Of a stretch of DNA of 64,000 bases, positions 1-64,000 are shown one piece after another. The DNA is taken from the NCBI GenBank assembly GCA_017645275.1, contig JAGCPH010000047.1, forward strand, positions 55,983 through 119,982. The letters run 5' to 3'. A program made the position numbers and the translations under genes. The stretch is from Bacteroidales bacterium (GTDB lineage: Bacteria > Bacteroidota > Bacteroidia > Bacteroidales > F082). Numbering within the stretch: the first letter of the stretch is position 1; each line of letters opens with the position of its first letter. The notes under the pieces were generated by a model. The model was not told the DNA's origin. It was given only the letters and a program-made list of their open reading frames with translations, and ran no database searches.

Positions 1-2
1 CA

Positions 3-515
3 TTGTATTTCAGTGAGATAATAATACATCCGCGCATCGGCAAACAGATGTACACCGGCGAGGCGTCAATCGACAAATTCAAAGCTTTAATCCAATTGAT
101 TAACAAGCCATTGGTGTATAACGGCGATATTTTCACTGTATCCAACTATATTCATGTTCAGAATGCCTGTAAAGATGCGATTCATCGCATTTCCTTGCCA
201 TCATCGCCAACAATAATGCTCGGTCGCGGTCTACTCACCAACCCGTTCCTTGCCGAACAGATTCAACATATTGAAAATCAAAAAGATAAAAAGCATCGTC
301 TGCATGATTTTGTGGTCGATTTGTATGTGGAGCGACTTCGGCATGCTGGCGGAAGCCCGAAAATCATCGGCAGCATGAAGGAACTGTGGAAATATATGAT
401 GAATATCTTCGACGACCCGCAGAATGTGTGGCGTAAAGTCAAGAAAGTCAATCATTTGGATGAATACGAAACAGCAGTGGAAACAATTTTTAATGATTAT
501 AATTTAATGCCATGA
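3..515 (+). CDS. tRNA-dihydrouridine synthase, C-terminal part (partial at window edge)
   Basis: This is the last ~170 codons of a Dus-family flavoenzyme, which reduces uridine to dihydrouridine in the D-loop of tRNA. The family-typical IHPRIGKQMYTG stretch is at the start of the visible part, followed by an NGDIF motif and a GRGLLTNPFL motif of the FMN phosphate-binding end of the TIM barrel. The helical tail, rich in K, W and Y, matches the tRNA-binding C-terminal domain. The catalytic Cys half lies upstream of the window. The apparent TTG at position 3 is an internal Leu codon, not a start. The stop overlaps the next gene as ATGA, so the two are probably co-transcribed. Which tRNA position is modified cannot be told. 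Confidence 0.85.
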   Translation: MYFSEIIIHPRIGKQMYTGEASIDKFKALIQLINKPLVYNGDIFTVSNYIHVQNACKDAIHRISLPSSPTIMLGRGLLTNPFLAEQIQHIENQKDKKHRLHDFVVDLYVERLRHAGGSPKIIGSMKELWKYMMNIFDDPQNVWRKVKKVNHLDEYETAVETIFNDYNLMP

Positions 516-1972
516 AAAGAATATTTAACATTTTGATTATCAGCCTTTTGCTGGTGTCATGCGCTGTTAAACAGCCAAAATCAAACTACAATCAGAAAGA
601 ATTGGTGATACTTTCGGTTAACGACATGCATGGTAAGATAGAAAACATGCCTCGATTTGCGTTTGTGGCTGACAGTTTGCGCAACATTTATCCTGAATTG
701 ATAATCGTTAGCGCGGGCGATAACCGTACCGGAAACCCTTACAACGACAAATTCCCTGGACAACCTAATTTCCCTATGATCAACATGATGAATGAGATAG
801 GCTTCGACGTGTCAGCCCTCGGCAATCATGAATTTGACGGCAATATCGACGGAATACGCTATTTTGTCAATACCACCAAATTCCCGGTGATTTGCGCAAA
901 CACATATTTTACAGGTTATCCCGATTTGCAACTCCCTGATTATGTTACAGTTACAAGAAGAATTGACGGCAAGGACGTGAAAACAATCTTTCTTGGTATG
1001 ATAGAGACAGAAAATGACGGAAAGCCAAGTTCTCATGAGAAAAACATGATTAATGTCGATTTCAAACCTGCCGAATCAGTAATCGGAGACTATCTTTATC
1101 TGAAAGACAGCTGCGACGTTTTCGTTCTCCTTTCTCATTGTGGTAAGGATGAAGAGATCAAGTTCGCTAATCAGTTTCCTGAGTTTGACATGATAATTGG
1201 AGGTCATTCGCACGACCTGTACACACATCAGTTCGACGATGGCGTGCTTTACACCCAGTCAAAGTCGTATATAACCTATGCCACTGTCAGCAAAATCAGG
1301 TTTAAAGATGGGGATATCGTTTCTGTCGAAGCGCAACCGATTGATTTAAGGAAAGTTACGAAAGTGGATGATAAAATTCAAAAAGAAGTTGACGGCTATT
1401 ATGCCAATCCTGATTTTCATGTTGTTTTAGGTACGGCCAAGACTCTGTTTGACGGCTGGGATGCCCTCGGCGCTTTTATGGCTGATGCAGTGCGTTATAT
1501 AACAAAAGCCGAAATCGGAATGCAGAATCCTGGCGGTGTTCGTCTCGACAGCCTGCATGGCGGCAATATTAATAAAGCGGATATTTTTGCGCTCGATCCT
1601 TTTGATAATGAATTGGTTATAGCAAAAATGACTGGCAAACAGATTGAAGATTATCTTGATGTGGCCTCGACAGCTGATGGCGATTGCACGCACGTTTCAG
1701 GCATCACTTACACAATAGATATGATTAAATCTGACAATGGTCAGACGAGTTTTGTCAATGCGAAAGCTTATCTTGAAAATGGTGAACCTATTGATCCTGA
1801 AGGAGTTTATACGGTCGCTTTAAACAGCTACATGGCAAAATGGGCTCAAGGCCACAGCATCAGCATCGAAGAAACAGACTTTACCGCCAATGACGGTGAG
1901 ATATTATATCTGAAAGACCATCAATCTGTTGATTATAAAGGAATTAGCCGTTATACTGTTACAAAGAAATAA
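512..1972 (+). CDS. 5'-nucleotidase / UDP-sugar hydrolase-like lipoprotein
   Basis: Two-domain metallophosphoesterase of the UshA/5'-nucleotidase family (486 aa, usual size). The N-terminal signal ends in a lipobox (LLLVSC), so it is probably a lipoprotein facing the periplasm or surface. Metal-ligand motifs follow in family order: NDMHGK at about residues 37-42, GDNRTG near 68, GNHEFDG near 103, HCGKDE near 209 and GGHSHD near 230. The C-terminal substrate domain carries NPGGVR and DPFDNEL. The family hydrolyses nucleotides or UDP-sugars for salvage; the substrate here is not known. It overlaps the dus stop by 4 bases and is 5 bases from the glycosyltransferase gene, which suggests an operon. 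Confidence 0.88.
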   Translation: MKRIFNILIISLLLVSCAVKQPKSNYNQKELVILSVNDMHGKIENMPRFAFVADSLRNIYPELIIVSAGDNRTGNPYNDKFPGQPNFPMINMMNEIGFDVSALGNHEFDGNIDGIRYFVNTTKFPVICANTYFTGYPDLQLPDYVTVTRRIDGKDVKTIFLGMIETENDGKPSSHEKNMINVDFKPAESVIGDYLYLKDSCDVFVLLSHCGKDEEIKFANQFPEFDMIIGGHSHDLYTHQFDDGVLYTQSKSYITYATVSKIRFKDGDIVSVEAQPIDLRKVTKVDDKIQKEVDGYYANPDFHVVLGTAKTLFDGWDALGAFMADAVRYITKAEIGMQNPGGVRLDSLHGGNINKADIFALDPFDNELVIAKMTGKQIEDYLDVASTADGDCTHVSGITYTIDMIKSDNGQTSFVNAKAYLENGEPIDPEGVYTVALNSYMAKWAQGHSISIEETDFTANDGEILYLKDHQSVDYKGISRYTVTKK

Positions 1973-1977
1973 TAAAA

Positions 1978-2964
1978 ATGAAGATTTTGCTCATTCGTTT
2001 CAGCTCAATAGGCGACATCGTCCTCACCACGCCGGTGATACGTTGCATCAAGCGTCAGATGGACGACGACGTTGAGCTTCACATGCTTACAAGAGATAAA
2101 TTTGAGAGCCTGTCGTACAACAACCCGTATATCGACAAGACTCACGAATATGGCAACTCATTGCGTGAAGTTATCAAGGAACTGAAGAAAGAAGAATTCG
2201 ACTATGTTGTTGATTTACAAAAGAATAGCCTTTCTAGACGAGTGTGCTGGGCCTTGGGATGCGAGCATCATTCATTCCATAAGCTCGATTTTAAAAAGAT
2301 GTTGCTTACGACATTCAAAATCAATAAGTTACCTGATGTGCACATCGTCGACAGATATTTTGAGGCTGTCGAGCCACTCGACGTGAAAAACGACGGTCGC
2401 GGACTGGAGTTCTACATCTCGGAGTCGAACATGATGCAGGAGCCCGACCTTCCTGAGGAGTTCCGTAACGGATTCTATGCCGTGGTCGTGGGCGGAAGCT
2501 ACAATACCAAAGTCATCCCGACCGAAAAACTCGTCGAGATTATAGAAAAACTTGACGAGCCAGTGATTTTGCTCGGCGGTCCCGGCGACATGCAACGTGC
2601 CAAACAAGTAGCCGACGCAGTGGGTGAGAACGTGTGGAACCCAGTGGGAATGCTTAACCTCGAGCAGTCGGCTGCCATCATCAAGATGTCAAAGGCAGTG
2701 CTCACCAGCGACACAGGCATGATGCATATCGCTGCGGCACTCAACAAACCGATGGTATCGGTGTGGGGCAACACTGTGCCTGAGTTCGGTATGTACCAAC
2801 TGTATCCGAAAGGCTCAATAAACAAGCTTAACATAGTGGAAATCAAAGACTTGAAGTGTCGTCCGTGCTCAAAACTCGGTTACAAAAAATGCCCGAAAGG
2901 TCATTTCAAATGCATGAAAATGATTGACACCGATAAGGTCGTCTCATTCTTGAAAAATGAATAA
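1978..2964 (+). CDS. Glycosyltransferase family 9 (heptosyltransferase-like)
   Basis: GT-B fold transferase of the ADP-heptose:LPS heptosyltransferase family (328 aa). The N-terminus RFSSIGDIVLTTPV is the classic GT9 opening, and SDTGMMHIAAAL around residues 245-256 is the nucleotide-sugar binding signature of the C-terminal domain. The C-terminus has a Cys-rich CRPCSKLGYKKCPKG segment seen in some GT9 enzymes. By family it adds heptose to the LPS inner core at the cytoplasmic face of the inner membrane. The window also encodes an RfaE2-type ADP-heptose synthesis enzyme at 35.6 kb, which fits heptose-containing LPS. The acceptor sugar is not deducible. Confidence 0.87.
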   Translation: MKILLIRFSSIGDIVLTTPVIRCIKRQMDDDVELHMLTRDKFESLSYNNPYIDKTHEYGNSLREVIKELKKEEFDYVVDLQKNSLSRRVCWALGCEHHSFHKLDFKKMLLTTFKINKLPDVHIVDRYFEAVEPLDVKNDGRGLEFYISESNMMQEPDLPEEFRNGFYAVVVGGSYNTKVIPTEKLVEIIEKLDEPVILLGGPGDMQRAKQVADAVGENVWNPVGMLNLEQSAAIIKMSKAVLTSDTGMMHIAAALNKPMVSVWGNTVPEFGMYQLYPKGSINKLNIVEIKDLKCRPCSKLGYKKCPKGHFKCMKMIDTDKVVSFLKNE

Positions 2965-2966
2965 AT

Positions 2967-3617
2967 ATGCTATCAGTTAGGACATTCATATTCAATCCGA
3001 TACAGGTTAACACCTACGTCGTCTACAATGAAAACAAGGAGTGTGTCATCATCGACGCAGGTAATTTGGAGCCTTACGAAGACCAGCAGATTCTTGATTA
3101 TATTGATAAAAATGGCCTGAAGCCTTTGATGTTGCTCAACACCCACTCGCATATCGACCACGTGATGGGTAACAAGGTTCTTGCTGAAAAATATCACGTC
3201 GAGCTGGCTGCAAGTCCGGTGGAGAAGCCTTATTACGACAAAGTATGGGCTTATGCTGCGGCTTTCGGCATCAATTTTACGCAAGAACGCTGCCTCATGC
3301 CTACCAAAGACCTCAACGACGGCGATATTATCAATATAGGCGACGACAAGCTGAAGGTGCTTTTCACCCCAGGTCACGCTCCAGGTCATGTATGTTTCTA
3401 TGACGAGAACGATGGCATCATCTTCACTGGCGACACCTTGTTTTACCGTGGAATCGGCCGCTGCGACCTTATCGGTGGCGACTATAACGCAATAGAAAAA
3501 AGCCTTCGTGAGGTGCTTTACAAGCTCCCTGACGACACAATAGCCTACTGTGGTCACGGCCCACAGACAAGAATAGGGGACGAGAAACGTAACAATCCGA
3601 TGGTTTCTAGTCTTTAG
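2967..3617 (+). CDS. MBL-fold metallo-hydrolase (glyoxalase II-like)
   Basis: A 216-aa metallo-beta-lactamase fold enzyme. Zn-binding residues are visible in order: THSHIDH (HxHxDH) near residue 60, GHAPGH near 136, GDTLF near 152 and GHGP near 195. The IGRCDL motif after GDTLF is typical of the YcbL/glyoxalase-II-like group, which hydrolyses thioesters; the real substrate is unknown. It starts 2 bases after the glycosyltransferase stop, so translation is probably coupled. The last codons and the TAG stop are supplied by the heptamer repeat array that begins here, so the original C-terminus may have been altered. Confidence 0.85.
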   Translation: MLSVRTFIFNPIQVNTYVVYNENKECVIIDAGNLEPYEDQQILDYIDKNGLKPLMLLNTHSHIDHVMGNKVLAEKYHVELAASPVEKPYYDKVWAYAAAFGINFTQERCLMPTKDLNDGDIINIGDDKLKVLFTPGHAPGHVCFYDENDGIIFTGDTLFYRGIGRCDLIGGDYNAIEKSLREVLYKLPDDTIAYCGHGPQTRIGDEKRNNPMVSSL

Positions 3618-3700
3618 TCTTTAGTTCTTAGTCTTTAGTCCTTAATCTTTAGGAATCACTATTATAACTAAAGACTAACGACTAAAGACTAGCGACTAAA
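3605..3700. repeat. Inverted heptamer repeat array, left
   Basis: Tandem 7-base units of the type TTAGTCT/TTAGTCC run from about 3607 to 3651. After a 15-base spacer the complementary units (AAAGACT, AACGACT, AGCGACT) run from 3667 to 3700. The two arms can pair imperfectly. The MBL-hydrolase stop codon lies in the first unit. A matching array is at 3861-3946. Confidence 0.85.
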
Positions 3701-3728
3701 AAAGCACCGAAATTTTCGGTGCTTTTTT
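3698..3728. terminator. Bidirectional intrinsic terminator
   Basis: A perfect palindrome with AAAAAAGCACCGAAA pairing to its complement and ending in a T-run on either strand. It can end transcription of the MBL-hydrolase operon on the plus strand and of tRNA-Glu on the minus strand. It directly abuts both the heptamer array and the tRNA 3' end. Confidence 0.85.
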
Positions 3729-3729
3729 G

Positions 3730-3801
3730 TATCGGGTAAGGGAATCGAACCCTTATTTCGACAGTGAGAGTGTCGTTACCTAACCGTTAGTAGAACCCGA
3801 C
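3730..3801 (-). tRNA. tRNA-Glu (anticodon CTC)
   Basis: A 72-base cloverleaf can be folded on the minus strand. The acceptor stem is GTCGGGT/ACCCGAT with one G-T pair and discriminator A. The D-arm is TACT/GGTA with an AACGGTTA loop. The anticodon stem is CGACA/TGTCG with loop CTCTCAC, giving anticodon CTC (codon GAG, Glu). The T-arm is AAGGG/CCCTT with loop TTCGATT. CCA is not encoded. It lies between two inverted heptamer arrays and has its own promoter. Confidence 0.93.
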
Positions 3802-3814
3802 CTCAATTGCGCTG

Positions 3815-3848
3815 CAAAAATACAACATTTTTTTATACGTCCAACAAA
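3815..3848 (-). promoter_or_regulatory. Promoter of tRNA-Glu
   Basis: On the minus strand a TATTTTTG box (3815-3822) matches the Bacteroidota -7 consensus TAnnTTTG. A TTTG (3845-3848) 22 bases upstream matches the -33 element. The tRNA 5' end is 14 bases downstream of the -7 box. Confidence 0.7.
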
Positions 3849-3860
3849 TATTTTAAAAAA

Positions 3861-3946
3861 TATTTAGTCGTTAGTCGCTAGTCGCTAGTCTTTAGTATTG
3901 ATATAATTACTAACGACTAGCGACTAAAGACTAAAGACTAACGACT
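3861..3946. repeat. Inverted heptamer repeat array, right
   Basis: Units TTAGTCG, TTAGTCG, CTAGTCG, CTAGTCT run to about 3897. A short spacer follows, and then the complementary units ACTAACG, ACTAGCG, ACTAAAG run to 3944. The final codons (Ser-Arg-stop) of the deiminase gene, read on the minus strand, lie inside the right arm. Together with the array at 3605-3700 it brackets tRNA-Glu. Confidence 0.85.
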
Positions 3947-5905
3947 TTTCACAATCTTCTTCACCACGCTGTTTCCATTCTTGTCGCTGACTCTCACGAA
4001 GTACACGCCTTCATTCAAATCCGTGACGTTGATCTCGTTAGCGTTATCGACCGACATCACCTGCTGGCCTATAGCGTTGAAAATAGTCACATTCTGAACG
4101 TCGCCATTAATATATAAGGTGCTGTTCATCGGGTTAGGATAAACCTCGAAGCTTGCAGCCTCATTCTCAGCGACGCCGTCAAAGATAGTTTCGTTGATTT
4201 CAACTGTGATTGTCTGAATACCAAGGCTTGAGATAATCTCAATAGTTGTGTTTACATAACCTTTAGTATAAATGGCAATATAAACTGTCACATCCAAGCT
4301 CTCACCTGGCTGAAGTGTTGTAGGAAGTGGCTCGCTTGTCTCAAAATCAAGATAATGATACTCAATCTCACTGATGCTGTTGACATCAAATGGGCTTGCA
4401 GTGTTGTTGGTGATAGTGAATGTAGCAGGCTCATCTTCCTCAAAAGTGATGTCATTCACGCTGATTGTAGGCTCTGCCGGAACGTGTGTCTCCATCTGGA
4501 AATGATGTGGGTCGAGCTCGGCAAACACCGGCTGTGTGTAACGGCGACCTGACTCGTCAGCACCGAAAACGTAATAATCGATACTCGATTCGCTCTGATA
4601 ACCTTTGATATAGCCGACATACTCATCAGGCTCGCCAGTAGCTGTCATATGTGCTACTTGGTATTCACCGCCATCAATTCTATAATAAACAAGGAGTGAA
4701 TCCTGTTTCAGATCAGCACCGCTGTAAGCGATGAATTTGCTTGTGACTGCTATTGAATCCTGCCATTCCTGCTCACCGAAGATGACGTTTCTGTGGTCGA
4801 CGAAAAGCATGCCGAAGTCCATCACACCACGGGTTCTGCAGTGCAAAGCGTCGGTATTCTCCCAGCTGATACCTGATCCGTTGTTCACAACGCCAACGAC
4901 CTCATATCCTGGCATGGCGTCGCGGTAAACCTGCAAAGCCTGCTCGTTATATGTGCTGTTTGTTCCAAGCGGCACATACACTGTCTTGTTTAGAATCAAG
5001 CTGTTGGTGTAAGGAGCAAGGGTGTTGCCACCTGGTTCCTGCACGCGGTAAACGTGGTAAGGATAGCCCCAGCAGCAATTTGTTGTCTCGAAATACTCAG
5101 CAACCTGCTCGTAATACTGGTAACGTGGGTTGCTTTGCGGCAGCTGTGCAATCAAAATCTTGTCAGGTGCGAGGTATTTGCCCCAGCAGTCGACGTGCGC
5201 GATGTAGTCGCCCTGTGGGTCGATGGTGACATGATATGGGTCAATGCCGAGATAGTCACGCATCTTGTTACGCACGTTGGTCTCGTTGTTGCCGTTCTCC
5301 TGGAAAACAAGATCATCGCTAACACCATGGCCGCGGCCGTCTTCCATCATGTTGCCGCCTGTGTGCTGGAGGTTCATGCCATACATCGGGATGTTCCAGA
5401 AGTTGGCAAACACGCCCGACATGTTGTCGTCGTTAGGACGTGGACGGTTGTAGATGTTGTCAACGATAGCAGGATGAGTGTCCTCGAAGATGTACCACGG
5501 ACCGTAATCACGTACCCAATATGAGTCGGACTGGGCATTCACAAAGGTCACATTGTCCATGTTCACACCTGCGCTCTGGAATGAGCCCTGTGCACTGTTC
5601 TGATACGACGACGATACAATGCAATACACATGGCAGTTATTAGCCAGCTGCACCACCAAACTTGTTGGGATTCCAAGAGGGTAACGGATCATAACACCCT
5701 GCATGGGCTCAAACTCGGCCACGAAACGTGGTGTGCCTGTAGGAGGGTCTGTCTCAACAAAATTTTCGTTTCTCACTGGCGTATGCATCTCTTCCTCAGA
5801 GAGATAATGCCATCTTTTCCAATCTGGAGTCTTCTGCTCCTGTGCGTTAACTTTGATGCTGAAAATCAAAGCAATAACAGCAAAACTGAGTAATATTTTC
5901 TTCAT
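3938..5905 (-). CDS. Secreted peptidylarginine deiminase (PPAD-like) with T9SS sorting domain
   Basis: A 655-aa exported enzyme of the guanidino-modifying superfamily. All key residues known from Porphyromonas gingivalis PPAD (D130, R152, R154, H236, D238, N297, C351) have counterparts in order and at nearly the same positions: D133 (WVRDYGPW), R154 and R156 (YNRPRPNDD), H237 and D239 (AHVDCWGK), N301 (PYTNSL), C356 (DALHCRTRG). The two Arg in YNRPR correspond to those that bind the C-terminal carboxylate of substrate in PPAD, which argues for a peptidylarginine rather than an agmatine substrate. A signal peptide (to about residue 21) starts the protein. Beta-rich Ig-like segments follow the catalytic domain, and a type A sorting domain (VYPNPMNST to the end) closes it. 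By family it converts C-terminal Arg of proteins to citrulline outside the cell. It is about 100 residues longer than PPAD. Confidence 0.88.
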   Translation of the reverse strand: MKKILLSFAVIALIFSIKVNAQEQKTPDWKRWHYLSEEEMHTPVRNENFVETDPPTGTPRFVAEFEPMQGVMIRYPLGIPTSLVVQLANNCHVYCIVSSSYQNSAQGSFQSAGVNMDNVTFVNAQSDSYWVRDYGPWYIFEDTHPAIVDNIYNRPRPNDDNMSGVFANFWNIPMYGMNLQHTGGNMMEDGRGHGVSDDLVFQENGNNETNVRNKMRDYLGIDPYHVTIDPQGDYIAHVDCWGKYLAPDKILIAQLPQSNPRYQYYEQVAEYFETTNCCWGYPYHVYRVQEPGGNTLAPYTNSLILNKTVYVPLGTNSTYNEQALQVYRDAMPGYEVVGVVNNGSGISWENTDALHCRTRGVMDFGMLFVDHRNVIFGEQEWQDSIAVTSKFIAYSGADLKQDSLLVYYRIDGGEYQVAHMTATGEPDEYVGYIKGYQSESSIDYYVFGADESGRRYTQPVFAELDPHHFQMETHVPAEPTISVNDITFEEDEPATFTITNNTASPFDVNSISEIEYHYLDFETSEPLPTTLQPGESLDVTVYIAIYTKGYVNTTIEIISSLGIQTITVEINETIFDGVAENEAASFEVYPNPMNSTLYINGDVQNVTIFNAIGQQVMSVDNANEINVTDLNEGVYFVRVSDKNGNSVVKKIVKSR

Positions 5906-5943
5906 TTTTCTAAGAATTAATTTCCAATAAAAATTTTAGCCTG

Positions 5944-5951
5944 CAAAGATA
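5944..5951 (-). promoter_or_regulatory. -7 box for the deiminase gene
   Basis: TATCTTTG on the minus strand, 38 bases before the ATG at 5905. It fits the TAnnTTTG consensus; no clear -33 TTTG is seen. Confidence 0.5.
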
Positions 5952-5991
5952 ATTATTTTTGATAAATCAGCGTTAATTTTTAAAAATTTTA

Positions 5992-5999
5992 TATCTTTG
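5992..5999 (+). promoter_or_regulatory. -7 box for mltD
   Basis: TATCTTTG on the plus strand, 34 bases before the ATG at 6034. It is divergent from the box of the deiminase gene. Confidence 0.5.
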
Positions 6000-6033
6000 T
6001 AGCTTTAAAATATTGTAACGAGTACCAGTAATT

Positions 6034-7896
6034 ATGAGAAAACAGTTCTTTTTTGCATTGGCAGTCTTAGTGACGCTTTTAACATCATGCTCAACGATTC
6101 AGGAGTTTAACGAATTTCGTAAAGTAAAGGCGAAACAAAACAGTGCCACAAACACAAATCAAAACAGCAACGTTAGTAATAACGTTGATAATCAGACTGT
6201 TAACAATCAAGAAATAAGCGATGACGAAGTCGTTTCGGAAGAGGATCTGACCTACGACGACGAATATGAGGAAATTAATCCTAACGATCCCGACAGCATC
6301 CAGATGCAGATGCAACAGATGTTCGATGATGAGAACTCTGGCGTAGGTATAGTCGATGAGTCGGTGGAATTGTTGGAACATATTGATACTCTGCAAGTTA
6401 TACCATATTTCGAGGGTAGCTTGGAGAACACCTGTAACTATCCTCCAGGATATATTCCTTCGTTCCCGGACAGCGTTTATGCCAAACGTATCGAGGAGCT
6501 GAACCGCAACACCACCATCGACTTGGTTTACAACAAACATGTGAAGTCGTTTATCGATGTGTATGCGGTGCAGAAACGCAGCAAAACTGAGCGAATCCTC
6601 GGTCTTTCAGATGTTTATTTCCCACTTTTCGAACAGATGCTCGACAAGTATAACATGCCGCTCGAGCTGAAATATCTGGCTGTCGTCGAGTCGGCTCTTA
6701 ACCCCACAGCAGGCTCATGGGCTGGCGCAAAAGGCCTCTGGCAGTTCATGTATGCCACCGGCAAGCAGTACGGCCTCAACTCAAACACCCTCGTCGACGA
6801 CCGTTACGACCCATTGAAAGCTACCGACGCGGCTTGCCGTCACTTGAGAGACCTTTACAACCAGTTTGGCGACTGGTTCCTCGCTCTCGCGGCATATAAC
6901 TCTGGCGCAGGCAACGTCAACAAAGCTATACGTCGTTCCGGAGGTATCAAGAATTACTGGGCAATATGGCCTTATCTGCCTCGTGAGACACGTGGTTACG
7001 TTCCAGCCTTCATCGCAGTAAACTATGTGATGAACTATGCTCCAGAACATAACATCTGCCCGCTCGACCCGGGAATCATCAAAAACGGCACCGACACCGT
7101 CACAGTGCACGATGTGCTTCATTTTGACCAGCTTAACGAGATGCTCGGCGTCCCTATGGCCGACCTGAAGTTCTTTAACCCACAATATAAAGCCGAAATA
7201 ATACCGGCATCAAGTAAGAAACCATACCTTCTCACACTGCCTAATCAATATGTGGAATCATATATCGACCACGAAAAAGAACTTTATACCTATAAGACAA
7301 AGAGCGGCATCGACAAGGATAAACTGCAGGAACGCATAAAATCAATGTCCGACCGCAGCGTCCATGTGGTGAAAAAAGGCGAGACACTGAGCACCATCGC
7401 AAGAAAATATCACGTCAGCGTGAACCAACTGAAACAATGGAACAACATGAAATCCGACCGACTCAGCATCGGACAGAAACTCGTGGTCTATAGCTCTGGC
7501 GCACCTATGGCACAGGTGGGTAACGACAAACCAGTGGAACGCTCCACAACACAAATCACGCATACCGTGAAAAAAGGTGAGACCCTTGGCAAGATCGCAC
7601 AGAAATACAAATGTACAGTCACCGACCTTAAACGTTGGAACAACCTGAAGTCAACAAATATCCAGGTGGGACAGAAACTCAAGGTGTATCCTCCTGAGAA
7701 TCAGAATGTTAGTAGCGGAAACAGTAGCAATAACAAGCCTGCTTCAAGTTCAAACAGTACAACAACTTATACCGTGAAGAGTGGCGACTCGTTGTGGTCA
7801 ATAGCCAAGAAATTCAACGTCACCGTCGACCACATCAAGAAACTTAACAATCTGAAAAACAACGATATAAAAGTCGGTCAGAAGCTAAAAATTTAA
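6034..7896 (+). CDS. mltD: Membrane-bound lytic murein transglycosylase D-like, three LysM
   Basis: A 620-aa lipoprotein (lipobox LLTSC at about residues 15-19) that cleaves the glycan strand of peptidoglycan to 1,6-anhydro-muropeptides in the periplasm. After an acidic low-complexity linker (about 30-95), the SLT domain shows [12 protein letters not shown] with the likely catalytic E219, then GAKGLWQFM and YNSGAGNV, the GLWQF and N-S-G signatures of the family. Three C-terminal LysM repeats (about 443-487, 509-551, 579-620) bind peptidoglycan. They start with [18 protein letters not shown] and TVKSGDSLW and are separated by Ser/Asn linkers. The gene overlaps the convergent DUF4837 gene by 12 bases. 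Confidence 0.92.
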
Positions 7897-8880
7897 GCTC
7901 CAGATTATCGATTCAACCTGCCTCAACAAGTCGCGTTTCGGCTTGTTGGGGTAGTATACATACCCTTCGACGGTGATGATACGAGTGTTATCAGGGTTTA
8001 CGAAGGTGTAAGAGACATACGGCCCTGCCATATATTCACCTTTTGTAATCCAAAGTCCGCGCATCTCGACAGCATAACCAGTCGGGAAATTACTGATTTC
8101 GTTGGTCACAGGCGTGATAAACTCCTTGTCCAAAGTCATATAGCTGCCGTCGGTCGGCCCTGGGATGTATTTCATTGTAACTGAATCGGTTGTGCGTATC
8201 AGACTCTCGTCGCTGAACTCATCGACGCTGGTGTAAGGCCTCGAAAATACAATCAAGCCGAAGCTCTTCTCGACCTCTTCACGTCTGAGCCACATGAAAT
8301 TGTCTTTGTCAACAGCGATATAATAACCCTCCGGCACCGTCATCGAGAATCCGAAACGCTCTCTCAGAGTCGTCATCACCGTGGCGTTGGCTGTCGGACG
8401 GAAGAAATCCATGAAACGGGCACGCTCGTTGTGGTCGAACTTGCTTTTTATGTCATCTCTTTGAGAATCAAACACTTTGACCCATGTCTCGGCATCTTTC
8501 GCCTTGATCTTTATGGCATATTGCGGCGCCGACATCCAATCGGTCTGCGACTCGATGATAGGATTCGGCAAGTCTGGCACTATCTCCGCAATGATGAGGT
8601 TGCGATGCTTCTTGAACATGTCGTTGAGAGCATTAACATAAATATGTGCCACCTTGAAATTCTTTTCCGGCTGAGGGAGTCCGTATTGTGTCTCCTCGAA
8701 AAAGTCGCGGACAGCCTGTCCCATCTGGCCATCCCACTGCTCGTCGTTCTGCGTCACAAACAAGACTTCCGACGAACCGCCTACCGAACGGTCCTTGCGA
8801 GGCTCTTTCTTATTATTCGAACATGATGTGAAAATAGTCACAAATACTAATAATAAAGCAATGATTCCAAGTTTTTTCAT
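7885..8880 (-). CDS. DUF4837-family lipoprotein
   Basis: A 331-aa protein with a lipoprotein signal (lipobox FTSCS). It then has [16 protein letters not shown], which I recognise as the start of the Bacteroidota DUF4837 family. Function is not established; members are periplasmic or outer-membrane lipoproteins. The C-terminal half is rich in Trp and aromatic residues ([17 protein letters not shown]), suggesting a beta-rich fold, and ends with [12 protein letters not shown]. It is monocistronic and divergent from mvaD; its 3' end overlaps mltD by 12 bases with no visible terminator between them. The family call rests on recall of the opening motif. Confidence 0.7.
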
Positions 8881-8901
8881 AGTTGTAATGTTTTGAGGTC
8901 A

Positions 8902-8936
8902 CAAAATTAACGTAAATTTTTTAATGATATTACAAA
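8902..8936 (-). promoter_or_regulatory. Promoter of the DUF4837 gene
   Basis: On the minus strand TAATTTTG (8902-8909) fits TAnnTTTG, and TTTG (8933-8936) lies 23 bases upstream as a -33 element. The start codon at 8880 is 22 bases downstream. Confidence 0.5.
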
Positions 8937-8942
8937 ATTTTT

Positions 8943-8950
8943 TATCTTTG
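8943..8950 (+). promoter_or_regulatory. -7 box for mvaD (very short leader)
   Basis: TATCTTTG on the plus strand ends only 4 bases before the ATG at 8955. If it is used, transcription would begin at or near the start codon, giving a leaderless or almost leaderless mRNA. Confidence 0.5.
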
Positions 8951-8954
8951 CATC

Positions 8955-9971
8955 ATGAATGTCACCGCAAAATCACCATCGAACATTGCAATAGTGAAAT
9001 ATTGGGGTAAACACGGTAACCAGTTGCCTAACAACCCCTCCGTCAGTTTCACCTTAAGCCGTTGTTTTACTGAGACATCGGTAACGTTTGAGCATAACAA
9101 TTCCGACAAATACGAACTAAGTTTCCTTTTCGATGGCAAAGAGTCACCGAAGTTTCAAGAGAAGATAGAGAAGTATCTCGTTGAAAATCAGCAGTATTTC
9201 GGTTTTTTGAAAGGTCTTGACCTGAAAATAGAGAGCTATAACTCGTTCCCGCATTCTTCGGGCATCGCCTCAAGTGCCTCTTCGATGAGTGCTCTTGTTT
9301 TATGTCTTATGAAGATAGAAAGGATTGTAAATCAAGATGTTACGCCGATAAATCTACAGAAAGCTTCGTTCTTGTCACGATTGGCATCGGGAAGTGCAGC
9401 GCGCTCGGTTTATCCCGTCATGGTACTTTGGGGAGCAACTCCTTCAGTGTCAACGAGTTCAGACGAATATGCAGTGCCTCTTGCCGATATGGTGGCTCCC
9501 GTGTTCCAGACCTACCACGACAGCATAATGATTGTGTCGAACAAAGAAAAAAGCGTGTCAAGCCGTGTGGGACATTCACTGATGAACGGCCACCCGCTCG
9601 CCGAACAACGTTACGTCACCGCACGTCACAACACCGAACAACTGCTCAGAGTGCTACACGATGGCGATGTCGATGAGTTTATAAAGATAGCGGAAGCGGA
9701 AGCCTTGCAACTTCACGAGATGATGGCAACATCAACACCATCGTATCGTCTGATGGAGCCTAACACCATAAAAATCATCGACTTAGTGAAGCGTTACCGC
9801 CAAGAGACAGGCACAAAAGTCTGTTTCACCCTCGACGCAGGACCTAATGTGCATGTGCTCTATCCCGACACCTGCGAACAGGCAGTGAAACAGTTTATAA
9901 AAGATGAATTGTTGCAATATTGTCATGAATATAAGTGGATTGACGATAAAGTATTGATTAACAATATGTAA
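8955..9971 (+). CDS. mvaD: Diphosphomevalonate decarboxylase
   Basis: A 338-aa GHMP-superfamily enzyme that converts mevalonate diphosphate to isopentenyl diphosphate with ATP and loss of CO2, in the cytoplasm. The N-terminus SPSNIAIVKYWGK and the NNPSVSFTL motif are diagnostic. The phosphate-binding loop is SSGIASSASSMSAL, and SRLASGSAARSV follows the ATP loop as in the family. Near the end, TLDAGPNVHVLY is the conserved GHMP C-terminal motif. The gene is followed 8 bases later by mevalonate kinase, so two mevalonate steps share an operon. The start is fixed by the family N-terminus although the promoter box is only 4 bases away. Confidence 0.95.
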   Translation: MNVTAKSPSNIAIVKYWGKHGNQLPNNPSVSFTLSRCFTETSVTFEHNNSDKYELSFLFDGKESPKFQEKIEKYLVENQQYFGFLKGLDLKIESYNSFPHSSGIASSASSMSALVLCLMKIERIVNQDVTPINLQKASFLSRLASGSAARSVYPVMVLWGATPSVSTSSDEYAVPLADMVAPVFQTYHDSIMIVSNKEKSVSSRVGHSLMNGHPLAEQRYVTARHNTEQLLRVLHDGDVDEFIKIAEAEALQLHEMMATSTPSYRLMEPNTIKIIDLVKRYRQETGTKVCFTLDAGPNVHVLYPDTCEQAVKQFIKDELLQYCHEYKWIDDKVLINNM

Positions 9972-9979
9972 TATAGGCC

Positions 9980-10882
9980 ATGGAAATAAAGCATTATTTC
10001 GGAAAAGTGATTCTATTCGGCGAATATTCAATGATTTACGGCTCGCCGGCGCTTCTTATGCCACTGTACACGGGTTCGTCGCATTGGGACTATATCTGGC
10101 GTAACCATGGAAAGAAAAACTATTCGTCGAACCGTAGCCTGCATGCCTTCGCAAACTACCTTGAGAAAGACGCATATTTTACCGAAAAGATTGATATTGA
10201 GAAGTTTAGAGCCGAACTGAAAAAAGGTCTCTTTCTCGATTCATGCATCCCATCGGGCTATGGCGTGGGTAGCTCAGGCGCTCTCACTGCCGCCGTCTAC
10301 GACCGTTTCAAATCAACAGAGATTGAAGATTTGCTGGAACTGAAGAAGTTTTTGGGCGACATGGAGAACTGTTTCCATGGCAGCAGCTCAGGCCTCGACC
10401 CGCTGCAGTGTTACCTTGGCAAGCCTTTCATCCTCACCGAAGACAAAAAAATCACCATACTGGAAAAGGATTTCGTTCCTGAAGACATCCATATCTTCTT
10501 GATTGACAGTAAGATAAAGAGTGACACAAAGTCGCTGGTCAACTATTTTAAAGGTCAGCGCGAGAACCCGAGCTATCTGAAGGCTTTCAACGAGCTGTAC
10601 TATCCTTTCGTGGGCCGCTGCATCAACTCATTGGTGGCAGGCAATACCGACAAATTCTTCGACGACTTGCTGCATCTGTCTTATTATCAGACAGTTATGC
10701 TGCGCCCTATGGTTACCGACGATATGATGCCGCTGTTCTCACTAAAGCGTGAAAATGTGCATTTCCAAATAAAGATATGCGGATCCGGAGGCGGCGGTTA
10801 CTTCCTCGGATTTGCCGACGATGTCGAGAAAACTAATGAATTTATGAAGGAAAACGACTACCCAATAACTTGGATAGTCTAG
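9980..10882 (+). CDS. mvk: Mevalonate kinase (GHMP kinase)
   Basis: A 300-aa GHMP kinase phosphorylating mevalonate with ATP. It starts with FGKVILFGEYSMIYGS, the substrate-binding opening of the family. The ATP loop is PSGYGVGSSGALTAA (about residues 91-105), followed by the SSSGLDPL motif near 132, and the C-terminal glycine loop is KICGSGGGGYFLGF (about 265-278). Its position 8 bases after mvaD supports the mevalonate assignment; a phosphomevalonate kinase role cannot be excluded from sequence alone. The remaining step candidates, a GYDIA GHMP kinase and HMG-CoA reductase, are 43 kb away. It ends 5 bases from the convergent LRR gene. Confidence 0.87.
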   Translation: MEIKHYFGKVILFGEYSMIYGSPALLMPLYTGSSHWDYIWRNHGKKNYSSNRSLHAFANYLEKDAYFTEKIDIEKFRAELKKGLFLDSCIPSGYGVGSSGALTAAVYDRFKSTEIEDLLELKKFLGDMENCFHGSSSGLDPLQCYLGKPFILTEDKKITILEKDFVPEDIHIFLIDSKIKSDTKSLVNYFKGQRENPSYLKAFNELYYPFVGRCINSLVAGNTDKFFDDLLHLSYYQTVMLRPMVTDDMMPLFSLKRENVHFQIKICGSGGGGYFLGFADDVEKTNEFMKENDYPITWIV

Positions 10883-10887
10883 TTTTC

Positions 10888-13407
10888 CTAGTGATACACG
10901 ATATTAATATCGGGTCTCTTATTTCTTAAGTTGTTGATTTCCTTCGACTTAATCTTGGTGTTAATCGCCTTGATGTATCTCAACGATTCTATTTTACTAA
11001 CTGGTGACAACGTCTTCACATTGGTGTTGGCGATGTTCAACTCCTCAAGCGATGTGCAAGATGATAACATCTTGATATTCTTGATTTTAGTGTTCGCAAT
11101 GTTGAGATCACGCAGCTCTTTCATGTCTTCCAACGCGTTAATGTCAATGACGTTGGTGTTTTCGATCGAGAGGACCTCCAGCGATTTGATGTTGTTCAGC
11201 ACACTCAAGTCGGTGATGGCATTGCCGTCGATGTTGAGCTCTCTGAGTTGCTGCAACTCGCTGAGCGGACTCAAATCAGTGATATGATTGTCGTTGATAA
11301 TCAATTTCTTAAGGAAAAGAAGCTTTGTCAGCGGCTCGAGGTTGTTGATGACTGTTCTCGGGTCGACGGTGAGCTCCTCAATGTTAGCGATAGCCTGTAA
11401 TTGCTCGGCTTTCGGGTTGGTGTCGATGTCGATGGTGTTGCGGAATACCTCTCTCCAGTTGTTGTCGAGAGTGTTCCACCAGATGCGTAACTCCTCGGTC
11501 TGGTATATCACCGTGACTTTCGGCTGCGCAAGTCTCAGCTTCAGCACCTGGTCTGATTTTACCTTAGTGCTTTCTGCATTGATTTTCACCAAGTTAGATA
11601 GATTGCACAAGCACTCAAGCTTTGCCACGTTAGTGTTCTCCATATTGATTTCCTGGAGGTTGGTGAGGTCGCTAAGTGGTGTCAAATCAGTCACTTTGGT
11701 GTTCTTGATGTTCAGATAACGCAGGTTGTGCAATGTGTGCAACGGAGTGAGGTCGGCAATCTTTGAGCCTTCAATATTGAGCTCTTCAAGGTCTGTCAGA
11801 CGCTCGATAGGCAAAGCATCCAAAAATGAATGGTCGAGAGTTAACGACTTCATGCAGATGATGTGATGCAGATCCTCCGGACTCGGGTCGAGGTCAGTGT
11901 TGTTTTGTGCTGCAAAGACCCTCTTCCATGAGATGTGAAGCCTGTTCCACCAGTCTTGCAACGCCTTCGTCTCGTAAATGACTATGACCTTGCGGTTTAT
12001 CTGTCGGAAACTTTCCGCTTTATCAGAATCAATCTTGGTGTTGTCGCAATAAATCCTTACCAAACTCTGCAGGTTCTCGAGAGGAGTGATGTCGCTGACA
12101 CCTGTGTTGCGGCACTGTAACTCATTGAGTTTGCTGAGGTTAGCTAACGGAGTCAAATCTGTGACATAGGTGTTGTCGATAACCAAAACTTGAAGATTCT
12201 CAAGGTTTTCAACAGATGAAATGTCTTCAATGTCGGTATTGCTGATATTTAAGAAACGCAGCGACTGAGGCAGCATTATTGAGTCGAGACTTGCTACTTT
12301 TGTGCTCGATATGTTAAGATCCACAAGCTGTTCGCAGTTTTCAAGCATGCTGATGTCGTAAACGTCAGTGCCAGAAACCGACAAGTTGGTCAGCTGACCG
12401 TAAAGACCGATGATTTCAATGTCGTTCAAACGAATGTTTTCGGCATTCAACACCTTGATGTTGTTGGCGTATCTCAAATCGGAGATGTTGGTAATCAGTG
12501 TATTGCTGATGTCTAATGTATTGATTTTGTTGAGGTTTCTGATAGGGGAGATGTCCTCTACATTGGTGTTCGAGCAGTCGAGATTTTGCAGCTCTGAAAG
12601 CTCATTCAACGGTTCGAGTGTGGTGACGTTTTTGTTGTTGCTGACATCAACGTCGGTGATCTTGGTGATACTCGTCAGCTGTTCGTACAACGCCGGCATG
12701 TCACAAGCTATCGTGCTTTCCCAGAGACTGTCGTTCACTATGACGATAGAGTCGCGGTAGATGTGGATGATGTTTGACAGTTCTATGGAGTCGAGAATGT
12801 ATTTGTTGTCGCCAAAATACATCTTCCATACTGACGGCATGCGGTTCCACCATACTCTAAGTTCTTCAGTCTCATTGAGTTTGGTGGTGTACATGCTCGC
12901 TATCTTGAGGTCTTTTTTCGAACGGTCGACGTTGACCTCCATGTATCTTTTTATCGTGCTGTTGACCGTGTCGCCCACTATATTATGTCCGACGATGGTT
13001 CTCATCATCGTCACTTTGAAAAATGTCTCGCCGTTTTCGGCTGTCTGAGGTTTGATATCCTCCACTTTCAACGTGAATGCCGCGTCTTTGAAGAAGAAAT
13101 CAATGTCTTTCAGGTAGGCTTGGACATCTTTATTAATATGTGTGCTGCGGTTGTCGTCAAGGTCGTCTTCAATCTGGACCTCGTCGTCGCGGAAAATCTT
13201 CGCATAGCTTTCCTTGAAGATGATGTCTTTCTCTTGCGCAGTGTTTTCAGGGTCTCCGATGAATGTGAATGTCTCCTCCAGATATTTGACCATGGTCCTT
13301 ATCTGTTGCGAATACTCGTCAATCTCGGCTTTGCTGAGGTTGGATTTCTGTGCGCTTACGCCTTGGCTTAACAAAAACAGAATCGCGATAAAAAGTAGTT
13401 TTTTCAT
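10888..13407 (-). CDS. Exported leucine-rich repeat protein with three WWN modules
   Basis: An 839-aa protein with a signal peptide (to about residue 19), an NTF2-like-looking N-terminal region (about 25-180) and a large LRR region of the SDS22/internalin type (units such as LEELNIxxTxIxDLTPL). The LRR region is divided by a repeated insert. ELRVWWNRMPSVWKMYF (183-198), ALQDWWNRLHISWKRVF (482-498) and ELRIWWNTLDNNWREVF (639-655) each start a new block, and blocks end with an RxxVxVIY-type strand (472-478, 627-635, 831-838). The last block ends exactly at the stop. There is no sorting domain, so it is probably periplasmic. It is the last gene of a four-gene operon and overlaps the previous gene as ATGA. 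A binding role is likely from the LRRs; the ligand is unknown. Confidence 0.85.
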   Translation of the reverse strand: MKKLLFIAILFLLSQGVSAQKSNLSKAEIDEYSQQIRTMVKYLEETFTFIGDPENTAQEKDIIFKESYAKIFRDDEVQIEDDLDDNRSTHINKDVQAYLKDIDFFFKDAAFTLKVEDIKPQTAENGETFFKVTMMRTIVGHNIVGDTVNSTIKRYMEVNVDRSKKDLKIASMYTTKLNETEELRVWWNRMPSVWKMYFGDNKYILDSIELSNIIHIYRDSIVIVNDSLWESTIACDMPALYEQLTSITKITDVDVSNNKNVTTLEPLNELSELQNLDCSNTNVEDISPIRNLNKINTLDISNTLITNISDLRYANNIKVLNAENIRLNDIEIIGLYGQLTNLSVSGTDVYDISMLENCEQLVDLNISSTKVASLDSIMLPQSLRFLNISNTDIEDISSVENLENLQVLVIDNTYVTDLTPLANLSKLNELQCRNTGVSDITPLENLQSLVRIYCDNTKIDSDKAESFRQINRKVIVIYETKALQDWWNRLHISWKRVFAAQNNTDLDPSPEDLHHIICMKSLTLDHSFLDALPIERLTDLEELNIEGSKIADLTPLHTLHNLRYLNIKNTKVTDLTPLSDLTNLQEINMENTNVAKLECLCNLSNLVKINAESTKVKSDQVLKLRLAQPKVTVIYQTEELRIWWNTLDNNWREVFRNTIDIDTNPKAEQLQAIANIEELTVDPRTVINNLEPLTKLLFLKKLIINDNHITDLSPLSELQQLRELNIDGNAITDLSVLNNIKSLEVLSIENTNVIDINALEDMKELRDLNIANTKIKNIKMLSSCTSLEELNIANTNVKTLSPVSKIESLRYIKAINTKIKSKEINNLRNKRPDINIVYH

Positions 13408-14249
13408 TGTCTGGGTTGATAAATCTTTAAAAGTGTTTCTTTTTCAGGTGCTTTGAGGTAGATAAGGTTTGAGATGAGCCAGCCAGAGTTATAGCCGCTG
13501 CGGTTGAACCATGACACCTCAAAATACCAGTTGTCGATCTGCAAGACATGGAATTTAACGCTTTCCACGTGGTCGAATTTCAGGTTGCCTTGTTTTATCT
13601 CATAGAAAAACAATGTGAGATAATCTGGCGTATATTCGTTAGATGCATAATACTCAATGACTTGCGAGTCTTCGAAAATCTTATAGATATTCATAAAATC
13701 GAGCTCGTGGCTCTGCGGATGCAGAAAGTGTTTCTCGCGTTCCGAAAGCTCTCCTTGAGGGAAATACTTCTGAAATTCCGAGAAAAACACGTTTGAAAGC
13801 ACCCATTTTGATCCGAGACCTTCTTTCTCGATAGCCAAAATCATGCTGACGTCGACTTCTTTGCCTTTCCAGATGAATTTTGCTGATACTTCCGAAAACC
13901 ATTCACCGCCAAGGAATTCGATGTATTGGTTGTTTTTGGTGAGGTCTTCGATGAAGAAATCGCGTAAAGTGCCGTTTGTTCTGGGGTTTTCGAGGTCGAA
14001 CAACAGTGGTATCGATTCTCTGCGCTTGACAGGATTGCGATAGTCTTTATCGCCTGGATACAAACGCTTGCCCGAAGGGTCTTCCTCGTAGTTGAAACGG
14101 TGCATAAACTGCCCCATCTGCTTGGTCATGGTGTAGAACTCGCGTTCATCCACCTGGACGTCGCCGAGATTGCCCACCACTTGGGCGTTGGCTTTATAAA
14201 ATAGTGCCAGCAGTAATACTGGCACTATGATTTTCAAAAACTTAGTCAT
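13404..14249 (-). CDS. Exported protein of unknown function, operon with LRR protein
   Basis: A 281-aa protein with a signal peptide (cleavage after KANA, about residue 22) and no lipobox. I do not recognise a family. The region about residues 40-160 (FMHRFN, IPLLFDLEN, FLGGEWFSEVSAKFIWKG) has the helix-then-beta-sheet pattern of NTF2-like domains and may be related to the domains in the two neighbouring gene products. The C-terminal part (FDHVESVKFHVLQIDNWYFE) repeats a beta-rich pattern. The start codon overlaps the stop of the upstream 194-aa gene by one base, and the stop overlaps the LRR start by four bases, so translation is tightly coupled. Confidence 0.75.
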   Translation of the reverse strand: MTKFLKIIVPVLLLALFYKANAQVVGNLGDVQVDEREFYTMTKQMGQFMHRFNYEEDPSGKRLYPGDKDYRNPVKRRESIPLLFDLENPRTNGTLRDFFIEDLTKNNQYIEFLGGEWFSEVSAKFIWKGKEVDVSMILAIEKEGLGSKWVLSNVFFSEFQKYFPQGELSEREKHFLHPQSHELDFMNIYKIFEDSQVIEYYASNEYTPDYLTLFFYEIKQGNLKFDHVESVKFHVLQIDNWYFEVSWFNRSGYNSGWLISNLIYLKAPEKETLLKIYQPRQ

Positions 14250-14833
14250 TATTTATGAGTTGTCTCCTTTACACGCATGTCGCCGAGTAACACATCCCAG
14301 AAGCCGATGAGCTTGCCGCCGATCTGTGTCTCTTTGCGCTTCACGTAAACAGTGATGTCTTTCTTTGTGGTGTCCTGATAAACGAGTCTGCCTTCAGCGT
14401 CATAGCCTTTGAATGTCTGGAAGATGGTAATCACACCGACATATGTTCCGTCAGGTTGACGCTGTAAATCCGACACATACTGAATCTTATACCAGTCGAT
14501 CTCGACGCGGTCGTAGTTGAGGCGCATCAGTCTCTCAAGGTATTTACGTACTTTGTAATACTCGACTTTTGTCTTCGACAATGATGAAACGCCGATCTCT
14601 GCATCTGGTGCGAAGAGCTCTTCGGCACGGTCGATAACGCGGTTGGCCTCGCTCCATGGAGTGTTCTTCGAGCCAATCAGTTTGACATATTTAGAGAGGT
14701 CGCGGACCTTCTCAAGTGCAAGACTGTCAATGGCCTGTTTGCGCTCAGGGTTGAGCTCCGGCTCCTGTGCGAAAGCCTGATAGCCTGTGAGTGCGAAAAA
14801 TGCGAATGCTATTGCAAATAATACCTTTTTCAT
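14249..14833 (-). CDS. Small exported protein of unknown function (NTF2-like pattern)
   Basis: A 194-aa protein with a signal peptide (cleaved after QAFA, about residue 22). The mature part has a helical start (VRDLSKYVKLIGS, VIDRAEELF), the sequence DAEIGVSSL, and then strands YKIQYVSDL, GTYVGVITIFQT and KDITVYVKRKE. This is the layout of a SnoaL/NTF2-like fold. The same pattern occurs in residues 30-175 of the LRR protein two genes downstream (IGDPENT, KIFRDDEVQI, FFKVTMMRTIVG). Function unknown. It begins 1 base before the stop of the upstream lipoprotein gene and is followed directly by the 281-aa gene, clearly in one operon. Confidence 0.75.
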   Translation of the reverse strand: MKKVLFAIAFAFFALTGYQAFAQEPELNPERKQAIDSLALEKVRDLSKYVKLIGSKNTPWSEANRVIDRAEELFAPDAEIGVSSLSKTKVEYYKVRKYLERLMRLNYDRVEIDWYKIQYVSDLQRQPDGTYVGVITIFQTFKGYDAEGRLVYQDTTKKDITVYVKRKETQIGGKLIGFWDVLLGDMRVKETTHK

Positions 14834-14834
14834 C

Positions 14835-15476
14835 TTATTTCTTTTTTAATTCGAGTTGTTTAATCTTGTTGTCTGAGTTATAGATGACGTCGTTGACAAT
14901 CACGCTGACCTTCTTCTGATCCTTGATGTAGTTGAGATAGTTCTGTGCTGTCGTCGGACGGTCATAGTCGCCGTAGTTGTTGAGAAGGATGAGCACCACT
15001 GCGTCAGGTGACTCGAACATCTTCAAGGCATCTCTGATATAACCATTGGCTGTGTTGACGTCTTTGGCGTTTGCAATCATGTTGAAATACTCTGTCAAAC
15101 CAGTCTTAGGCTTGTTTTGCTCCTCGAGCTCGCGCAGACGTTGCTCTTCGGCGAGACGCTGCTCCTCCGCTAGACGGTCTCTCTCAGCAATCTCACGTGC
15201 TATCTTAGCCTCAGCACGGTCGATCATTTCCATGATTTCAGGGTTTTTCTTCGAGAAATCAACCTGTTTGATCTCGTTGACACGGGCCTGCTGCTCCTCC
15301 AACGACCACTCTGTGGTTCCGTCCAAAATGGCGTTCAAATCCTTGGTGGCCTGCTCGACCTTGGCCTTGTACTCTTTCTTTGTCATCTTGCCTGATGACT
15401 TGCAACTTGTTGCACCACAGATAGTTACGAGGGCAACCATTGCGATAATGATGATGCTTTTTAAATGCTTAAACAT
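14835..15476 (-). CDS. Lipoprotein with coiled coil, first gene of the LRR operon
   Basis: A 213-aa lipoprotein (lipobox near CGATSC, about residues 20-25). A charged helix with ERDRLAEEQRLAEEQ (about 97-118) should form a coiled coil. The C-terminal domain (TGLTEYFNMIANAKD, DAVVLILLNNYGDYDRP, VSVIVNDVIYNSD) is a small alpha/beta unit that I do not recognise. It is the promoter-proximal gene of a four-gene operon whose other products are all exported. It may anchor or scaffold them at the outer membrane; this is inference from order and signals only. Confidence 0.75.
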   Translation of the reverse strand: MFKHLKSIIIIAMVALVTICGATSCKSSGKMTKKEYKAKVEQATKDLNAILDGTTEWSLEEQQARVNEIKQVDFSKKNPEIMEMIDRAEAKIAREIAERDRLAEEQRLAEEQRLRELEEQNKPKTGLTEYFNMIANAKDVNTANGYIRDALKMFESPDAVVLILLNNYGDYDRPTTAQNYLNYIKDQKKVSVIVNDVIYNSDNKIKQLELKKK

Positions 15477-15581
15477 ATTACTTAAAATTTTGTTTACACA
15501 ATATTAATAACTCGCAAAGTTAAGAAATATTTTGATATTGTGTACGATAATTCAAGATTTTTTAGCAATTTTGATGTCGAA

Positions 15582-17276
15582 ATGAAATATTACAACATCC
15601 CGATATTTTTGCCCGAACTGGCGTGTCCTTTCCGATGCGTCTATTGCAACCAATTTAGCATTACTGGAAAGCAGCAAATACCTGATATTCAATATGTTAA
15701 AAATACAATAGACCAATATTTATCTTCTTTTACGGAAAATGACAGGTTCGTCGAGGTGGCGTTTTTCGGCGGAAATTTCACAGGTTTGCCCGAAAAAATG
15801 CAGGACGATTTTCTGAAAATTGTGCAGCCTTACCTCGAAAAAGGCGTAATTCAGGGCATACGATGCAGCACCCGACCAGATTATATCGACGAAAAAAGGA
15901 TGAAAGCATTGAAAAACTTCGGGGTGCGCAACATTGAACTCGGTGCGCAGACCACCAACGACGAGATCTTGCGTAGATGCGGCCGCGGACACACTTTTAG
16001 AGATATCGAAAATGCATCGCAAATCATTGTGGGTGAGGGTATTACACTCGGCTTGCAGATGATGCTCGGACTGCCGTTCGACACATTCGAGAACGATATG
16101 CAAACTGCCCACGATATCGTCAGACTTGGCGCAAAAGAGACACGCATCTATCCGTGTATAGTGGTGAAAGACACTGAGTTAGAGCGACTTTACCATGCTG
16201 GTGAATATAAACCTCTGACACTGGATGAGGCTGTGGAACAGTCGGCGACGTTGTATGAATATTTCACCGAAAACGACGTTAAAGTCCTCCGAATAGGCCT
16301 TCACACCTCCGACGACCTGAATGGTGCAGCTTATGTTGCCGGTCCTTACCATAAAAACTTCGCCGAGATGGTCTTCAGTCGCTTATGGGGCCGCAAATTC
16401 GACAAAATTGACGAGAAATCGGATAGCGTCACCATTGAAGTCCCTGAAAATCAATTGAATCACGCAATAGGGTATAAGGGGGAGAACAAGAAAAAACTGT
16501 TAGAACGATATAAAAAGGTCGTCATTACCTGTAGAGACGCACGGCCGTGCGTCTCTACAGGTAACATCCAAACCATCATCGCCAGTGCCACAATGCCAGC
16601 CGAAGCTCGTGAGAATCTCTCAAAACACGGCAACGTTTGTTGGCTCGAGCCCTCCAATGCCGCCTATCCATCAATTTCGTCACACCCCGACATTTTCTGT
16701 TTTTGCCATAACGAAAGACATTGTGACACAATAATTTGCGCGAAAAATGTCCACATTAATTTGCCCGAAAACATCAAGGTGGAAAAGGGTGGGAAATCTG
16801 TCGGAAACAAGTATCCGGAGACCTGCCATTTTAACGCTGTTGGTGTTGGTAATATATTGATACATAATTTGTTATATACTGACTCGGCCATTTGCAACCT
16901 GTATGGACAAATGTGGAAGAAATCCGTGCAACTCAATGTAAATCAAGGATATACGCGATGCAATTTGTTGGCGCTGGATGAACATAACTATATCACCTCC
17001 GATTTCGGCATAAAACGAGTCTTGGAAGAGAACAATTTCAATGTCTTTTATGTTGATCCGCATCAAATCACGTTACCTGGTCAGAAATATGGATTTTTCC
17101 CAGGCTGCTGCGGCATGTTTGGCGATAATCTTGTGGTGTGCGGCTCACTGAAACATCTCAAGGAATGTAAGGAACTGCGGAAGTTTGTTCGTCGCAACGG
17201 TATGAAAATCATCGAGTTGTACGACGGCGAGCTTGTGGACGTGGGAAGCATTTTCTTTGTGAATCCAAAAGAATAA
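15582..17276 (+). CDS. Radical SAM protein (Elp3/YhcC-like) fused to DUF6873 (GME-fold) domain
   Basis: A 564-aa two-domain protein. The N-terminal domain (about 1-310) is a radical SAM enzyme: ACPFRCVYCNQ carries the CxxxCxxC [4Fe-4S] cluster motif, and FFGGNFTG, STRPDYI and IELGAQTT follow as in Elp3/YhcC-like proteins. The C-terminal domain (about 345-562) shows SSHPDIFCF, YPETCHFNAV, NQGYTRCN, SDFGI, FFPGCCGMFGDN and DVGSIFF, which I match from memory to DUF6873, a predicted guanidino-enzyme fold. The join (residues 315-328) is encoded by a perfect 40-bp palindrome. A GTG frame opens at 15540, but the ATG at 15582 gives the usual MKYYNIPIFLPE start. The substrate is unknown. Confidence 0.8.
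   Translation: MKYYNIPIFLPELACPFRCVYCNQFSITGKQQIPDIQYVKNTIDQYLSSFTENDRFVEVAFFGGNFTGLPEKMQDDFLKIVQPYLEKGVIQGIRCSTRPDYIDEKRMKALKNFGVRNIELGAQTTNDEILRRCGRGHTFRDIENASQIIVGEGITLGLQMMLGLPFDTFENDMQTAHDIVRLGAKETRIYPCIVVKDTELERLYHAGEYKPLTLDEAVEQSATLYEYFTENDVKVLRIGLHTSDDLNGAAYVAGPYHKNFAEMVFSRLWGRKFDKIDEKSDSVTIEVPENQLNHAIGYKGENKKKLLERYKKVVITCRDARPCVSTGNIQTIIASATMPAEARENLSKHGNVCWLEPSNAAYPSISSHPDIFCFCHNERHCDTIICAKNVHINLPENIKVEKGGKSVGNKYPETCHFNAVGVGNILIHNLLYTDSAICNLYGQMWKKSVQLNVNQGYTRCNLLALDEHNYITSDFGIKRVLEENNFNVFYVDPHQITLPGQKYGFFPGCCGMFGDNLVVCGSLKHLKECKELRKFVRRNGMKIIELYDGELVDVGSIFFVNPKE
16525..16564. repeat. Perfect 40-bp palindrome inside a coding region
   Basis: Each 20-base arm (TTACCTGTAGAGACGCACGG and its reverse complement) matches without a mismatch and without a loop. 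It is read in frame as part of the radical SAM/DUF6873 protein (Ile-Thr-Cys-Arg-Asp-Ala-Arg-Pro-Cys-Val-Ser-Thr-Gly-Asn), at the seam between the domains. It shares the GTAGAGACG arm with the elements at 18810 and 57787. Confidence 0.95.
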
Positions 17277-17281
17277 AATGT

Positions 17282-17289
17282 TATTTTTG
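17282..17289 (+). promoter_or_regulatory. -7 box for the U32 peptidase gene
   Basis: TATTTTTG, fitting TAnnTTTG, ends 14 bases before the GTG start at 17304 and begins 5 bases after the previous stop. Confidence 0.45.
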
Positions 17290-17303
17290 CAAAAATATTT
17301 GTC

Positions 17304-19136
17304 GTGAAAAAGATAGAGCTACTTTCTCCAGCGAAAAACCTCGAAGTGGGTGTTGCCGCCATCAACCATGGCGCTGATGCGGTGTATATCGGCGGTCCTG
17401 GCTTCGGTGCACGCGAGAAAGTGAGCAATAGCATCGACGACATCGAGAAACTTTGCCGTCATGCCGCCATTTACGACGCAAAGGTTTACGTCACACTCAA
17501 TACCTTGTTGTTTGACAACGAGTTAGATCAGGCTCGCAAGATCGCCTGGGACTGCTACAACGCCGGAGTCGACGCACTCATAGTGCAGGATATGGCTCTC
17601 CTGATGATGGATTTGCCTCCGATTGCACTACATGCCTCTACACAATGCAACAACACAACCGCCGAAAAGGTCAAGTTCCTTGAAGATGTGGGTTTCAAAC
17701 AGGTTGTGCTTGCTAGGGAATTGAGTATCAACGAGATAAAAGAGATACGCTCCAAAACCACCGTGCCTCTCGAGTTTTTCGTGCACGGCGCTTTGTGCGT
17801 GAGCTATAGCGGTCAGTGCTATCTGAGCCACGTCATCGGCCATCGTTCGGCAAACCGTGGGGCGTGCGCCCAACCTTGCCGACTGAAATGGGACCTCGAA
17901 GATGAGAATGGTAACACTTTGATAGCCAACCGACATCTGCTGTCGTTGCGCGACATGAACAACTCGAAAAACCTTGAGGAACTCATTGACGCAGGCATCA
18001 CCTCGTTTAAAATCGAGGGCCGACTGAAAGACGCTGATTATGTGAAGAATACTACGGCATATTACCGTCAGGCGTTGGATAAAATCATCGAAAAACGTGA
18101 CGATTTGGAGCGTGCTTCCCGAGGTGTCTCGACACCTTCGTTTGTTCCGAACCTCGAAAAGTCGTTCTCGCGTGGTTTCACTGACTATTTCGCGCATGGC
18201 CGACAAAAAATCGACTCGCCATTCACCCCGAAATCGATGGGAGAACATATCGGCACAATCCAGAAAATAGATGGCAAACGATTGAATGTCAATCTGTTAA
18301 AAGGCATAGAACTCCACAATGGCGACGGCCTCTGTTTCTTGGATGAAAACAACGAGCTGCAAGGCTTCAATGTCAATGGGGTTGATGGTAGTACAATCCT
18401 AAGTTCAGCACCACTGTCATTCCGAGTGCGGCGAGGAATCTCATTGTTCCGCAACTACGACATAGTATGGCAGAAATCCGTCGAAACCTCCGACGGCAAC
18501 CGTAAAATCGCAATCAGATTAAAATTGTCAGATACCGCTGAGGGTTTGAAACTATCAGCATTTGTTGATGATACCGTAAGTGCTGATGTTGAGATACATT
18601 GCCCAAAAGACATAGCGAAAAACCCTGAAAAGTCACTCGAAAATATCCGCACGAAACTGTCGCAATGGGGTGACACTAAATTCACCATAGAATCTGTCGA
18701 TATCGATTTCAAAGAGGTTTATTTCATCCCGAATTCGGTTTTAGGAGAATTGAAACGGCAATTGGTGGTGAAATTGGAGGAGACGTTGATGGAAAACCAT
18801 CGGTGTCCCATTGTAGAGACGTACGGCCGTACGTCTTTACAATCGGATTATCCCGATACAACGTTATCGTTTTCCGCCAATGTCACCAATTCATTATCCC
18901 GTCAATTCTATGAAAATCACGGCGTTACGCATATCGACGACGGTCTGGAGAAATCGATGCCGGAAGGCGAGATAGTGGTGATGACGACAAAACATTGCAT
19001 CCGTTACGCCAACGGGATGTGCGCCAAAGAGACAGGAAAACCTGCCACACCTTTATTTATTAGCAATGATTGTGGTCGTTTCCGCCTCGATTTCGACTGC
19101 AAAAATTGCCTTATGAAGGTGATTTATAAAAATTAA
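17304..19136 (+). CDS. U32 family peptidase / tRNA hydroxylation-type protein
   Basis: A 610-aa member of the U32 'collagenase-like' family. Evidence is the N-terminus ELLSPAKNLEVGVAAINHGADAVYIGG, the signature EFFVHGALCVSYSGQC YLS near residue 155-173, and GACAQPCRLKW, which holds the conserved Cys. The C-terminal DUF3656-like region ends in a Cys-containing CKNCLMKV. E. coli relatives (TrhP/YegQ) are needed for 5-hydroxyuridine in tRNA, and peptidase activity is doubtful for many members. The start is GTG. Two foreign-looking repeat pieces are read in frame: a half element (about residues 371-379, SFRVRRGIS) and a GTAGAGACG palindrome (about 503-513). Both lie in the variable C-terminal half, so the enzyme may still work. 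Confidence 0.85.
   Translation: MKKIELLSPAKNLEVGVAAINHGADAVYIGGPGFGAREKVSNSIDDIEKLCRHAAIYDAKVYVTLNTLLFDNELDQARKIAWDCYNAGVDALIVQDMALLMMDLPPIALHASTQCNNTTAEKVKFLEDVGFKQVVLARELSINEIKEIRSKTTVPLEFFVHGALCVSYSGQCYLSHVIGHRSANRGACAQPCRLKWDLEDENGNTLIANRHLLSLRDMNNSKNLEELIDAGITSFKIEGRLKDADYVKNTTAYYRQALDKIIEKRDDLERASRGVSTPSFVPNLEKSFSRGFTDYFAHGRQKIDSPFTPKSMGEHIGTIQKIDGKRLNVNLLKGIELHNGDGLCFLDENNELQGFNVNGVDGSTILSSAPLSFRVRRGISLFRNYDIVWQKSVETSDGNRKIAIRLKLSDTAEGLKLSAFVDDTVSADVEIHCPKDIAKNPEKSLENIRTKLSQWGDTKFTIESVDIDFKEVYFIPNSVLGELKRQLVVKLEETLMENHRCPIVETYGRTSLQSDYPDTTLSFSANVTNSLSRQFYENHGVTHIDDGLEKSMPEGEIVVMTTKHCIRYANGMCAKETGKPATPLFISNDCGRFRLDFDCKNCLMKVIYKN
18415..18441. repeat. Half copy of the GTCATTYCGAGTG repeat inside the U32 gene
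   Basis: The bases GTCATTCCGAGTGCGGCGAG, followed by GAATCTC, closely resemble one end of the about 100-bp elements at 20966 and 53925. Here they are read in frame as Ser-Phe-Arg-Val-Arg-Arg-Gly-Ile-Ser. No second arm is seen. Confidence 0.6.
18810..18843. repeat. 34-bp palindrome inside the U32 gene
   Basis: Arms ATTGTAGAGACGTACGG and the reverse complement pair, with a single G/T mismatch (18816 against 18837). It is in frame, encoding Ile-Val-Glu-Thr-Tyr-Gly-Arg-Thr-Ser-Leu-Gln. It has the same core (GTAGAGACG...CGGCCG) as the palindrome at 16525. Confidence 0.9.
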
Positions 19137-19160
19137 TTTCTTGCATTTCCAAAATATTTG

Positions 19161-19168
19161 TAAATTTG
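19161..19168 (+). promoter_or_regulatory. -7 box for aspS
   Basis: TAAATTTG, fitting TAnnTTTG, lies 30 bases before the ATG at 19199. Confidence 0.5.
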
Positions 19169-19198
19169 CAAATTTGTAGAATATAATAAATAAACGAT

Positions 19199-20956
19199 AT
19201 GTTTAGAACTCATACATGTGGTGAACTTCGCATGGCCAACGTGGGTCAGGAAGTCACATTGAGCGGCTGGGTGCAACGCGTTCGCGACAAAGGCGCCCTG
19301 CTGTGGATTGATTTGCGCGATCGTTATGGTATCACGCAACTGTTTATGCAAGAAGGAGTTAGCTCGGCTGAGACGATGAAGACCGCCCGCGAGATCGGAC
19401 GTGAATTCGTCATCCAGGCGAAAGGCGTCGTGGTGGAACGCGAGTCGAAGAACCCGAAGAACCCGACAGGCGACATCGAGCTGAAGGTCGAGTCTCTCAA
19501 GATTTTGACCACCTCGAAGGTGCCTCCGTTCACCATCGAAGACGTCAGCGACGGCGGCGACGACATCCGTATGAAGTACCGCTACCTCGACTTGCGCCGT
19601 AACCCTATCAAAAACAACATCATCCTGCGTCATAAGATGGCACAAGAGGTGCGTAAGTACTTGTCAGGCAATGACTTCCTCGAGATTGAGACACCTTGTC
19701 TGATTAAGTCGACACCTGAGGGCGCACGCGACTTCGTGGTGCCTTCACGTATGAACCCGGGCGAGTTCTACGCTCTTCCGCAGTCACCTCAGCAGTTCAA
19801 GCAGCTCCTTATGGTGGCCGGCTTCGACCGTTATTTCCAGATCGTGCGCTGCTTCCGTGATGAGGACCTCCGCGCCGATCGTCAACCAGAGTTCACACAG
19901 ATCGACTGCGAGATGTCGTTTGTGGAGCAGGAAGACGTCATCAACATGTTCGAGGGCTTGGCGAAACATCTGTTTAAGACCATCAAAGGCATCGAATTCG
20001 GTGATTTCCCAAGAATCACTTGGCATGACGCAATGAAATATTACGGCAGCGACAAGCCTGATATCCGCTTCGGGATGAAGTTCGTGGAGCTCAACGACGT
20101 GGCGAAAGGCCATGGATTCTCGGTGTTTGACGAGGCTGAACTGGTGGTTGCCATCAACGCAGAAGGCTGCGCTAACTACACCCGCAAGCAGACCGACGCA
20201 CTCACCGATTTCGTGAAACGTCCGCAAGTAGGAGCAAAAGGCCTCGTTTATGTGAAATACAACGAGGACGGCACAATCAAGTCGTCAGTCGATAAGTTCT
20301 ACACACCTGAGATTTTGAAGACATGGCTCGACAAATGCAATGCCAAACCAGGTGATATGCTATTGATACTCAGCGGTAAAGCCATGCCGACGAGAGTACA
20401 GATGAACGCTCTCCGTCTCGAGATGGGTAACCAGCTCGGCTTGCGCGATCCTAACGTATATAAACCATTGTGGGTCATCGACTTCCCGTTGCTCGAATGG
20501 GACGAAGAAACACAGCGTTACTATGCTATGCACCACCCGTTCACGGCACCGAAGCCTGAGGATGAATATCTCCTTGAGCAGCCTGACAAATGGGGTGAAA
20601 TTCGTGCAAACGCTTACGATATCGTGCTCAACGGCACAGAAGTCGGCGGCGGCTCGGTCCGTATCCACGACAAGAACCTGCAGAAGAAAATGTTCCACAC
20701 CCTCGGCTTCACCGATGAGAAGGCTCAGGAGCAGTTCGGCTTCCTGATGAATGCCTTCGAGTACGGAGCACCACCTCACGCAGGTCTCGCCTTCGGCTTC
20801 GACCGTCTCTGCTCGCTCTTCGGAGGTCAGGACTCAATCCGCGACTTCATCGCATTCCCAAAGAACAACCAGGGAAGAGATGTAATGGCGGAGTCACCGT
20901 CACCGATTGCACAGGAACAGCTTGATGAACTTCAGATAGCATTAAATTTAAAATAA
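19199..20956 (+). CDS. aspS: Aspartyl-tRNA synthetase
   Basis: A 585-aa class IIb synthetase that charges tRNA-Asp. The N-terminal OB-fold anticodon-binding domain shows [14 protein letters not shown] and [11 protein letters not shown]. The catalytic domain has motif 2 [16 protein letters not shown] and motif 3 [10 protein letters not shown], and the bacterial GAD insertion lies between them (about 280-410). The length is normal for bacterial AspRS. Discriminating versus non-discriminating specificity cannot be assigned by eye. It has its own -7 box; a palindromic repeat follows immediately and separates it from phosphofructokinase. Confidence 0.97.
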
Positions 20957-20965
20957 TCACACAAT

Positions 20966-21075
20966 CGTCATTTCGAGTGAAGCGTAGCGGAATCGAGAAA
21001 TCTCCGGCATTTGAATGCCACTGAACAATTGATTGGCGGAGATTTCTCCACTCCCTACGGTCGGTCGAAATGACG
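20966..21075. repeat. Nested palindromic repeat (GTCATTTCGA family), copy 1
   Basis: The outer arms CGTCATTTCGA (20966-20976) and TCGAAATGACG (21065-21075) enclose inner arms GAGAAATCTCCG (20995-21006) and CGGAGATTTCTC (21038-21049). A small GGCATT/AATGCC hairpin sits inside. The element ends directly before the ribosome binding site of phosphofructokinase. Copy 2 is at 53925-54022. Confidence 0.9.
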
Positions 21076-21089
21076 GGAAGGAGAATATC

Positions 21090-22184
21090 ATGAAACGAGT
21101 TTTAATAACAACCGGTGGCGGCGACTGCCCAGGACTGAATGCGGTGATTCGCGCTATAGTGAAGCGTGCATCGCAGGAGAAAGATTGGGAGGTCCTCGGC
21201 AGCATCCAGGCATTCAACGGAGTGCTTTGGGAGCCGCAGGAGATAGTGCGCCTCACACCTGAAGTCGTGCGCGGAATACATTTCCGTGGCGGCACGATAA
21301 TCGAGACAACCAATAAAGGCGGCCCGTTCGCATGGCCTGTCAAGAAAAACGACGGCACATGGGAAATTGTAGACCGTTCCGACGAGATGATTCGCCGTTT
21401 GGAATATATGGGCGTTGACTGTGTCATCAACATCGGCGGCGACGGCTCACAGCGTATCTCACAGAAGTTGTATGAAAAGGGCTTGAACATCATAGGAGTG
21501 CCGAAGACCATCGACAACGACCTCTCGATGACCGACTGCACATTCGGATTCCAGACCGCAGTGCAGATTGCCACCGAAGCAGTCGATAAGCTTGTGACGA
21601 CAGCGGCATCACACAACCGTGTGTTCGTGCTCGAAGTCATGGGCCGTGACGCTGGCTGGATTGCGTTAAACGCAGCAATTGCTGGCGGTGCCGAGGTGTG
21701 CTTGATTCCAGAGTTCCCTTACGATATCAATATTGTGAAGGCTCGTCTGGAGGAGCGTTTCGTCAACGACAGGGGTCATGCCATTGTGGTCATCAGCGAG
21801 GGTGCCAAGCCAAAAGACGGTCAGCAGATCTTCACCAAGAGCAACGAGCCTGGATACGAGAACGTGAAACTCGGCGGCATAGGTTTGAAGTTCATCGAGC
21901 AGATGAAAGCCGCTGGTTTTGAACACGATATGCGTGAGACGACACTCGGTCACCTGCAGCGTGGTGGCGTGCCGATTGCATACGACAGAGTGCTCGCATC
22001 ACAGTTCGGTGTGAAGGCATTCGAGATGGTGCTCAACAAAGAATATGGTCACATGGTGGCTTACCGTCATCCAAATGTCATCAGCGTGCCTATCAAAGAC
22101 GCTGTGGCGAAGATGAACTTCGTGGAGCCGGACTGCGACCTCATCCGCACCGCGAAAGGACTGAATATCTGCTTAGGAATTTAA
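21090..22184 (+). CDS. pfkA: 6-phosphofructokinase
   Basis: A 364-aa enzyme of glycolysis phosphorylating fructose 6-phosphate. TTGGGDCPGLNAVIRA is the N-terminal nucleotide loop, INIGGDGS is of the ATP-type GGDGS rather than the PPi-type GGDDT, and GVPKTIDNDL is the catalytic motif. An effect of PPi as donor cannot be fully excluded for this long group. An in-frame ATG exists at 21033, but its 19 extra codons lie in the repeat element and read ISPLPTVGRND. The family start MKRVLITTGGG at 21090, with GGAAGGAG 6 bases upstream, is clearly right. The 3' end overlaps convergent rodA by 4 bases. Confidence 0.93.
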   Translation: MKRVLITTGGGDCPGLNAVIRAIVKRASQEKDWEVLGSIQAFNGVLWEPQEIVRLTPEVVRGIHFRGGTIIETTNKGGPFAWPVKKNDGTWEIVDRSDEMIRRLEYMGVDCVINIGGDGSQRISQKLYEKGLNIIGVPKTIDNDLSMTDCTFGFQTAVQIATEAVDKLVTTAASHNRVFVLEVMGRDAGWIALNAAIAGGAEVCLIPEFPYDINIVKARLEERFVNDRGHAIVVISEGAKPKDGQQIFTKSNEPGYENVKLGGIGLKFIEQMKAAGFEHDMRETTLGHLQRGGVPIAYDRVLASQFGVKAFEMVLNKEYGHMVAYRHPNVISVPIKDAVAKMNFVEPDCDLIRTAKGLNICLGI

Positions 22185-23437
22185 AGGATATTCATACGGT
22201 TCGCGTCCTGTTTCAGGAACACGAAAAGCATCATAGAAAACATCAAGAGGCTTGAGCCTCCGTAACTTAGGAATGGCAATGGGATGCCGATGACAGGCAC
22301 TAATCCGATTGTCATTCCTATATTTATGGCAAAATGGAAGAAGAAGATACACGCTATCCCATAGCCATAGATACGACTGAACGTGGATCGTTGTCGCTCG
22401 GCTAAATGTATGATTCTCAATACTAAAGCAAGATAAAGCATTATCACAGCGAAACATCCCAAGAAGCCGTTCTCCTCTCCGATGGTGCAGAAAATGAAGT
22501 CGGTGTGCTGCTCGGGGACGAAGTTGTATTTCGTCATGGTGCCGTTGAGGTAGCCCTTGCCGGAGAAACCGCCGGAACCTATAGCAATCATTGACTGATT
22601 CAGATTATAACCGACACCTTTCGTGTCTTTTTCCTTGCCTAAAATGATGTTGATACGTGTCTGCTGATGAGGCTTCAGCACATGGTTGAATGCGAAATCA
22701 ACGGAAAACACAAAGGCGCAGGCCGCTATGAGGATGCCTGTCAGCAGCCAGACGTTTTTCTTAGTGCGTTCAATGATAAATAAAAATATCGCGAAAAGCA
22801 TTACCAGACCTATCATAACATGCCATTTAGAGACGCAGAGCGACAATATAAACAAGGTTGCGGCCACAATGCCGATGATGAGTATTTTGCCTCCCATGCC
22901 TTCGCGGTAGAGGACGAGCAGAAAGATAATGAACACTGAGGCCGAGCCAGCGTCTCCTTGTGCCAAGATGAGCAGCATCGGTACGAATACGATGCCGTAA
23001 GCTATGAGCTGTGTCTTGAATTTAGACGGGTCGGTGTCGATTTTGCCTAAGAAATGCGCCAATGCCAGTGCTGTACCAAATTTAGCCAGCTCAGACGGCT
23101 GGAACGAGAACGAACCGAACTGAATCCATGAGGTGGAACCTGAGATTTTTGAGCCTATCACAAGCACTAAAAGCAGTGAAAACAATGACAGACCATACAA
23201 AACATATGCAAAAGCGTTGAAAAATTTGGCATCGATGAGCAAGGTGATAAATCCTATTACAAGGCTGATGCCGAAGAAAAGCAATTGCTTGCCATAATTC
23301 TGTGTGAGGTCGTAGATGTCGGGATGGCTTTCGTTGAAAGCGGCGGCGTAGATGCTGAGGATGCCCACCACGACGAGTGCTAAGTATATGATTAGCAGCC
23401 AGATATCGATTTTTCCTATGATGCCTTTGCTTCTCAT
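22181..23437 (-). CDS. rodA: Rod shape-determining protein RodA (SEDS glycosyltransferase)
   Basis: A 418-aa polytopic membrane protein of the SEDS family, which polymerises peptidoglycan glycan strands in the elongation complex with PBP2. About ten hydrophobic segments are seen. Family motifs include GSTSWIQFGSFSFQPSELAKFG and, near the C-terminus, GIPLPFLSYGGSSLL. The gene overlaps the stop of mrdA as ATGA, giving the usual mrdA-rodA pair. The common upstream mreBCD genes are not next to it. The 3' end overlaps the convergent phosphofructokinase gene. Confidence 0.95.
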   Translation of the reverse strand: MRSKGIIGKIDIWLLIIYLALVVVGILSIYAAAFNESHPDIYDLTQNYGKQLLFFGISLVIGFITLLIDAKFFNAFAYVLYGLSLFSLLLVLVIGSKISGSTSWIQFGSFSFQPSELAKFGTALALAHFLGKIDTDPSKFKTQLIAYGIVFVPMLLILAQGDAGSASVFIIFLLVLYREGMGGKILIIGIVAATLFILSLCVSKWHVMIGLVMLFAIFLFIIERTKKNVWLLTGILIAACAFVFSVDFAFNHVLKPHQQTRINIILGKEKDTKGVGYNLNQSMIAIGSGGFSGKGYLNGTMTKYNFVPEQHTDFIFCTIGEENGFLGCFAVIMLYLALVLRIIHLAERQRSTFSRIYGYGIACIFFFHFAINIGMTIGLVPVIGIPLPFLSYGGSSLLMFSMMLFVFLKQDANRMNIL

Positions 23438-25257
23438 TGCTCGTCGCTGTTAAGTGTTAATACTCGTTTCTCCACGTTAGGTCGTTTCACATATCCGCGG
23501 ATGTATTTTTCAATCATCAGAGAGGCTATAGGGGCGGCCCAGGTGGAGCCAAAGCCTGCGTTTTCGACCACCACGGCGATGGCTATCTGCGGGTTGTCGA
23601 CAGGTGCGAAGGCCATGAATATGGAATGGTCTTCGCCATGCGGGTTCTCGGCGGTGCCTGTCTTGCCTGCCACCGTGATGCTGTCGATCTTCGAGAATCG
23701 GGCTGTGCCGTGGTCGCCTTCGAAGACACTCCGCATGCCTTTTTTCACGTCTTTAAAATGACGCTTGTTAATATCAATAATATGTTTTTCAAGGAATGAG
23801 GAGTCGATGCTTTTGTCAGTGTTTGCAAAGCTTTTGATATAATGAGGCTCATAATAGTAGCCTTCGTTGCCGATAGCGGCTGCCACGTTGGCGAGCTGCA
23901 GTGGTGTGACGAGTATCTCGCCTTGTCCGATGCTGAGCGAACGTATCGTCATGGCGTTCCATGAGCCATTGTATGTTTTGTCGTAAAATTCTTTCGTGGG
24001 TATGTTGCCCGACACGGTGAACGGGATGTCGGATGCGAACGAACGTCCCAGTCCGAAGCTCGTCACGTGGTTGTACCAAAACATGTATGCCTCTTTCGGG
24101 TTCTTAAACCTCGGAGCGCTCATCATATCTTGGAATGCACGCCAGAAGTATGGGTTACACGAGTTTTCGATGGCGTCGTAGAGTTTCACCGGTGAGCTGT
24201 GGAAGTGTGTGCATTTGATAGGCGTACTCTCAGGCCCATTGCACGGATAAGCGGTATATGCCGTCACCACGCCACTTTGCAACGATATGAGCCCGTTTAC
24301 CATCTTAAAGGTCGATCCAGGAGGGTAGACACCGCTTATAGCTCGGTTAATCAATGGCTTGTCTGGATCGTTGAGGAGTTCTGAGTAACGTGTGCCTCGC
24401 TTGCGCCCGACGAGCTCGTTGGGGTCGTAACTTGGGCTTGACACCATGGCGAGAATCTGTCCGGTGGAAGGCTCAATGGCCACTATGGAGCCTGTCTTGC
24501 CAGCCATCAGATATTCACCGTAAGCCTGTAAGTCGGCGTCTAGACCGAGTATGATGTCGGTGCCGTGTATTGGCGCTGTGTCGTATTCGCCGTCCATGAA
24601 ACGCTCTTTCTCGCGGTTGTGTACGTCGACGACAAGAATTTTCATGCCTTTCTCGCCACGAAGCTCTTTCTCATAATACTTCTCAATGCCAGATTTTCCT
24701 ATGTAATCGCCGAGTTTGTAATAGGAGTCCTTATCCATCTCGCCTTTTGTCACCTCGCCGATATTGCCCAAGGTATGAGCCGCTATCGGCAAAGGATACT
24801 GACGGACCGAACGTGTCTGAAAATAAAACCCAGGGTAATGATACAACATCTCCGCGATGTGGCCGTACTCGTCTTTGGTGATCTGCGACAGGAAAATCGA
24901 CGGTGTCACCATCGAGTATTTTTTCGCTTTTTTCAGACAAGTGTTGTAGGTATTATTACTTATATTCAATAACTTACAAAATGATGCAGTGTCGATGTTC
25001 TTCGCTTGCGACGGGATTATCATCAGGTCGTAAACGGCATCGTTATAGATGAGAAGTCTGCCGTCGCGGTCGTAAACCTTACCCCTCGAAGGGTACTGTG
25101 TGATATATCTTAAAGTGGTGTTGTCGGACGATTGCTTGTACGAGTCGTCGACAATCTGTATTATAAAAAGTTTGATCAAAAGGATAACCGACACCAATAT
25201 GAATATCGAACCGATAACATATTTACGCTGAGAGTAATTTATCTTATTCTTAATCAT
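23434..25257 (-). CDS. mrdA: Penicillin-binding protein 2
   Basis: A 607-aa class B PBP, the transpeptidase of the elongasome. It has one N-terminal membrane helix (about 13-35), a dimerisation region starting YPSRGKVYDRDGR, and a transpeptidase domain with the active-site SxxK as PPGSTFKMVNG, the SxN motif ENSCNPYFW and the KTG motif VAGKTGTAENP. It is likely the target of mecillinam-type beta-lactams by family. It is the first gene of the mrdA-rodA operon, and a TATTTTTG box lies upstream. mreC/mreD are missing next door, so the operon is separated from the rest of the mre cluster. Confidence 0.95.
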   Translation of the reverse strand: MIKNKINYSQRKYVIGSIFILVSVILLIKLFIIQIVDDSYKQSSDNTTLRYITQYPSRGKVYDRDGRLLIYNDAVYDLMIIPSQAKNIDTASFCKLLNISNNTYNTCLKKAKKYSMVTPSIFLSQITKDEYGHIAEMLYHYPGFYFQTRSVRQYPLPIAAHTLGNIGEVTKGEMDKDSYYKLGDYIGKSGIEKYYEKELRGEKGMKILVVDVHNREKERFMDGEYDTAPIHGTDIILGLDADLQAYGEYLMAGKTGSIVAIEPSTGQILAMVSSPSYDPNELVGRKRGTRYSELLNDPDKPLINRAISGVYPPGSTFKMVNGLISLQSGVVTAYTAYPCNGPESTPIKCTHFHSSPVKLYDAIENSCNPYFWRAFQDMMSAPRFKNPKEAYMFWYNHVTSFGLGRSFASDIPFTVSGNIPTKEFYDKTYNGSWNAMTIRSLSIGQGEILVTPLQLANVAAAIGNEGYYYEPHYIKSFANTDKSIDSSFLEKHIIDINKRHFKDVKKGMRSVFEGDHGTARFSKIDSITVAGKTGTAENPHGEDHSIFMAFAPVDNPQIAIAVVVENAGFGSTWAAPIASLMIEKYIRGYVKRPNVEKRVLTLNSDEQ

Positions 25258-25294
25258 ATTGTTGCGAAAATTTGACCTCGTTTTCTATTGAATT

Positions 25295-25302
25295 ACAAAA
25301 AT
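25295..25302 (-). promoter_or_regulatory. -7 box for mrdA-rodA
   Basis: TATTTTTG on the minus strand, 37 bases before the ATG at 25257. It fits TAnnTTTG; the -33 element is unclear. Confidence 0.45.
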
Positions 25303-25321
25303 ATTAAAAGTTTATTAAAGT

Positions 25322-25355
25322 TTTGTGTTTATTTGAAAAATAATTTATATCTTTG
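25322..25355 (+). promoter_or_regulatory. Promoter of the gldH-like / polysaccharide export run
   Basis: TTTG (25322-25325) and TATCTTTG (25348-25355), separated by 22 bases, match the Bacteroidota -33/-7 pair. The ATG at 25399 is 43 bases downstream. Confidence 0.6.
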
Positions 25356-25398
25356 CAAATTGTGAGGATATGTAAACTCTTTAAAGGTTTTTGGACTG

Positions 25399-25905
25399 AT
25401 GAAGAAAAGGGCATATATACTTATAGGATTGATAATGATAGTGTTAGGTTTTGTGTCTTGTTCAAAGACTCAAAGCGGTGAGGTATTGTCGCGCGAGTTT
25501 GAGGGCGAGAGATGGCCTCGTTTTGACTATCTTACTGCGTCTTATAAGGTAGTGAAAGCCCCGATGACAGCCGATTTGGTGCTTGATGTGACAATCTCCG
25601 ACGTTTTTCCGAACGATTATCCTTATCATGTCGATGACGACGGGACACTGTCCATCGCGATGACCATAACCTCGCCCGACGGAAGCCGCCGTTCGCGCGA
25701 GTATTATTTCCGTCTGAAGGATAAAGAGGGTAACTTTAAGTCGGAAAAGGTCGACGGATACTATCATTACAGTCTTCCGCTGATCAATGAGATGAGCTTC
25801 AACAAAAACGGAGTTTACACTTTCAAGGTTGAAAATAAGTATTCAAAAGACCCGTTGTGTGGAATTAAAAAATTGGATATCAACTGTTTACAGATAAAAA
25901 AATAA
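25399..25905 (+). CDS. gldH: GldH-like gliding motility lipoprotein
   Basis: A 168-aa lipoprotein (lipobox GFVSC). The mature part (EGERWPRFDYLTASYKV, FPNDYPYHVDDDG) and the end YSKDPLCGIKKLDI resemble GldH, a Bacteroidota lipoprotein required for gliding in Flavobacterium and widespread in T9SS-bearing species. The match is by pattern from memory, and the sequence is divergent. It would work in the periplasm or outer membrane. It is followed 13 bases later by the polysaccharide export genes, which may share its promoter. Confidence 0.55.
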   Translation: MKKRAYILIGLIMIVLGFVSCSKTQSGEVLSREFEGERWPRFDYLTASYKVVKAPMTADLVLDVTISDVFPNDYPYHVDDDGTLSIAMTITSPDGSRRSREYYFRLKDKEGNFKSEKVDGYYHYSLPLINEMSFNKNGVYTFKVENKYSKDPLCGIKKLDINCLQIKK

Positions 25906-25918
25906 AAATTATCAAAAT

Positions 25919-26734
25919 ATGAAGAAACTGTTATTTCGAAACGTTTTGTATGCCGCAGTTGTCGCGACGTTGATCTTGACATCATGCGTGTCGCAAAAAA
26001 AGATTTTGTATTTGCAGAATGAGGCGATGAGCGATAGTATCACCTCGATTGAGTATCAGAACAAACGTAGTTTCGACTACAAGGTGCAACCGGGCGATAA
26101 CTTGTACATCAGAGTGTCGAGTATGGACAAGAACTTCTCGGAGTTCTTCAATAACACAGGTGACAGGATGGGGTCGTATGGATCAAGTAGTAATTCAAGT
26201 GGTAACCCAAGTATCTATCTTAATGGTTTCAACGTGAGTGACGAAGGTACAATCGACTTCCCATATGCAGGCAAGATCTACGTCAAAGACTTGACAATCG
26301 ATGAGATTCAGCAGAAGATTCAGACCATCATCGGTGAGTACCAGAAAGAGACAATCGTGTACGTGAAACTCGGTCTGTTTAACCTCACGATTCTCGGCGA
26401 GGTGGCGCGTCCGGGCCAGTATCAGGTCTACCAGTCGGACATCAACCTGTTCCAGGCCCTCGCTCTGGCAGGCAACGCTACCGATTTCGGTAACAAGAAA
26501 AACGTGAAAATCATACACCAGACAACAGAAGGTTCGCAGATTGTCAGAGTGAATATGAATGATGCCGATATTCTTGAGAATCCTCAGTATTATCTGAAGC
26601 CGAACGACATCATCTATGTCGAGCCAATGGGTATCAAGAGATACGGTTTCACCACGATGCCTTATTCAACAATCTTCTCGGCAGCATCATTGCTTGTTAC
26701 TGTTTTAACATTCTTATTAGTAACCGCTAAATAA
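25919..26734 (+). CDS. Polysaccharide export outer-membrane lipoprotein (Wza-like)
   Basis: A 271-aa protein with lipobox LILTSC. The Poly_export domain follows: KVQPGDNLYIRVSSMD, then NVSDEGTIDFPYAGKI. An SLBB-type beta-grasp repeat carries LTILGEVARPGQYQV, and LNPNDIIYVEP-like LKPNDIIYVEPMG is near the end. A hydrophobic C-terminal segment (AASLLVTVLTFLLV) probably spans the outer membrane. Wza-type proteins form the export channel for capsule or exopolysaccharide. The partner tyrosine kinase gene follows after 8 bases. No glycosyltransferases lie directly beside the pair. Confidence 0.9.
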   Translation: MKKLLFRNVLYAAVVATLILTSCVSQKKILYLQNEAMSDSITSIEYQNKRSFDYKVQPGDNLYIRVSSMDKNFSEFFNNTGDRMGSYGSSSNSSGNPSIYLNGFNVSDEGTIDFPYAGKIYVKDLTIDEIQQKIQTIIGEYQKETIVYVKLGLFNLTILGEVARPGQYQVYQSDINLFQALALAGNATDFGNKKNVKIIHQTTEGSQIVRVNMNDADILENPQYYLKPNDIIYVEPMGIKRYGFTTMPYSTIFSAASLLVTVLTFLLVTAK

Positions 26735-26742
26735 TTTTTGTC

Positions 26743-29265
26743 ATGAGTACAAACAACGATAGTCAGAATTTCCAGAGACCTATTCAGACTCAGGAGGAAA
26801 ACAGTATTGATATCAAAACCATTATCATTAAGGTTTTGAGTTACTGGTATTTATTTGTCATTTTTGGATTTTTGGCGTTGTCGGCAGGATATGTATACAA
26901 CCGCTACACTACTAATGTTTATCAAGTTTCATCGTCCATTTACATCAAAGAGCAGAAGATGGGTATGGACGCTGCCGCAATGATGACGGGTATGAATTTC
27001 AGAAGCTTGGGTAATGTCGATAACGAAATAGGTATTTTGAAATCATACATGATTGCTGAAAAAGCATTGAGGAACCTGGATTTCAACGTGTCGTATTATG
27101 CAAAAGGCCGTCTGGCGACAGTGGAATTGTACAAAGACAATCCTTTCACCGTTGAGGTTGACTATTCAGTACCTCAGATGGTGGGCGTGCGTTATTTCGT
27201 GAAAATCCTCGACGATGGCGAGTATTTGTTGTCGGCAAAAGCGGAAGTAGCAAGCAAGTATGACTTTAACGAGGATAAATACGTCGGCAGAGTTGGCAAT
27301 TTGAACTTTGAAGAGAAATATCATTTCGGTGATACCGTTAATAACAAATACAACAAATTCCGTATCATCCTTAACAGCCATTATAATGCTGATAACGACA
27401 ACAGAATGAAGCTTTCATTCTGCATCAACAGTATGGTTTCGCTTGTTGGTCGTATGAGTAGTGGCATGAGCGTGTCGAACATGAACAAACAGGCATCGTT
27501 GCTGATTCTCACGCAACAGGGAACCAATGCGGCGAAAATCACCGATTATTTGAACGAGGTGTGCAATCAATTCATACAAAGAGATCTCGATTTGAAGAAC
27601 AGGGTTTCGGACAATACAATCAAATTTATTGATAATGAATTGGTTGGCATTCAAGAGTCGTTGAGCAAGGCTGAGGTTGACCTTCAGAGATTCCAGCAAG
27701 GCAATGACTTTATGAACCTCAGCACTCAGGCTAACGATTTGTTCAATTACTTAAAAGAACAAGAGAAACGTAAGGCTGAGCTCGAGTTGAACCTCAAATA
27801 CTACACCGATTTGAAGGTTTATATCGAGGCAAACCTCGACGAGCCTGACAAACTTATCGCCCCGAGTGCTATGGGTATCCAGGACCCTCTGTTGAACAGC
27901 CTCGTGAGCCGTTTGGTCGATCTCTCAAGTAAGAAGTCAACACAGTTGATTACCTCAACCGACAAGAACCCTGTGGTTATCAGTTTGGACCAGCAGATTG
28001 CCCAAACCAAACTGCAGCTGTTGGAAAACATCAACAACATTATCAACAACGCACGTCTGACCATCAAAGGTATAAACGACAACATCGCAAAACTTGATGA
28101 GCAGGTTAAAGAGTTGCCTGAGACACAACGTCAGCTGCTTGGATATGAGCGTAAGTTCACATACAGCGAGAATATCTACAACTTCTTGATGCAGCGTCGT
28201 TCAGAGGCACAGATTCTCAAAGCGAGCAACACTCCTGACAATGAGATCATCGACACTGCCAAACTGTCACTTGTCAGAAAAGTGGCTCCTCGTACGACGA
28301 TGATTTATTTAGTGGCATTGATTTTAGGTCTGGCCATACCGATAGCATATATCTTCCTTGTTGACTTCTTCAATACTAAGATTATGGAGCGTAAGGATAT
28401 CGAACAGGCAACTAATTTCCCGATCATCGGACAGATTCCTCAGATTGAATCGAGCTCCAACACAAAGACCATGGTTATCGAGTCACCGAAGTCGCCTGCT
28501 GCCGAGTCGTTCCGTTCAATACGAACGAATATCGATTTCATCACGCAGGGTAAGGAGAGATGTACGGTGCTTGTGACAGGTGATATGGCGTCAGTGGGTA
28601 AGACCTATATCTCCATTAACTTGGCTTCGATCTACGCCCTTTACGGAAAGAAGACGGTGCTTATCGGATTCGACTTGCGTAAACCTCGTTTGTATCAGGA
28701 GTTTGGATTGAGCAACAAGCTTGGAACGACATCATATCTTGCCAACAAAGCATCTCTTGATGAGATCATCCAACCTTCAGGTAAGTTGCCGTCGTTGGAT
28801 GTCATCTGTGCTGGTCCTGTGCCGCCTAACCCAGCAGAGCTTATCGCTTCAGACCGTTGCGCACAGCTGTTTGCTGAGCTGAAAGAAAGATACGATTATA
28901 TCATCATCGATACTCCACCTCTCGCTTTGGTGACCGATGCATTCTTGCTTATGAAATATGCAGATGCTAACTGTTACGTGGTGCGTCAAGGTCATACAAA
29001 CAAGAAAGTGTTCGCTTCTATAACTAAAGATTTGGAAGACCGTGGACTTAAGATCAACATCATTATCAATGGTATCGTGTTCTCAGGTACCTATGGATAT
29101 CGTTACAGCTACGGTTATGGTGGTTATGGCTATGGCTATGGTTACGGCTACGGTTATGGCTATGGCTACGGCTATGGAACCGGTTACTACGGAAGCGACA
29201 ACCATCATCACAGCAAGAAGAAAGAAGGTCTGTTGGCCCGTATTCTCAGAAAAAGAAGAGAATAA
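26743..29265 (+). CDS. Polysaccharide co-polymerase / BY-kinase (Wzc-like) with Tyr-Gly tail
   Basis: An 840-aa inner-membrane protein. The N-terminal Wzz domain is flanked by membrane helices (about 32-50 and 522-543), and the periplasmic part has coiled coils with a GNVD-type pattern. The C-terminal bacterial tyrosine kinase has Walker A TGDMASVGKTYISINLA (about 612-628), Walker A' VLIGFDLRKPR and Walker B YIIIDTPPLALVTDAF. It controls polymer length and export with the Wza-like protein by cyclic autophosphorylation. The tail (about 783-815) has 16 Tyr, mostly alternating with Gly, encoded by a GGYTAY hexamer tract. This is much longer than a usual Tyr cluster and may vary in length. Confidence 0.93.
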   Translation: MSTNNDSQNFQRPIQTQEENSIDIKTIIIKVLSYWYLFVIFGFLALSAGYVYNRYTTNVYQVSSSIYIKEQKMGMDAAAMMTGMNFRSLGNVDNEIGILKSYMIAEKALRNLDFNVSYYAKGRLATVELYKDNPFTVEVDYSVPQMVGVRYFVKILDDGEYLLSAKAEVASKYDFNEDKYVGRVGNLNFEEKYHFGDTVNNKYNKFRIILNSHYNADNDNRMKLSFCINSMVSLVGRMSSGMSVSNMNKQASLLILTQQGTNAAKITDYLNEVCNQFIQRDLDLKNRVSDNTIKFIDNELVGIQESLSKAEVDLQRFQQGNDFMNLSTQANDLFNYLKEQEKRKAELELNLKYYTDLKVYIEANLDEPDKLIAPSAMGIQDPLLNSLVSRLVDLSSKKSTQLITSTDKNPVVISLDQQIAQTKLQLLENINNIINNARLTIKGINDNIAKLDEQVKELPETQRQLLGYERKFTYSENIYNFLMQRRSEAQILKASNTPDNEIIDTAKLSLVRKVAPRTTMIYLVALILGLAIPIAYIFLVDFFNTKIMERKDIEQATNFPIIGQIPQIESSSNTKTMVIESPKSPAAESFRSIRTNIDFITQGKERCTVLVTGDMASVGKTYISINLASIYALYGKKTVLIGFDLRKPRLYQEFGLSNKLGTTSYLANKASLDEIIQPSGKLPSLDVICAGPVPPNPAELIASDRCAQLFAELKERYDYIIIDTPPLALVTDAFLLMKYADANCYVVRQGHTNKKVFASITKDLEDRGLKINIIINGIVFSGTYGYRYSYGYGGYGYGYGYGYGYGYGYGYGTGYYGSDNHHHSKKKEGLLARILRKRRE

Positions 29266-29293
29266 TGCATGATAAGGCCATCACGAGGTGCGC

Positions 29294-30022
29294 TCATTCC
29301 AAAACGGTCTTTAAGACATCGTTTGAGTTTATCTCGTTGAATCCGCTGACATGCAGTTTGTAATATGTTATCACGGCATCGAGAAGCTGGCGACGCTCAG
29401 TATTTCTGAGGTTCAGGCTCTCGGTGCCGAATACATTTGTCCCGCAAAGGCGGTAAAATGCCTCACTTAATTGGTTGTCGATGAGATATAGGCTGCCGAT
29501 GCTGTCGTGGCGGAATATGCCTTCTTCAAGGTCAAAAATGTATCCCTGCTTGTAATTGTCTGCATTAGGCGCAAATCCTAGGTGACGGCTGAGCTCTATC
29601 GAAAATTTCAATGGGAAGTCGGCGTAGTTAGACTCGGCCTCGTCAAGGTGTGTCAGCGCATCGTGGATGAAGCCGAAGAGCTCGGTGTCGGTCTCCGAAT
29701 CTTGAATCGACTTGGATAGCATCTCGCACACGAAGAGCACTATGGCGTTTTTATTTATCTCGTAAGGTATTGATTTATAAGCATATTCGACACTTGCCTC
29801 TTTGAGGTATCCGAGTTCGCCGCGGGTGTCGGCGCAGGTGACATCGAGGAGGGTTAGTGGCTGAAACAAGGCCGCGCGTATCTTTGCTGTTTTGTTGAAA
29901 GCACCTTTTATCATAAACGAACGAAGGCCGTTTTCTTCTGTCAACAGCTTGACAATCAGACTGTTATCGCCATATTTTATGGCTTTGATGACGATGGCGC
30001 GTGTCTTGTCGGAGCGGTCCAT
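29294..30022 (-). CDS. recO: DNA repair protein RecO
   Basis: A 242-aa RecO, which with RecR helps load RecA on SSB-coated single-strand gaps. The N-terminal OB fold shows KTRAIVIKAIKYGDNSLIVKLLTEENG and SFMIKGAFNK, and the helical C-terminal domain includes FSIELSRHLGFAPNAD. The Zn-finger Cys set of some RecO proteins is absent, as is common in Bacteroidota. It lies 3 bases downstream of porZ on the same strand and converges on the BY-kinase gene with a 28-base gap. No terminator is visible between the convergent genes. Confidence 0.93.
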   Translation of the reverse strand: MDRSDKTRAIVIKAIKYGDNSLIVKLLTEENGLRSFMIKGAFNKTAKIRAALFQPLTLLDVTCADTRGELGYLKEASVEYAYKSIPYEINKNAIVLFVCEMLSKSIQDSETDTELFGFIHDALTHLDEAESNYADFPLKFSIELSRHLGFAPNADNYKQGYIFDLEEGIFRHDSIGSLYLIDNQLSEAFYRLCGTNVFGTESLNLRNTERRQLLDAVITYYKLHVSGFNEINSNDVLKTVLE

Positions 30023-30025
30023 CGG

Positions 30026-32287
30026 TTATTTCATGATAAGTACCTTGGTGGCGTAGGTCTCTTTACCGCTTTCGTCGCTCACGAAGATGAGGTAGATGCC
30101 AGGCTCCACGTTACGTCCGTTGATGTCGGTGCAGTCCCATACTGCCTGCCCGCCTTCGGCTTGGAGATGTGTCACGAAGGAGCCGTTAGTGGTGGTGATT
30201 TTCACTATCGCATCGTTGACAAGGCCTTTGATGCCTACTATTCCGCGGTGTTCGGGACGTACAGGGTTAGGATAGACGATGACGTTGGAGTTTTTCGTCT
30301 GTCCTTTAGAGGCGGTGCCTTTGTATGAGATGAGACCTTTGTCGGTGGCAAAATACACGTTGCCGTCGTCGTCGATGGTCATGTCGTTAATGGTGTTGGA
30401 GAACAGCGGGCTGTTTTCGGTGGTGAAATGGGTGTAGCTGACCTGACCGTCGTTGGAGGTGTGGAGTGCGCCGTCGTTGGTGCCGAACCACATTTTGTTG
30501 CTGCCGTCAACAGCGATGCTGAGCACCGACTGGCCTGAAAGCAGATAATCGGCTTGTCCGGTGCCGTCGTTGCGAGGGATAAGAATCCTTGAACAGGCGT
30601 AGGAGCTGTTGTTGAAAATCTTCCTGGAGTCGTAGAAGAGAGCCACGCCGTCGGTGGTGCCAATCCATACTGTGCCGTTGTTGTCGGTAACGAAGCAATT
30701 GGCGCTTCCCGGCAACGCACCTTGATTGGCGTTGGTCGTCACATGTTTGACCACGCTGCCGTTGTACACTATGATGGTGCCGTCGCGCTGTAAGATCCAT
30801 TTGATGTCGTGCTTGTCGACCATGATATGGCTGATGTCGCCAGTACCTATGTTAAACGCCTCCCAGGTGCCGTCGGTGCGCCAGACAGAGAGCATCTTGT
30901 CGGTGCCGCTGTTGGCAAGCCACATGTTGTTGCTGCTGTCGAAGTCGAAGCCGGTGACATAGGTGTAGTTGAGTACCAGATGCTTGCCCAGACTGCTGTT
31001 ATGATAGTCGTATATGTTGGTGACGACGTCGTTTTCAAATACCACGATACCTTTTGAATATGACGCCGCATACACAACGTTGCTGTTTCTCGGGTTTGAC
31101 TTCACGCACACTATGTCAGTCACGGTGTCGAACACGTGGTTCCACAGGTTAAACGACCACATGTCGCCGTCGTAATGATAGAATCCATAGTGTCGCCATG
31201 TAGGTGCCCATGTGCTGGTGTAGCCGCCTGGAGCCACCCAGACATCGTTGCCTGAGGCGTTGACCTCGAACACATTGTTGTTGTACGGGCCATTGAAACC
31301 TATCGCAGAATATGTGCCGTCTTGAAAAACTTTGCACAAAGAGCTGAAGATGGTGCCGGCCCAGTAGCAGTTGTTGCTGTTGTCAAAGAAAGCTGAGTTA
31401 GGGTAGATGCCGTCTTTGGTGAAGACAACCTGCTTGTTGGTGTCGTACACCTCTATGGTGCTCTGTCCGACTGTCAGCACAAGCAGATTGCCACAGGTCC
31501 TGATTTCGTCGATGATGCTGTATGTGTCATGGCTGAAATAGCCCCACGACAACGTGTCGTTGATTATCAGCAGCTGGTCGTTGTCGTTTTCATTGTCGGA
31601 ATAGTTTGCCACCACATAGCCGTTGAAAGTCTCGATATTAGAGAAATTGTTCACTGCATGCGGCAGTCCGTGGCCCATACGGCTCCATTGCGAGAAGTCG
31701 GCTAGCTGCGGGTTGTCGACGTCGGCATAGTAAATTCCGGTGGCGGTAGCAGCGTAAAAGACACCGTTTAAGATTGTTAAGTCGTTGACGCACAGATAGC
31801 TACCGTTGTTGCCGATGACATAGGTGTCTTTCACCTCCTTGCGCTGCAAGTCAATCACTACGATGCCGAATCCGCAGCAGACATAGGCGAATTTTCCGTC
31901 GAAAAACACATTGCGGATGGTCTTGTCGCCAAGTATATATTTGTTGTAAATATCTGGGATATTAAATGTATTATCTTGATTATCAATAATATCGATATTG
32001 GCATCGGTATAGCCTACAAACATCATGTCGGTGGCTTCGTTATACCTTATTATACTGATGCCGATGTCTGAGAGCCCGTTGACCTTAGAGAGATGGTTGA
32101 TGCTGGCGTCGTCCGTGTTGTAGTAATAGATGTCGTATGGTGTGGCTGAAAACACCTTGTTGTGCATCTTATCCACGCTGATCACGTTGACACCGGGGGT
32201 ATGCGTGGTCCATTCGCCGATGGCTTGAGCATAGCATAATATATTTGTTATCAATAAGATAGCTAAAATAAGTATATTTTTTTTCAT
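30026..32287 (-). CDS. porZ: PorZ-like T9SS beta-propeller protein
   Basis: A 753-aa exported protein with a signal peptide (to CYAQ, about residue 21). The start QAIGEWTTHTPGVNV, KVNGLSDIGISIIRYN and DANIDIIDNQ match the N-terminus of PorZ, part of the cell-surface attachment complex of type IX secretion. Repeats such as WIGTTDGVALF and WFGTNDGALH are two-component-regulator-propeller blades. The C-terminal domain (VYPNPVRPEHRG, EGGQAVWDCTD, GIYLIFVSDESG) resembles a sorting domain that is retained in PorZ. By family it helps sorting and A-LPS linkage of cargo. Neighbouring recO follows after 3 bases. Confidence 0.85.
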   Translation of the reverse strand: MKKNILILAILLITNILCYAQAIGEWTTHTPGVNVISVDKMHNKVFSATPYDIYYYNTDDASINHLSKVNGLSDIGISIIRYNEATDMMFVGYTDANIDIIDNQDNTFNIPDIYNKYILGDKTIRNVFFDGKFAYVCCGFGIVVIDLQRKEVKDTYVIGNNGSYLCVNDLTILNGVFYAATATGIYYADVDNPQLADFSQWSRMGHGLPHAVNNFSNIETFNGYVVANYSDNENDNDQLLIINDTLSWGYFSHDTYSIIDEIRTCGNLLVLTVGQSTIEVYDTNKQVVFTKDGIYPNSAFFDNSNNCYWAGTIFSSLCKVFQDGTYSAIGFNGPYNNNVFEVNASGNDVWVAPGGYTSTWAPTWRHYGFYHYDGDMWSFNLWNHVFDTVTDIVCVKSNPRNSNVVYAASYSKGIVVFENDVVTNIYDYHNSSLGKHLVLNYTYVTGFDFDSSNNMWLANSGTDKMLSVWRTDGTWEAFNIGTGDISHIMVDKHDIKWILQRDGTIIVYNGSVVKHVTTNANQGALPGSANCFVTDNNGTVWIGTTDGVALFYDSRKIFNNSSYACSRILIPRNDGTGQADYLLSGQSVLSIAVDGSNKMWFGTNDGALHTSNDGQVSYTHFTTENSPLFSNTINDMTIDDDGNVYFATDKGLISYKGTASKGQTKNSNVIVYPNPVRPEHRGIVGIKGLVNDAIVKITTTNGSFVTHLQAEGGQAVWDCTDINGRNVEPGIYLIFVSDESGKETYATKVLIMK

Positions 32288-32344
32288 ATAATTAAGATAT
32301 TACAAATTAATAACGAAAACCAGCTTTAAATATTATGAAAAAAG

Positions 32345-32416
32345 TACCCTCGCGGGGAATCGAACCCTGATCTAAAGTTTAGGAAACTTCCATTCTATCC
32401 GTTGAACTACGAGGGC
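32345..32416 (-). tRNA. tRNA-Arg (anticodon CCT)
   Basis: A 72-base cloverleaf on the minus strand. The acceptor stem is GCCCTCG/CGAGGGT with a G-T first pair. The D-stem is GTTC/GAAT, and the anticodon stem is GAAGT/ACTTT with loop TTCCTAA, giving anticodon CCT (codon AGG). The T-stem CAGGG/CCCCG has an A-C mismatch at its second pair; the loop TTCGATT is normal. Discriminator A; CCA is not encoded. Confidence 0.9.
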
Positions 32417-32427
32417 ATTTTCTGCTG

Positions 32428-32435
32428 CAAAAGTA
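32428..32435 (-). promoter_or_regulatory. -7 box of tRNA-Arg
   Basis: TACTTTTG on the minus strand, 12 bases upstream of the tRNA 5' end, fits TAnnTTTG at the same spacing as for tRNA-Glu. Confidence 0.6.
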
Positions 32436-32477
32436 CGAATTTTTTAAATTAATTGCACATTATATTTATGAATTGTT

Positions 32478-32485
32478 TAATTTTG
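32478..32485 (+). promoter_or_regulatory. -7 box for panC-panD
   Basis: TAATTTTG on the plus strand, 31 bases before the ATG at 32516, fits TAnnTTTG. Confidence 0.5.
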
Positions 32486-32515
32486 CATGTTTTTTTATAA
32501 TAAAATTTGAAGAAG

Positions 32516-33361
32516 ATGATTCAGGTTTTTAACTATATCGCTGATCTTCAATCGTTTTTGAAGGCAAAACGCGATTCGGGCCTTACCGTCGGCCTCGTTC
32601 CAACCATGGGTGCATTGCATGAAGGACATCTTTCACTCATCCGCCGTGCTAAAAAAGAGAACGACATTGTTGTAGCAAGTGTGTTTGTGAACCCTGTACA
32701 GTTTAACAACCCTGTCGACTTGGAGAAATACCCTCGCACTCCTGAGAGAGACGTGGCATTGCTTGAAAGTGCGGGCTGTGACGCGGTGTTTATGCCGTCG
32801 GTGGAGGAGATGTACCCCACAAAAGTTGAAGACCATTACGATTTCGGCGCTATCGAGCATGTTATGGAAGGTGCTTGTCGTCCGGGACATTTCAACGGAG
32901 TGGCCATTGTGGTGCGCAAGTTGTTTGAGATAGTGGAGCCTAACAGAGCTTATTTTGGCGAGAAAGACTTCCAGCAGCTGGCTATCATCTGCAAGCTGGT
33001 GAAAGATTACAATATAAATCTTGAAGTGGTGCCTTGTGATATCGTCCGTGAGAAAGACGGTTTGGCAATGAGTTCACGTAATATGCGCCTCAATGCTGAT
33101 GAACGCACCATTGCACCGTTGATTTACAAGGTGTTAAAAGAAACTGTCGCCGATTATGAGACGATGAGTCCGGCCGAGATGAAGGCTCTTGCACTGAAAA
33201 AATACTCCGACATAAAACAATTTGACGTTGAATACGTTGAGATAGCAGACGAGGCGACATTGCAGACCGTCACCGACTGGAAAGACAGCGAACATGCACG
33301 TATCTTCGTGGCTTTGCAGCTTGGACCGGTCCGTCTGATTGATAACTTGAGAATTTATTAA
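32516..33361 (+). CDS. panC: Pantothenate synthetase
   Basis: A 281-aa enzyme that joins pantoate and beta-alanine with ATP in the cytoplasm. It has the HIGH-like motif [20 protein letters not shown], the GEKDFQQL motif and the KMSKS-like [13 protein letters not shown] three codons upstream (32507) opens the frame, but the ATG at 32516 gives [12 protein letters not shown], the usual family start, so I chose it. No strong Shine-Dalgarno is seen for either. panD follows 1 base after the stop, so the gene pair makes pantothenate from pantoate and aspartate. Confidence 0.95.
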
Positions 33362-33362
33362 G

Positions 33363-33707
33363 ATGAACATAGAGATTCTGAAATCGAAGATACATCGCGC
33401 CACAGTGACGCAGGCCGACCTCGACTATATCGGCAGCATCACTATCGACGAAGACCTGATGGATGCCGTCAACCTCATTGAAAATGAGAAAGTTGACATC
33501 TACGACGTGACCAACGGTAACCGTCTGCACACCTATGTCATCAAGGGCAAACGTGGCAGCGGTGTCATCGGCATCAACGGGGCAGCGGCACATCTGGTGA
33601 AGAAAGGCGACATCGTGATTATAGCGTCGTACTGCTCGATGGACTTTGAAGAAGCCAAGAAATTCAAGCCGATGATTGTTTTTCCTGACAAAAACAACAA
33701 AATTTGA
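33363..33707 (+). CDS. panD: Aspartate 1-decarboxylase
   Basis: A 114-aa pyruvoyl-dependent enzyme making beta-alanine from aspartate. It needs self-cleavage between G24 and S25, and both are present (DYIGSITID). [15 protein letters not shown] before the site and [12 protein letters not shown] after it are typical. The size is normal. It follows panC and supplies its substrate. Its stop overlaps the TTG start of the next gene by 3 bases. Confidence 0.95.
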
Positions 33708-34684
33708 ATAAAAAGACGTCCAAAACACTGTGGTATGTAGCCTTCCTCGCGTTGGGAGTGGCTTTGTTATGGTTCAGTTTCCGTAACATTGACTTGGCAC
33801 AGCTTTGGACCGACATCAAAGGGGCGAACTACACATGGATGCTGTTGAGCCTCATGTGTTTGGCTGTCTCGTTATTTTTCAGAGCTTTACGTTGGAACAT
33901 ACAGATTGAGGCGCTCGGATATCAAACAAGGCCGTCGACAACGTTCGGTGCCGTTTTAATCGCTTATCTCGCCAACTGCATCTTCCCGCGACTCGGCGAA
34001 GTGGCACGTTGCAGCGTTCTGAAACGTAAAGAAAACATCCCATTCGACAAGACTTTCGGCTCGGTTATTTCAGAGCGTATCATAGACTTGCTGGTGTTGT
34101 TCGGACTGGCATTTCTGGTCATCGTGTTCCAATGGAAACTTCTCGGAAGTCTCATCACCTCGTGGATGGTACCGCTTCTTAATAAGCTGATAAACAATGT
34201 GTTACTTGGAATTGTGGTGGTTCTGGCAGGCATTGCTTGTATCGTTTTATTGATAAAAATCATAAGAAGAAACAAAAAAATAGCGTCACTTTGGCATGGT
34301 TTTGTCGATGGCATCAAGTCGGTCGTCACGATGCAACAGAAATGGCGTTTTGTGCTGTATACGCTGGGTGTTTGGGGCTTTTATGTCATCATGACATGGC
34401 TGCCGTTTTATATGCTTCCAGAGACTAGCCACCTCGGTTTGGTCGAGGCGATAACATTGCTTGGCATCGCCACTTTGGGCGTGGTGGCGCCGGTTCCGGG
34501 AGGCATCGGCACATATCATTTCATCGTCATCACCTTGCTGAGCGGCTTCTACGGCATTTCAGAACAAGTGGCAGGTTCATTCGCCGCCATCAACCATGGC
34601 TCACAGATGATATTTTATTTCATCACTGGAATAATTGCTTATGTAGTGATGTTTTTTATTGACAAGAGAAAACCGATAAACTAA
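33704..34684 (+). CDS. Lysylphosphatidylglycerol synthase-like/flippase-like integral membrane protein
   Basis: A 326-aa polytopic protein of the LPG-synthase TM region / YbhN family (UPF0104). About eight hydrophobic segments are seen, with [31 protein letters not shown] and [17 protein letters not shown] matching the family. No lysyl-transferase domain is attached, so lysine transfer is not expected; a lipid flippase-like role is often supposed. The start is TTG, overlapping the panD stop, which suggests translational coupling. No functional link to pantothenate synthesis is obvious. It ends 4 bases into the convergent lipoprotein gene. Confidence 0.82.
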
Positions 34685-35544
34685 TCTTCAAGATAGTTGA
34701 TATAATATCTTTTTTCTGTAACGATTTTTGATAGATACTCCACGGGGTCAAAGTGTGGTAATATGACTTCTTCTATTTGTGTTTTTAATGTCGGATAATT
34801 GTTGTTATACTGATATGTATAGGTATAATAATCCCCTGTATTCAGTATAGGGAAAAGATCTGTTATTCTTTCGCTGGTCATATTGTTTGACGACATCAGC
34901 GCAAAGTCCGCTTTAATAATAGCCAATGCCAATAATGCGTCAGAGCCGTGATACGGATTGTTTTTGTTATCATAAGTGTATGACATTTCTATAATACAAA
35001 CGTCCGACTCAAAACATTTTATCATGCTGATATTGTTGCCATTCCAGGTAATTGTAAAATACTCAGGTAAATCAACTTTATTTATCCTTATAATCTTGTT
35101 TCCTGAGTAAACCAATTCCCAAACTTCACTTAATTTATCTTCTGAAACAAATTCAATCCTGCTTATTTTATCGTTATCGTAATAACAAATCATTCTTTCA
35201 TTTATAGCTGGTGCTGTGATTTCTGAAATATGACCGTTGTCATACGTAAAATTCAATGATAAATCATCATATATGAATTGGGAATAGTTTTCAATTGAGT
35301 AAAGCTTGTCTCCATTCCATGTCCAGCGTTCGCGAAGTTCGTTGTCTTGATATTCAGAATTATATTCATTCCATGTTTGGCCATTGTCATTGGATATATA
35401 ATCATGGCGCTCGTATTCGTAATAAATCTCGCTGATTTTCTTTGAAGATGAAGATGGAGTTGGGATTGGTGTCACCGGATCTTCGCCGCAAGATGACAAC
35501 AAGGCCACACATACGAACAATGCTGGAATTAATAATTTTTTCAT
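34681..35544 (-). CDS. Lipoprotein of unknown function (YD-repeat-like)
   Basis: A 287-aa lipoprotein (lipobox LLSSC). A Pro/Ser linker follows, and then a run of short beta-strand repeats such as YDNGHISEI, YDNDKISRIEF, YSGNKIIRI and WNGNNISMI. This looks like DUF4595 or degenerate YD/Rhs-type repeats common in Bacteroidota surface lipoproteins. Function unknown. The base composition is more AT-rich than the neighbours. It has its own promoter and stands between genes of unrelated function, facing the flippase-like gene at its 3' end. Confidence 0.72.
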   Translation of the reverse strand: MKKLLIPALFVCVALLSSCGEDPVTPIPTPSSSSKKISEIYYEYERHDYISNDNGQTWNEYNSEYQDNELRERWTWNGDKLYSIENYSQFIYDDLSLNFTYDNGHISEITAPAINERMICYYDNDKISRIEFVSEDKLSEVWELVYSGNKIIRINKVDLPEYFTITWNGNNISMIKCFESDVCIIEMSYTYDNKNNPYHGSDALLALAIIKADFALMSSNNMTSERITDLFPILNTGDYYTYTYQYNNNYPTLKTQIEEVILPHFDPVEYLSKIVTEKRYYINYLED

Positions 35545-35583
35545 GATGATTACGTTTTTGTTATTATGAATAAAAATTTAACG

Positions 35584-35591
35584 CAAAGTTA
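35584..35591 (-). promoter_or_regulatory. -7 box for the YD-like lipoprotein
   Basis: TAACTTTG on the minus strand, 39 bases before the ATG at 35544, fits TAnnTTTG. Confidence 0.45.
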
Positions 35592-35612
35592 TATGTTTTC
35601 GTATATCTTTTT

Positions 35613-35620
35613 TAATTTTG
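35613..35620 (+). promoter_or_regulatory. -7 box for rfaE2
   Basis: TAATTTTG on the plus strand, 15 bases before the ATG at 35636, fits TAnnTTTG; the leader would be very short. Confidence 0.45.
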
Positions 35621-35635
35621 CAAAAAAAATAAAAG

Positions 35636-36124
35636 ATGAATTATTTCAAAAAGATTTGTAATAAAATTATAGATAAAGAAGGTCTTGCGAAATGGCTCGA
35701 TGAGTGCCGCAAAAATGGCAAGAAAATCGTTTTCACCAATGGCTGTTTCGACATCTTGCATCGCGGACATGTGGAATATCTGTCAAAGGCGGCGGCTTTC
35801 GGCGATGTGATGGTCGTGGGCTTGAACACCGATGCCTCCGTGAAGCGTCTGAAAGGCCCGTCACGTCCGGTGAACGATGAGTATGCGCGTGCTTTTGTGC
35901 TGGCAGGATTAGAGTTCGTGAGCGCCGTAGTGCTTTTCGATGAGGATACACCTTATGATTTGATAAAGAAAGTGCAGCCCGATTTTTTGGTGAAGGGTAG
36001 CGACTACAAGCCGGAAAACATCGTGGGATACGACATTGTTACCGCTAAAGGCGGAAAAGTGGTCACAGTTGATCTGGTTGAGGGTTATTCGACCACGAAG
36101 ACAATTGAGAAAATGCAAAGTTAG
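35636..36124 (+). CDS. rfaE2: D-glycero-beta-D-manno-heptose 1-phosphate adenylyltransferase
   Basis: A 162-aa nucleotidyltransferase equal to the C-terminal half of HldE, present as a separate protein as in Bacteroidota. It makes ADP-heptose for the LPS inner core. [18 protein letters not shown] holds the HxGH motif, and [33 protein letters not shown] and [10 protein letters not shown] match the RfaE2 group. The heptose kinase half (rfaE1) is not in the window. It fits functionally with the GT9 heptosyltransferase at 2 kb. The 3' end overlaps the convergent methyltransferase gene by 4 bases. Confidence 0.93.
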
Positions 36125-37320
36125 TCTATTTGTAACATAAGTCCCTTCAGATACGCTCCTTCGGGATGATAGATATTGATCGGATGATCTTCGGGCTGTG
36201 ATAACTGATACAGAATCTTCGCTTTGCGGCCGGTCTCGATGGCGGCGGCCATCACGATGCTTTGGAACTGTGCCTTGTCGACGGCTTGTGAGCAGCTGAA
36301 AGTGAACAGCAAACCACCTTTTGCAATCTTCTTTATAGCCTCTTTGTTGATGAATTTGTAACCTTGCAGTCCGCGGTGCAGCGACTTATGGTTTTTTGCG
36401 AATGCCGGTGGGTCGAGGATAATCAAATCATATTGATTTTCAGGCATGTTTTGCAGGTAAAGCTTGGCATCTTCAACCAAACTCGGGTTGTTTTCCTTTG
36501 AAAAACCATTCAGTTCGATGTTGTTTTCGCAAATTGTGATAGCTTTCTTTGAACAATCAACGGAAACCACTTGTTTTGCGCCGCCTTGCAAGGCTGTGAC
36601 GGAGAATCCTCCGGTGTAGCAGAAGGTGTTCAACACGGTGCGGTCTTTGGCGAGTTGTTTCACCAAATCACGGTTGAAACGCTGGTCGAGGAAGAAACCG
36701 GTTTTTTGTCCTTCTTCCCAGTCAATCAGGAACTTGGAGTCGTTTTCGAGCACGAAGTCTTCGCATTTTCCGCCGAGGAGATAGCCGTCGTCGACGGCAT
36801 CTTTGCCCATACGCTGCATTGCCTCGGAGCTTTTGTTGTAAATCGCCTCGATTTTGAGCTCTGGTATGGCCTCCAATGCCTTTGCTATTGCGTTGACACT
36901 CAACGCCATGCCTTCTGTCTGTGCTTGGATGACGGCGGTCTTGCCGTAGATGTCGACAATCAGTCCCGGGAGGTTGTCGCCTTCGGAATGCACGAGGCGG
37001 AAGCAGTTTGTATGCGGATTGTCAATGAATCCGAGGGCTTTGCGTGTCTCGAAGGCAGCGTTGAGGCGTTCCTGCCAGAACATCGCGCCTATCTTGGTGT
37101 TCTCAAACGAGAGCAACTTTACTGCGATGTTGCCGGCCTCGCAGAAACCGGTGCCGAGGATCTCGTCTTTTGAGTTTGTAACTGTCACAATATCACCGGC
37201 TTGCAGTCCGGGAGCTGCTTTGGCGATAGCACCCGAGAAAATCCACGGATGAAAACGCTTCACGGCGTCGTCTTTGCCTTCACGAAGCTTGATAACAGGG
37301 TATAACGGATTCATTTTCAA
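36121..37320 (-). CDS. Class I SAM-dependent rRNA methyltransferase (RlmI-like)
   Basis: A 399-aa methyltransferase of the RlmI/YccW family, which makes 5-methylcytosine in 23S rRNA in E. coli. The N-terminal PUA domain ([23 protein letters not shown]) binds RNA. The Rossmann domain has [18 protein letters not shown] (SAM loop), [10 protein letters not shown] and LDPPAFAKN (motif IV). The catalytic Cys motif is seen as [10 protein letters not shown]. The frame begins MKMNPLY; either Met may be the start. It lies one base from the stop of the upstream Ig-like lipoprotein gene on the same strand. The target nucleotide is inferred only. Confidence 0.88.
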
Positions 37321-39012
37321 TTATTTTTCAATTTTCCAAGGTTCGTCGAGGTCGATGTCCCAGTTGGCGCGCACCTCCAGAGTGCCTTTGTAAAACACTA
37401 TCTTTTCGGGTTGCAGCCTCTTCGCGAAGTTGCCGGGACTCCATTCGCCGTTAGCGTCTTGGTCGAGAGTGGCTTTTAGTTTGTATTTGCCTGGGTCGAG
37501 GTACTCGAATGCTATCTCGCCTGACTGTGTAAGTATATGTTTTTCAACGACTTTACCTTGCTCGGTCAGTAACTCGATGATAACTTGCGGTAAGTCGCCG
37601 GGTACTTCGACGGTGAGATATACATTACCGAACGCCGACTCCTCCTGTATACTGAAACTCAGTTTTATAGTGTCGTTGGTGAGGCCTCTGAAACCGAAGA
37701 AAGTGGAGTCAGGGACGAGAATCTGGTATTTTTTCTCTGGCTCGAACTCTTTGGCAAGCTGGTATTTGAAACCGTACTCGTCGACTTTTACAAAATGTAA
37801 GTCGTTGAGTATGGTGTCTTTATCGACTATAAATCTGGTGGTGTCGTGCTCGTTGAGCTTCGTCACAGGCTCGTTAAACGTGAGCACCAGCGGCTGGTAG
37901 GGCTTCAGCTTACCGCTTTTCAGGTTGTTTTTCACTGTGAGACTTTTTACTTTTGTCTCCTCCTGGTTGCGACGTCGTCTCGACACCGACTCGCGTGGTT
38001 TGAGGCTGTAATGTGTTGTGTCACTGATGTTTACACCGTCATTGATGCTGATCCAGAGGCTGTCTTTTGTTGGTGTGAAGTACCACAATACAGTGTCTTT
38101 TCTTGAAGAATAAACCGGCATAATGTTGAAGGTGTCGGGAAGCTCCTCCAAAGGCGTAATACTCACATTATCAGCAGGATAGCGGAAAACGAAACGTAAC
38201 AATCCCGCCTCCACAAGTTCTTTTTTGAATATTTTCTGAATTGAGTCTTCCTGAACGAACGAAAACAACTCGTAACTCGGATTGATTGTGTCTTTAACTA
38301 TCTGTTTTCCAATGAAATACGGTCTGACTAATTCCGAATAGAACGCTATCTCCTCGTTTGGGAGGTCAAAAACGAGGTTGGAATTATTGTCATTCAAAGC
38401 GAAAAGGAGATATTCCTTGTCGACAAGGCCCGAAAACTGAAACTCGCCGTTTTTATTGGTCGTTGTTACGTAGTTTGGCTTCACACGATATGGCAGTGAG
38501 TCGAGCGTAACTGTATCATTATCATTTGAATACAGTGCTACATAGAAGTTTTCGCCTGGTTTTAGGGTGGAAGCTGAGGTGACTTTTCCTTTCAGCGAAA
38601 GCGAGTCGATAATGTCGCCTGTTGAGAAGTTGAAGGTGTAGCCACTCATCACATTGCCTTCGTGAAGATCCTTGATAGCGTCGCCGAAGTTGATGGAGTA
38701 TGTGGTGTTGGGCTTCAGAGGCTCTTCGAACCTGATAATCACTGTCTTGCCGCTAGTACGATACGTCGGTTTTTTGTTCATCGGAGGCGATATCAGCACG
38801 TTGTTCGATGGGTTGTTGAGTGTCACAAACTCATCGAAAGTGAGGTGTATTGAGCGTCCTTTGAAGTTTGTCGAGTTGTTGGCTGGTGATGCCTCAAGCA
38901 CTACCGGTGCCTTCATATCCTTCGGACCGCCGCTTGGTGAGACGACATTGGCGCAGCGAATCATCAGAATCGCGACGACAAAAACAGTAATATTTATTGC
39001 CCATTTTTTCAT
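37321..39012 (-). CDS. Lipoprotein with Ig-like (Big_5) domains
   Basis: A 563-aa lipoprotein. The lipobox MIRCANVVSPSGGPKD is the family-typical N-terminus of a conserved Bacteroidota 'Ig-like domain-containing protein'. The N-terminal Big_5 domain shows IHLTFDEFVTLNN, LISPPMNKKPTYR and LKPNTTYSINFGDAI. A second copy is near residue 370 (LTFNEPVTKLNEHD), and the C-terminal part LDQDANGEWSPGNF is typical. The function is not established; it is probably periplasm- or surface-exposed. The frame extends upstream to 39072, but the ATG at 39012 (MKKWAINITVF) starts a proper signal peptide. It is upstream of the methyltransferase gene in the same direction. Confidence 0.8.
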   Translation of the reverse strand: MKKWAINITVFVVAILMIRCANVVSPSGGPKDMKAPVVLEASPANNSTNFKGRSIHLTFDEFVTLNNPSNNVLISPPMNKKPTYRTSGKTVIIRFEEPLKPNTTYSINFGDAIKDLHEGNVMSGYTFNFSTGDIIDSLSLKGKVTSASTLKPGENFYVALYSNDNDTVTLDSLPYRVKPNYVTTTNKNGEFQFSGLVDKEYLLFALNDNNSNLVFDLPNEEIAFYSELVRPYFIGKQIVKDTINPSYELFSFVQEDSIQKIFKKELVEAGLLRFVFRYPADNVSITPLEELPDTFNIMPVYSSRKDTVLWYFTPTKDSLWISINDGVNISDTTHYSLKPRESVSRRRRNQEETKVKSLTVKNNLKSGKLKPYQPLVLTFNEPVTKLNEHDTTRFIVDKDTILNDLHFVKVDEYGFKYQLAKEFEPEKKYQILVPDSTFFGFRGLTNDTIKLSFSIQEESAFGNVYLTVEVPGDLPQVIIELLTEQGKVVEKHILTQSGEIAFEYLDPGKYKLKATLDQDANGEWSPGNFAKRLQPEKIVFYKGTLEVRANWDIDLDEPWKIEK

Positions 39013-39060
39013 GATGCAAAAATAATAAAAATTCATTATTACTCCTATTCGAAAAATTAG

Positions 39061-39068
39061 TATCTTTG
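39061..39068 (+). promoter_or_regulatory. -7 box for the 39-48 kb glycan run
   Basis: TATCTTTG on the plus strand, 25 bases before the ATG at 39094. It fits TAnnTTTG and is the only clear promoter box before the co-directional genes up to 47.8 kb. Confidence 0.5.
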
Positions 39069-39093
39069 ACACATTATTAATTAAAGTAGTGCT

Positions 39094-40683
39094 ATGAAAA
39101 AGATATTCACGGTTTTATTTATGTTTTGTGCTTTTTTAATGAATGCACAAGTAATGCAAGTGTCTGGTAATCAAAGTGGTACGTGGAGTGGCGAGGTGCA
39201 TGTTGTAGGCGATGTTGTTGTAGCAAATGATTCATGTTTGGTTGTAGAACCAGGTACATCTGTCATTGCGGATGCGTATTTTGAAATTACAGTTTTGGGT
39301 GATTTCTACGCAGAAGGCACCGAAAATGAAAGAATTACGTTCACGGTGGCCGACACCACTGGCTATTCAAACTATGATGATCCGCAAAAAGGGGCATGGA
39401 AAGGTTTTACATTCCAAAAATCTAATACTGTAAGACTTGGTTATTGCGATTTTTCTTATGGAAAGACTGCAATTGATGGTGACGGCGGCGTGATGCGCAT
39501 ATTTTTGTGCCAGGATTTTGAGATTTCGAACTGCACCTTCCATCATAACACAGCGAGAAAAAGAGGTGGTGCAATATATGCCGAGAACTCGGTTGTGAAC
39601 ATAAATGCCTGTGAGGTTTACGACAATTTTGGTACTGGTTTTGAGGGCTCTTACTTCTGGGGCACTGGTTTTCAGTTTCTTAAATGTGACGTGACTATTG
39701 CCGATGTGGTGTTTCACGACAACTATAGCGATGTCGGATACGGCGGCGGCATGAATATCGATAGCTGCAACATGGAGATGAACAATGCTGTTTTTTACAA
39801 TAATTATGCAGTAAATGCTGGTGGTTTGGGTATCCAACGTTGCAAAGAGTATCAAGTGAAAGTGTCGAATATGCTGGCTTACAAAAATGCAGTGATGCAT
39901 TACGGCGGCGGTCTTGCCATAGCTACTTCCGACCCCGAACTTAACAACCTTACCATCGTCAATAATATTTGCGGTGGCGGCGGCGGAGCCGGAATGCAGA
40001 ATGCTTTTGATGCCGCTCCGATACTTAATAACTGTATTTTCTGGGGAAACCGCGCCATTTATATTTCGAACGACACAGATACTATCGATTATTACAATGG
40101 TTCTCAGATATGGCTCTGGGGTAGCAACTGCCGTCCTGTTTTTAAAAATGGCGTTGTCCAATATGGCTTGGACTCAATTTATGGACATGAATATTTGCCT
40201 GAAGAGAACTATATCGATATGATTGATGTCGATCCATTGTTTGTGAATCCTAATGTGTATGATTATCAGTTACTTGCGAATAGTCCGTGCGTTAATACTG
40301 GCGTGGCCGACATCACAGGACTGTTTATCCCAGACAGCGATCTGGCAGGCGGACCGCGTGTCTACGACGGCAGAATCGATATGGGATGTTACGAGTGGAA
40401 CAATATCGGCTTGAATGAGTATATTATCGAAAACAATAACCTGCTGGTTTATCCTAACCCATTGAATGACAACGCTTTCTGCCAAATCAATTTGAATAAG
40501 AAAACTGATGTGGTTTTGCGACTTGTTTCGCTTGACGGCAAAGAGGTTTATCGTGAAAATTGTGGTACTTTGGAGGCCGGCGAGAATCATATCTCGCTTG
40601 ATGGAATGATGAGAAACATCGAAAAAGGTAATAAAATATATTTATTAATTGTTGATAATCAGTTTGTTAAGATAGTCTATTGA
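39094..40683 (+). CDS. Beta-helix protein with T9SS type A sorting domain
   Basis: A 529-aa secreted protein. The signal peptide ends at MNAQ (about residue 19). The body is a right-handed parallel beta-helix with repeated short units such as CTFHHNTARKRGGAIYAEN, VFHDNYSDVGYGGGMNI and NNYAVNAGGLGI, typical of pectate-lyase-like or choice-of-anchor proteins. The ending DPLFVNPNVYDYQLLANSPC and MGCYEW is a common domain end. The C-terminal part (LLVYPNPLNDNAFC to YLLIVDNQFVKIVY) is a type A sorting domain, so export by T9SS and surface attachment are expected. The substrate or adhesion target is unknown. It is only 1 base from the YfhO gene. Confidence 0.85.
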   Translation: MKKIFTVLFMFCAFLMNAQVMQVSGNQSGTWSGEVHVVGDVVVANDSCLVVEPGTSVIADAYFEITVLGDFYAEGTENERITFTVADTTGYSNYDDPQKGAWKGFTFQKSNTVRLGYCDFSYGKTAIDGDGGVMRIFLCQDFEISNCTFHHNTARKRGGAIYAENSVVNINACEVYDNFGTGFEGSYFWGTGFQFLKCDVTIADVVFHDNYSDVGYGGGMNIDSCNMEMNNAVFYNNYAVNAGGLGIQRCKEYQVKVSNMLAYKNAVMHYGGGLAIATSDPELNNLTIVNNICGGGGGAGMQNAFDAAPILNNCIFWGNRAIYISNDTDTIDYYNGSQIWLWGSNCRPVFKNGVVQYGLDSIYGHEYLPEENYIDMIDVDPLFVNPNVYDYQLLANSPCVNTGVADITGLFIPDSDLAGGPRVYDGRIDMGCYEWNNIGLNEYIIENNNLLVYPNPLNDNAFCQINLNKKTDVVLRLVSLDGKEVYRENCGTLEAGENHISLDGMMRNIEKGNKIYLLIVDNQFVKIVY

Positions 40684-40684
40684 T

Positions 40685-43129
40685 ATGAAGAAAGTCATTT
40701 TGGAAAACAAACACGTCCTTTGGATTGCGTTGTGCATCGTAGCATTTGCGCTTATAACTCTGGTGTATTTCTCACCTATCATGCAGGGCAAACGCCTGAA
40801 GCAACACGACATCGAGATGTACAAAGGTATGTCGAAGGAAATCGTTGATTATAAGGCACAAACAGGGGAGCAGAGCTTGTGGACCAACTCTATGTTTGGT
40901 GGTATGCCTGCGTGGAATATAGGAGTGCCGCAAAACAGCAACCTCATGACATATGTCAACCGTATTCTCAACGTGGGTTTCCCGCATCCTATAGGCGCGG
41001 TGTTTATCAGCATGCTGGGCTTTTTCATACTGCTGCTTGTCCTTGGCTGTAAGACATGGATCAGTTTCATTGGGGCGTTGGCATACGGCTTCACCTCATA
41101 TCTATTCATCGTGATTGGTGCCGGACACAACTCCAAGGCGGTCGCTATGGCTTACATGGCACCTGTCATCGCCGGTATCTTGTTGACTTACAAAGGGAAA
41201 TACCTCTGGGGCGGCATCCTGACAGTCATCGCACTAGCTCTTGAGATACGCGCTGGACACCTCCAGATAACATATTATCTGCTGCTGATAGTGGTGTGCA
41301 TCGTAGTTGCAGAGCTCATCGACGCTATCAAAGAAAAGAAATACCTGCATTTTTTGAAAGCGAGTGGCATTTTGCTATGTATAGCTGTCATCGCCATATT
41401 GACTTGTACCACAACGCTTTACGCGAATTATGAATTTGGCAAGGAGACCATGCGCGGCAAACCTGTGCTGACGAAAAATACTGAAAACCAGACCAAAGGT
41501 CTTGACAGAGACTATGTTACGCAATGGAGCTACGGTATTGGCGAGACATGGAGCTTGATGATTCCTAACGTCAAAGGCGGCGCTTCAGGCTATATAGGCA
41601 ACGACAACAAGGCGTTGGATAAATGCGACCCGCGTTTTCGTTCGACGATAGCGCAACAAAACGCCTACTGGGGCGACCAGCCAGGCACCAGCGGACCGGT
41701 TTACGTAGGTGCCATCGTGTGTTTCCTGTTCATTTTGGGACTTTTTGTGGTGGAAGGTAAGTACAAATGGATACTTCTCGCCGCCACGGTGCTCTCGATA
41801 TTGCTCAGCTGGGGCAAGAATTTCATGGGATTCACCGATTTCTTCCTCGATTATATTCCGGGTTACAACAAATTCCGCGCAGTCTCGATGACGCTGGTGA
41901 TTGCGGAGGTGTGCATGCCATTGCTTGCCTTCCTGGCCTTGGCGGAGATATTCAAAAACCCTGACACACTCAAGCAAAACAGAAGATATGTTTATATCTC
42001 GCTCGGTATTACAGGCGGTCTGTGCCTGTTGTTCTACATCATGCCGCAGACGTTTTTCAGCTTCCTGAGTCAAAACGAAGCTGCGCAGTTCCAACAGCTT
42101 CAGTCGGAAAGCGATGGCGCGATATACAAGCTGTTTGCCGATGAGCTTGCCAGGGTACGTGTGGCAATTTTCCGTGCCGATACCCTCCGCAGTTTGTTCT
42201 TTATTATAGTGGCATCAGTACTGATATTGTTGAGTATCAATGGTAAACTGAACAAAAAATACATGTTCGCGGGCTTGGCACTGTTGGTGGTATTTGACAT
42301 GTATACCATCGACAAGCGTTATCTCAACAATGATAATTTCATCGACAAGCGTAAAGCCAACAAACCTTTCGTGATGACTGAAGTCGACAAACAGATTTTG
42401 CAGGACAAAGACCTTGATTATCGAGTGATTAACCTCACGGTGAGTACTTTCAACGATGCAAGTACCTCGTATTTTCACAAGTCAGTGGGCGGATATCATG
42501 GTGCCAAACTGCGTCGTTATCAGGATGTTATCGATTACTATCTGAGCAAGCGCGACTCGAATTACTGGAAAGTGCTTAACATGTTGAACACCAAGTACAT
42601 AATATATCCGAAAGACCAGCAAAGAATGGCGTCGAAGAACTACGAGGCCTTCGGAAACGCTTGGATTGTAGGTGACATGAAGTGGGTAGACACGCCTAAT
42701 GAGGAAATTGACGCTATCGCCAACACCGACGTGCACAATGTGGCCATAGTCAATAAAGAATTTGCAACTTTGGTAGGAGATTTCGAGGCTACACCGGCAG
42801 AAGGCACCATCCAACTCGTTGATTATAAGCCAAATGAGTTGAAATATACCTTTGATTCATCAAAGGATGAGATGGTTGTTTTCTCTGAAATATGGACCCA
42901 GAAAGGCTGGACGATGTGGATTGACGGTGTTGAGAGTCCGTTGCTGCGCGCCAATTACATTCTGCGTGCGGCAGTTGTTCCGGCAGGTCAGCACGAGATC
43001 GTAATGCGTTATGAACCAAGCATTTGGCGTATTGGTAACACCATCCAGTTCATCACGTCTTTGCTGATTTTGTTGGGCTTTGCCTTCGTTTGTTACTACA
43101 CATTCAAAAAACGTGATGTGACTATATGA
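40685..43129 (+). CDS. YfhO-family multi-spanning membrane protein
   Basis: An 814-aa integral membrane protein of the YfhO family. About twelve hydrophobic segments occupy residues 10-500 and one lies near the C-terminus (IQFITSLLILLGFAFVCYY), with a soluble region of about 250 residues in between. The N-terminus includes GKRLKQHDIEMYKGMSKE and SMFGGMPAWNIG, common in the Bacteroidota members. The family is related to GT-C glycosyltransferases; some members glycosylate teichoic acids with undecaprenyl-phosphate sugars. Here it is the first of six closely packed glycan genes. Its role is probably transfer of a sugar on the periplasmic side (inference). Confidence 0.83.
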   Translation: MKKVILENKHVLWIALCIVAFALITLVYFSPIMQGKRLKQHDIEMYKGMSKEIVDYKAQTGEQSLWTNSMFGGMPAWNIGVPQNSNLMTYVNRILNVGFPHPIGAVFISMLGFFILLLVLGCKTWISFIGALAYGFTSYLFIVIGAGHNSKAVAMAYMAPVIAGILLTYKGKYLWGGILTVIALALEIRAGHLQITYYLLLIVVCIVVAELIDAIKEKKYLHFLKASGILLCIAVIAILTCTTTLYANYEFGKETMRGKPVLTKNTENQTKGLDRDYVTQWSYGIGETWSLMIPNVKGGASGYIGNDNKALDKCDPRFRSTIAQQNAYWGDQPGTSGPVYVGAIVCFLFILGLFVVEGKYKWILLAATVLSILLSWGKNFMGFTDFFLDYIPGYNKFRAVSMTLVIAEVCMPLLAFLALAEIFKNPDTLKQNRRYVYISLGITGGLCLLFYIMPQTFFSFLSQNEAAQFQQLQSESDGAIYKLFADELARVRVAIFRADTLRSLFFIIVASVLILLSINGKLNKKYMFAGLALLVVFDMYTIDKRYLNNDNFIDKRKANKPFVMTEVDKQILQDKDLDYRVINLTVSTFNDASTSYFHKSVGGYHGAKLRRYQDVIDYYLSKRDSNYWKVLNMLNTKYIIYPKDQQRMASKNYEAFGNAWIVGDMKWVDTPNEEIDAIANTDVHNVAIVNKEFATLVGDFEATPAEGTIQLVDYKPNELKYTFDSSKDEMVVFSEIWTQKGWTMWIDGVESPLLRANYILRAAVVPAGQHEIVMRYEPSIWRIGNTIQFITSLLILLGFAFVCYYTFKKRDVTI

Positions 43130-44412
43130 AACGTGTCCTGATAATCACCTATTATTGGCCGCCATCGGGAGGGTCGGGCGTTCAGCGCTGGCTGAAGATG
43201 TCGAAATATCTGCCCGAAAACGGTTGGCAGCCAGTGATTTACACTGCCGAAGATGCCGAATATCCTGTTGAGGATCAGTCACTTATGAATGATGTGGCAC
43301 CTGAGGCGGAGGTTATCAGACGACCGATTGTGGAGCCGTACACTTTTTATAAAAAGTTCCTTGGAATAAAGAAAGGGGAGAAGGTGAAGGCGGGTTTCAT
43401 CAACGATGGAGCTAAGAAAACGGGCTGGAAAGAGAACTTAAGTGTCTGGTTACGTGGCAATTTGTTTATCCCTGACGCGCGTTGCTGGTGGATCAGGCCG
43501 TCGGTGCGATTTCTCAAGAGATATCTGAAGGAACACCCTGTCGATGCTATCATCTCGACAGGTCCGCCGCATTCTATGCATTTGATTGCCAAAGAGTTAC
43601 ATAAAAAATTCAACATCCCGTGGGTGGCCGATTTCCGTGATCCGTGGACTGACATCGATTTTTATAAGGATCTTAAGCTGACACGCCGAAGCGACCGAAA
43701 GCATCATCGCCTTGAGCGACAAGTGTTGAGCGAGGCCACGAGGGTGGTCACTGTGGGCTGGGATTGTGCGAAAGGCCTCGAAAATCATGGAGCTAACAAC
43801 GTCGCTGTGATTACTAACGGATACGATTTTTTTGATATTTCTAACGAAAATTATCAAAAAACATCCATATTGACCATGTCCCACATTGGCATCATCGGTG
43901 CAAACCGTAATCCGGAAATGTTTTGGGAGGCGATATCAGAATTGGATATACCAATGAAAATCCGCCTGATTGGCCAAATCGACAACTCCGTCATCGAATC
44001 AATAAAACGTCATAATATTGAAAATTACGTTGAGATAATTCCGTATATCCCTCATAATCAAGTGATTGAGGAGCAACAGAAATCGGATGTGCTAATGCTT
44101 TTCGTTAACAACACACCTAATGCCAAAGGTATTTTGACAGGAAAACTGTTCGAATATATAGCGTCAGGCCGCCCGATTTTGAGTATCGGCCCAGAAAACG
44201 GCGACTCGGCACGTATCCTCAACGAGACCCAATCAGGTGTGACTGTCGATTTCAACGATAAAAAAAAGATGAAATCGGTGATTCGGGATTTTGTTGAAAA
44301 ATATAATGATAATCAATTGATTACACGGCATAACGAAATGGTTGAGAAGTATTCAAGACGTAATCTGACCAAAGATTTTGTAAAACTGTTAAACGAAACA
44401 TTAAAGCAATGA
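43126..44412 (+). CDS. Glycosyltransferase family 4-like
   Basis: A 428-aa GT-B transferase. The N-terminal domain begins ITYYWPPSGGSGVQRWLKM, the glycine-rich opening of this group, and has STGPPHSMHLIA and WVADFRDPWTDID, the latter a widespread signature in Bacteroidota surface-glycan GTs. The C-terminal domain has LMLFVNNTPNAKGILTGKLFEYIASGRPIL, with the E-x7-E-like binding region. The start overlaps the YfhO stop as ATGA, and the stop overlaps the next start likewise. Sugar donor and acceptor are unknown. Confidence 0.87.
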   Translation: MKRVLIITYYWPPSGGSGVQRWLKMSKYLPENGWQPVIYTAEDAEYPVEDQSLMNDVAPEAEVIRRPIVEPYTFYKKFLGIKKGEKVKAGFINDGAKKTGWKENLSVWLRGNLFIPDARCWWIRPSVRFLKRYLKEHPVDAIISTGPPHSMHLIAKELHKKFNIPWVADFRDPWTDIDFYKDLKLTRRSDRKHHRLERQVLSEATRVVTVGWDCAKGLENHGANNVAVITNGYDFFDISNENYQKTSILTMSHIGIIGANRNPEMFWEAISELDIPMKIRLIGQIDNSVIESIKRHNIENYVEIIPYIPHNQVIEEQQKSDVLMLFVNNTPNAKGILTGKLFEYIASGRPILSIGPENGDSARILNETQSGVTVDFNDKKKMKSVIRDFVEKYNDNQLITRHNEMVEKYSRRNLTKDFVKLLNETLKQ

Positions 44413-45449
44413 TAGATAAAAACTATTGTGCCAGTTCATATTTGGCCTTGCGATATATTGAAGATGATGATAAAGAGTTTTTTGACGGACTTCATCATCA
44501 GGTTTATCGGCAGATGCCTGTCGAGAAAAGGACTCATGTGAAGACAGCACAAGAGATCGACAAAGCCATTCAGCATCAGTTTGATGGAATAAAAGATGAG
44601 AAATTGGGCATCCTTCTTTCTGGCGGTATGGATTCAGCGATTCTGGCTTCTTATATGCCAGGCTGTGACGCCTATACTTTCAGATTCTTAAACGGGACAT
44701 TCCAGTCGGAGGAATTGCACAGAGCCGAAAAATATGCTCAAAAATACAATCTCAATCTTCACTATGTTGACATTAATTGGGACATTATTGACCAGTGTCT
44801 TGACGATGTGATGAAGGTCAAAGGTGCACCGGTCCACTCAATTGAGCCTCAGATTTATCATGCTGCCAAGCAAGCTCAAAACGATGGCATAACCCTAATG
44901 ATTATTGGCGATGGCAGTGATTATGTCTTTGGCGGCATGGACAAGCTTCTTTCGAAAGACTGGGATTTCGATGCTTTTGAGAAGAGATACACCTACATTT
45001 CGCCTTCAGAAGTGTTAAGAGAGCCTGTTTCAATGACGTATCTTTTTGAGCGTTACCGTTTGCCTGAAGGCAAGATTGATTATCTGAAATTACTACAGGA
45101 TCTTGCAATTGACGAAAGTTACGCATCATATCAGAATGCGTTTAAGGCAGCGGGTATGCCATATCTCGATCCATATGCTTCGCTTTATTTGTCAGAGCCT
45201 CTGGATTTGAAACGTATCAGAAATGGTGAGTCGAAATACCTCATCCGCCAGCTTTTTGCGATGAAATACGCCGACTTGCCTGTGCCTGAAAAAGTGCCGA
45301 TGCCTCGTCCTGTTGACAGCTATTTTGAAAAATGGCAAGGTCCTAAACGCGCGGAATTCCGCTCAGACATTGATATTAGCCGTTATAATGGAAATCAAAA
45401 ATGGCTTATGTACTGTCTCGAACGTTTTTTAAACAATAATGATAAATAA
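44409..45449 (+). CDS. Asparagine synthase-like amidotransferase (synthetase domain only)
   Basis: A 346-aa protein with the PP-loop ATP pyrophosphatase domain of AsnB-type enzymes. The SGGxDS loop is LLSGGMDSAILASY, and IGDGSDYVFGGMDKLL replaces the usual SGEGADELFGGY. The N-terminal glutaminase domain of AsnB is missing, so ammonia must come from another protein or the acyl-adenylate must be used differently. Stand-alone forms occur in polysaccharide clusters, where they are thought to amidate or acylate sugars. Its position between a glycosyltransferase and a TagD/LicD pair suggests glycan decoration, not asparagine synthesis. Confidence 0.78.
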   Translation: MIDKNYCASSYLALRYIEDDDKEFFDGLHHQVYRQMPVEKRTHVKTAQEIDKAIQHQFDGIKDEKLGILLSGGMDSAILASYMPGCDAYTFRFLNGTFQSEELHRAEKYAQKYNLNLHYVDINWDIIDQCLDDVMKVKGAPVHSIEPQIYHAAKQAQNDGITLMIIGDGSDYVFGGMDKLLSKDWDFDAFEKRYTYISPSEVLREPVSMTYLFERYRLPEGKIDYLKLLQDLAIDESYASYQNAFKAAGMPYLDPYASLYLSEPLDLKRIRNGESKYLIRQLFAMKYADLPVPEKVPMPRPVDSYFEKWQGPKRAEFRSDIDISRYNGNQKWLMYCLERFLNNNDK

Positions 45450-45456
45450 TAACACA

Positions 45457-45873
45457 ATGATAATCGGATATACAACTGGAGTTTTTGACTTGTTTCACAT
45501 CGGGCATCTGAATCTCCTCAGAAAAGCCAAGGCACAATGTGACCATCTCATCGTGGGCGTGTCAACCGACGACCTCGTCATGTACAAGCACAAACATGCC
45601 GTTATCCCTTTTGAAGAAAGGATGGAAATCGTCAAAGCGATAAGATATGTTGATGAAGTGGTGCCTCAAGTCAATATGGACAAGATGGCGGCATGGGAAA
45701 AGCTCCATTTCAATGTGATGTTCGTCGGCGACGATTGGAAAGGAACTCCAAAGTGGGATGCTTACGAAAAACAATTTGCCGAAGTGGGGGTTAAGATAGT
45801 GTATTTTCCTTATACCAAAGGCACTTCGAGCACGCTTATCAATGATGTTTTGCTTAAATTAAGGAATTCATAA
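45457..45873 (+). CDS. tagD: Glycerol-3-phosphate cytidylyltransferase-like (TagD)
   Basis: A 138-aa cytidylyltransferase: TTGVFDLFHIGHLNLL holds the HxGH motif, and GVSTDDLV, PFEERMEIV and YTKGTSSTLI (RTxGISTT-like) complete the set. TagD makes CDP-glycerol from CTP and glycerol 3-phosphate; related enzymes make other CDP-alcohols. An earlier ATG at 45439 overlaps the previous gene by 11 bases and adds MINNNT. The ATG at 45457 fits the family start (MIIGYTTGVF), and I prefer it. The neighbouring LicD gene is a likely user of the CDP-linked product. Confidence 0.87.
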   Translation: MIIGYTTGVFDLFHIGHLNLLRKAKAQCDHLIVGVSTDDLVMYKHKHAVIPFEERMEIVKAIRYVDEVVPQVNMDKMAAWEKLHFNVMFVGDDWKGTPKWDAYEKQFAEVGVKIVYFPYTKGTSSTLINDVLLKLRNS

Positions 45874-45881
45874 TCAATAAT

Positions 45882-46676
45882 ATGGAAGATTTTTCGTGTT
45901 ATAACGGCGAAGGGACTTTGTTGAGGAAGATGCAGATGCGCATCCTTGATATCATGTTGGAAATCGACAGGATATGCCGCAAACATGACATAAAATACTG
46001 GCTTGATGGCGGTACGCTTCTGGGTGCCGTGCGCCATGGAGGTTTTATCCCCTGGGACGACGACCTCGACATCTGCATGATGCAGGAAGACTACGAGAAG
46101 TTTGTCGAAATAGCCCCAAAAGAATTGTCAGAACAGTTTTTGCTGCAAACTCCCGAACTGGATCCTTCGGTCAAAGTGGAAATATGCAAAGTAAGGGATA
46201 AAAATTCGTTTTATGTCACCAAACATGACGATTTCACGAAAAACTATGCCAAAGGACTTTATGTCGACATCTTCAATGTGAATCCGTGTCCGAAAGTGTC
46301 ACGAAAAGTGTTGAAACCTTTGATGAAATGGCTAAATAAGACTCATTTTTTCTTTAAAGTCAAACAAGACGTGACCCTGAAAAACTTCCTTGCCACTGTC
46401 ACTTTCCCAATCTTGAATGTCGTGATGCAGGCGGTTTGGGCAATAATCTGCATCAAACCCAAGACAAAAGTCGGGAAAAACAAGTTTTACAACACATACG
46501 GCACATATTACGAACCTGACGACATTTTCCCAATAAAAGATATTGATTTTGAAGGCAAAAAACTGATGGCTCCGAGTAATCCTGACGGATTGCTCAAGTC
46601 GATATTTGGTGATTATATGCGGATTCCGCCCAAAGACAAACGTGTCACTCATATAATTCATGTCGAAATTCATTAA
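45882..46676 (+). CDS. LicD-family phosphotransferase
   Basis: A 264-aa LicD-like protein. The nucleotidyltransferase-fold motif KYWLDGGTLLGAVRHGGFIPWDDDLDICM gives the conserved GTLLG and DDDLD metal-binding residues. LicD proteins transfer phosphocholine or a similar phospho-alcohol from a CDP carrier to a sugar. Since a TagD-like gene is 8 bases upstream, glycerol phosphate is the more likely group here; this is inference. A hydrophobic stretch (LATVTFPILNVVMQAVWAIICI, about residues 167-188) may contact the membrane. It precedes a glycosyltransferase in the same run. Confidence 0.87.
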   Translation: MEDFSCYNGEGTLLRKMQMRILDIMLEIDRICRKHDIKYWLDGGTLLGAVRHGGFIPWDDDLDICMMQEDYEKFVEIAPKELSEQFLLQTPELDPSVKVEICKVRDKNSFYVTKHDDFTKNYAKGLYVDIFNVNPCPKVSRKVLKPLMKWLNKTHFFFKVKQDVTLKNFLATVTFPILNVVMQAVWAIICIKPKTKVGKNKFYNTYGTYYEPDDIFPIKDIDFEGKKLMAPSNPDGLLKSIFGDYMRIPPKDKRVTHIIHVEIH

Positions 46677-46679
46677 GTC

Positions 46680-47798
46680 ATGAAAGTAGCCGTTATTTCC
46701 AGAGGAATCCCAAGCATTCAATATCCGCTCAACGGAATTTTTGAGTTTGACCAGGCAAAAGCTTTGGCAAAGGCGGGGATGGAGGTAGCTTTCATCGCTA
46801 TAGATTTCAGGGCTTTTTCATATAAAAGGAAATGTGGCTTGTTCAAATACGAACGCGATGGAGTCAATGTGTTTGAGCTGTCATTGCCCATCGGCGTATA
46901 TCGCAGAGCTTTGCCGGTTTTGCAGCGGCTTTTGCTGATACCGTTTCGTGCAATGCTTAAAGATTTTGGAGAACCTGATATTATACATGCACATTTTTAT
47001 AGCATAGCGGCAATAGCAACAATTTTAAAAAAGAAATATGATATTCCGCTCGTAATCACCGAACACAGCAGCAAACTTAACAAAGCAGGTGACGAGATAA
47101 GCGGTTTGGACAAAAAAATTGCGACAAAGGCATATAATAGCTGCGACTGCCTGATTTGTGTTTCCAACACATTGAGAGATAATGTTTTGCGTAGCTTTAA
47201 CCATGACAGTGTCGTGATTTCTGATATGGTTGACAATCAGATTTACAGTTTCAGTGGGCAAAACAAAAACACTTCGCCATTTGTTTATGTCGCTGTGGGT
47301 AACCTGGTGCCTATCAAGGCGTTAGATAAGCTTGTAGAGTCGTTTGCCAAGGTTAATGACGATGCCCGACTTGTCATTATAGGCGACGGTCCGGAGAAAG
47401 AGAACCTGCAAAACAAAATAAATGAGCTGGGGTTGGATGCGCAAGTTAGTCTTATGGGTCAGCTTAACAGGCAGCAAATCAATGAGATATATCAAGACAG
47501 CAATGTGTTTGTGCTGCCTTCTCAAAGTGAGACGTTCGGTGTGAGCTACGTCGAGGCGATGTATGCCGGATTGCCAGTAATCGCTACTCGTTGCGGAGGT
47601 CCTGAGTCGTTTGTTGACGAAAATAACGGCATGCTCGTGGAGGTCAATAATGTTGACGAACTGGCAGAAGCGATGCGTAGGATACGTGAAAACTATAATA
47701 AATATAATCCGGTGCAAATTTCCGAAATATGTCGCGAAAAATTTGCACCGGAAGTCGTTGCCGAGCGGATAATCTCGGTTTATAACGGGTTACTCTAA
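46680..47798 (+). CDS. Glycosyltransferase family 4
   Basis: A 372-aa GT4 transferase. PSIQYPLNGIFEFDQAKAL and IIHAHFYSIA are in the N-terminal domain. FVYVAVGNLVPIKALDKLV, RLVIIGDGPEKENLQ and FVLPSQSETFGVSYVEAMYAGLPVIATRCGGPESFV in the C-terminal domain give the E-x7-E donor-binding motif. It is the last gene of the run that starts at 39 kb and lies 3 bases after licD. It faces atpG with a gap of 3 bases and no visible terminator. Sugar specificity is unknown. Confidence 0.9.
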   Translation: MKVAVISRGIPSIQYPLNGIFEFDQAKALAKAGMEVAFIAIDFRAFSYKRKCGLFKYERDGVNVFELSLPIGVYRRALPVLQRLLLIPFRAMLKDFGEPDIIHAHFYSIAAIATILKKKYDIPLVITEHSSKLNKAGDEISGLDKKIATKAYNSCDCLICVSNTLRDNVLRSFNHDSVVISDMVDNQIYSFSGQNKNTSPFVYVAVGNLVPIKALDKLVESFAKVNDDARLVIIGDGPEKENLQNKINELGLDAQVSLMGQLNRQQINEIYQDSNVFVLPSQSETFGVSYVEAMYAGLPVIATRCGGPESFVDENNGMLVEVNNVDELAEAMRRIRENYNKYNPVQISEICREKFAPEVVAERIISVYNGLL

Positions 47799-47801
47799 GA
47801 A

Positions 47802-48698
47802 TTACAACGCGTTGGCACCGCTCACAATCTCGATAATCTCGTTGGTGATAGTGCCTTGACGTGCTTTGTTGTACGACAGGTTGAGCTCTTTCAGCAGCTC
47901 GCCGGCATTGTCGGTGGCCTTCGTCATCGAGACCATGCGCGCACCATGTTCTGAAGTGAAGCTGTCAAGCAAAATCTTATACACTTGTAGCTTTAATGAC
48001 CTGGGTATCAAAGAGATAAGAATCTCCTCTTTTGAAGGCTGGAAGATGTATTCAATCTCATCGGCAGGATTTATCTCTGTCTCAACTTGGTTTTCACTGA
48101 CAATCGGCAAAAACTGCTCCTTTACCAAAATCTGTGTGCCTGCGTTCTTGAACTGATTGTAAATGAACACGATACGGTCGTATTTCTCATCCACGTAGTC
48201 TTTCATCAGCCTTTCGGCAAATGCTATGGTGTTTTCGTAAGAGAGATTGTCAAGAAGCTCGTTTTGGCTGCCTGCGAGACGATATTTCCTGAATCGCAGC
48301 GTCTCCTCAATCTTCTTGCTGATACATAGGATGTCGACGTTGCTTTTTTCGTATTGAACCTTGAAATCTTCTTTCAAAACACGCAAAGTCTCGCGTAACA
48401 CAGTTACGTTGAACACTCCGCAAAGTCCTTTGTTGGATGCCACCGGGATGAGCAGTATCTTCTCGTCTTCAGGATTTTCTTTGTGAATCTTGGCATATGC
48501 GCCTTCCGCCGAGGTCTGGAGCGACGACGACAGACGCTGCATTATCTCTTTGAGTTTGGAAGCATACGGACGCAGCGCCGCAATGGTCGATTGTGACTTG
48601 CGGAGCTTCGATGCCGACACCACTTTCATCGCAGCAGTGATCTGCATCGTCGAGTTTACCGAACCTATTCGTGTCCTGACTTCCTTGAGATTTGCCAT
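47802..48698 (-). CDS. atpG: ATP synthase F1 gamma subunit
   Basis: A 298-aa gamma subunit, the central rotor shaft of the F1 part. It has the N-terminal helix EVRTRIGSVNSTMQITAAMKVVSASKLRK and the C-terminal helix MSMTKATDNAGELLKELNLSYNKARQGTITNEIIEIVSGANAL, in the typical pattern. It is the last gene of the atpBEFHAG operon, 5 bases after atpA. The C-terminus reaches the convergent glycosyltransferase gene. Confidence 0.96.
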   Translation of the reverse strand: MANLKEVRTRIGSVNSTMQITAAMKVVSASKLRKSQSTIAALRPYASKLKEIMQRLSSSLQTSAEGAYAKIHKENPEDEKILLIPVASNKGLCGVFNVTVLRETLRVLKEDFKVQYEKSNVDILCISKKIEETLRFRKYRLAGSQNELLDNLSYENTIAFAERLMKDYVDEKYDRIVFIYNQFKNAGTQILVKEQFLPIVSENQVETEINPADEIEYIFQPSKEEILISLIPRSLKLQVYKILLDSFTSEHGARMVSMTKATDNAGELLKELNLSYNKARQGTITNEIIEIVSGANAL

Positions 48699-48703
48699 AA
48701 TCC

Positions 48704-50293
48704 TTAGTCTTTCTTAGTCATTGCAGTGATTATCTCTTCGGCAGCCTTGTTCAAGACGGCACGTTCGTTGTCGCCGTAATTGCCGGTGCGAAGAGCGTTC
48801 ATCGTGTCTTTTTGAGTCGTGTTGAGCAGGTGCAGGAAGCGTTTCTGGAATTCCGCCACCTGACTCGGCTGAATCTTTTTAAGAAGGTTGTTCACGCCGC
48901 AGTAGATGATAGCCACTTCTTCCTCCACTCTCAGTGGTGACGATTGCGGTTGTATCAGTATCTGAACGTTACGACGGCCTTTGTCGAGTACCGCTTGTGT
49001 AGCAGGGTCGAGGTCGGAGCCGAACTTCGAGAACGCTTCGAGCTCACGGAACTGGGCTTGGTCGAGTTTCAAGGTTCCTGCCACCTTCTTCATTGACTTG
49101 ATTTGTGCCTTACCACCGACACGTGACACTGAGATACCCACGTTGATAGCAGGGCGAATACCTGCGTTGAAGAGGTTGGTTTCCAAGAATATCTGTCCGT
49201 CGGTGATGGAGATGACGTTGGTCGGGATATATGCCGACACGTCGCCTGCCTGTGTCTCGATGATTGGCAGTGCTGTCAGTGAGCCGCCTCCTTTCACCTT
49301 GTCTTTCAGGCATTCCGGCAGGTCGTTCATCTTTGCTGCGATCTCGTCGTTGTTGATGATCTTGGCTGCTCTCTCGAGGAGTCGTGAATGCAGGTAGAAC
49401 ACGTCGCCTGGGTAAGCCTCACGTCCTGGCGGTCTGCGGAGCAGCAACGACACTTCGCGGTAAGCCACGGCCTGTTTCGAGAGGTCGTCGTAGATGATGA
49501 GCGCGGCGCGACCTGTGTCACGGAAATACTCGCCGATAGCGGCACCTGCAAACGGTGCGTAGTACTGCATTGCGGCGGTGTCGGATGCTGTGGCGGCCAC
49601 CACGGTGGTATATGCCATAGCCCCATGATCCTCAAGGCTTTGCACTATATTGGCGACGGTTGAGCCTTTCTGTCCTATTGCCACGTAGATACAATAGACA
49701 GGCTCTCCCTTGTCGTAAAACTCTTTCTGGTTGATGATGGTATCGATGGCGATTGATGTCTTTCCCGTCTGACGGTCGCCGATGATAAGCTCACGTTGTC
49801 CGCGTCCGATAGGAATCATGGCGTCGATGGCCTTGATGCCAGTCTGCAGCGGCTCGTCGACAGGTTTACGGTAGATGACGCCCGGAGCCTTACGCTCGAG
49901 AGGCATTGCCACTGTCTCGCCTTTTATCTCGCCCTTGCCGTCAATAGGCTGTCCGAGGGTGTTGATGACACGTCCGAGCAAGCCTTCACCCACGTTCACT
50001 GAAGCGATGCGGTTTGTGCATACCACGGTGTCGCCCTCTTTGATGTCGCCGGCTTCGCTCAGAAGCACCACGCCGACGTTGTCTTCCTCGAGGTTGAGCG
50101 CGATACCCATAGCACCGGTCTTCTCGAACTCTACGAGCTCGCCTGACTCCACGTTACGCATGCCAAAAACACGCGCCACGTTGTCACCGACATTGAGCAC
50201 TGTGCCTTTCACGTCAAGCGTCGACTTGTTGTCGAAGTTCGTAAGCTCATCAAGCAAAATCGCTGATACCTCAGCAGGTTTTATTGTTGCCAT
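48704..50293 (-). CDS. atpA: ATP synthase F1 alpha subunit
   Basis: A 529-aa non-catalytic nucleotide-binding subunit. Walker [16 protein letters not shown] is seen, with the alpha-type Q, and [26 protein letters not shown] is the family signature (arginine finger in the conserved SR region). The N-terminal beta-barrel carries [18 protein letters not shown]. It forms the hexamer with the beta subunit, whose gene is not in this window. It follows atpH after 21 bases. Confidence 0.97.
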
Positions 50294-50314
50294 ATCAAAA
50301 ATGTTTATTTCCTA

Positions 50315-50872
50315 TTAAAAACCTTTAACATACAAATTACCCGTGAATAACGACTCAAGATTCCTCAATTTGGTGTAAACGCTCGCATCATATTGGTAAT
50401 CCTTGTAGTTAATCACAAAACCTCCAATTATCTTTTTATCTATCTTATTGATAATCTGAATGTTACCGTTTATTTTATGCTTTATCAAACTGATAAGATG
50501 CTGCTGCCGTTCTTCATCGAGCTTAACAACTGACGTTATTGTCACCACTGCGATGCCTTTGTAGTCGTTGTACATGTCGCGATACATGATAAGAAGATTC
50601 GTCAACAGTTCCGGATGATTCTTTTCAAGAATCAAGTCGATGAATTTCAATGTCTTATCAGAAATCTTACCTTCGAAAATCCTTTTCAGGATAGCTTCTT
50701 TCTTGGATTTCTGGATGAACGGTTGCGATAGTATGTTACGCAGCTCGCGGTTGCTTTGGATTGTCTCGGTCAGCAACTCGAGGTCGGCAAGGCTCTCGTC
50801 CACCATGTCGTTTTGGATGGCGTATTCGAGAAATGCCTTGGCGTAGCGGCGTATGAGCAATATGTTTTTCAT
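50315..50872 (-). CDS. atpH: ATP synthase F1 delta subunit
   Basis: A 185-aa delta (OSCP) subunit that fixes F1 to the peripheral stalk. RRYAKAFLEYAIQND opens the helical N-terminal domain, and the C-terminal domain has the typical KIDKKIIGGFVINYKDYQYDASV. Its position between atpF and atpA is canonical. It starts 6 bases after atpF. Confidence 0.94.
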   Translation of the reverse strand: MKNILLIRRYAKAFLEYAIQNDMVDESLADLELLTETIQSNRELRNILSQPFIQKSKKEAILKRIFEGKISDKTLKFIDLILEKNHPELLTNLLIMYRDMYNDYKGIAVVTITSVVKLDEERQQHLISLIKHKINGNIQIINKIDKKIIGGFVINYKDYQYDASVYTKLRNLESLFTGNLYVKGF

Positions 50873-50878
50873 ACTATC

Positions 50879-51373
50879 TTATTGTTTCTCAGTCTCTTTG
50901 ATGACTTTGTCGATATATTCCATCTGTGCCTCGTCTTTCGAGAGCTCTTTTTCTAGTATTTTCTCCGCGACTTTTATAGAGATGTTGGCGATTTCGTTTT
51001 TGATCTCGATCATCGCCGCTTTGCGTTCATTTTCAATCGTTTCCTTTGCCGCGTCTACGAGACGGTTAGTCTCTTCCTTGGCCTTTACGCGTGCTTCTTC
51101 GATTATCTTGTCGCGTGAGATTCGGGCTTCGTTGAGCATCTCCTCGCGTTCTTCTTTAGCTTTCTTCAGAAGTTCCTCGTTCTTGGCTTGGATGGTCTGC
51201 ATTTCCTCATGGATACGCTCGGCCTGCTCCAACGACTCGGCAATCTTCTTCTCACGGTTTTTCAATGTCTTTCCGATGATAGGGAAGGCAAATTTCGCGA
51301 CAAAGAAGAACACAATGCCGAATGCCAGCACCATCCAGAAAAAATACCCGAAATCAGGAGTTATCAATTCCAT
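50879..51373 (-). CDS. atpF: ATP synthase F0 b subunit
   Basis: A 164-aa peripheral stalk protein with one N-terminal membrane helix (FGYFFWMVLAFGIVFFFVAKFAF, about residues 7-29). A long charged amphipathic helix follows (EKKIAESLEQAERIHEEMQ onwards) that dimerises as a coiled coil. Size and position are usual. A strong hairpin lies in the 67-base gap between atpE and this gene. Confidence 0.95.
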   Translation of the reverse strand: MELITPDFGYFFWMVLAFGIVFFFVAKFAFPIIGKTLKNREKKIAESLEQAERIHEEMQTIQAKNEELLKKAKEEREEMLNEARISRDKIIEEARVKAKEETNRLVDAAKETIENERKAAMIEIKNEIANISIKVAEKILEKELSKDEAQMEYIDKVIKETEKQ

Positions 51374-51399
51374 AATTCTACACTTTAATTCGTTTTAAA

Positions 51400-51434
51400 G
51401 TCTCAGATTGCAACCAACCGTTGCAATCTGAGAC
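51400..51434 (-). other. Strong hairpin between atpE and atpF
   Basis: GTCTCAGATTGCAAC (51400-51414) pairs perfectly with its complement (51420-51434) around a 5-base loop. It has 15 pairs and no T-run after it on the transcribed strand, so an mRNA-stability or translation-control element, or a short repeat, is more likely than a terminator. Confidence 0.8.
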
Positions 51435-51440
51435 GGTTTC

Positions 51441-51710
51441 TCAACCAACTGCGACGAGCAAGCAGACAACTACTGCGAAAAGTGACACACCTTCCACGAA
51501 AGCTGCTGCCAAAATCATGCTCGACTGGATGTTACCAGCTGCCTCAGGCTGACGAGCCATTGACTCCAATGCGCTGCTGCCGATTTTGCTGATACCCATT
51601 GCCGCACCGATTGTTGCGATACTTGCTGCGAGAGCTGCGCCCAACTTGGCCAATGGTGCCAAATCTGTTGCTGCTCTTGCGACTTCCTGTAACAAAACTA
51701 ATAATGACAT
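51441..51710 (-). CDS. atpE: ATP synthase F0 c subunit
   Basis: An 89-aa proteolipid of two membrane helices joined by a polar loop with ARQPEA, the conserved RQP. The ion-binding carboxylate is Glu in AAAFVEGVSLFAVVV. The Na+-type set (Gln in helix 1 and E-S/T after the Glu) is not seen, as the sequence is E-G-V, so it is probably proton-driven. It forms the rotor ring. It lies between atpB and atpF. Confidence 0.94.
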   Translation of the reverse strand: MSLLVLLQEVARAATDLAPLAKLGAALAASIATIGAAMGISKIGSSALESMARQPEAAGNIQSSMILAAAFVEGVSLFAVVVCLLVAVG

Positions 51711-51724
51711 AACTTTAATATTTT

Positions 51725-51798
51725 AAAGATTATCTTATAAACTTTTAAACTTTCAACTTTAAACTTAAAAACTACTCTAAACTCTACACTCTAAACTA
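51725..51798. repeat. AT-rich heptamer-like tract between atpB and atpE
   Basis: The spacer contains repeated near-heptamers of the types AAACTTT/CAACTTT and CTCTAAA/CTCTACA. It is non-coding, and similar in style to the TTAGTCN arrays at 3.6 kb but with a different unit. No inverted arm is seen. Confidence 0.5.
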
Positions 51799-52896
51799 TC
51801 AACTGTGTTCGTGTTCCTTCGACGCCATCCCGAAATACAATGCTGACAGCAGCGTAAACACATATGCTTGGATATACGCTACCAACAACTCGATGCAATC
51901 GACGAAAATCGCCAAAATCAAAGAGAAAATTGACATCCCGACACCGCCAGCCACGCTGACTTGCGCCACTATGAAGATGCTGCTGATGAATCCCAGCACC
52001 ACAATGTGTCCAGCAGTGATGTTAGCAAACAGACGCACCGCGAGCACAAACGGCTTGGTGAAGCAGCCCACCGTCTCGATGATTGGCATGAGAGGCAGCG
52101 GGAACTTCAAGAACCATGGCACACCAGGCGTGTTGAAGATGTCTTTGTAATATTCTTTGTTTCCGAGAAGGTTCGTGATGAAGAAGGTGAAAAGCGCCAG
52201 ACATGCCGTCACCGTGATGTTACCCGTGATGTTGGCCCCGAAAGGGAATATCGGTATCAAACCCAGCAGGTTGTTGATGAAGATGAAGAAAAACACCGTC
52301 ACCAGGTAGGGTAGGTATTTGTCGACACTCTTCTCATTGATGGCCTTGCGTGCGATATCGTCGCGCACATATACTATGAGCCATTCAAACAGCGACTGCA
52401 GGCCTTTTGGCTCTTTCTCGCCACGTTCTTTATAGGCTTTCGTGACAAGGTAGAACAAAACGATGATGATGGCGCATGAGATAAACAGCGCCAACACATT
52501 TTTTGTAATAGAAATGTCGAACGGACGTTTCATAGTGCCATCGGCGTTGACAATCACTATCTTGCCTTTAAAATTTCCTTCGTGTGGTATGGTGAAAACG
52601 AGCTCTTCTGAATTGGTCTTGTTAACCGTTTTATACTGCTCGTTTTCATGGAAAACTTTTGATGAAAAGGTATAGCATTTGCCCTCGTTGAAGACTATGC
52701 AAGGCAGATATACGCTCACTTCATGGCCTTTCCAGGTGAAAATATGCCATTCGTACGAGTCGAGGACGTGCTCAATAATCACCTCGCCTGCGTTAAAACT
52801 CTCTTTTTCCTCGCTTTCCGCGAATGCGAAACTATGTGCGCCAAAAAGCAAACACATTAAGAATGAGAGACTTATGATATATTCCCAAATTTTCAT
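51799..52896 (-). CDS. atpB: ATP synthase F0 a subunit with exported N-terminal domain
   Basis: A 365-aa a subunit. It starts with a signal-like helix (to SFAFAES, about residue 26) and a periplasmic domain of about 100 residues typical of Bacteroidota. About five further membrane segments follow. The essential Arg is in LAVRLFANITAGH, and IPIFPFGANITGN and YIQAYVFTLLSALYFGMA are family motifs. A TTG at 52899 opens the frame one codon earlier; the ATG at 52896 with AAGGA 9 bases upstream is the better start. It heads the operon; atpD and atpC are not adjacent. Confidence 0.94.
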   Translation of the reverse strand: MKIWEYIISLSFLMCLLFGAHSFAFAESEEKESFNAGEVIIEHVLDSYEWHIFTWKGHEVSVYLPCIVFNEGKCYTFSSKVFHENEQYKTVNKTNSEELVFTIPHEGNFKGKIVIVNADGTMKRPFDISITKNVLALFISCAIIIVLFYLVTKAYKERGEKEPKGLQSLFEWLIVYVRDDIARKAINEKSVDKYLPYLVTVFFFIFINNLLGLIPIFPFGANITGNITVTACLALFTFFITNLLGNKEYYKDIFNTPGVPWFLKFPLPLMPIIETVGCFTKPFVLAVRLFANITAGHIVVLGFISSIFIVAQVSVAGGVGMSIFSLILAIFVDCIELLVAYIQAYVFTLLSALYFGMASKEHEHS

Positions 52897-52997
52897 CAAA
52901 AAGTGTCCTTCAAAAAATTACAATCTGCAATTATACGAAATATTTTTGATAATATGAATAACTTTTTGGAGAAAAAAATAGTCCTAATTAACAGTCT

Positions 52998-53918
52998 TTA
53001 TAAGACGATATCGTCATACTTGATAACAACATCCAAGCCTTTTTTGTTAAAATACTCTATGACCTCTTCTTCGGAAAGCTCTGTTGCAGCCAAAAAGAAG
53101 TCACCACCCCAGGCACCGAGTGACTTGATAACTCCATGGAAGTCAGGATATTGTGCTTTTAATGGCGGCTGCTCCAAGACTCGGCTCATGATGGCCTCGT
53201 GGCGGGTGAGGAGGGAGCAAAACTCTTCAAAAGAAGTGACTCTCACCAGGCTCTCTGAAATCTTTGAGATTTCAGAGATCTCAGTTGTGAAATCATAAAC
53301 TTTTGCTCGGTCTTTAAACGATTTCACTTCTTTTCCGGAACTCTGCTTGTGTCCTTGGTAAACAAAATATAGTTTTTCAGAAAACACAGGCTTGAAATTG
53401 ATTTCTTCAACAACAGGCTCGCTGTTTATAAGCTGGTAAGTTATTGGTTTTGAAGCTGTTGCGCATGCAATGTCGTAGCCTGAGCCGCCCATAGTGCGAT
53501 TTAGGAGCTTGTAAGGATTTACGTTTGCCCATTGCGACAACAATGAAATCAAAGTGGAACTGCTGCCGAGACCCCATTGTGAGTCAAACTCCAGACGGGT
53601 GGTGAAGAAATAGTCGTTTTTGTCTTGTAAGATATTGGGATTCAATGATTTGATCTCTTGAAAAATCTTGCAGAGGTTGTCAGCTTTCTCCATATCGTCG
53701 GAGGCGTGCACCGTGAAGCCGAATTTGCTGAAGATGGCGGCAAACCAGAATCCTCTTGGAGTGTAGGAATCCCAATGTATCATGCCTTCTTGGATGTCGA
53801 TGGTCTTCACCTCAAGCGACTGTCCCAATTTCAATGGCAACGCAAGGGCTTTGGCGCCTTGAAGCACAAGGTACTCGCCTGATAAAAGGAATTTGCCGTT
53901 AGCGTGAAATCTATTCAT
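52998..53918 (-). CDS. GYDIA-family GHMP kinase (possible phosphomevalonate kinase)
   Basis: A 306-aa GHMP kinase. NGKFLLSGEYLVLQGA is the N-terminal motif, QWGLGSSSTLISLL the ATP loop, and MGGSGYDIACA the GYDIA motif that names this Bacteroidota group. AWGGDFFLA is the C-terminal glycine loop. It is downstream of HMG-CoA reductase, so a mevalonate step is likely; phosphomevalonate kinase is the step otherwise missing here (inference). An in-frame ATG at 53966 would add 16 residues encoded by the repeat element (VISPLPLVGRND). The family start MNRFHANGKF at 53918 is right. No Shine-Dalgarno is seen, because the repeat ends 7 bases before the ATG. Confidence 0.82.
   Translation of the reverse strand: MNRFHANGKFLLSGEYLVLQGAKALALPLKLGQSLEVKTIDIQEGMIHWDSYTPRGFWFAAIFSKFGFTVHASDDMEKADNLCKIFQEIKSLNPNILQDKNDYFFTTRLEFDSQWGLGSSSTLISLLSQWANVNPYKLLNRTMGGSGYDIACATASKPITYQLINSEPVVEEINFKPVFSEKLYFVYQGHKQSSGKEVKSFKDRAKVYDFTTEISEISKISESLVRVTSFEEFCSLLTRHEAIMSRVLEQPPLKAQYPDFHGVIKSLGAWGGDFFLAATELSEEEVIEYFNKKGLDVVIKYDDIVL
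53252..53278. repeat. Hairpin inside the GYDIA kinase gene
   Basis: TCTCTGAAATCT and its complement pair perfectly over 12 bases around a 3-base loop. It is read in frame as part of the Ile-Ser-Glu-Ile-Ser-Lys-Ile-Ser-Glu stretch between the catalytic core and the C-terminal lobe. It is not related to the other palindrome families here. Confidence 0.75.
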
Positions 53919-53924
53919 AGTATT

Positions 53925-54022
53925 GTCATTTCGACCGACCAGAGGGAGTGGAGAAATCACCGGCATCCAATTGATTCTGAAATATTCAACGGCGGTGATT
54001 TCTCGACTTCGCTCGAAATGAC
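53925..54022. repeat. Nested palindromic repeat (GTCATTTCGA family), copy 2
   Basis: Outer arms GTCATTTCGA (53925-53934) and TCGAAATGAC (54013-54022) enclose inner arms GAGAAATCACCG (53951-53962) and CGGTGATTTCTC (53993-54004). It fills the gap between HMG-CoA reductase and the GYDIA kinase. The same end (GTCGGTCGAAATGAC on the coding strand) faces the downstream start codon as in copy 1. Confidence 0.9.
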
Positions 54023-54026
54023 GGCC

Positions 54027-55352
54027 TTATTTAGTGTTTGTTGTTTTCAAAAACTCTTCTACTCCGGCGTATGTCACCGTGACATCTTTAAAATGTACCA
54101 GAGCCGCGGCTTTCTGTTCGTCGGTGGCGCCGAGTTGGTTAAGGATATTGGCAAGGTGCATCTTCATGTGTCCCTGCTGTATTCCTTTGGTAGTCAACGA
54201 TTTGACGGCGGCGTAGTTGTTGGCGAGTCCCATGGTGGCGGCTATCGTCATCAGCTCGGGTGCCGACGGATGTCCCAGCAATTCCAAGGATTCCTTGGCA
54301 AGAGGGTGGAGGCTCGTGAGTCCGCCCACGGTGCCGAGTGCAATAGGCACCTCAAGCCAGAACTTGAACATGCCGTCCTTTATCTCGCATGTGCTGAGCG
54401 ACTCGTAATGTCCGTTGCGTGAGGCGTAAGCATGGCCAGCCGCTTCAGTGGCACGGAAGTCGTTGCCAGTGGCAATCACCACAGCGTCGATGCCGTTGTA
54501 TATACCTTTATTATGTGTTGTGGCACGGTATTCGTCGATATGAGCAATGTCGACCGCCTTCTTGAATTTCTCTGCAAATCCTTGACCGTCAAGGTGTTCG
54601 TCGACGCCATCGAGGTCGTAGACAGGGCACTCGACCCATACTTTGACACGGCAATTCGGTGTGTAGTTCGACAAAATCGCCATCACTATCTCGACATTTT
54701 CGCCACGACGGAGGAAATAATCCTGCAAAGTATGCCCGAACGTCTCAAGGCACGAGTTGATGAAGTTGGCACCCATGGCATCGCCGGTGTTGAATGTGAC
54801 GCGCAGCTGGTAGTAGTCTGGAATCTTGTCGGTGAAGTCAACTAATTGAATATCAAGGATTCCGCCACCACGTTTCTCCATCTTGGCAGTGATGTCCTTG
54901 GTCGATGTCCGAAGCGCTGTCTCTATCTCAGGCATGAGGTTTTTCAAAACTTCTTTGTCGCCTTTATAACAGAAATGAAGCTGTCCAACCTTTTGAACGT
55001 CAATCACTTCGGCATGGAAGCCACCTCTGTCGCCCCAGAACTTGGCTGCTGCCGACGCTGCTGCCACAACGGAGCTTTCCTCAATGACCATAGGCACCAT
55101 GTAAATTTTGCCGTTGATCACCACGTTGGGCGATACGCCGTAAGGGATGTGGAAATTGGAGATGGTGTTCTCGCTGAACTCGTCGAACTGCTTCTGTTTC
55201 TCTGTGTCGCTGTACCAAAAGCCTTTCAAAAGGGCAATAAACTCGCCTGGATTCTCGATATACTCTGAAACGGCTTTCAATTTGTCCTCTTTCAGAAGCT
55301 TCGAAAATCCTTTGATTATACGGTCGCGCTTTCTGGGTCTTTCTTCTTCCAT
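54027..55352 (-). CDS. mvaA: Hydroxymethylglutaryl-CoA reductase (class II type)
   Basis: A 441-aa enzyme making mevalonate from HMG-CoA. ISNFHIPYGVSPNVVING and VPMVIEESSVVAAASAAAKFW hold the catalytic Glu, GDAMGANFINSCLE the DAMG cofactor/substrate loop, and IALGTVGGLTSLHPLA the later signature. QQGHMKMHL near the C-terminus holds the catalytic His. NADH versus NADPH use cannot be read. The frame extends upstream to 55430, but the ATG at 55352 (MEEERPRKRD) gives the right family length. The GYDIA kinase follows after a repeat element. Mevalonate is made here and used at 9-10.9 kb. Confidence 0.95.
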   Translation of the reverse strand: MEEERPRKRDRIIKGFSKLLKEDKLKAVSEYIENPGEFIALLKGFWYSDTEKQKQFDEFSENTISNFHIPYGVSPNVVINGKIYMVPMVIEESSVVAAASAAAKFWGDRGGFHAEVIDVQKVGQLHFCYKGDKEVLKNLMPEIETALRTSTKDITAKMEKRGGGILDIQLVDFTDKIPDYYQLRVTFNTGDAMGANFINSCLETFGHTLQDYFLRRGENVEIVMAILSNYTPNCRVKVWVECPVYDLDGVDEHLDGQGFAEKFKKAVDIAHIDEYRATTHNKGIYNGIDAVVIATGNDFRATEAAGHAYASRNGHYESLSTCEIKDGMFKFWLEVPIALGTVGGLTSLHPLAKESLELLGHPSAPELMTIAATMGLANNYAAVKSLTTKGIQQGHMKMHLANILNQLGATDEQKAAALVHFKDVTVTYAGVEEFLKTTNTK

Positions 55353-55361
55353 AACAAAATG

Positions 55362-55369
55362 CAAAATTA
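55362..55369 (-). promoter_or_regulatory. -7 box for HMG-CoA reductase
   Basis: TAATTTTG on the minus strand, only 9 bases before the ATG at 55352. It fits TAnnTTTG and supports this start over the longer frame. Confidence 0.5.
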
Positions 55370-55404
55370 GTAAAAAGTTTTTATCATTTATAAAGATTTT
55401 TGTG

Positions 55405-55412
55405 TAAATTTG
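55405..55412 (+). promoter_or_regulatory. -7 box for the thioredoxin-like T9SS cargo
   Basis: TAAATTTG on the plus strand, 29 bases before the ATG at 55442, fits TAnnTTTG. Confidence 0.5.
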
Positions 55413-55441
55413 CTCCGATATTAACACCAAATTACATTGAT

Positions 55442-56527
55442 ATGAAAAAAATCTTTACATTTGTTATTGCTATTGTATTGAGCCTTAATATGTTAGCTCA
55501 GTGCCCGTTGTCAACCGCTGTCGATTTTACAGCCACCGACGTTCACGGAACAGAGGTTCATCTGTTCGATATTCTCGATGGGGGACAATATGTTCTCGTC
55601 GATTTCTTCTTCACGACATGCGGCCCTTGTCAGCAAGCCACTCCAAAGATTGTTGAGTCATATTATGCTATGGGCTGCAATATGCATGACGTTTTTTATG
55701 TTGAGATAGCAACAGGTGACAATGAGAATGCTTGTCTGAACTGGGTTAACACCTACGGTGTTGAATATCCGACGATTAGCGGTGTTGCCGGGGGAACATC
55801 AATTTGTAGCCAGTTCCAGATCAGTCAGTATCCTACCGTGATCCTCATCGCTCCTGACCGCAGCATCGTAATCAACGACCTTTGGCCAATAAGCAATGCA
55901 CAGACTGTTATCTCGGCTTTGGAAAACCAAGGATTGCAGCAGCATGACTGCGAGCCTGCTCCAACAGGCGAGGTGGTGTTCAGCACTGATACCATTAGTT
56001 TTGAAATAGGTAATTGTATTGATGAACCTGGAGTATTTACAATTTATAATGAAACTACAGCAGATTTGCTGATTGAAGATTATCAATCCGATGAGTTTGC
56101 ATTGCTGTGCTTGGATGGAGAGTTTGAAGGAAACGATATAAAAGGCATGACAATAGCTCCATCAGACAGTCTTGTGGTTTATGTGTATTATGAAGAATCT
56201 GTAAAAGATTATGAAATGAATGGTACACTTCACCTGATGACATCTTTCGGAAATTATGATTTGGCAGTCGTGATTTATGTTTATGATGGCGTTGATGAAA
56301 TAAATGCAGACCATTTCACGATTTATCCTAATCCGGCAAATGATTTCTTAAGAATTAATGGTGAAAATCTTGACAATGTAATGATTTTCAATGTAATGGG
56401 TCAGAAGATCGAGGAGTTTGAAATCAATACTGGCAAAGAGTTGAATATCAACACTTCAAATTACGAAAATGGAGTTTATTTTGTAAAAGTCGGTAAAAAA
56501 ACACAGAAATTTGTGGTAACTCATTAG
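55442..56527 (+). CDS. TlpA/thioredoxin-like protein with T9SS sorting domain
   Basis: A 361-aa exported protein. The signal peptide ends around LAQ (residue 20). The thioredoxin fold has FFFTTCGPCQQATP with the CGPC redox pair at residues 60-63, and the cis-Pro loop ISQYPTVILI. An Ig-like middle (about 170-280) follows, and then a type A sorting domain (FTIYPNPANDF to QKFVVTH). It is therefore expected to be a surface or outer-membrane-attached thiol-disulfide protein. The partner proteins are unknown. A longer open frame from 55400 lacks a signal peptide at its start, so I place the start at 55442. Confidence 0.87.
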   Translation: MKKIFTFVIAIVLSLNMLAQCPLSTAVDFTATDVHGTEVHLFDILDGGQYVLVDFFFTTCGPCQQATPKIVESYYAMGCNMHDVFYVEIATGDNENACLNWVNTYGVEYPTISGVAGGTSICSQFQISQYPTVILIAPDRSIVINDLWPISNAQTVISALENQGLQQHDCEPAPTGEVVFSTDTISFEIGNCIDEPGVFTIYNETTADLLIEDYQSDEFALLCLDGEFEGNDIKGMTIAPSDSLVVYVYYEESVKDYEMNGTLHLMTSFGNYDLAVVIYVYDGVDEINADHFTIYPNPANDFLRINGENLDNVMIFNVMGQKIEEFEINTGKELNINTSNYENGVYFVKVGKKTQKFVVTH

Positions 56528-56537
56528 TTTTTAAAAA

Positions 56538-57782
56538 ATGAAAGTTTTAGTCCTTCGTTCTTTGTTTCAGAGCGACGATTTTGTGAAAACAGAATACGCC
56601 GACCTAATTTCACGCCTTGAAAAAGAATGCGGTGCCGAAATCACCGTTATTTCTGAGTCAACTGATTGGAAGTCAATGTGTTTTAAACCTGATTATTTGA
56701 TGATTGCCACAGGCGGCGTGGAGAATTTGTTTAAAAATATTTTTGTTGGCACTTGGTGCGCTGCGTCGAAACATACCATTTCGATTATAGCCGACGGTCG
56801 CAACAACTCTCTGGCGGCGGCGCTCGAAATCCTCACTTATCTTGAAGAACAAGGCGATGAAGGTGCTATAATCCACGGCACCAACGACGAGATTATCACC
56901 GCAATCCATGCTAATGAAAATCATGATGTACCTACCATATCGAGCAAGTTGCGTGGCACTCGCATAGGATTGTTCGGCTATCCTTCCGACTGGCTTATAG
57001 CTTCGGGTGTCGACTACGATTATCTCAGAGAGTTTTATGGTGTTGAATCTGTTTACATTGATTTACAACGACTTATAGACGGAATACACAATGTTCCTAC
57101 GGCTGAAGCCGAAAAAGTTGCAGATGACATCAAAAAACGGGCCAAGTCTGTCAAGGAGCCGAATGAGGCTGACATGATTGAGGCTGCCAAGACGTATCTT
57201 GTCATAAAGGAAATCTGTCAGGAAGAACGCCTGAATGCTATGACAATACGTTGTTTTGACATTGTAAAGGTCTGTAACACAACGAGTTGCTTGGCGTTGG
57301 CATTGCTTAACGACGAAGGCATTGTGGCTGGATGTGAGGGCGACATGCAGACGCTTCTCACCATGATTTTGGCTAAACGCTTATGTGGTGAGGAGGCTTT
57401 CATGGCCAATCCGTCGCAGCTCACCAACCACACCACGCTGTTTGCGCATTGCACCATACCGTTGGCTATGTGCGACGAGACCATCATACGCTCGCATTTC
57501 GAGTCGGGACTGGGCGTCGCCATACAGGGAGCCATGCCGTTGACCGACTACACCATCTTCAAATGGGGCGGTCAACGTCTCGACAAATTCATCGCTTTGG
57601 AGGCTAAAGCTGTTGAAAACCAATACAGTGATCATTTCTGTCGCACGCAGATAATGCTTGATGTAAACCTGAAACCGTATCTTTTGTACCGCACCATCGG
57701 AAACCATCACGTTATCATCCGAGGACGGCATGCTGCGGAGATACGATGTTTCATGAAAGAAAATGGAATTTCATCGATATAA
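56538..57782 (+). CDS. L-fucose/arabinose isomerase-like protein
   Basis: A 414-aa protein that resembles the FucI/AraI superfamily. CEGDMQTLLTMILAKRLCG and AHCTIPLAMCDETII in the C-terminal half match conserved segments of fucose-isomerase-like proteins, and the end LLYRTIGNHHVIIRGRH fits the C-terminal beta-barrel domain. It is shorter than FucI (about 590 aa), and the N-terminal domain is reduced. Sugar isomerase activity is not certain. It starts 10 bases after the thioredoxin-like gene, so the two may be co-transcribed. A GTAGAGACG hairpin after the stop probably ends transcription. Confidence 0.65.
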   Translation: MKVLVLRSLFQSDDFVKTEYADLISRLEKECGAEITVISESTDWKSMCFKPDYLMIATGGVENLFKNIFVGTWCAASKHTISIIADGRNNSLAAALEILTYLEEQGDEGAIIHGTNDEIITAIHANENHDVPTISSKLRGTRIGLFGYPSDWLIASGVDYDYLREFYGVESVYIDLQRLIDGIHNVPTAEAEKVADDIKKRAKSVKEPNEADMIEAAKTYLVIKEICQEERLNAMTIRCFDIVKVCNTTSCLALALLNDEGIVAGCEGDMQTLLTMILAKRLCGEEAFMANPSQLTNHTTLFAHCTIPLAMCDETIIRSHFESGLGVAIQGAMPLTDYTIFKWGGQRLDKFIALEAKAVENQYSDHFCRTQIMLDVNLKPYLLYRTIGNHHVIIRGRHAAEIRCFMKENGISSI

Positions 57783-57822
57783 AAAAGTAGAGACGCGCCA
57801 TGGCACGTCTCTACAATTTTTT
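57781..57822. terminator. GTAGAGACG palindrome acting as bidirectional terminator
   Basis: The stem GTAGAGACGCGCCA and its complement (57787-57814) has one mismatched pair. It is flanked by an A-run and a T-run, so it can end transcription from both sides: the isomerase-like gene on the plus strand and groEL on the minus strand. It belongs to the same sequence family as the intragenic palindromes at 16525 and 18810. Confidence 0.8.
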
Positions 57823-57837
57823 AATCGATGAAATTTA

Positions 57838-59487
<1,650 letters not shown>

Positions 59488-59499
59488 TTATTTACGAAT

Positions 59500-59778
59500 T
59501 TAGATAATAGCGATGATGTCGTTTTCACGCATAATCATGTAGTCTTTGCCGTCGAGGTGGAACTCGGTGCCAGCGTATTTGCCGTAGATGACGGTGTCGC
59601 CGACTTTCACTGTGACAGGGTTGTCTTTTGTGCCAGGACCAACTGCCACGACAGTGCCTTGCTGAGGTTTCTCTTTTGCTGTGTCAGGGATGATGATTCC
59701 GCTTGCGGTTTTCTGTTCTGCGACAGCCGGCTCAATGACGACGCGGTCTGCCAACGGTTTGATATTCAATTTTGCCAT
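59500..59778 (-). CDS. groES: Co-chaperonin GroES
   Basis: A 92-aa lid of the GroEL chamber. [26 protein letters not shown] contains the mobile loop, and [33 protein letters not shown] is typical of the C-terminal half. Size and order (groES-groEL) are canonical. A terminator hairpin of the upstream secG operon separates it from that operon. Confidence 0.97.
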
Positions 59779-59861
59779 GATATTATATTTTTAATTGTTA
59801 TTTTCTTGCGAATTTTCTTTATCAAAAATCGTTCCAAAATGGTTTTTGTCTGCCAAATTAT

Positions 59862-59900
59862 AAAAAAAATGTCAGAACGAGTGACATTCTGACATTTTTT
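59862..59900. terminator. Terminator between secG and groES
   Basis: AAAAAATGTCAGAA (59864-59877) pairs with its complement (59887-59900) around a 9-base loop, giving 14 pairs. On the minus strand the stem ends in a T-run. It should end the pheT-lptE-secG transcript before groES. Confidence 0.8.
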
Positions 59901-59918
59901 GTCTTACCTTTTCAGATT

Positions 59919-60233
59919 TTATTCAGCTGGTTCTGCATCTGGAGCAGGAAGATTAGCCGGTGCCTGTGGCACTTCAATCTTGTTTTCCTGGCCGACACCC
60001 TGAACACCGTTCTTAGGAATTGTGACGCTTGAAGCGAGACAGAAAACCACTAAAAGGACAGCGAGGGTCCATGTTGTCTTCTCAAGGAAGTCTGTCGTCT
60101 GACGGACGCCGAGAATCTGGTTGTGCGATGAGAAGTTAGATGCCAATCCGCCACCTTTTGAGTTCTGAACCAAAACCACCAACATCATCAAAAAACTGAC
60201 GATAAGGATCAACACTGAAATTGTTACGTACAT
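59919..60233 (-). CDS. secG: Protein translocase subunit SecG
   Basis: A 104-aa inner-membrane protein with two membrane helices (about 5-25 and 52-72). MMLVVLVQNSKGGGLASNF is the SecG signature between them. A Pro/Ala-rich acidic tail (after QENKIEV) is an addition common in Bacteroidota. It aids SecYE-dependent export. It is the last gene of the operon and follows the TPR-like gene after 11 bases. Confidence 0.95.
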   Translation of the reverse strand: MYVTISVLILIVSFLMMLVVLVQNSKGGGLASNFSSHNQILGVRQTTDFLEKTTWTLAVLLVVFCLASSVTIPKNGVQGVGQENKIEVPQAPANLPAPDAEPAE

Positions 60234-60244
60234 TTTATTAAATA

Positions 60245-60982
60245 TTAATTGTTTAACTTATTTTTTAACGCATTAATTCGACCCGCAAAAATAATACTTT
60301 TTTCTGGATATTTCAACTTTAATTTTTCATAAATTGAAATTGCTTTTTCAAAATACCCTTGATTTTCGTAAATCGTTGCTAATGTTTCACTTACGATATT
60401 CTCTTGGTCGATGACAGACTCTTGTGCAGCCGAAATCGGGTTGAAAAACTCCTGTTTTGGACGTGAAATTGACGGGTTTTCTGCGATGAATTTGTCGATA
60501 ATTTCCGCTTTTGACAGTTTTTTTTCTTCTTTTTTAGGCTCTTTTTTCGCGTTTTCGAGTTCCGATATCTTGCTCTCGATGATGGCCATGAGCTCGTCGA
60601 GGGTCTTTTTCTTCTCTTCGAGGAGTGCCACCTCGCGGTTGAGGTCTTCCGACGTGCCTCCGAGGTCGATTTCCGGTATCAGAATAGTCTTTTCTGGAAT
60701 GATATCCTGTTGATTGTCAACGTCTTTAGATACTGTGACGTATTCGTCGGGAAGTTGGGTGCACAGCTTGCGGAGCACGTTCCTATCGGGTGCCATGGCA
60801 GCGGCTTTGCGAAGCTGTATCGTGGCATCATTGTGACCGCTACGTGTCATGCCGACTGCAAGCAACACTTGAGCCGCTGTGAAGTAAGGGAATGCCTTCA
60901 CAATCTCTTTGAGAGTGTTAACATCCTGAGTGTCAATGTCTTCAGGATTCTCAAACAACCGTGTCAGTTTCTTGATGTCCAT
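60245..60982 (-). CDS. TPR-like conserved protein upstream of secG
   Basis: A 245-aa cytosolic protein without a signal peptide. The N-terminal half has helical pairs (LKEIVKAFPYFTAAQVLLAVGM, RKAAAMAPDRNVLRKL). A coiled coil (about 120-155, KKKTLDELMAIIESKISELEN) follows, and the C-terminal end SETLATIYENQGYFEKAISIYEKLKLKYPEKS is a clear tetratricopeptide repeat. The gene is commonly found between lptE and secG in Bacteroidota, as I recall. Function unknown; perhaps envelope or secretion related by context. It is 2 bases after lptE. Confidence 0.75.
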   Translation of the reverse strand: MDIKKLTRLFENPEDIDTQDVNTLKEIVKAFPYFTAAQVLLAVGMTRSGHNDATIQLRKAAAMAPDRNVLRKLCTQLPDEYVTVSKDVDNQQDIIPEKTILIPEIDLGGTSEDLNREVALLEEKKKTLDELMAIIESKISELENAKKEPKKEEKKLSKAEIIDKFIAENPSISRPKQEFFNPISAAQESVIDQENIVSETLATIYENQGYFEKAISIYEKLKLKYPEKSIIFAGRINALKNKLNN

Positions 60983-60984
60983 GT

Positions 60985-61494
60985 CTACCAGTTAACAACC
61001 GCTTTATTGAAAATGTCTTCGCACAATTTGTCGCATATGGTTGTGACGAGTGCTTCCTGCACCACGTTCAAGTCCTCATTGCTTGGGTAATCGTCGTATT
61101 GCGTGAACTTCTGCTCGAAGTTCTTCGATTCGTCGAATCTATTGTAAAACCTGACGTTCACGGTGATGGTGAGGCGGTTCAAGGCGGCTACCTGGTCGCC
61201 TGTGATGGCGGTAGGGGAGGTCTTGTAGTCGACAATCTCACCTTCGATGGCGAGGTCGCCGTTGTCGGGCACCTCGTCGAGTGATGTCTGGTTCATGAAG
61301 CGGTCGCGCAGATTGTTGGTGATGATGTCGCTGAGCATAGGGTTGACCAAGTTGGCATTGTTCGGGAAATGCTGCACCGACACGGTTTTCGCCTCAGCAG
61401 GGATGCTCGCTCCGGTGAATGAGTAGATGCCGCAGCTTGTCAGCACAAGAGCCGCTATTAATATTAATAAGGTGTTAACTTTTTTTATCATCAC
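60985..61494 (-). CDS. lptE: LptE-like LPS-assembly lipoprotein
   Basis: A 169-aa lipoprotein (lipobox VLTSCGIYSFTGAS). The opening CGIYSFTGASIPAEAKTVSV and the internal NNLRDRFMNQTSLDEVPDNGDLAIEGEIVDY are typical of Bacteroidota LptE, which plugs the LptD pore for LPS insertion in the outer membrane. The C-terminal helix has VVQEALVTTICDKLCEDIFNKAVVNW. lptD is not in the window. Its start overlaps the stop of the sigma-54 activator gene, so the two are translationally coupled. Confidence 0.88.
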   Translation of the reverse strand: MMIKKVNTLLILIAALVLTSCGIYSFTGASIPAEAKTVSVQHFPNNANLVNPMLSDIITNNLRDRFMNQTSLDEVPDNGDLAIEGEIVDYKTSPTAITGDQVAALNRLTITVNVRFYNRFDESKNFEQKFTQYDDYPSNEDLNVVQEALVTTICDKLCEDIFNKAVVNW

Positions 61495-62696
61495 ATATTA
61501 ATATTGTATTCTTTAATCTTTCTGTACAACGTGCGCTCGCTGATGCCAAGCTCTTTTGCTGCGTCTTTGCGTTTGCCGTTGTGTTTTTGTAATGCCTTGA
61601 TAATCACTTCGTTTTCCTTGTCTTGGAGCGAGAGGTTGTCAATTGCAGGCTTCTCCTGAAGGTATTCTACCTCGGCATCTTGGGTGTTCTCGTATTCTAC
61701 GAGGTTGGCGTTTCCCGAACTGTTGATGACGGTCGCCTTGATAGGTGTGGCAATCTGTGTTGTTGTCGGAATCTGTCCTGCTGTCAGCTCGTCGACGGTC
61801 TTTCGGAGCTCGGTGATGTCTTTCTTCATGTCGAACAGCACCTTGTAAAGCAGGTCGCGCTCGGAGATGGAGTCGGCTTTGCTCTCGTCTTTGAAGATGG
61901 CTGGAAGAGCTGTCTGCTCAGGCAGATAGTTTTTCAGTATCTCAGGCGTGATAACTCGTTCAGTCTCAATGATTGAGATCTGCTCGGTGACGTTCTTCAG
62001 CTGACGTATGTTGCCGTCCCAGCGGTAGTTTTCTAACATTGTGAGGGCTTCTGGAGTGAGTGTCACTGCCGGAATATGGTATTTCTCAGCGAAATCGGAA
62101 GCGAATTTTCTGAAAAGCAGCTTGATGTCGTCTTTACGCTCGCGCAATGCCGGGATGTGAATCGGGACGGTGTTGAGGCGGTAGTACAAGTCCTCGCGGA
62201 AACGTCCTTTTTCAATAGCCATCGGGATGTCGACGTTAGTGGCGGCGACCACGCGTACGTTGGTCTTCTGAATCTTCGAAGAGCCCACTTTGATGAATTC
62301 GCCGTTCTCGAGCACTCTCAGCAGTCGGGCTTGGGTTGCCAATGGCAGCTCGCCGACTTCGTCGAGGAACAAGGTGCCGCCGTCAGCCACCTCGAAATAG
62401 CCTTTACGGGTGTCGTAAGCCCCTGTAAATGAGCCTTTTTCGTGTCCGAAGAGCTCTGAGTCGATGGTTCCTTCCGGGATGGCGCCGCAGTTGATGGCGA
62501 AGTAAGGACCATGTTTGCGGGCGCTGTTCTGGTGGATGATCTGCGGGAACACGTCTTTACCGGTGCCGCTCTCTCCGTTGATGAACACGGTGAGGTCGGT
62601 GGCAGCCACTTGCACTGCCACTTCGATGGCACGGTTCAGAGCAGGGTCGTTGCCGATGATGCCGAAACGTTGTTTAATCGATTGAATATCAATCAT
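61491..62696 (-). CDS. Sigma-54-dependent transcriptional activator without sensor domain
   Basis: A 401-aa AAA+ activator. It has Walker A GESGTGKDVFPQ, the sigma-54-contact loop GSFTGA (instead of GAFTGA), Walker B GGTLFLDEVGELPL and the sensor region NVRVVAATNVD. A Fis-type helix-turn-helix (NGKRKDAAKELGISERTLYRKIKEY) ends it. There is no receiver, GAF or PAS domain at the N-terminus, only about 20 residues, so control must be by another protein or by level. A linker of about 70 residues (about 270-345) separates AAA+ and HTH. It overlaps pheT by 4 bases and lptE by 4 bases; which genes it controls is unknown. Confidence 0.93.
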   Translation of the reverse strand: MIDIQSIKQRFGIIGNDPALNRAIEVAVQVAATDLTVFINGESGTGKDVFPQIIHQNSARKHGPYFAINCGAIPEGTIDSELFGHEKGSFTGAYDTRKGYFEVADGGTLFLDEVGELPLATQARLLRVLENGEFIKVGSSKIQKTNVRVVAATNVDIPMAIEKGRFREDLYYRLNTVPIHIPALRERKDDIKLLFRKFASDFAEKYHIPAVTLTPEALTMLENYRWDGNIRQLKNVTEQISIIETERVITPEILKNYLPEQTALPAIFKDESKADSISERDLLYKVLFDMKKDITELRKTVDELTAGQIPTTTQIATPIKATVINSSGNANLVEYENTQDAEVEYLQEKPAIDNLSLQDKENEVIIKALQKHNGKRKDAAKELGISERTLYRKIKEYNINM

Positions 62697-64000
62697 CTCA
62701 ATGTTGCGTTAAGTTGTTGCTCGATGGCCTGCTGTATTCTTGCCATGGTCTTCTCAATCACCTTGTCGGTCAAGGTTTTCTGCTTGTCCTGGATGATGAA
62801 GCTGACCGCATATTGTTTCTTGCCTGCCGGAATCTTGTCGCCTTCGTAGATGTCGAACAGATTCACCGACTTCAAGATGTTACGCTCTGTTGCGAACGCC
62901 AGTTTCTTGATTTGCTCGAATGTCACGTTCTTGTCCATGACGAGTGCGAGGTCGCGGCGTACGCTTGGGAACTTCGGTAACGCATTGAAACTGATGGTTT
63001 TAAGGCCTTTGACGACTTTCAAAACCATGTCCCAATCGAAGGTGGCGTGGAACACTTCTTTCTTCACGTCGAACATCTTCAAGGTCTTGGCGTTGATCTT
63101 GCCTAAGGTCACTAACTTGTTGTTATTCAATGAGTAAACGATTGAATATTCATAATGTGACTCGTTGCCTTCGGTCATCTCAAGCTCGTCGGCGTTGATG
63201 CCTAGCTTGTGGATGATGCCGAGGACGTATTTCTTGAGGTCGTAGAAAGTGAGGCTCATTGGCTTGTTGTTCCATGACTCTTCTTTGTCGTTGCCGGTGA
63301 TGAGCATGTCGAGGCGGAAGTTCTCGCTGTATGGGTTTAGCGGCTTCTCCTCGGTCTGCTTGTTGTCGCCGTTGTAGAAGTATACGTTGCCGAACTCGAA
63401 GAACTTCATGTCGAAGCTCTTGAAGCTCTGGTTGCGTGCGATGCTCTCGAGTCCGCCGAATAGTAGCGACTGGCGCATCACGTCGAGGTCGGAGCTTAAC
63501 GGATTCATAATCTTGAGGTTATGAGCCTCGTCGAAGCTGTCGAGCTCGCGGGTATATGCCGATTTCGTGAGAGAGTTGTTCATGATCTCGTAGAAACCGT
63601 TGCTGGCCAGCATGAGAGAGATCTCTTTCTGGATTTTTTCCTTGTCAGGCTTGTTGTTGACGTTTATGCTGGCGTTGATTTTCGTAGGGATGGCGATGTT
63701 GTCGTAGCCGTAGATGCGGAGGATTTCCTCGACGAGGTCGGCTGGACGGTACACATCGACTTTGCATGTCGGCACATCGACGGTGACGTAAGCGTCGGTG
63801 AGCTCAACCACTTGACAGTCAAGGTCTTTGAGGATATTGACAGCCACGTCTTTCTCGATATTCTGACCTGCAATCTTGTTCAGATAGTCGAATTTGAGCT
63901 GCACGCGGACAGGGGTGAAGTCGCCGTTGACCACGTCTTTCACCTCTGATGACACGGTGCCGCCTGCCAGTTCTTTCACCAGCAATGCCGCGCGTTTCAG
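62693..64000 (-). CDS. pheT: Phenylalanyl-tRNA synthetase beta chain, C-terminal part (partial at window edge)
   Basis: The last 436 codons of the PheRS beta subunit, continuing beyond the window. RPADLVEEILRIYGYDNI is the B5-domain end. NSLTKSAYTRELDSFDEAHNLKIMNPLSSDLDVMRQSLLFGGL belongs to the synthetase-like core, and ALPKFPSVRRDLALVMD starts the C-terminal anticodon-binding (FDX-ACB) domain. It forms a2b2 with PheS. Its stop overlaps the start of the sigma-54 activator gene, so the housekeeping gene is in the same operon as lptE and secG. Confidence 0.96.
   Translation of the reverse strand: MKRAALLVKELAGGTVSSEVKDVVNGDFTPVRVQLKFDYLNKIAGQNIEKDVAVNILKDLDCQVVELTDAYVTVDVPTCKVDVYRPADLVEEILRIYGYDNIAIPTKINASINVNNKPDKEKIQKEISLMLASNGFYEIMNNSLTKSAYTRELDSFDEAHNLKIMNPLSSDLDVMRQSLLFGGLESIARNQSFKSFDMKFFEFGNVYFYNGDNKQTEEKPLNPYSENFRLDMLITGNDKEESWNNKPMSLTFYDLKKYVLGIIHKLGINADELEMTEGNESHYEYSIVYSLNNNKLVTLGKINAKTLKMFDVKKEVFHATFDWDMVLKVVKGLKTISFNALPKFPSVRRDLALVMDKNVTFEQIKKLAFATERNILKSVNLFDIYEGDKIPAGKKQYAVSFIIQDKQKTLTDKVIEKTMARIQQAIEQQLNATLR

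Follow-up and report, generated by a model that had tools for sequence, protein, structure and literature searches.

A palindrome within the linker of a radical SAM-DUF6873 fusion gene of a Bacteroidales bacterium, best identified as a double-foot REP element

A perfect 40-bp palindrome, located at positions 16525-16564 of the window (the whole 64,000-nt stretch of Bacteroidales DNA analysed), is best identified as a REP element of the double-foot kind. It is very probable that this element was placed by a RAYT/TnpA_REP transposase in the linker of an existing radical SAM-DUF6873 fusion, where it was kept as an open-framed sequence at a flexible site, with the reading frame under selection. 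This explanation draws on observations concerning the repeat family, its copy number, its frame, the sites shared in relatives, the purifying selection acting on both halves of the host gene, and the core-matched palindromes present within and around RAYT genes. The single-strand transposase probably copied or moved the REP into the linker of a protein that would already have been fused, and which would tolerate the repeat without benefit. The survival of the element may be ascribed to (i) its reading frames, two of which are stop-free on either strand (VETHGRASL or CRDARPCVST; the third contains a TAG), (ii) the flexible nature of the linker, and (iii) selection that kept the frame, so that the DUF6873 part stays translated.

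The palindrome and its host gene

The features of the window discussed in this study are as follows (a strand is given where one was assigned):
15540..17276, strand +: radical SAM / Radical_SAM_C / DUF6873 fusion gene, 578 aa, GTG start (ORF and Pfam)
16525..16564: perfect 40-bp palindrome encoding ITCRDARPCVSTGN, codons 329-342 of the fusion ORF
16531..16558: 28-bp element, best identified as a double-foot REP (GTAG...CTAC), with a ACGGCCGT core (repeat-family comparison)
16584..17255, strand +: DUF6873 domain encoded downstream of the palindrome, residues 349-572, E 1.8e-56
17304..19136, strand +: U32 peptidase gene, one loop of which contains REPs or an unrelated repeat in relatives (Pfam and loop comparison)
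18806..18847: a second REP, in frame and close in core to the first (28-mer at 18813-18840), from approximately residue 504 of the U32 peptidase (sequence match)
20966..21076: repeat of ~110 bp (CATTTCGA), unrelated to the REP and carried at the seam by other species (matches to the linkers of L019, L020, L026 and L044)
53925..54024: further CATTTCGA-type repeat (sequence match)
57787..57814: intergenic copy with a GCCATGGC core, terminator-like on the minus strand (28-mer match)

The palindrome is composed of two 20-nt arms (TTACCTGTAGAGACGCACGG and CCGTGCGTCTCTACAGGTAA), which are 100% complementary and lack a loop, as a reading made from the sequence alone had stated; by simple arithmetic (64000 x 4^-20), approximately 6e-8 such structures are expected in a random window of this length. 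That reading had also placed the palindrome in frame and at the seam between two domains. Both points were confirmed: it lies inside the ORF 15540-17276, between the Radical_SAM_C (residues 201-282) and DUF6873 (residues 349-572) domains recognised by Pfam, which are preceded by a Radical_SAM domain (residues 28-189). The residue numbers given earlier (315-328) are correct if counted from the ATG at 15582, and correspond to codons 329-342 counted from the GTG at 15540.

The inner 28 bp of the palindrome (GTAGAGACGCACGGCCGTGCGTCTCTAC) constitute a member of a dispersed repeat family. Their layout, GTAGAGACG-CACGGCCGTG-CGTCTCTAC, fits the pattern GTAGAGACG-n-CGTCTCTAC, and the characteristic ends, GT[AG]G (5′) and C[TC]AC (3′), are both present on one long hairpin in the seam copy. 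An extension of the palindrome by at least 6 bp per side is found in 3 of the 83 copies located in the genome. The left flank of the seam copy (ACCT) is common to L024 and the right flank differs, which suggests that the right flank was altered later to match the left; a palindrome-templated change could have generated the additional 6 bp on each side.

The same reading had pointed to a related sequence acting as an intergenic terminator at 57.8 kb. Such a copy is indeed present, between two genes read from the sequence as convergent, and the idea of a terminator fits it, since one terminator-like match was detected on the minus strand (the mean for shuffled sequences was 0.3); its predicted RNA fold takes in flanking sequence, with energies of -35.5 kcal/mol on one strand and -37.3 kcal/mol on the other. 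The idea does not extend to the seam copy, because its hairpin is not followed by a T run. No terminator-like sites were found at 16300-16800, and an intrinsic terminator at the seam was rejected as a candidate. Separately, the flanks of the intergenic REP (57766-57836) form an inverted repeat of their own (ATTTCATCGAT / ATCGATGAAAT), an arrangement that resembles an extension of the palindrome. A cluster of short ACTAAAGACTAACGACTAAAG-type repeats, making several inverted repeats, was observed at 3604-3958.

Comparison of the fusion gene with that of its nearest relative yielded dN/dS values of 0.074 for the radical SAM part and 0.126 for the DUF6873 part. The purifying selection evident in both halves suggests that translation continues past the palindrome and that the downstream-encoded part is in use. 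In the AlphaFold model of the protein (mean pLDDT 78.6, pTM 0.53, 23 sequences), which is usable for the linker point only, a predicted strand (residues 326-330) is followed by residues with pLDDT values below 50 (333-342) and by a second strand (345-349); the N-terminal 46 residues also have low values. Most of the repeat-encoded residues (329-342) are therefore modelled as a low-confidence linker.

The seam in fused and separate genes

A fusion-type match (E < 1e-100) was found in 41 of 99 genomes of the genus by count; the named records in which the fusion occurs belong to uncultured Bacteroidales, most of which come from the guts of ruminants and horses, and include Candidatus Limimorpha caballi. 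The seam states of 42 distinct fusion loci, grouped by hand, are (i) the repeat described here in five (L016, L017, L024, L025 and L030, the last shortened), (ii) variant repeats in four (L018, L027, L028 and L051), (iii) the complete or partial ~110-bp CATTTCGA repeat in ten, (iv) a CTGAGCCTGTCGAAG-type repeat in two and (v) no recognised repeat in 21. The basal fusions have plain linkers of this last kind. The seam measures 51-150 nt between the same two residues.

Frameshift or assembly error at the seam had been named in advance as a finding that would overturn the sequence-only reading. The genome is a draft (54 contigs, 82% complete), which leaves some room for an assembly artefact, or for a palindrome arisen by chance. 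Both are unlikely, because this seam carries the exact 28-mer in three further genomes and a truncated version in one more; dozens of copies of the repeat exist, and the ORF is intact, with dN/dS close to 0.1 on either side of the palindrome. We consider the probability of such an artefact practically negligible.

In a tree constructed without the linker columns, the seam states require at least 12 changes (49 rows); the tree is the product of a quick search without bootstrap, and these changes do not separate gain from loss. The window protein is sister to that of genome G110 (SH-aLRT 99), the seam of which carries the CATTTCGA repeat instead, and three further well-supported groups mix seam states likewise. 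As judged from these comparisons, different repeats have been acquired, lost or swapped at this seam among related species. Neither a clean empty site nor a target duplication can be defined at the seam, since a repeat of another kind is present in the nearest relative.

The CATTTCGA repeat is present more than once in the genome that carries the window. We also observed that this second family (CATTTCGA...GAAATCTCC, ~110 bp) enters reading frames in relatives; no transposase was associated with it in this analysis.

The variability of the seam bears on another explanation, namely functional retention of the hairpin, which might slow translation from one domain to the next, take part in RNA processing or provide a useful peptide linker. 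The strong predicted RNA fold of the palindrome (-35.8 kcal/mol, z -8.0) and the repeated occupation of the same seam, and of the same loop in the adjacent U32 peptidase gene, are consistent with such a role. However, the sequence, the length and the repeat family vary between close relatives, no repeat is recognised in half of the fusion loci, and the absence of a T run argues against a terminator; we therefore regard a retained function as improbable.

Loci with separate genes bear on whether the repeat was present before the two genes became joined. Such loci exist in other genera of the family, and 26 of them were inspected, each in a different genome, out of 74 other-genus genomes. This set consists of 21 close gene pairs and five wider ones (the first seven loci were chosen as gene neighbours, and 14 more close pairs and the five wider loci were then added). 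No GTAGAGACG-type palindrome was found at the gene junction in any of the 26 loci; the best match disagrees at 6 of 18 arm positions. As measured by script, the start of the DUF6873 gene falls within the interval from 49 nt upstream to 1 nt downstream of the radical SAM stop codon in 19 of the 21 close pairs. L064, in which the script met an early stop, was recognised by eye as the 20th abutting or overlapping pair (20 of 21 in total); the junction of L309 was left out of this count, since an early stop was met there as well. A distance of 0.8-3 kb separates the genes in the five wider loci; the figure for L314 is approximate, since an early stop was met and the scanned stretch takes in coding sequence.

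The sequence-only reading had offered two possibilities, the first of which was that two adjacent genes fused and the intergenic repeat, or terminator, between them became the linker. The position of the repeat exactly at the seam, the related intergenic copy at 57.8 kb and the side-by-side arrangement of the two genes in other genera speak for this proposal. It is nevertheless not supported, and we consider it highly improbable: the other-genus junctions lack such a palindrome, nearly all of the close pairs abut or overlap, the fusion loci without a recognised repeat include the basal ones, and the same seam hosts repeats from unrelated families. The fusion of radical SAM and DUF6873 probably predates the repeat, an order that we infer from these sequence comparisons. 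The second possibility, a repeat inserted at a tolerant site, is supported by three observations: the family is distributed genome-wide, other species have repeats of different families at this seam, and the linker is modelled with low confidence. It had further been proposed that close relatives with the same fusion, no palindrome in the linker and no separate-gene state would speak against the reading as a whole. The first part of this description agrees with the plain linkers of 21 of the 42 fusion loci, but separate genes do exist in other genera.

Repeat copies in other genes and the RAYT transposases

The genome carrying the window (2.0 Mb) contains 25 exact arm-paired copies of the repeat (0 matches for a reversed control) and 84 matches with no more than 3 mismatches (2 for the control). 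At least 83 copies were located in the stretches scanned, and more are present in the genome. The repeat, with no more than 2 mismatches, is present in all 99 genomes of the genus (1-122 copies each, controls 0-1), and GAGACGCACGGCCGTGCGTC, the body of the seam copy, occurs in exact form in 46 of them.

Of the 83 located copies, 33 are in frame in ORFs of at least 120 codons (28 according to another codon-usage test), although one of these in-gene copies (C25:4210) looks like a chance match. Among the hosts are EPSP synthase, a UvrD-type helicase, NqrA, GH97, T9SS sorting tails and a CobW-type protein, the two domains of which are separated by the in-frame REP. In three of the T9SS tails (C12:16178 in L085, C29:12732 in L110 and C52:59550 in L119) the REP begins 10-12 residues into the domain. 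Copies with a GGCC core are found in genes in 17 of 34 cases, those with a CCATGG core in 7 of 21, and the others in 9 of 28; these counts show no clear difference. A genome-wide preference for inter-domain linkers was considered and not adopted, since the depletion of REPs from Pfam matches is not significant (12 of 27 copies inside, 15.1 expected, P 0.12). In that test the domain intervals were hand-entered, some being below Pfam's cut-off, and 6 of the 33 in-gene copies were excluded, i.e. C25:4210, three in ORFs without Pfam matches, C12:19244 (RAYT) and C36:3156 (Asp-Al_Ex permease).

The loop of the U32 peptidase was readable in 24 relatives (of 36 loci): REPs were found in 8, CATTTCGA-type repeats in 9 and, by the cut-offs applied, neither in 7, although a variant and a decayed palindrome can be suspected in two of the last group (L139 and L145). 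One of the REPs belongs to the distant lineage L152, and a relative of the latter, L156, lacks it. The in-frame copy within the U32 peptidase gene of the window (18806-18847) had been absent from the earlier reading. An EPSP synthase gene (L096:1863-3092) with two in-frame REPs was observed, and among 19 aligned relatives both sites are REP-encoded or plain in some. As compared at the sequence level, loops of the U32 peptidase and EPSP synthase appear to show the same colonisation as the seam.

Three RAYT-like genes, two of which contain a palindrome, were identified in the genome carrying the window. The first of these, an ORF of contig C12 (L085:4010-4561), matches NF047646 REP_Tyr_transpos (NCBIfam REP-associated tyrosine transposase) with an E value of 1.5e-16 and a score of 60.6 bits, which is below the 80-bit cut-off; palindromes with the GCCATGGC core lie on either side of it, and another is in frame within it. 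The second, on C35 (L194), has ATGTGCACAT-core copies upstream and inside. The third RAYT-like gene (L195, C31:16055-16546) is flanked by different palindromes, e.g. AAGGCATGCCTT.

We compared 50 RAYT-like loci (49 distinct, L183 and L197 being one locus). An inner palindrome is present in 33, a flanking one in 37 and both in 30; 20 of the loci were picked mostly for matches split near residue 95-108, which enriches inner palindromes, the inner palindrome of L172 lies past an in-frame stop, and a few are weak, with up to 5 arm mismatches. In the 30 loci with both, the cores of the inner and flanking palindromes match at 0.964, compared with 0.404 after shuffling (0 of 2000 shuffles were as high), in a procedure that treats the loci as unrelated, with kinship uncorrected. 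Palindrome cores differ between RAYT lineages. Inverted REP dimers were also seen near RAYT genes, and dimeric copies show one-sided tags. Nearly all of the 50 loci encode the motifs N or D followed by H[IVL]H, and WQ; YIENNV is the commonest form of the tyrosine motif, and the HuH-Y distance, where the pattern could be fitted, is mostly 82-127.

The seam 28-mer corresponds to one RAYT lineage, in which it is located inside the gene in 7 of 8 loci (L270-L276, in genomes G085, G094, G098, G113, G120, G121 and G130); L277 (G077) lacks it. These eight loci are those of the best eight genomes of a protein search; G085, G094 and G098 had been picked for listed palindromes near RAYT matches, and G120 and G130 by protein similarity alone. 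The inner copy of L276 has 2 mismatches, and the G120 gene (L273/L268) has a frame shift after the repeat. G121 contains the most exact copies of the ACGGCCGT core, with exact copies also on both sides of the RAYT gene. The motifs of this lineage are DHLH or NHLH and, in 3 of 6, YIVRNP, separated by 122-136. In L271 (G098:C66) several RAYT copies or pieces occur in a row, with three ACGGCCGT-core palindromes in and around them.

The 82%-complete assembly carrying the window yielded no RAYT gene from the ACGGCCGT-core lineage; its best match (E 8.9e-14) is a different RAYT. Among ten RAYT loci retrieved by a PF01797 search (L066-L075), an exact GTAGAGACG palindrome is located near L066, and one weak match was noted. 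Copy number and the number of Y1_Tnp matches are weakly correlated (Spearman 0.34, p 0.02, n = 46), and 16 of the 46 genomes have no Y1_Tnp match yet contain up to 78 copies; these counts are unreliable lower bounds, as the same HMM search missed the RAYT genes of the window's own genome.

A more far-reaching reading, which we consider rather doubtful, is that certain linkers and loops in this genus are standing docking sites, at which in-frame exchange takes place between RAYT-linked REPs and the unrelated repeat. The repeat would then be pre-selected as translatable, because many RAYT genes keep a core-matched copy in their own reading frame, and the RAYT gene would act as a proving ground for a coding-compatible mobile linker. 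The placement of a REP in the linker of an existing fusion remains the preferred explanation.

Significance and comparison with known systems

The fusion linker (42 loci) and the neighbouring loop (24 relatives) provide a dense comparative series, in which the sites hold differing mobile repeats and a transposase lineage can be named as the candidate cognate. They indicate that mobile repeats can supply protein linkers, and constitute a natural experiment on how insertions stay translatable and on the pace of their turnover. They also call for caution, since how a fusion arose cannot be deduced from a repeat lying at the domain seam.

REPINs, reportedly described by Bertels and Rainey in 2011, are said to be inverted pairs of REPs associated with a RAYT. 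The elements described here are likewise RAYT-linked REPs, but the seam copy is a single stem bearing both tags, and not an inverted pair.

The closest counterparts are the double-foot REPs that accompany subclass 2.4 TnpA_REP proteins in Cyanobacteria and Bacteroidetes (Quentin et al. 2018, PMC6006769). According to that paper, these REPs are inserted in frame within tnpA_REP, generally between HuH and Y, a double-foot REP could derive from an inverted REP dimer, and the subclass is characterised by the motifs NH[IFV]H, WQ and YIxNNP, with a median HuH-Y distance of 88. The present elements share with them the GTAG...CTAC hairpin, the occurrence in Bacteroidetes and the spread of copies through the genome; inverted dimers were seen here, and cognate REPs both flank the RAYT genes and sit in frame inside them. 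The RAYTs differ in carrying mostly YIENNV, or YIVRNP in the ACGGCCGT lineage, instead of YIxNNP.

GTAG-tagged REPs with a high copy number, an association with RAYTs and in-frame copies in protein genes have also been described by Di Nocera et al. (2013, PMC3733652). In that study, the recB genes of two Xanthomonas contain REPs at about the same site, and REP ends can supply TAG stop codons. The GTAG tag, the many copies, the RAYT link and the in-frame genic copies are common to both systems; the tag of those REPs is unpaired at one end, whereas the GTAG described here pairs with CTAC. Cutting of GTAG-tagged hairpins by RAYT has been shown for other REPs, as stated in PMC8266576.

Rickettsia palindromic elements (RPE) are, as given in PMC10969869, palindromic sequences of ~150 bp found in frame in many unrelated genes. 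The present repeats resemble them in the latter respect, but are 28-40 bp long and have a RAYT partner, a distinction drawn from descriptions and not from sequences.

The element thus belongs to a known kind; earlier work has documented in-frame REPs as well as REPs located within RAYT genes. Among the literature matches listed, no paper deals with in-frame REPs in this genus or with this seam, and the titles listed in a search with the arm sequence look unrelated. In comparison with PMC6006769, the element was traced here further, into ordinary host genes and, across the genus, into one linker. What appears to be new is (i) the serial occupation of one fusion linker and of a neighbouring loop by different repeat families across the genus, and (ii) the match of the seam 28-mer to one RAYT lineage.
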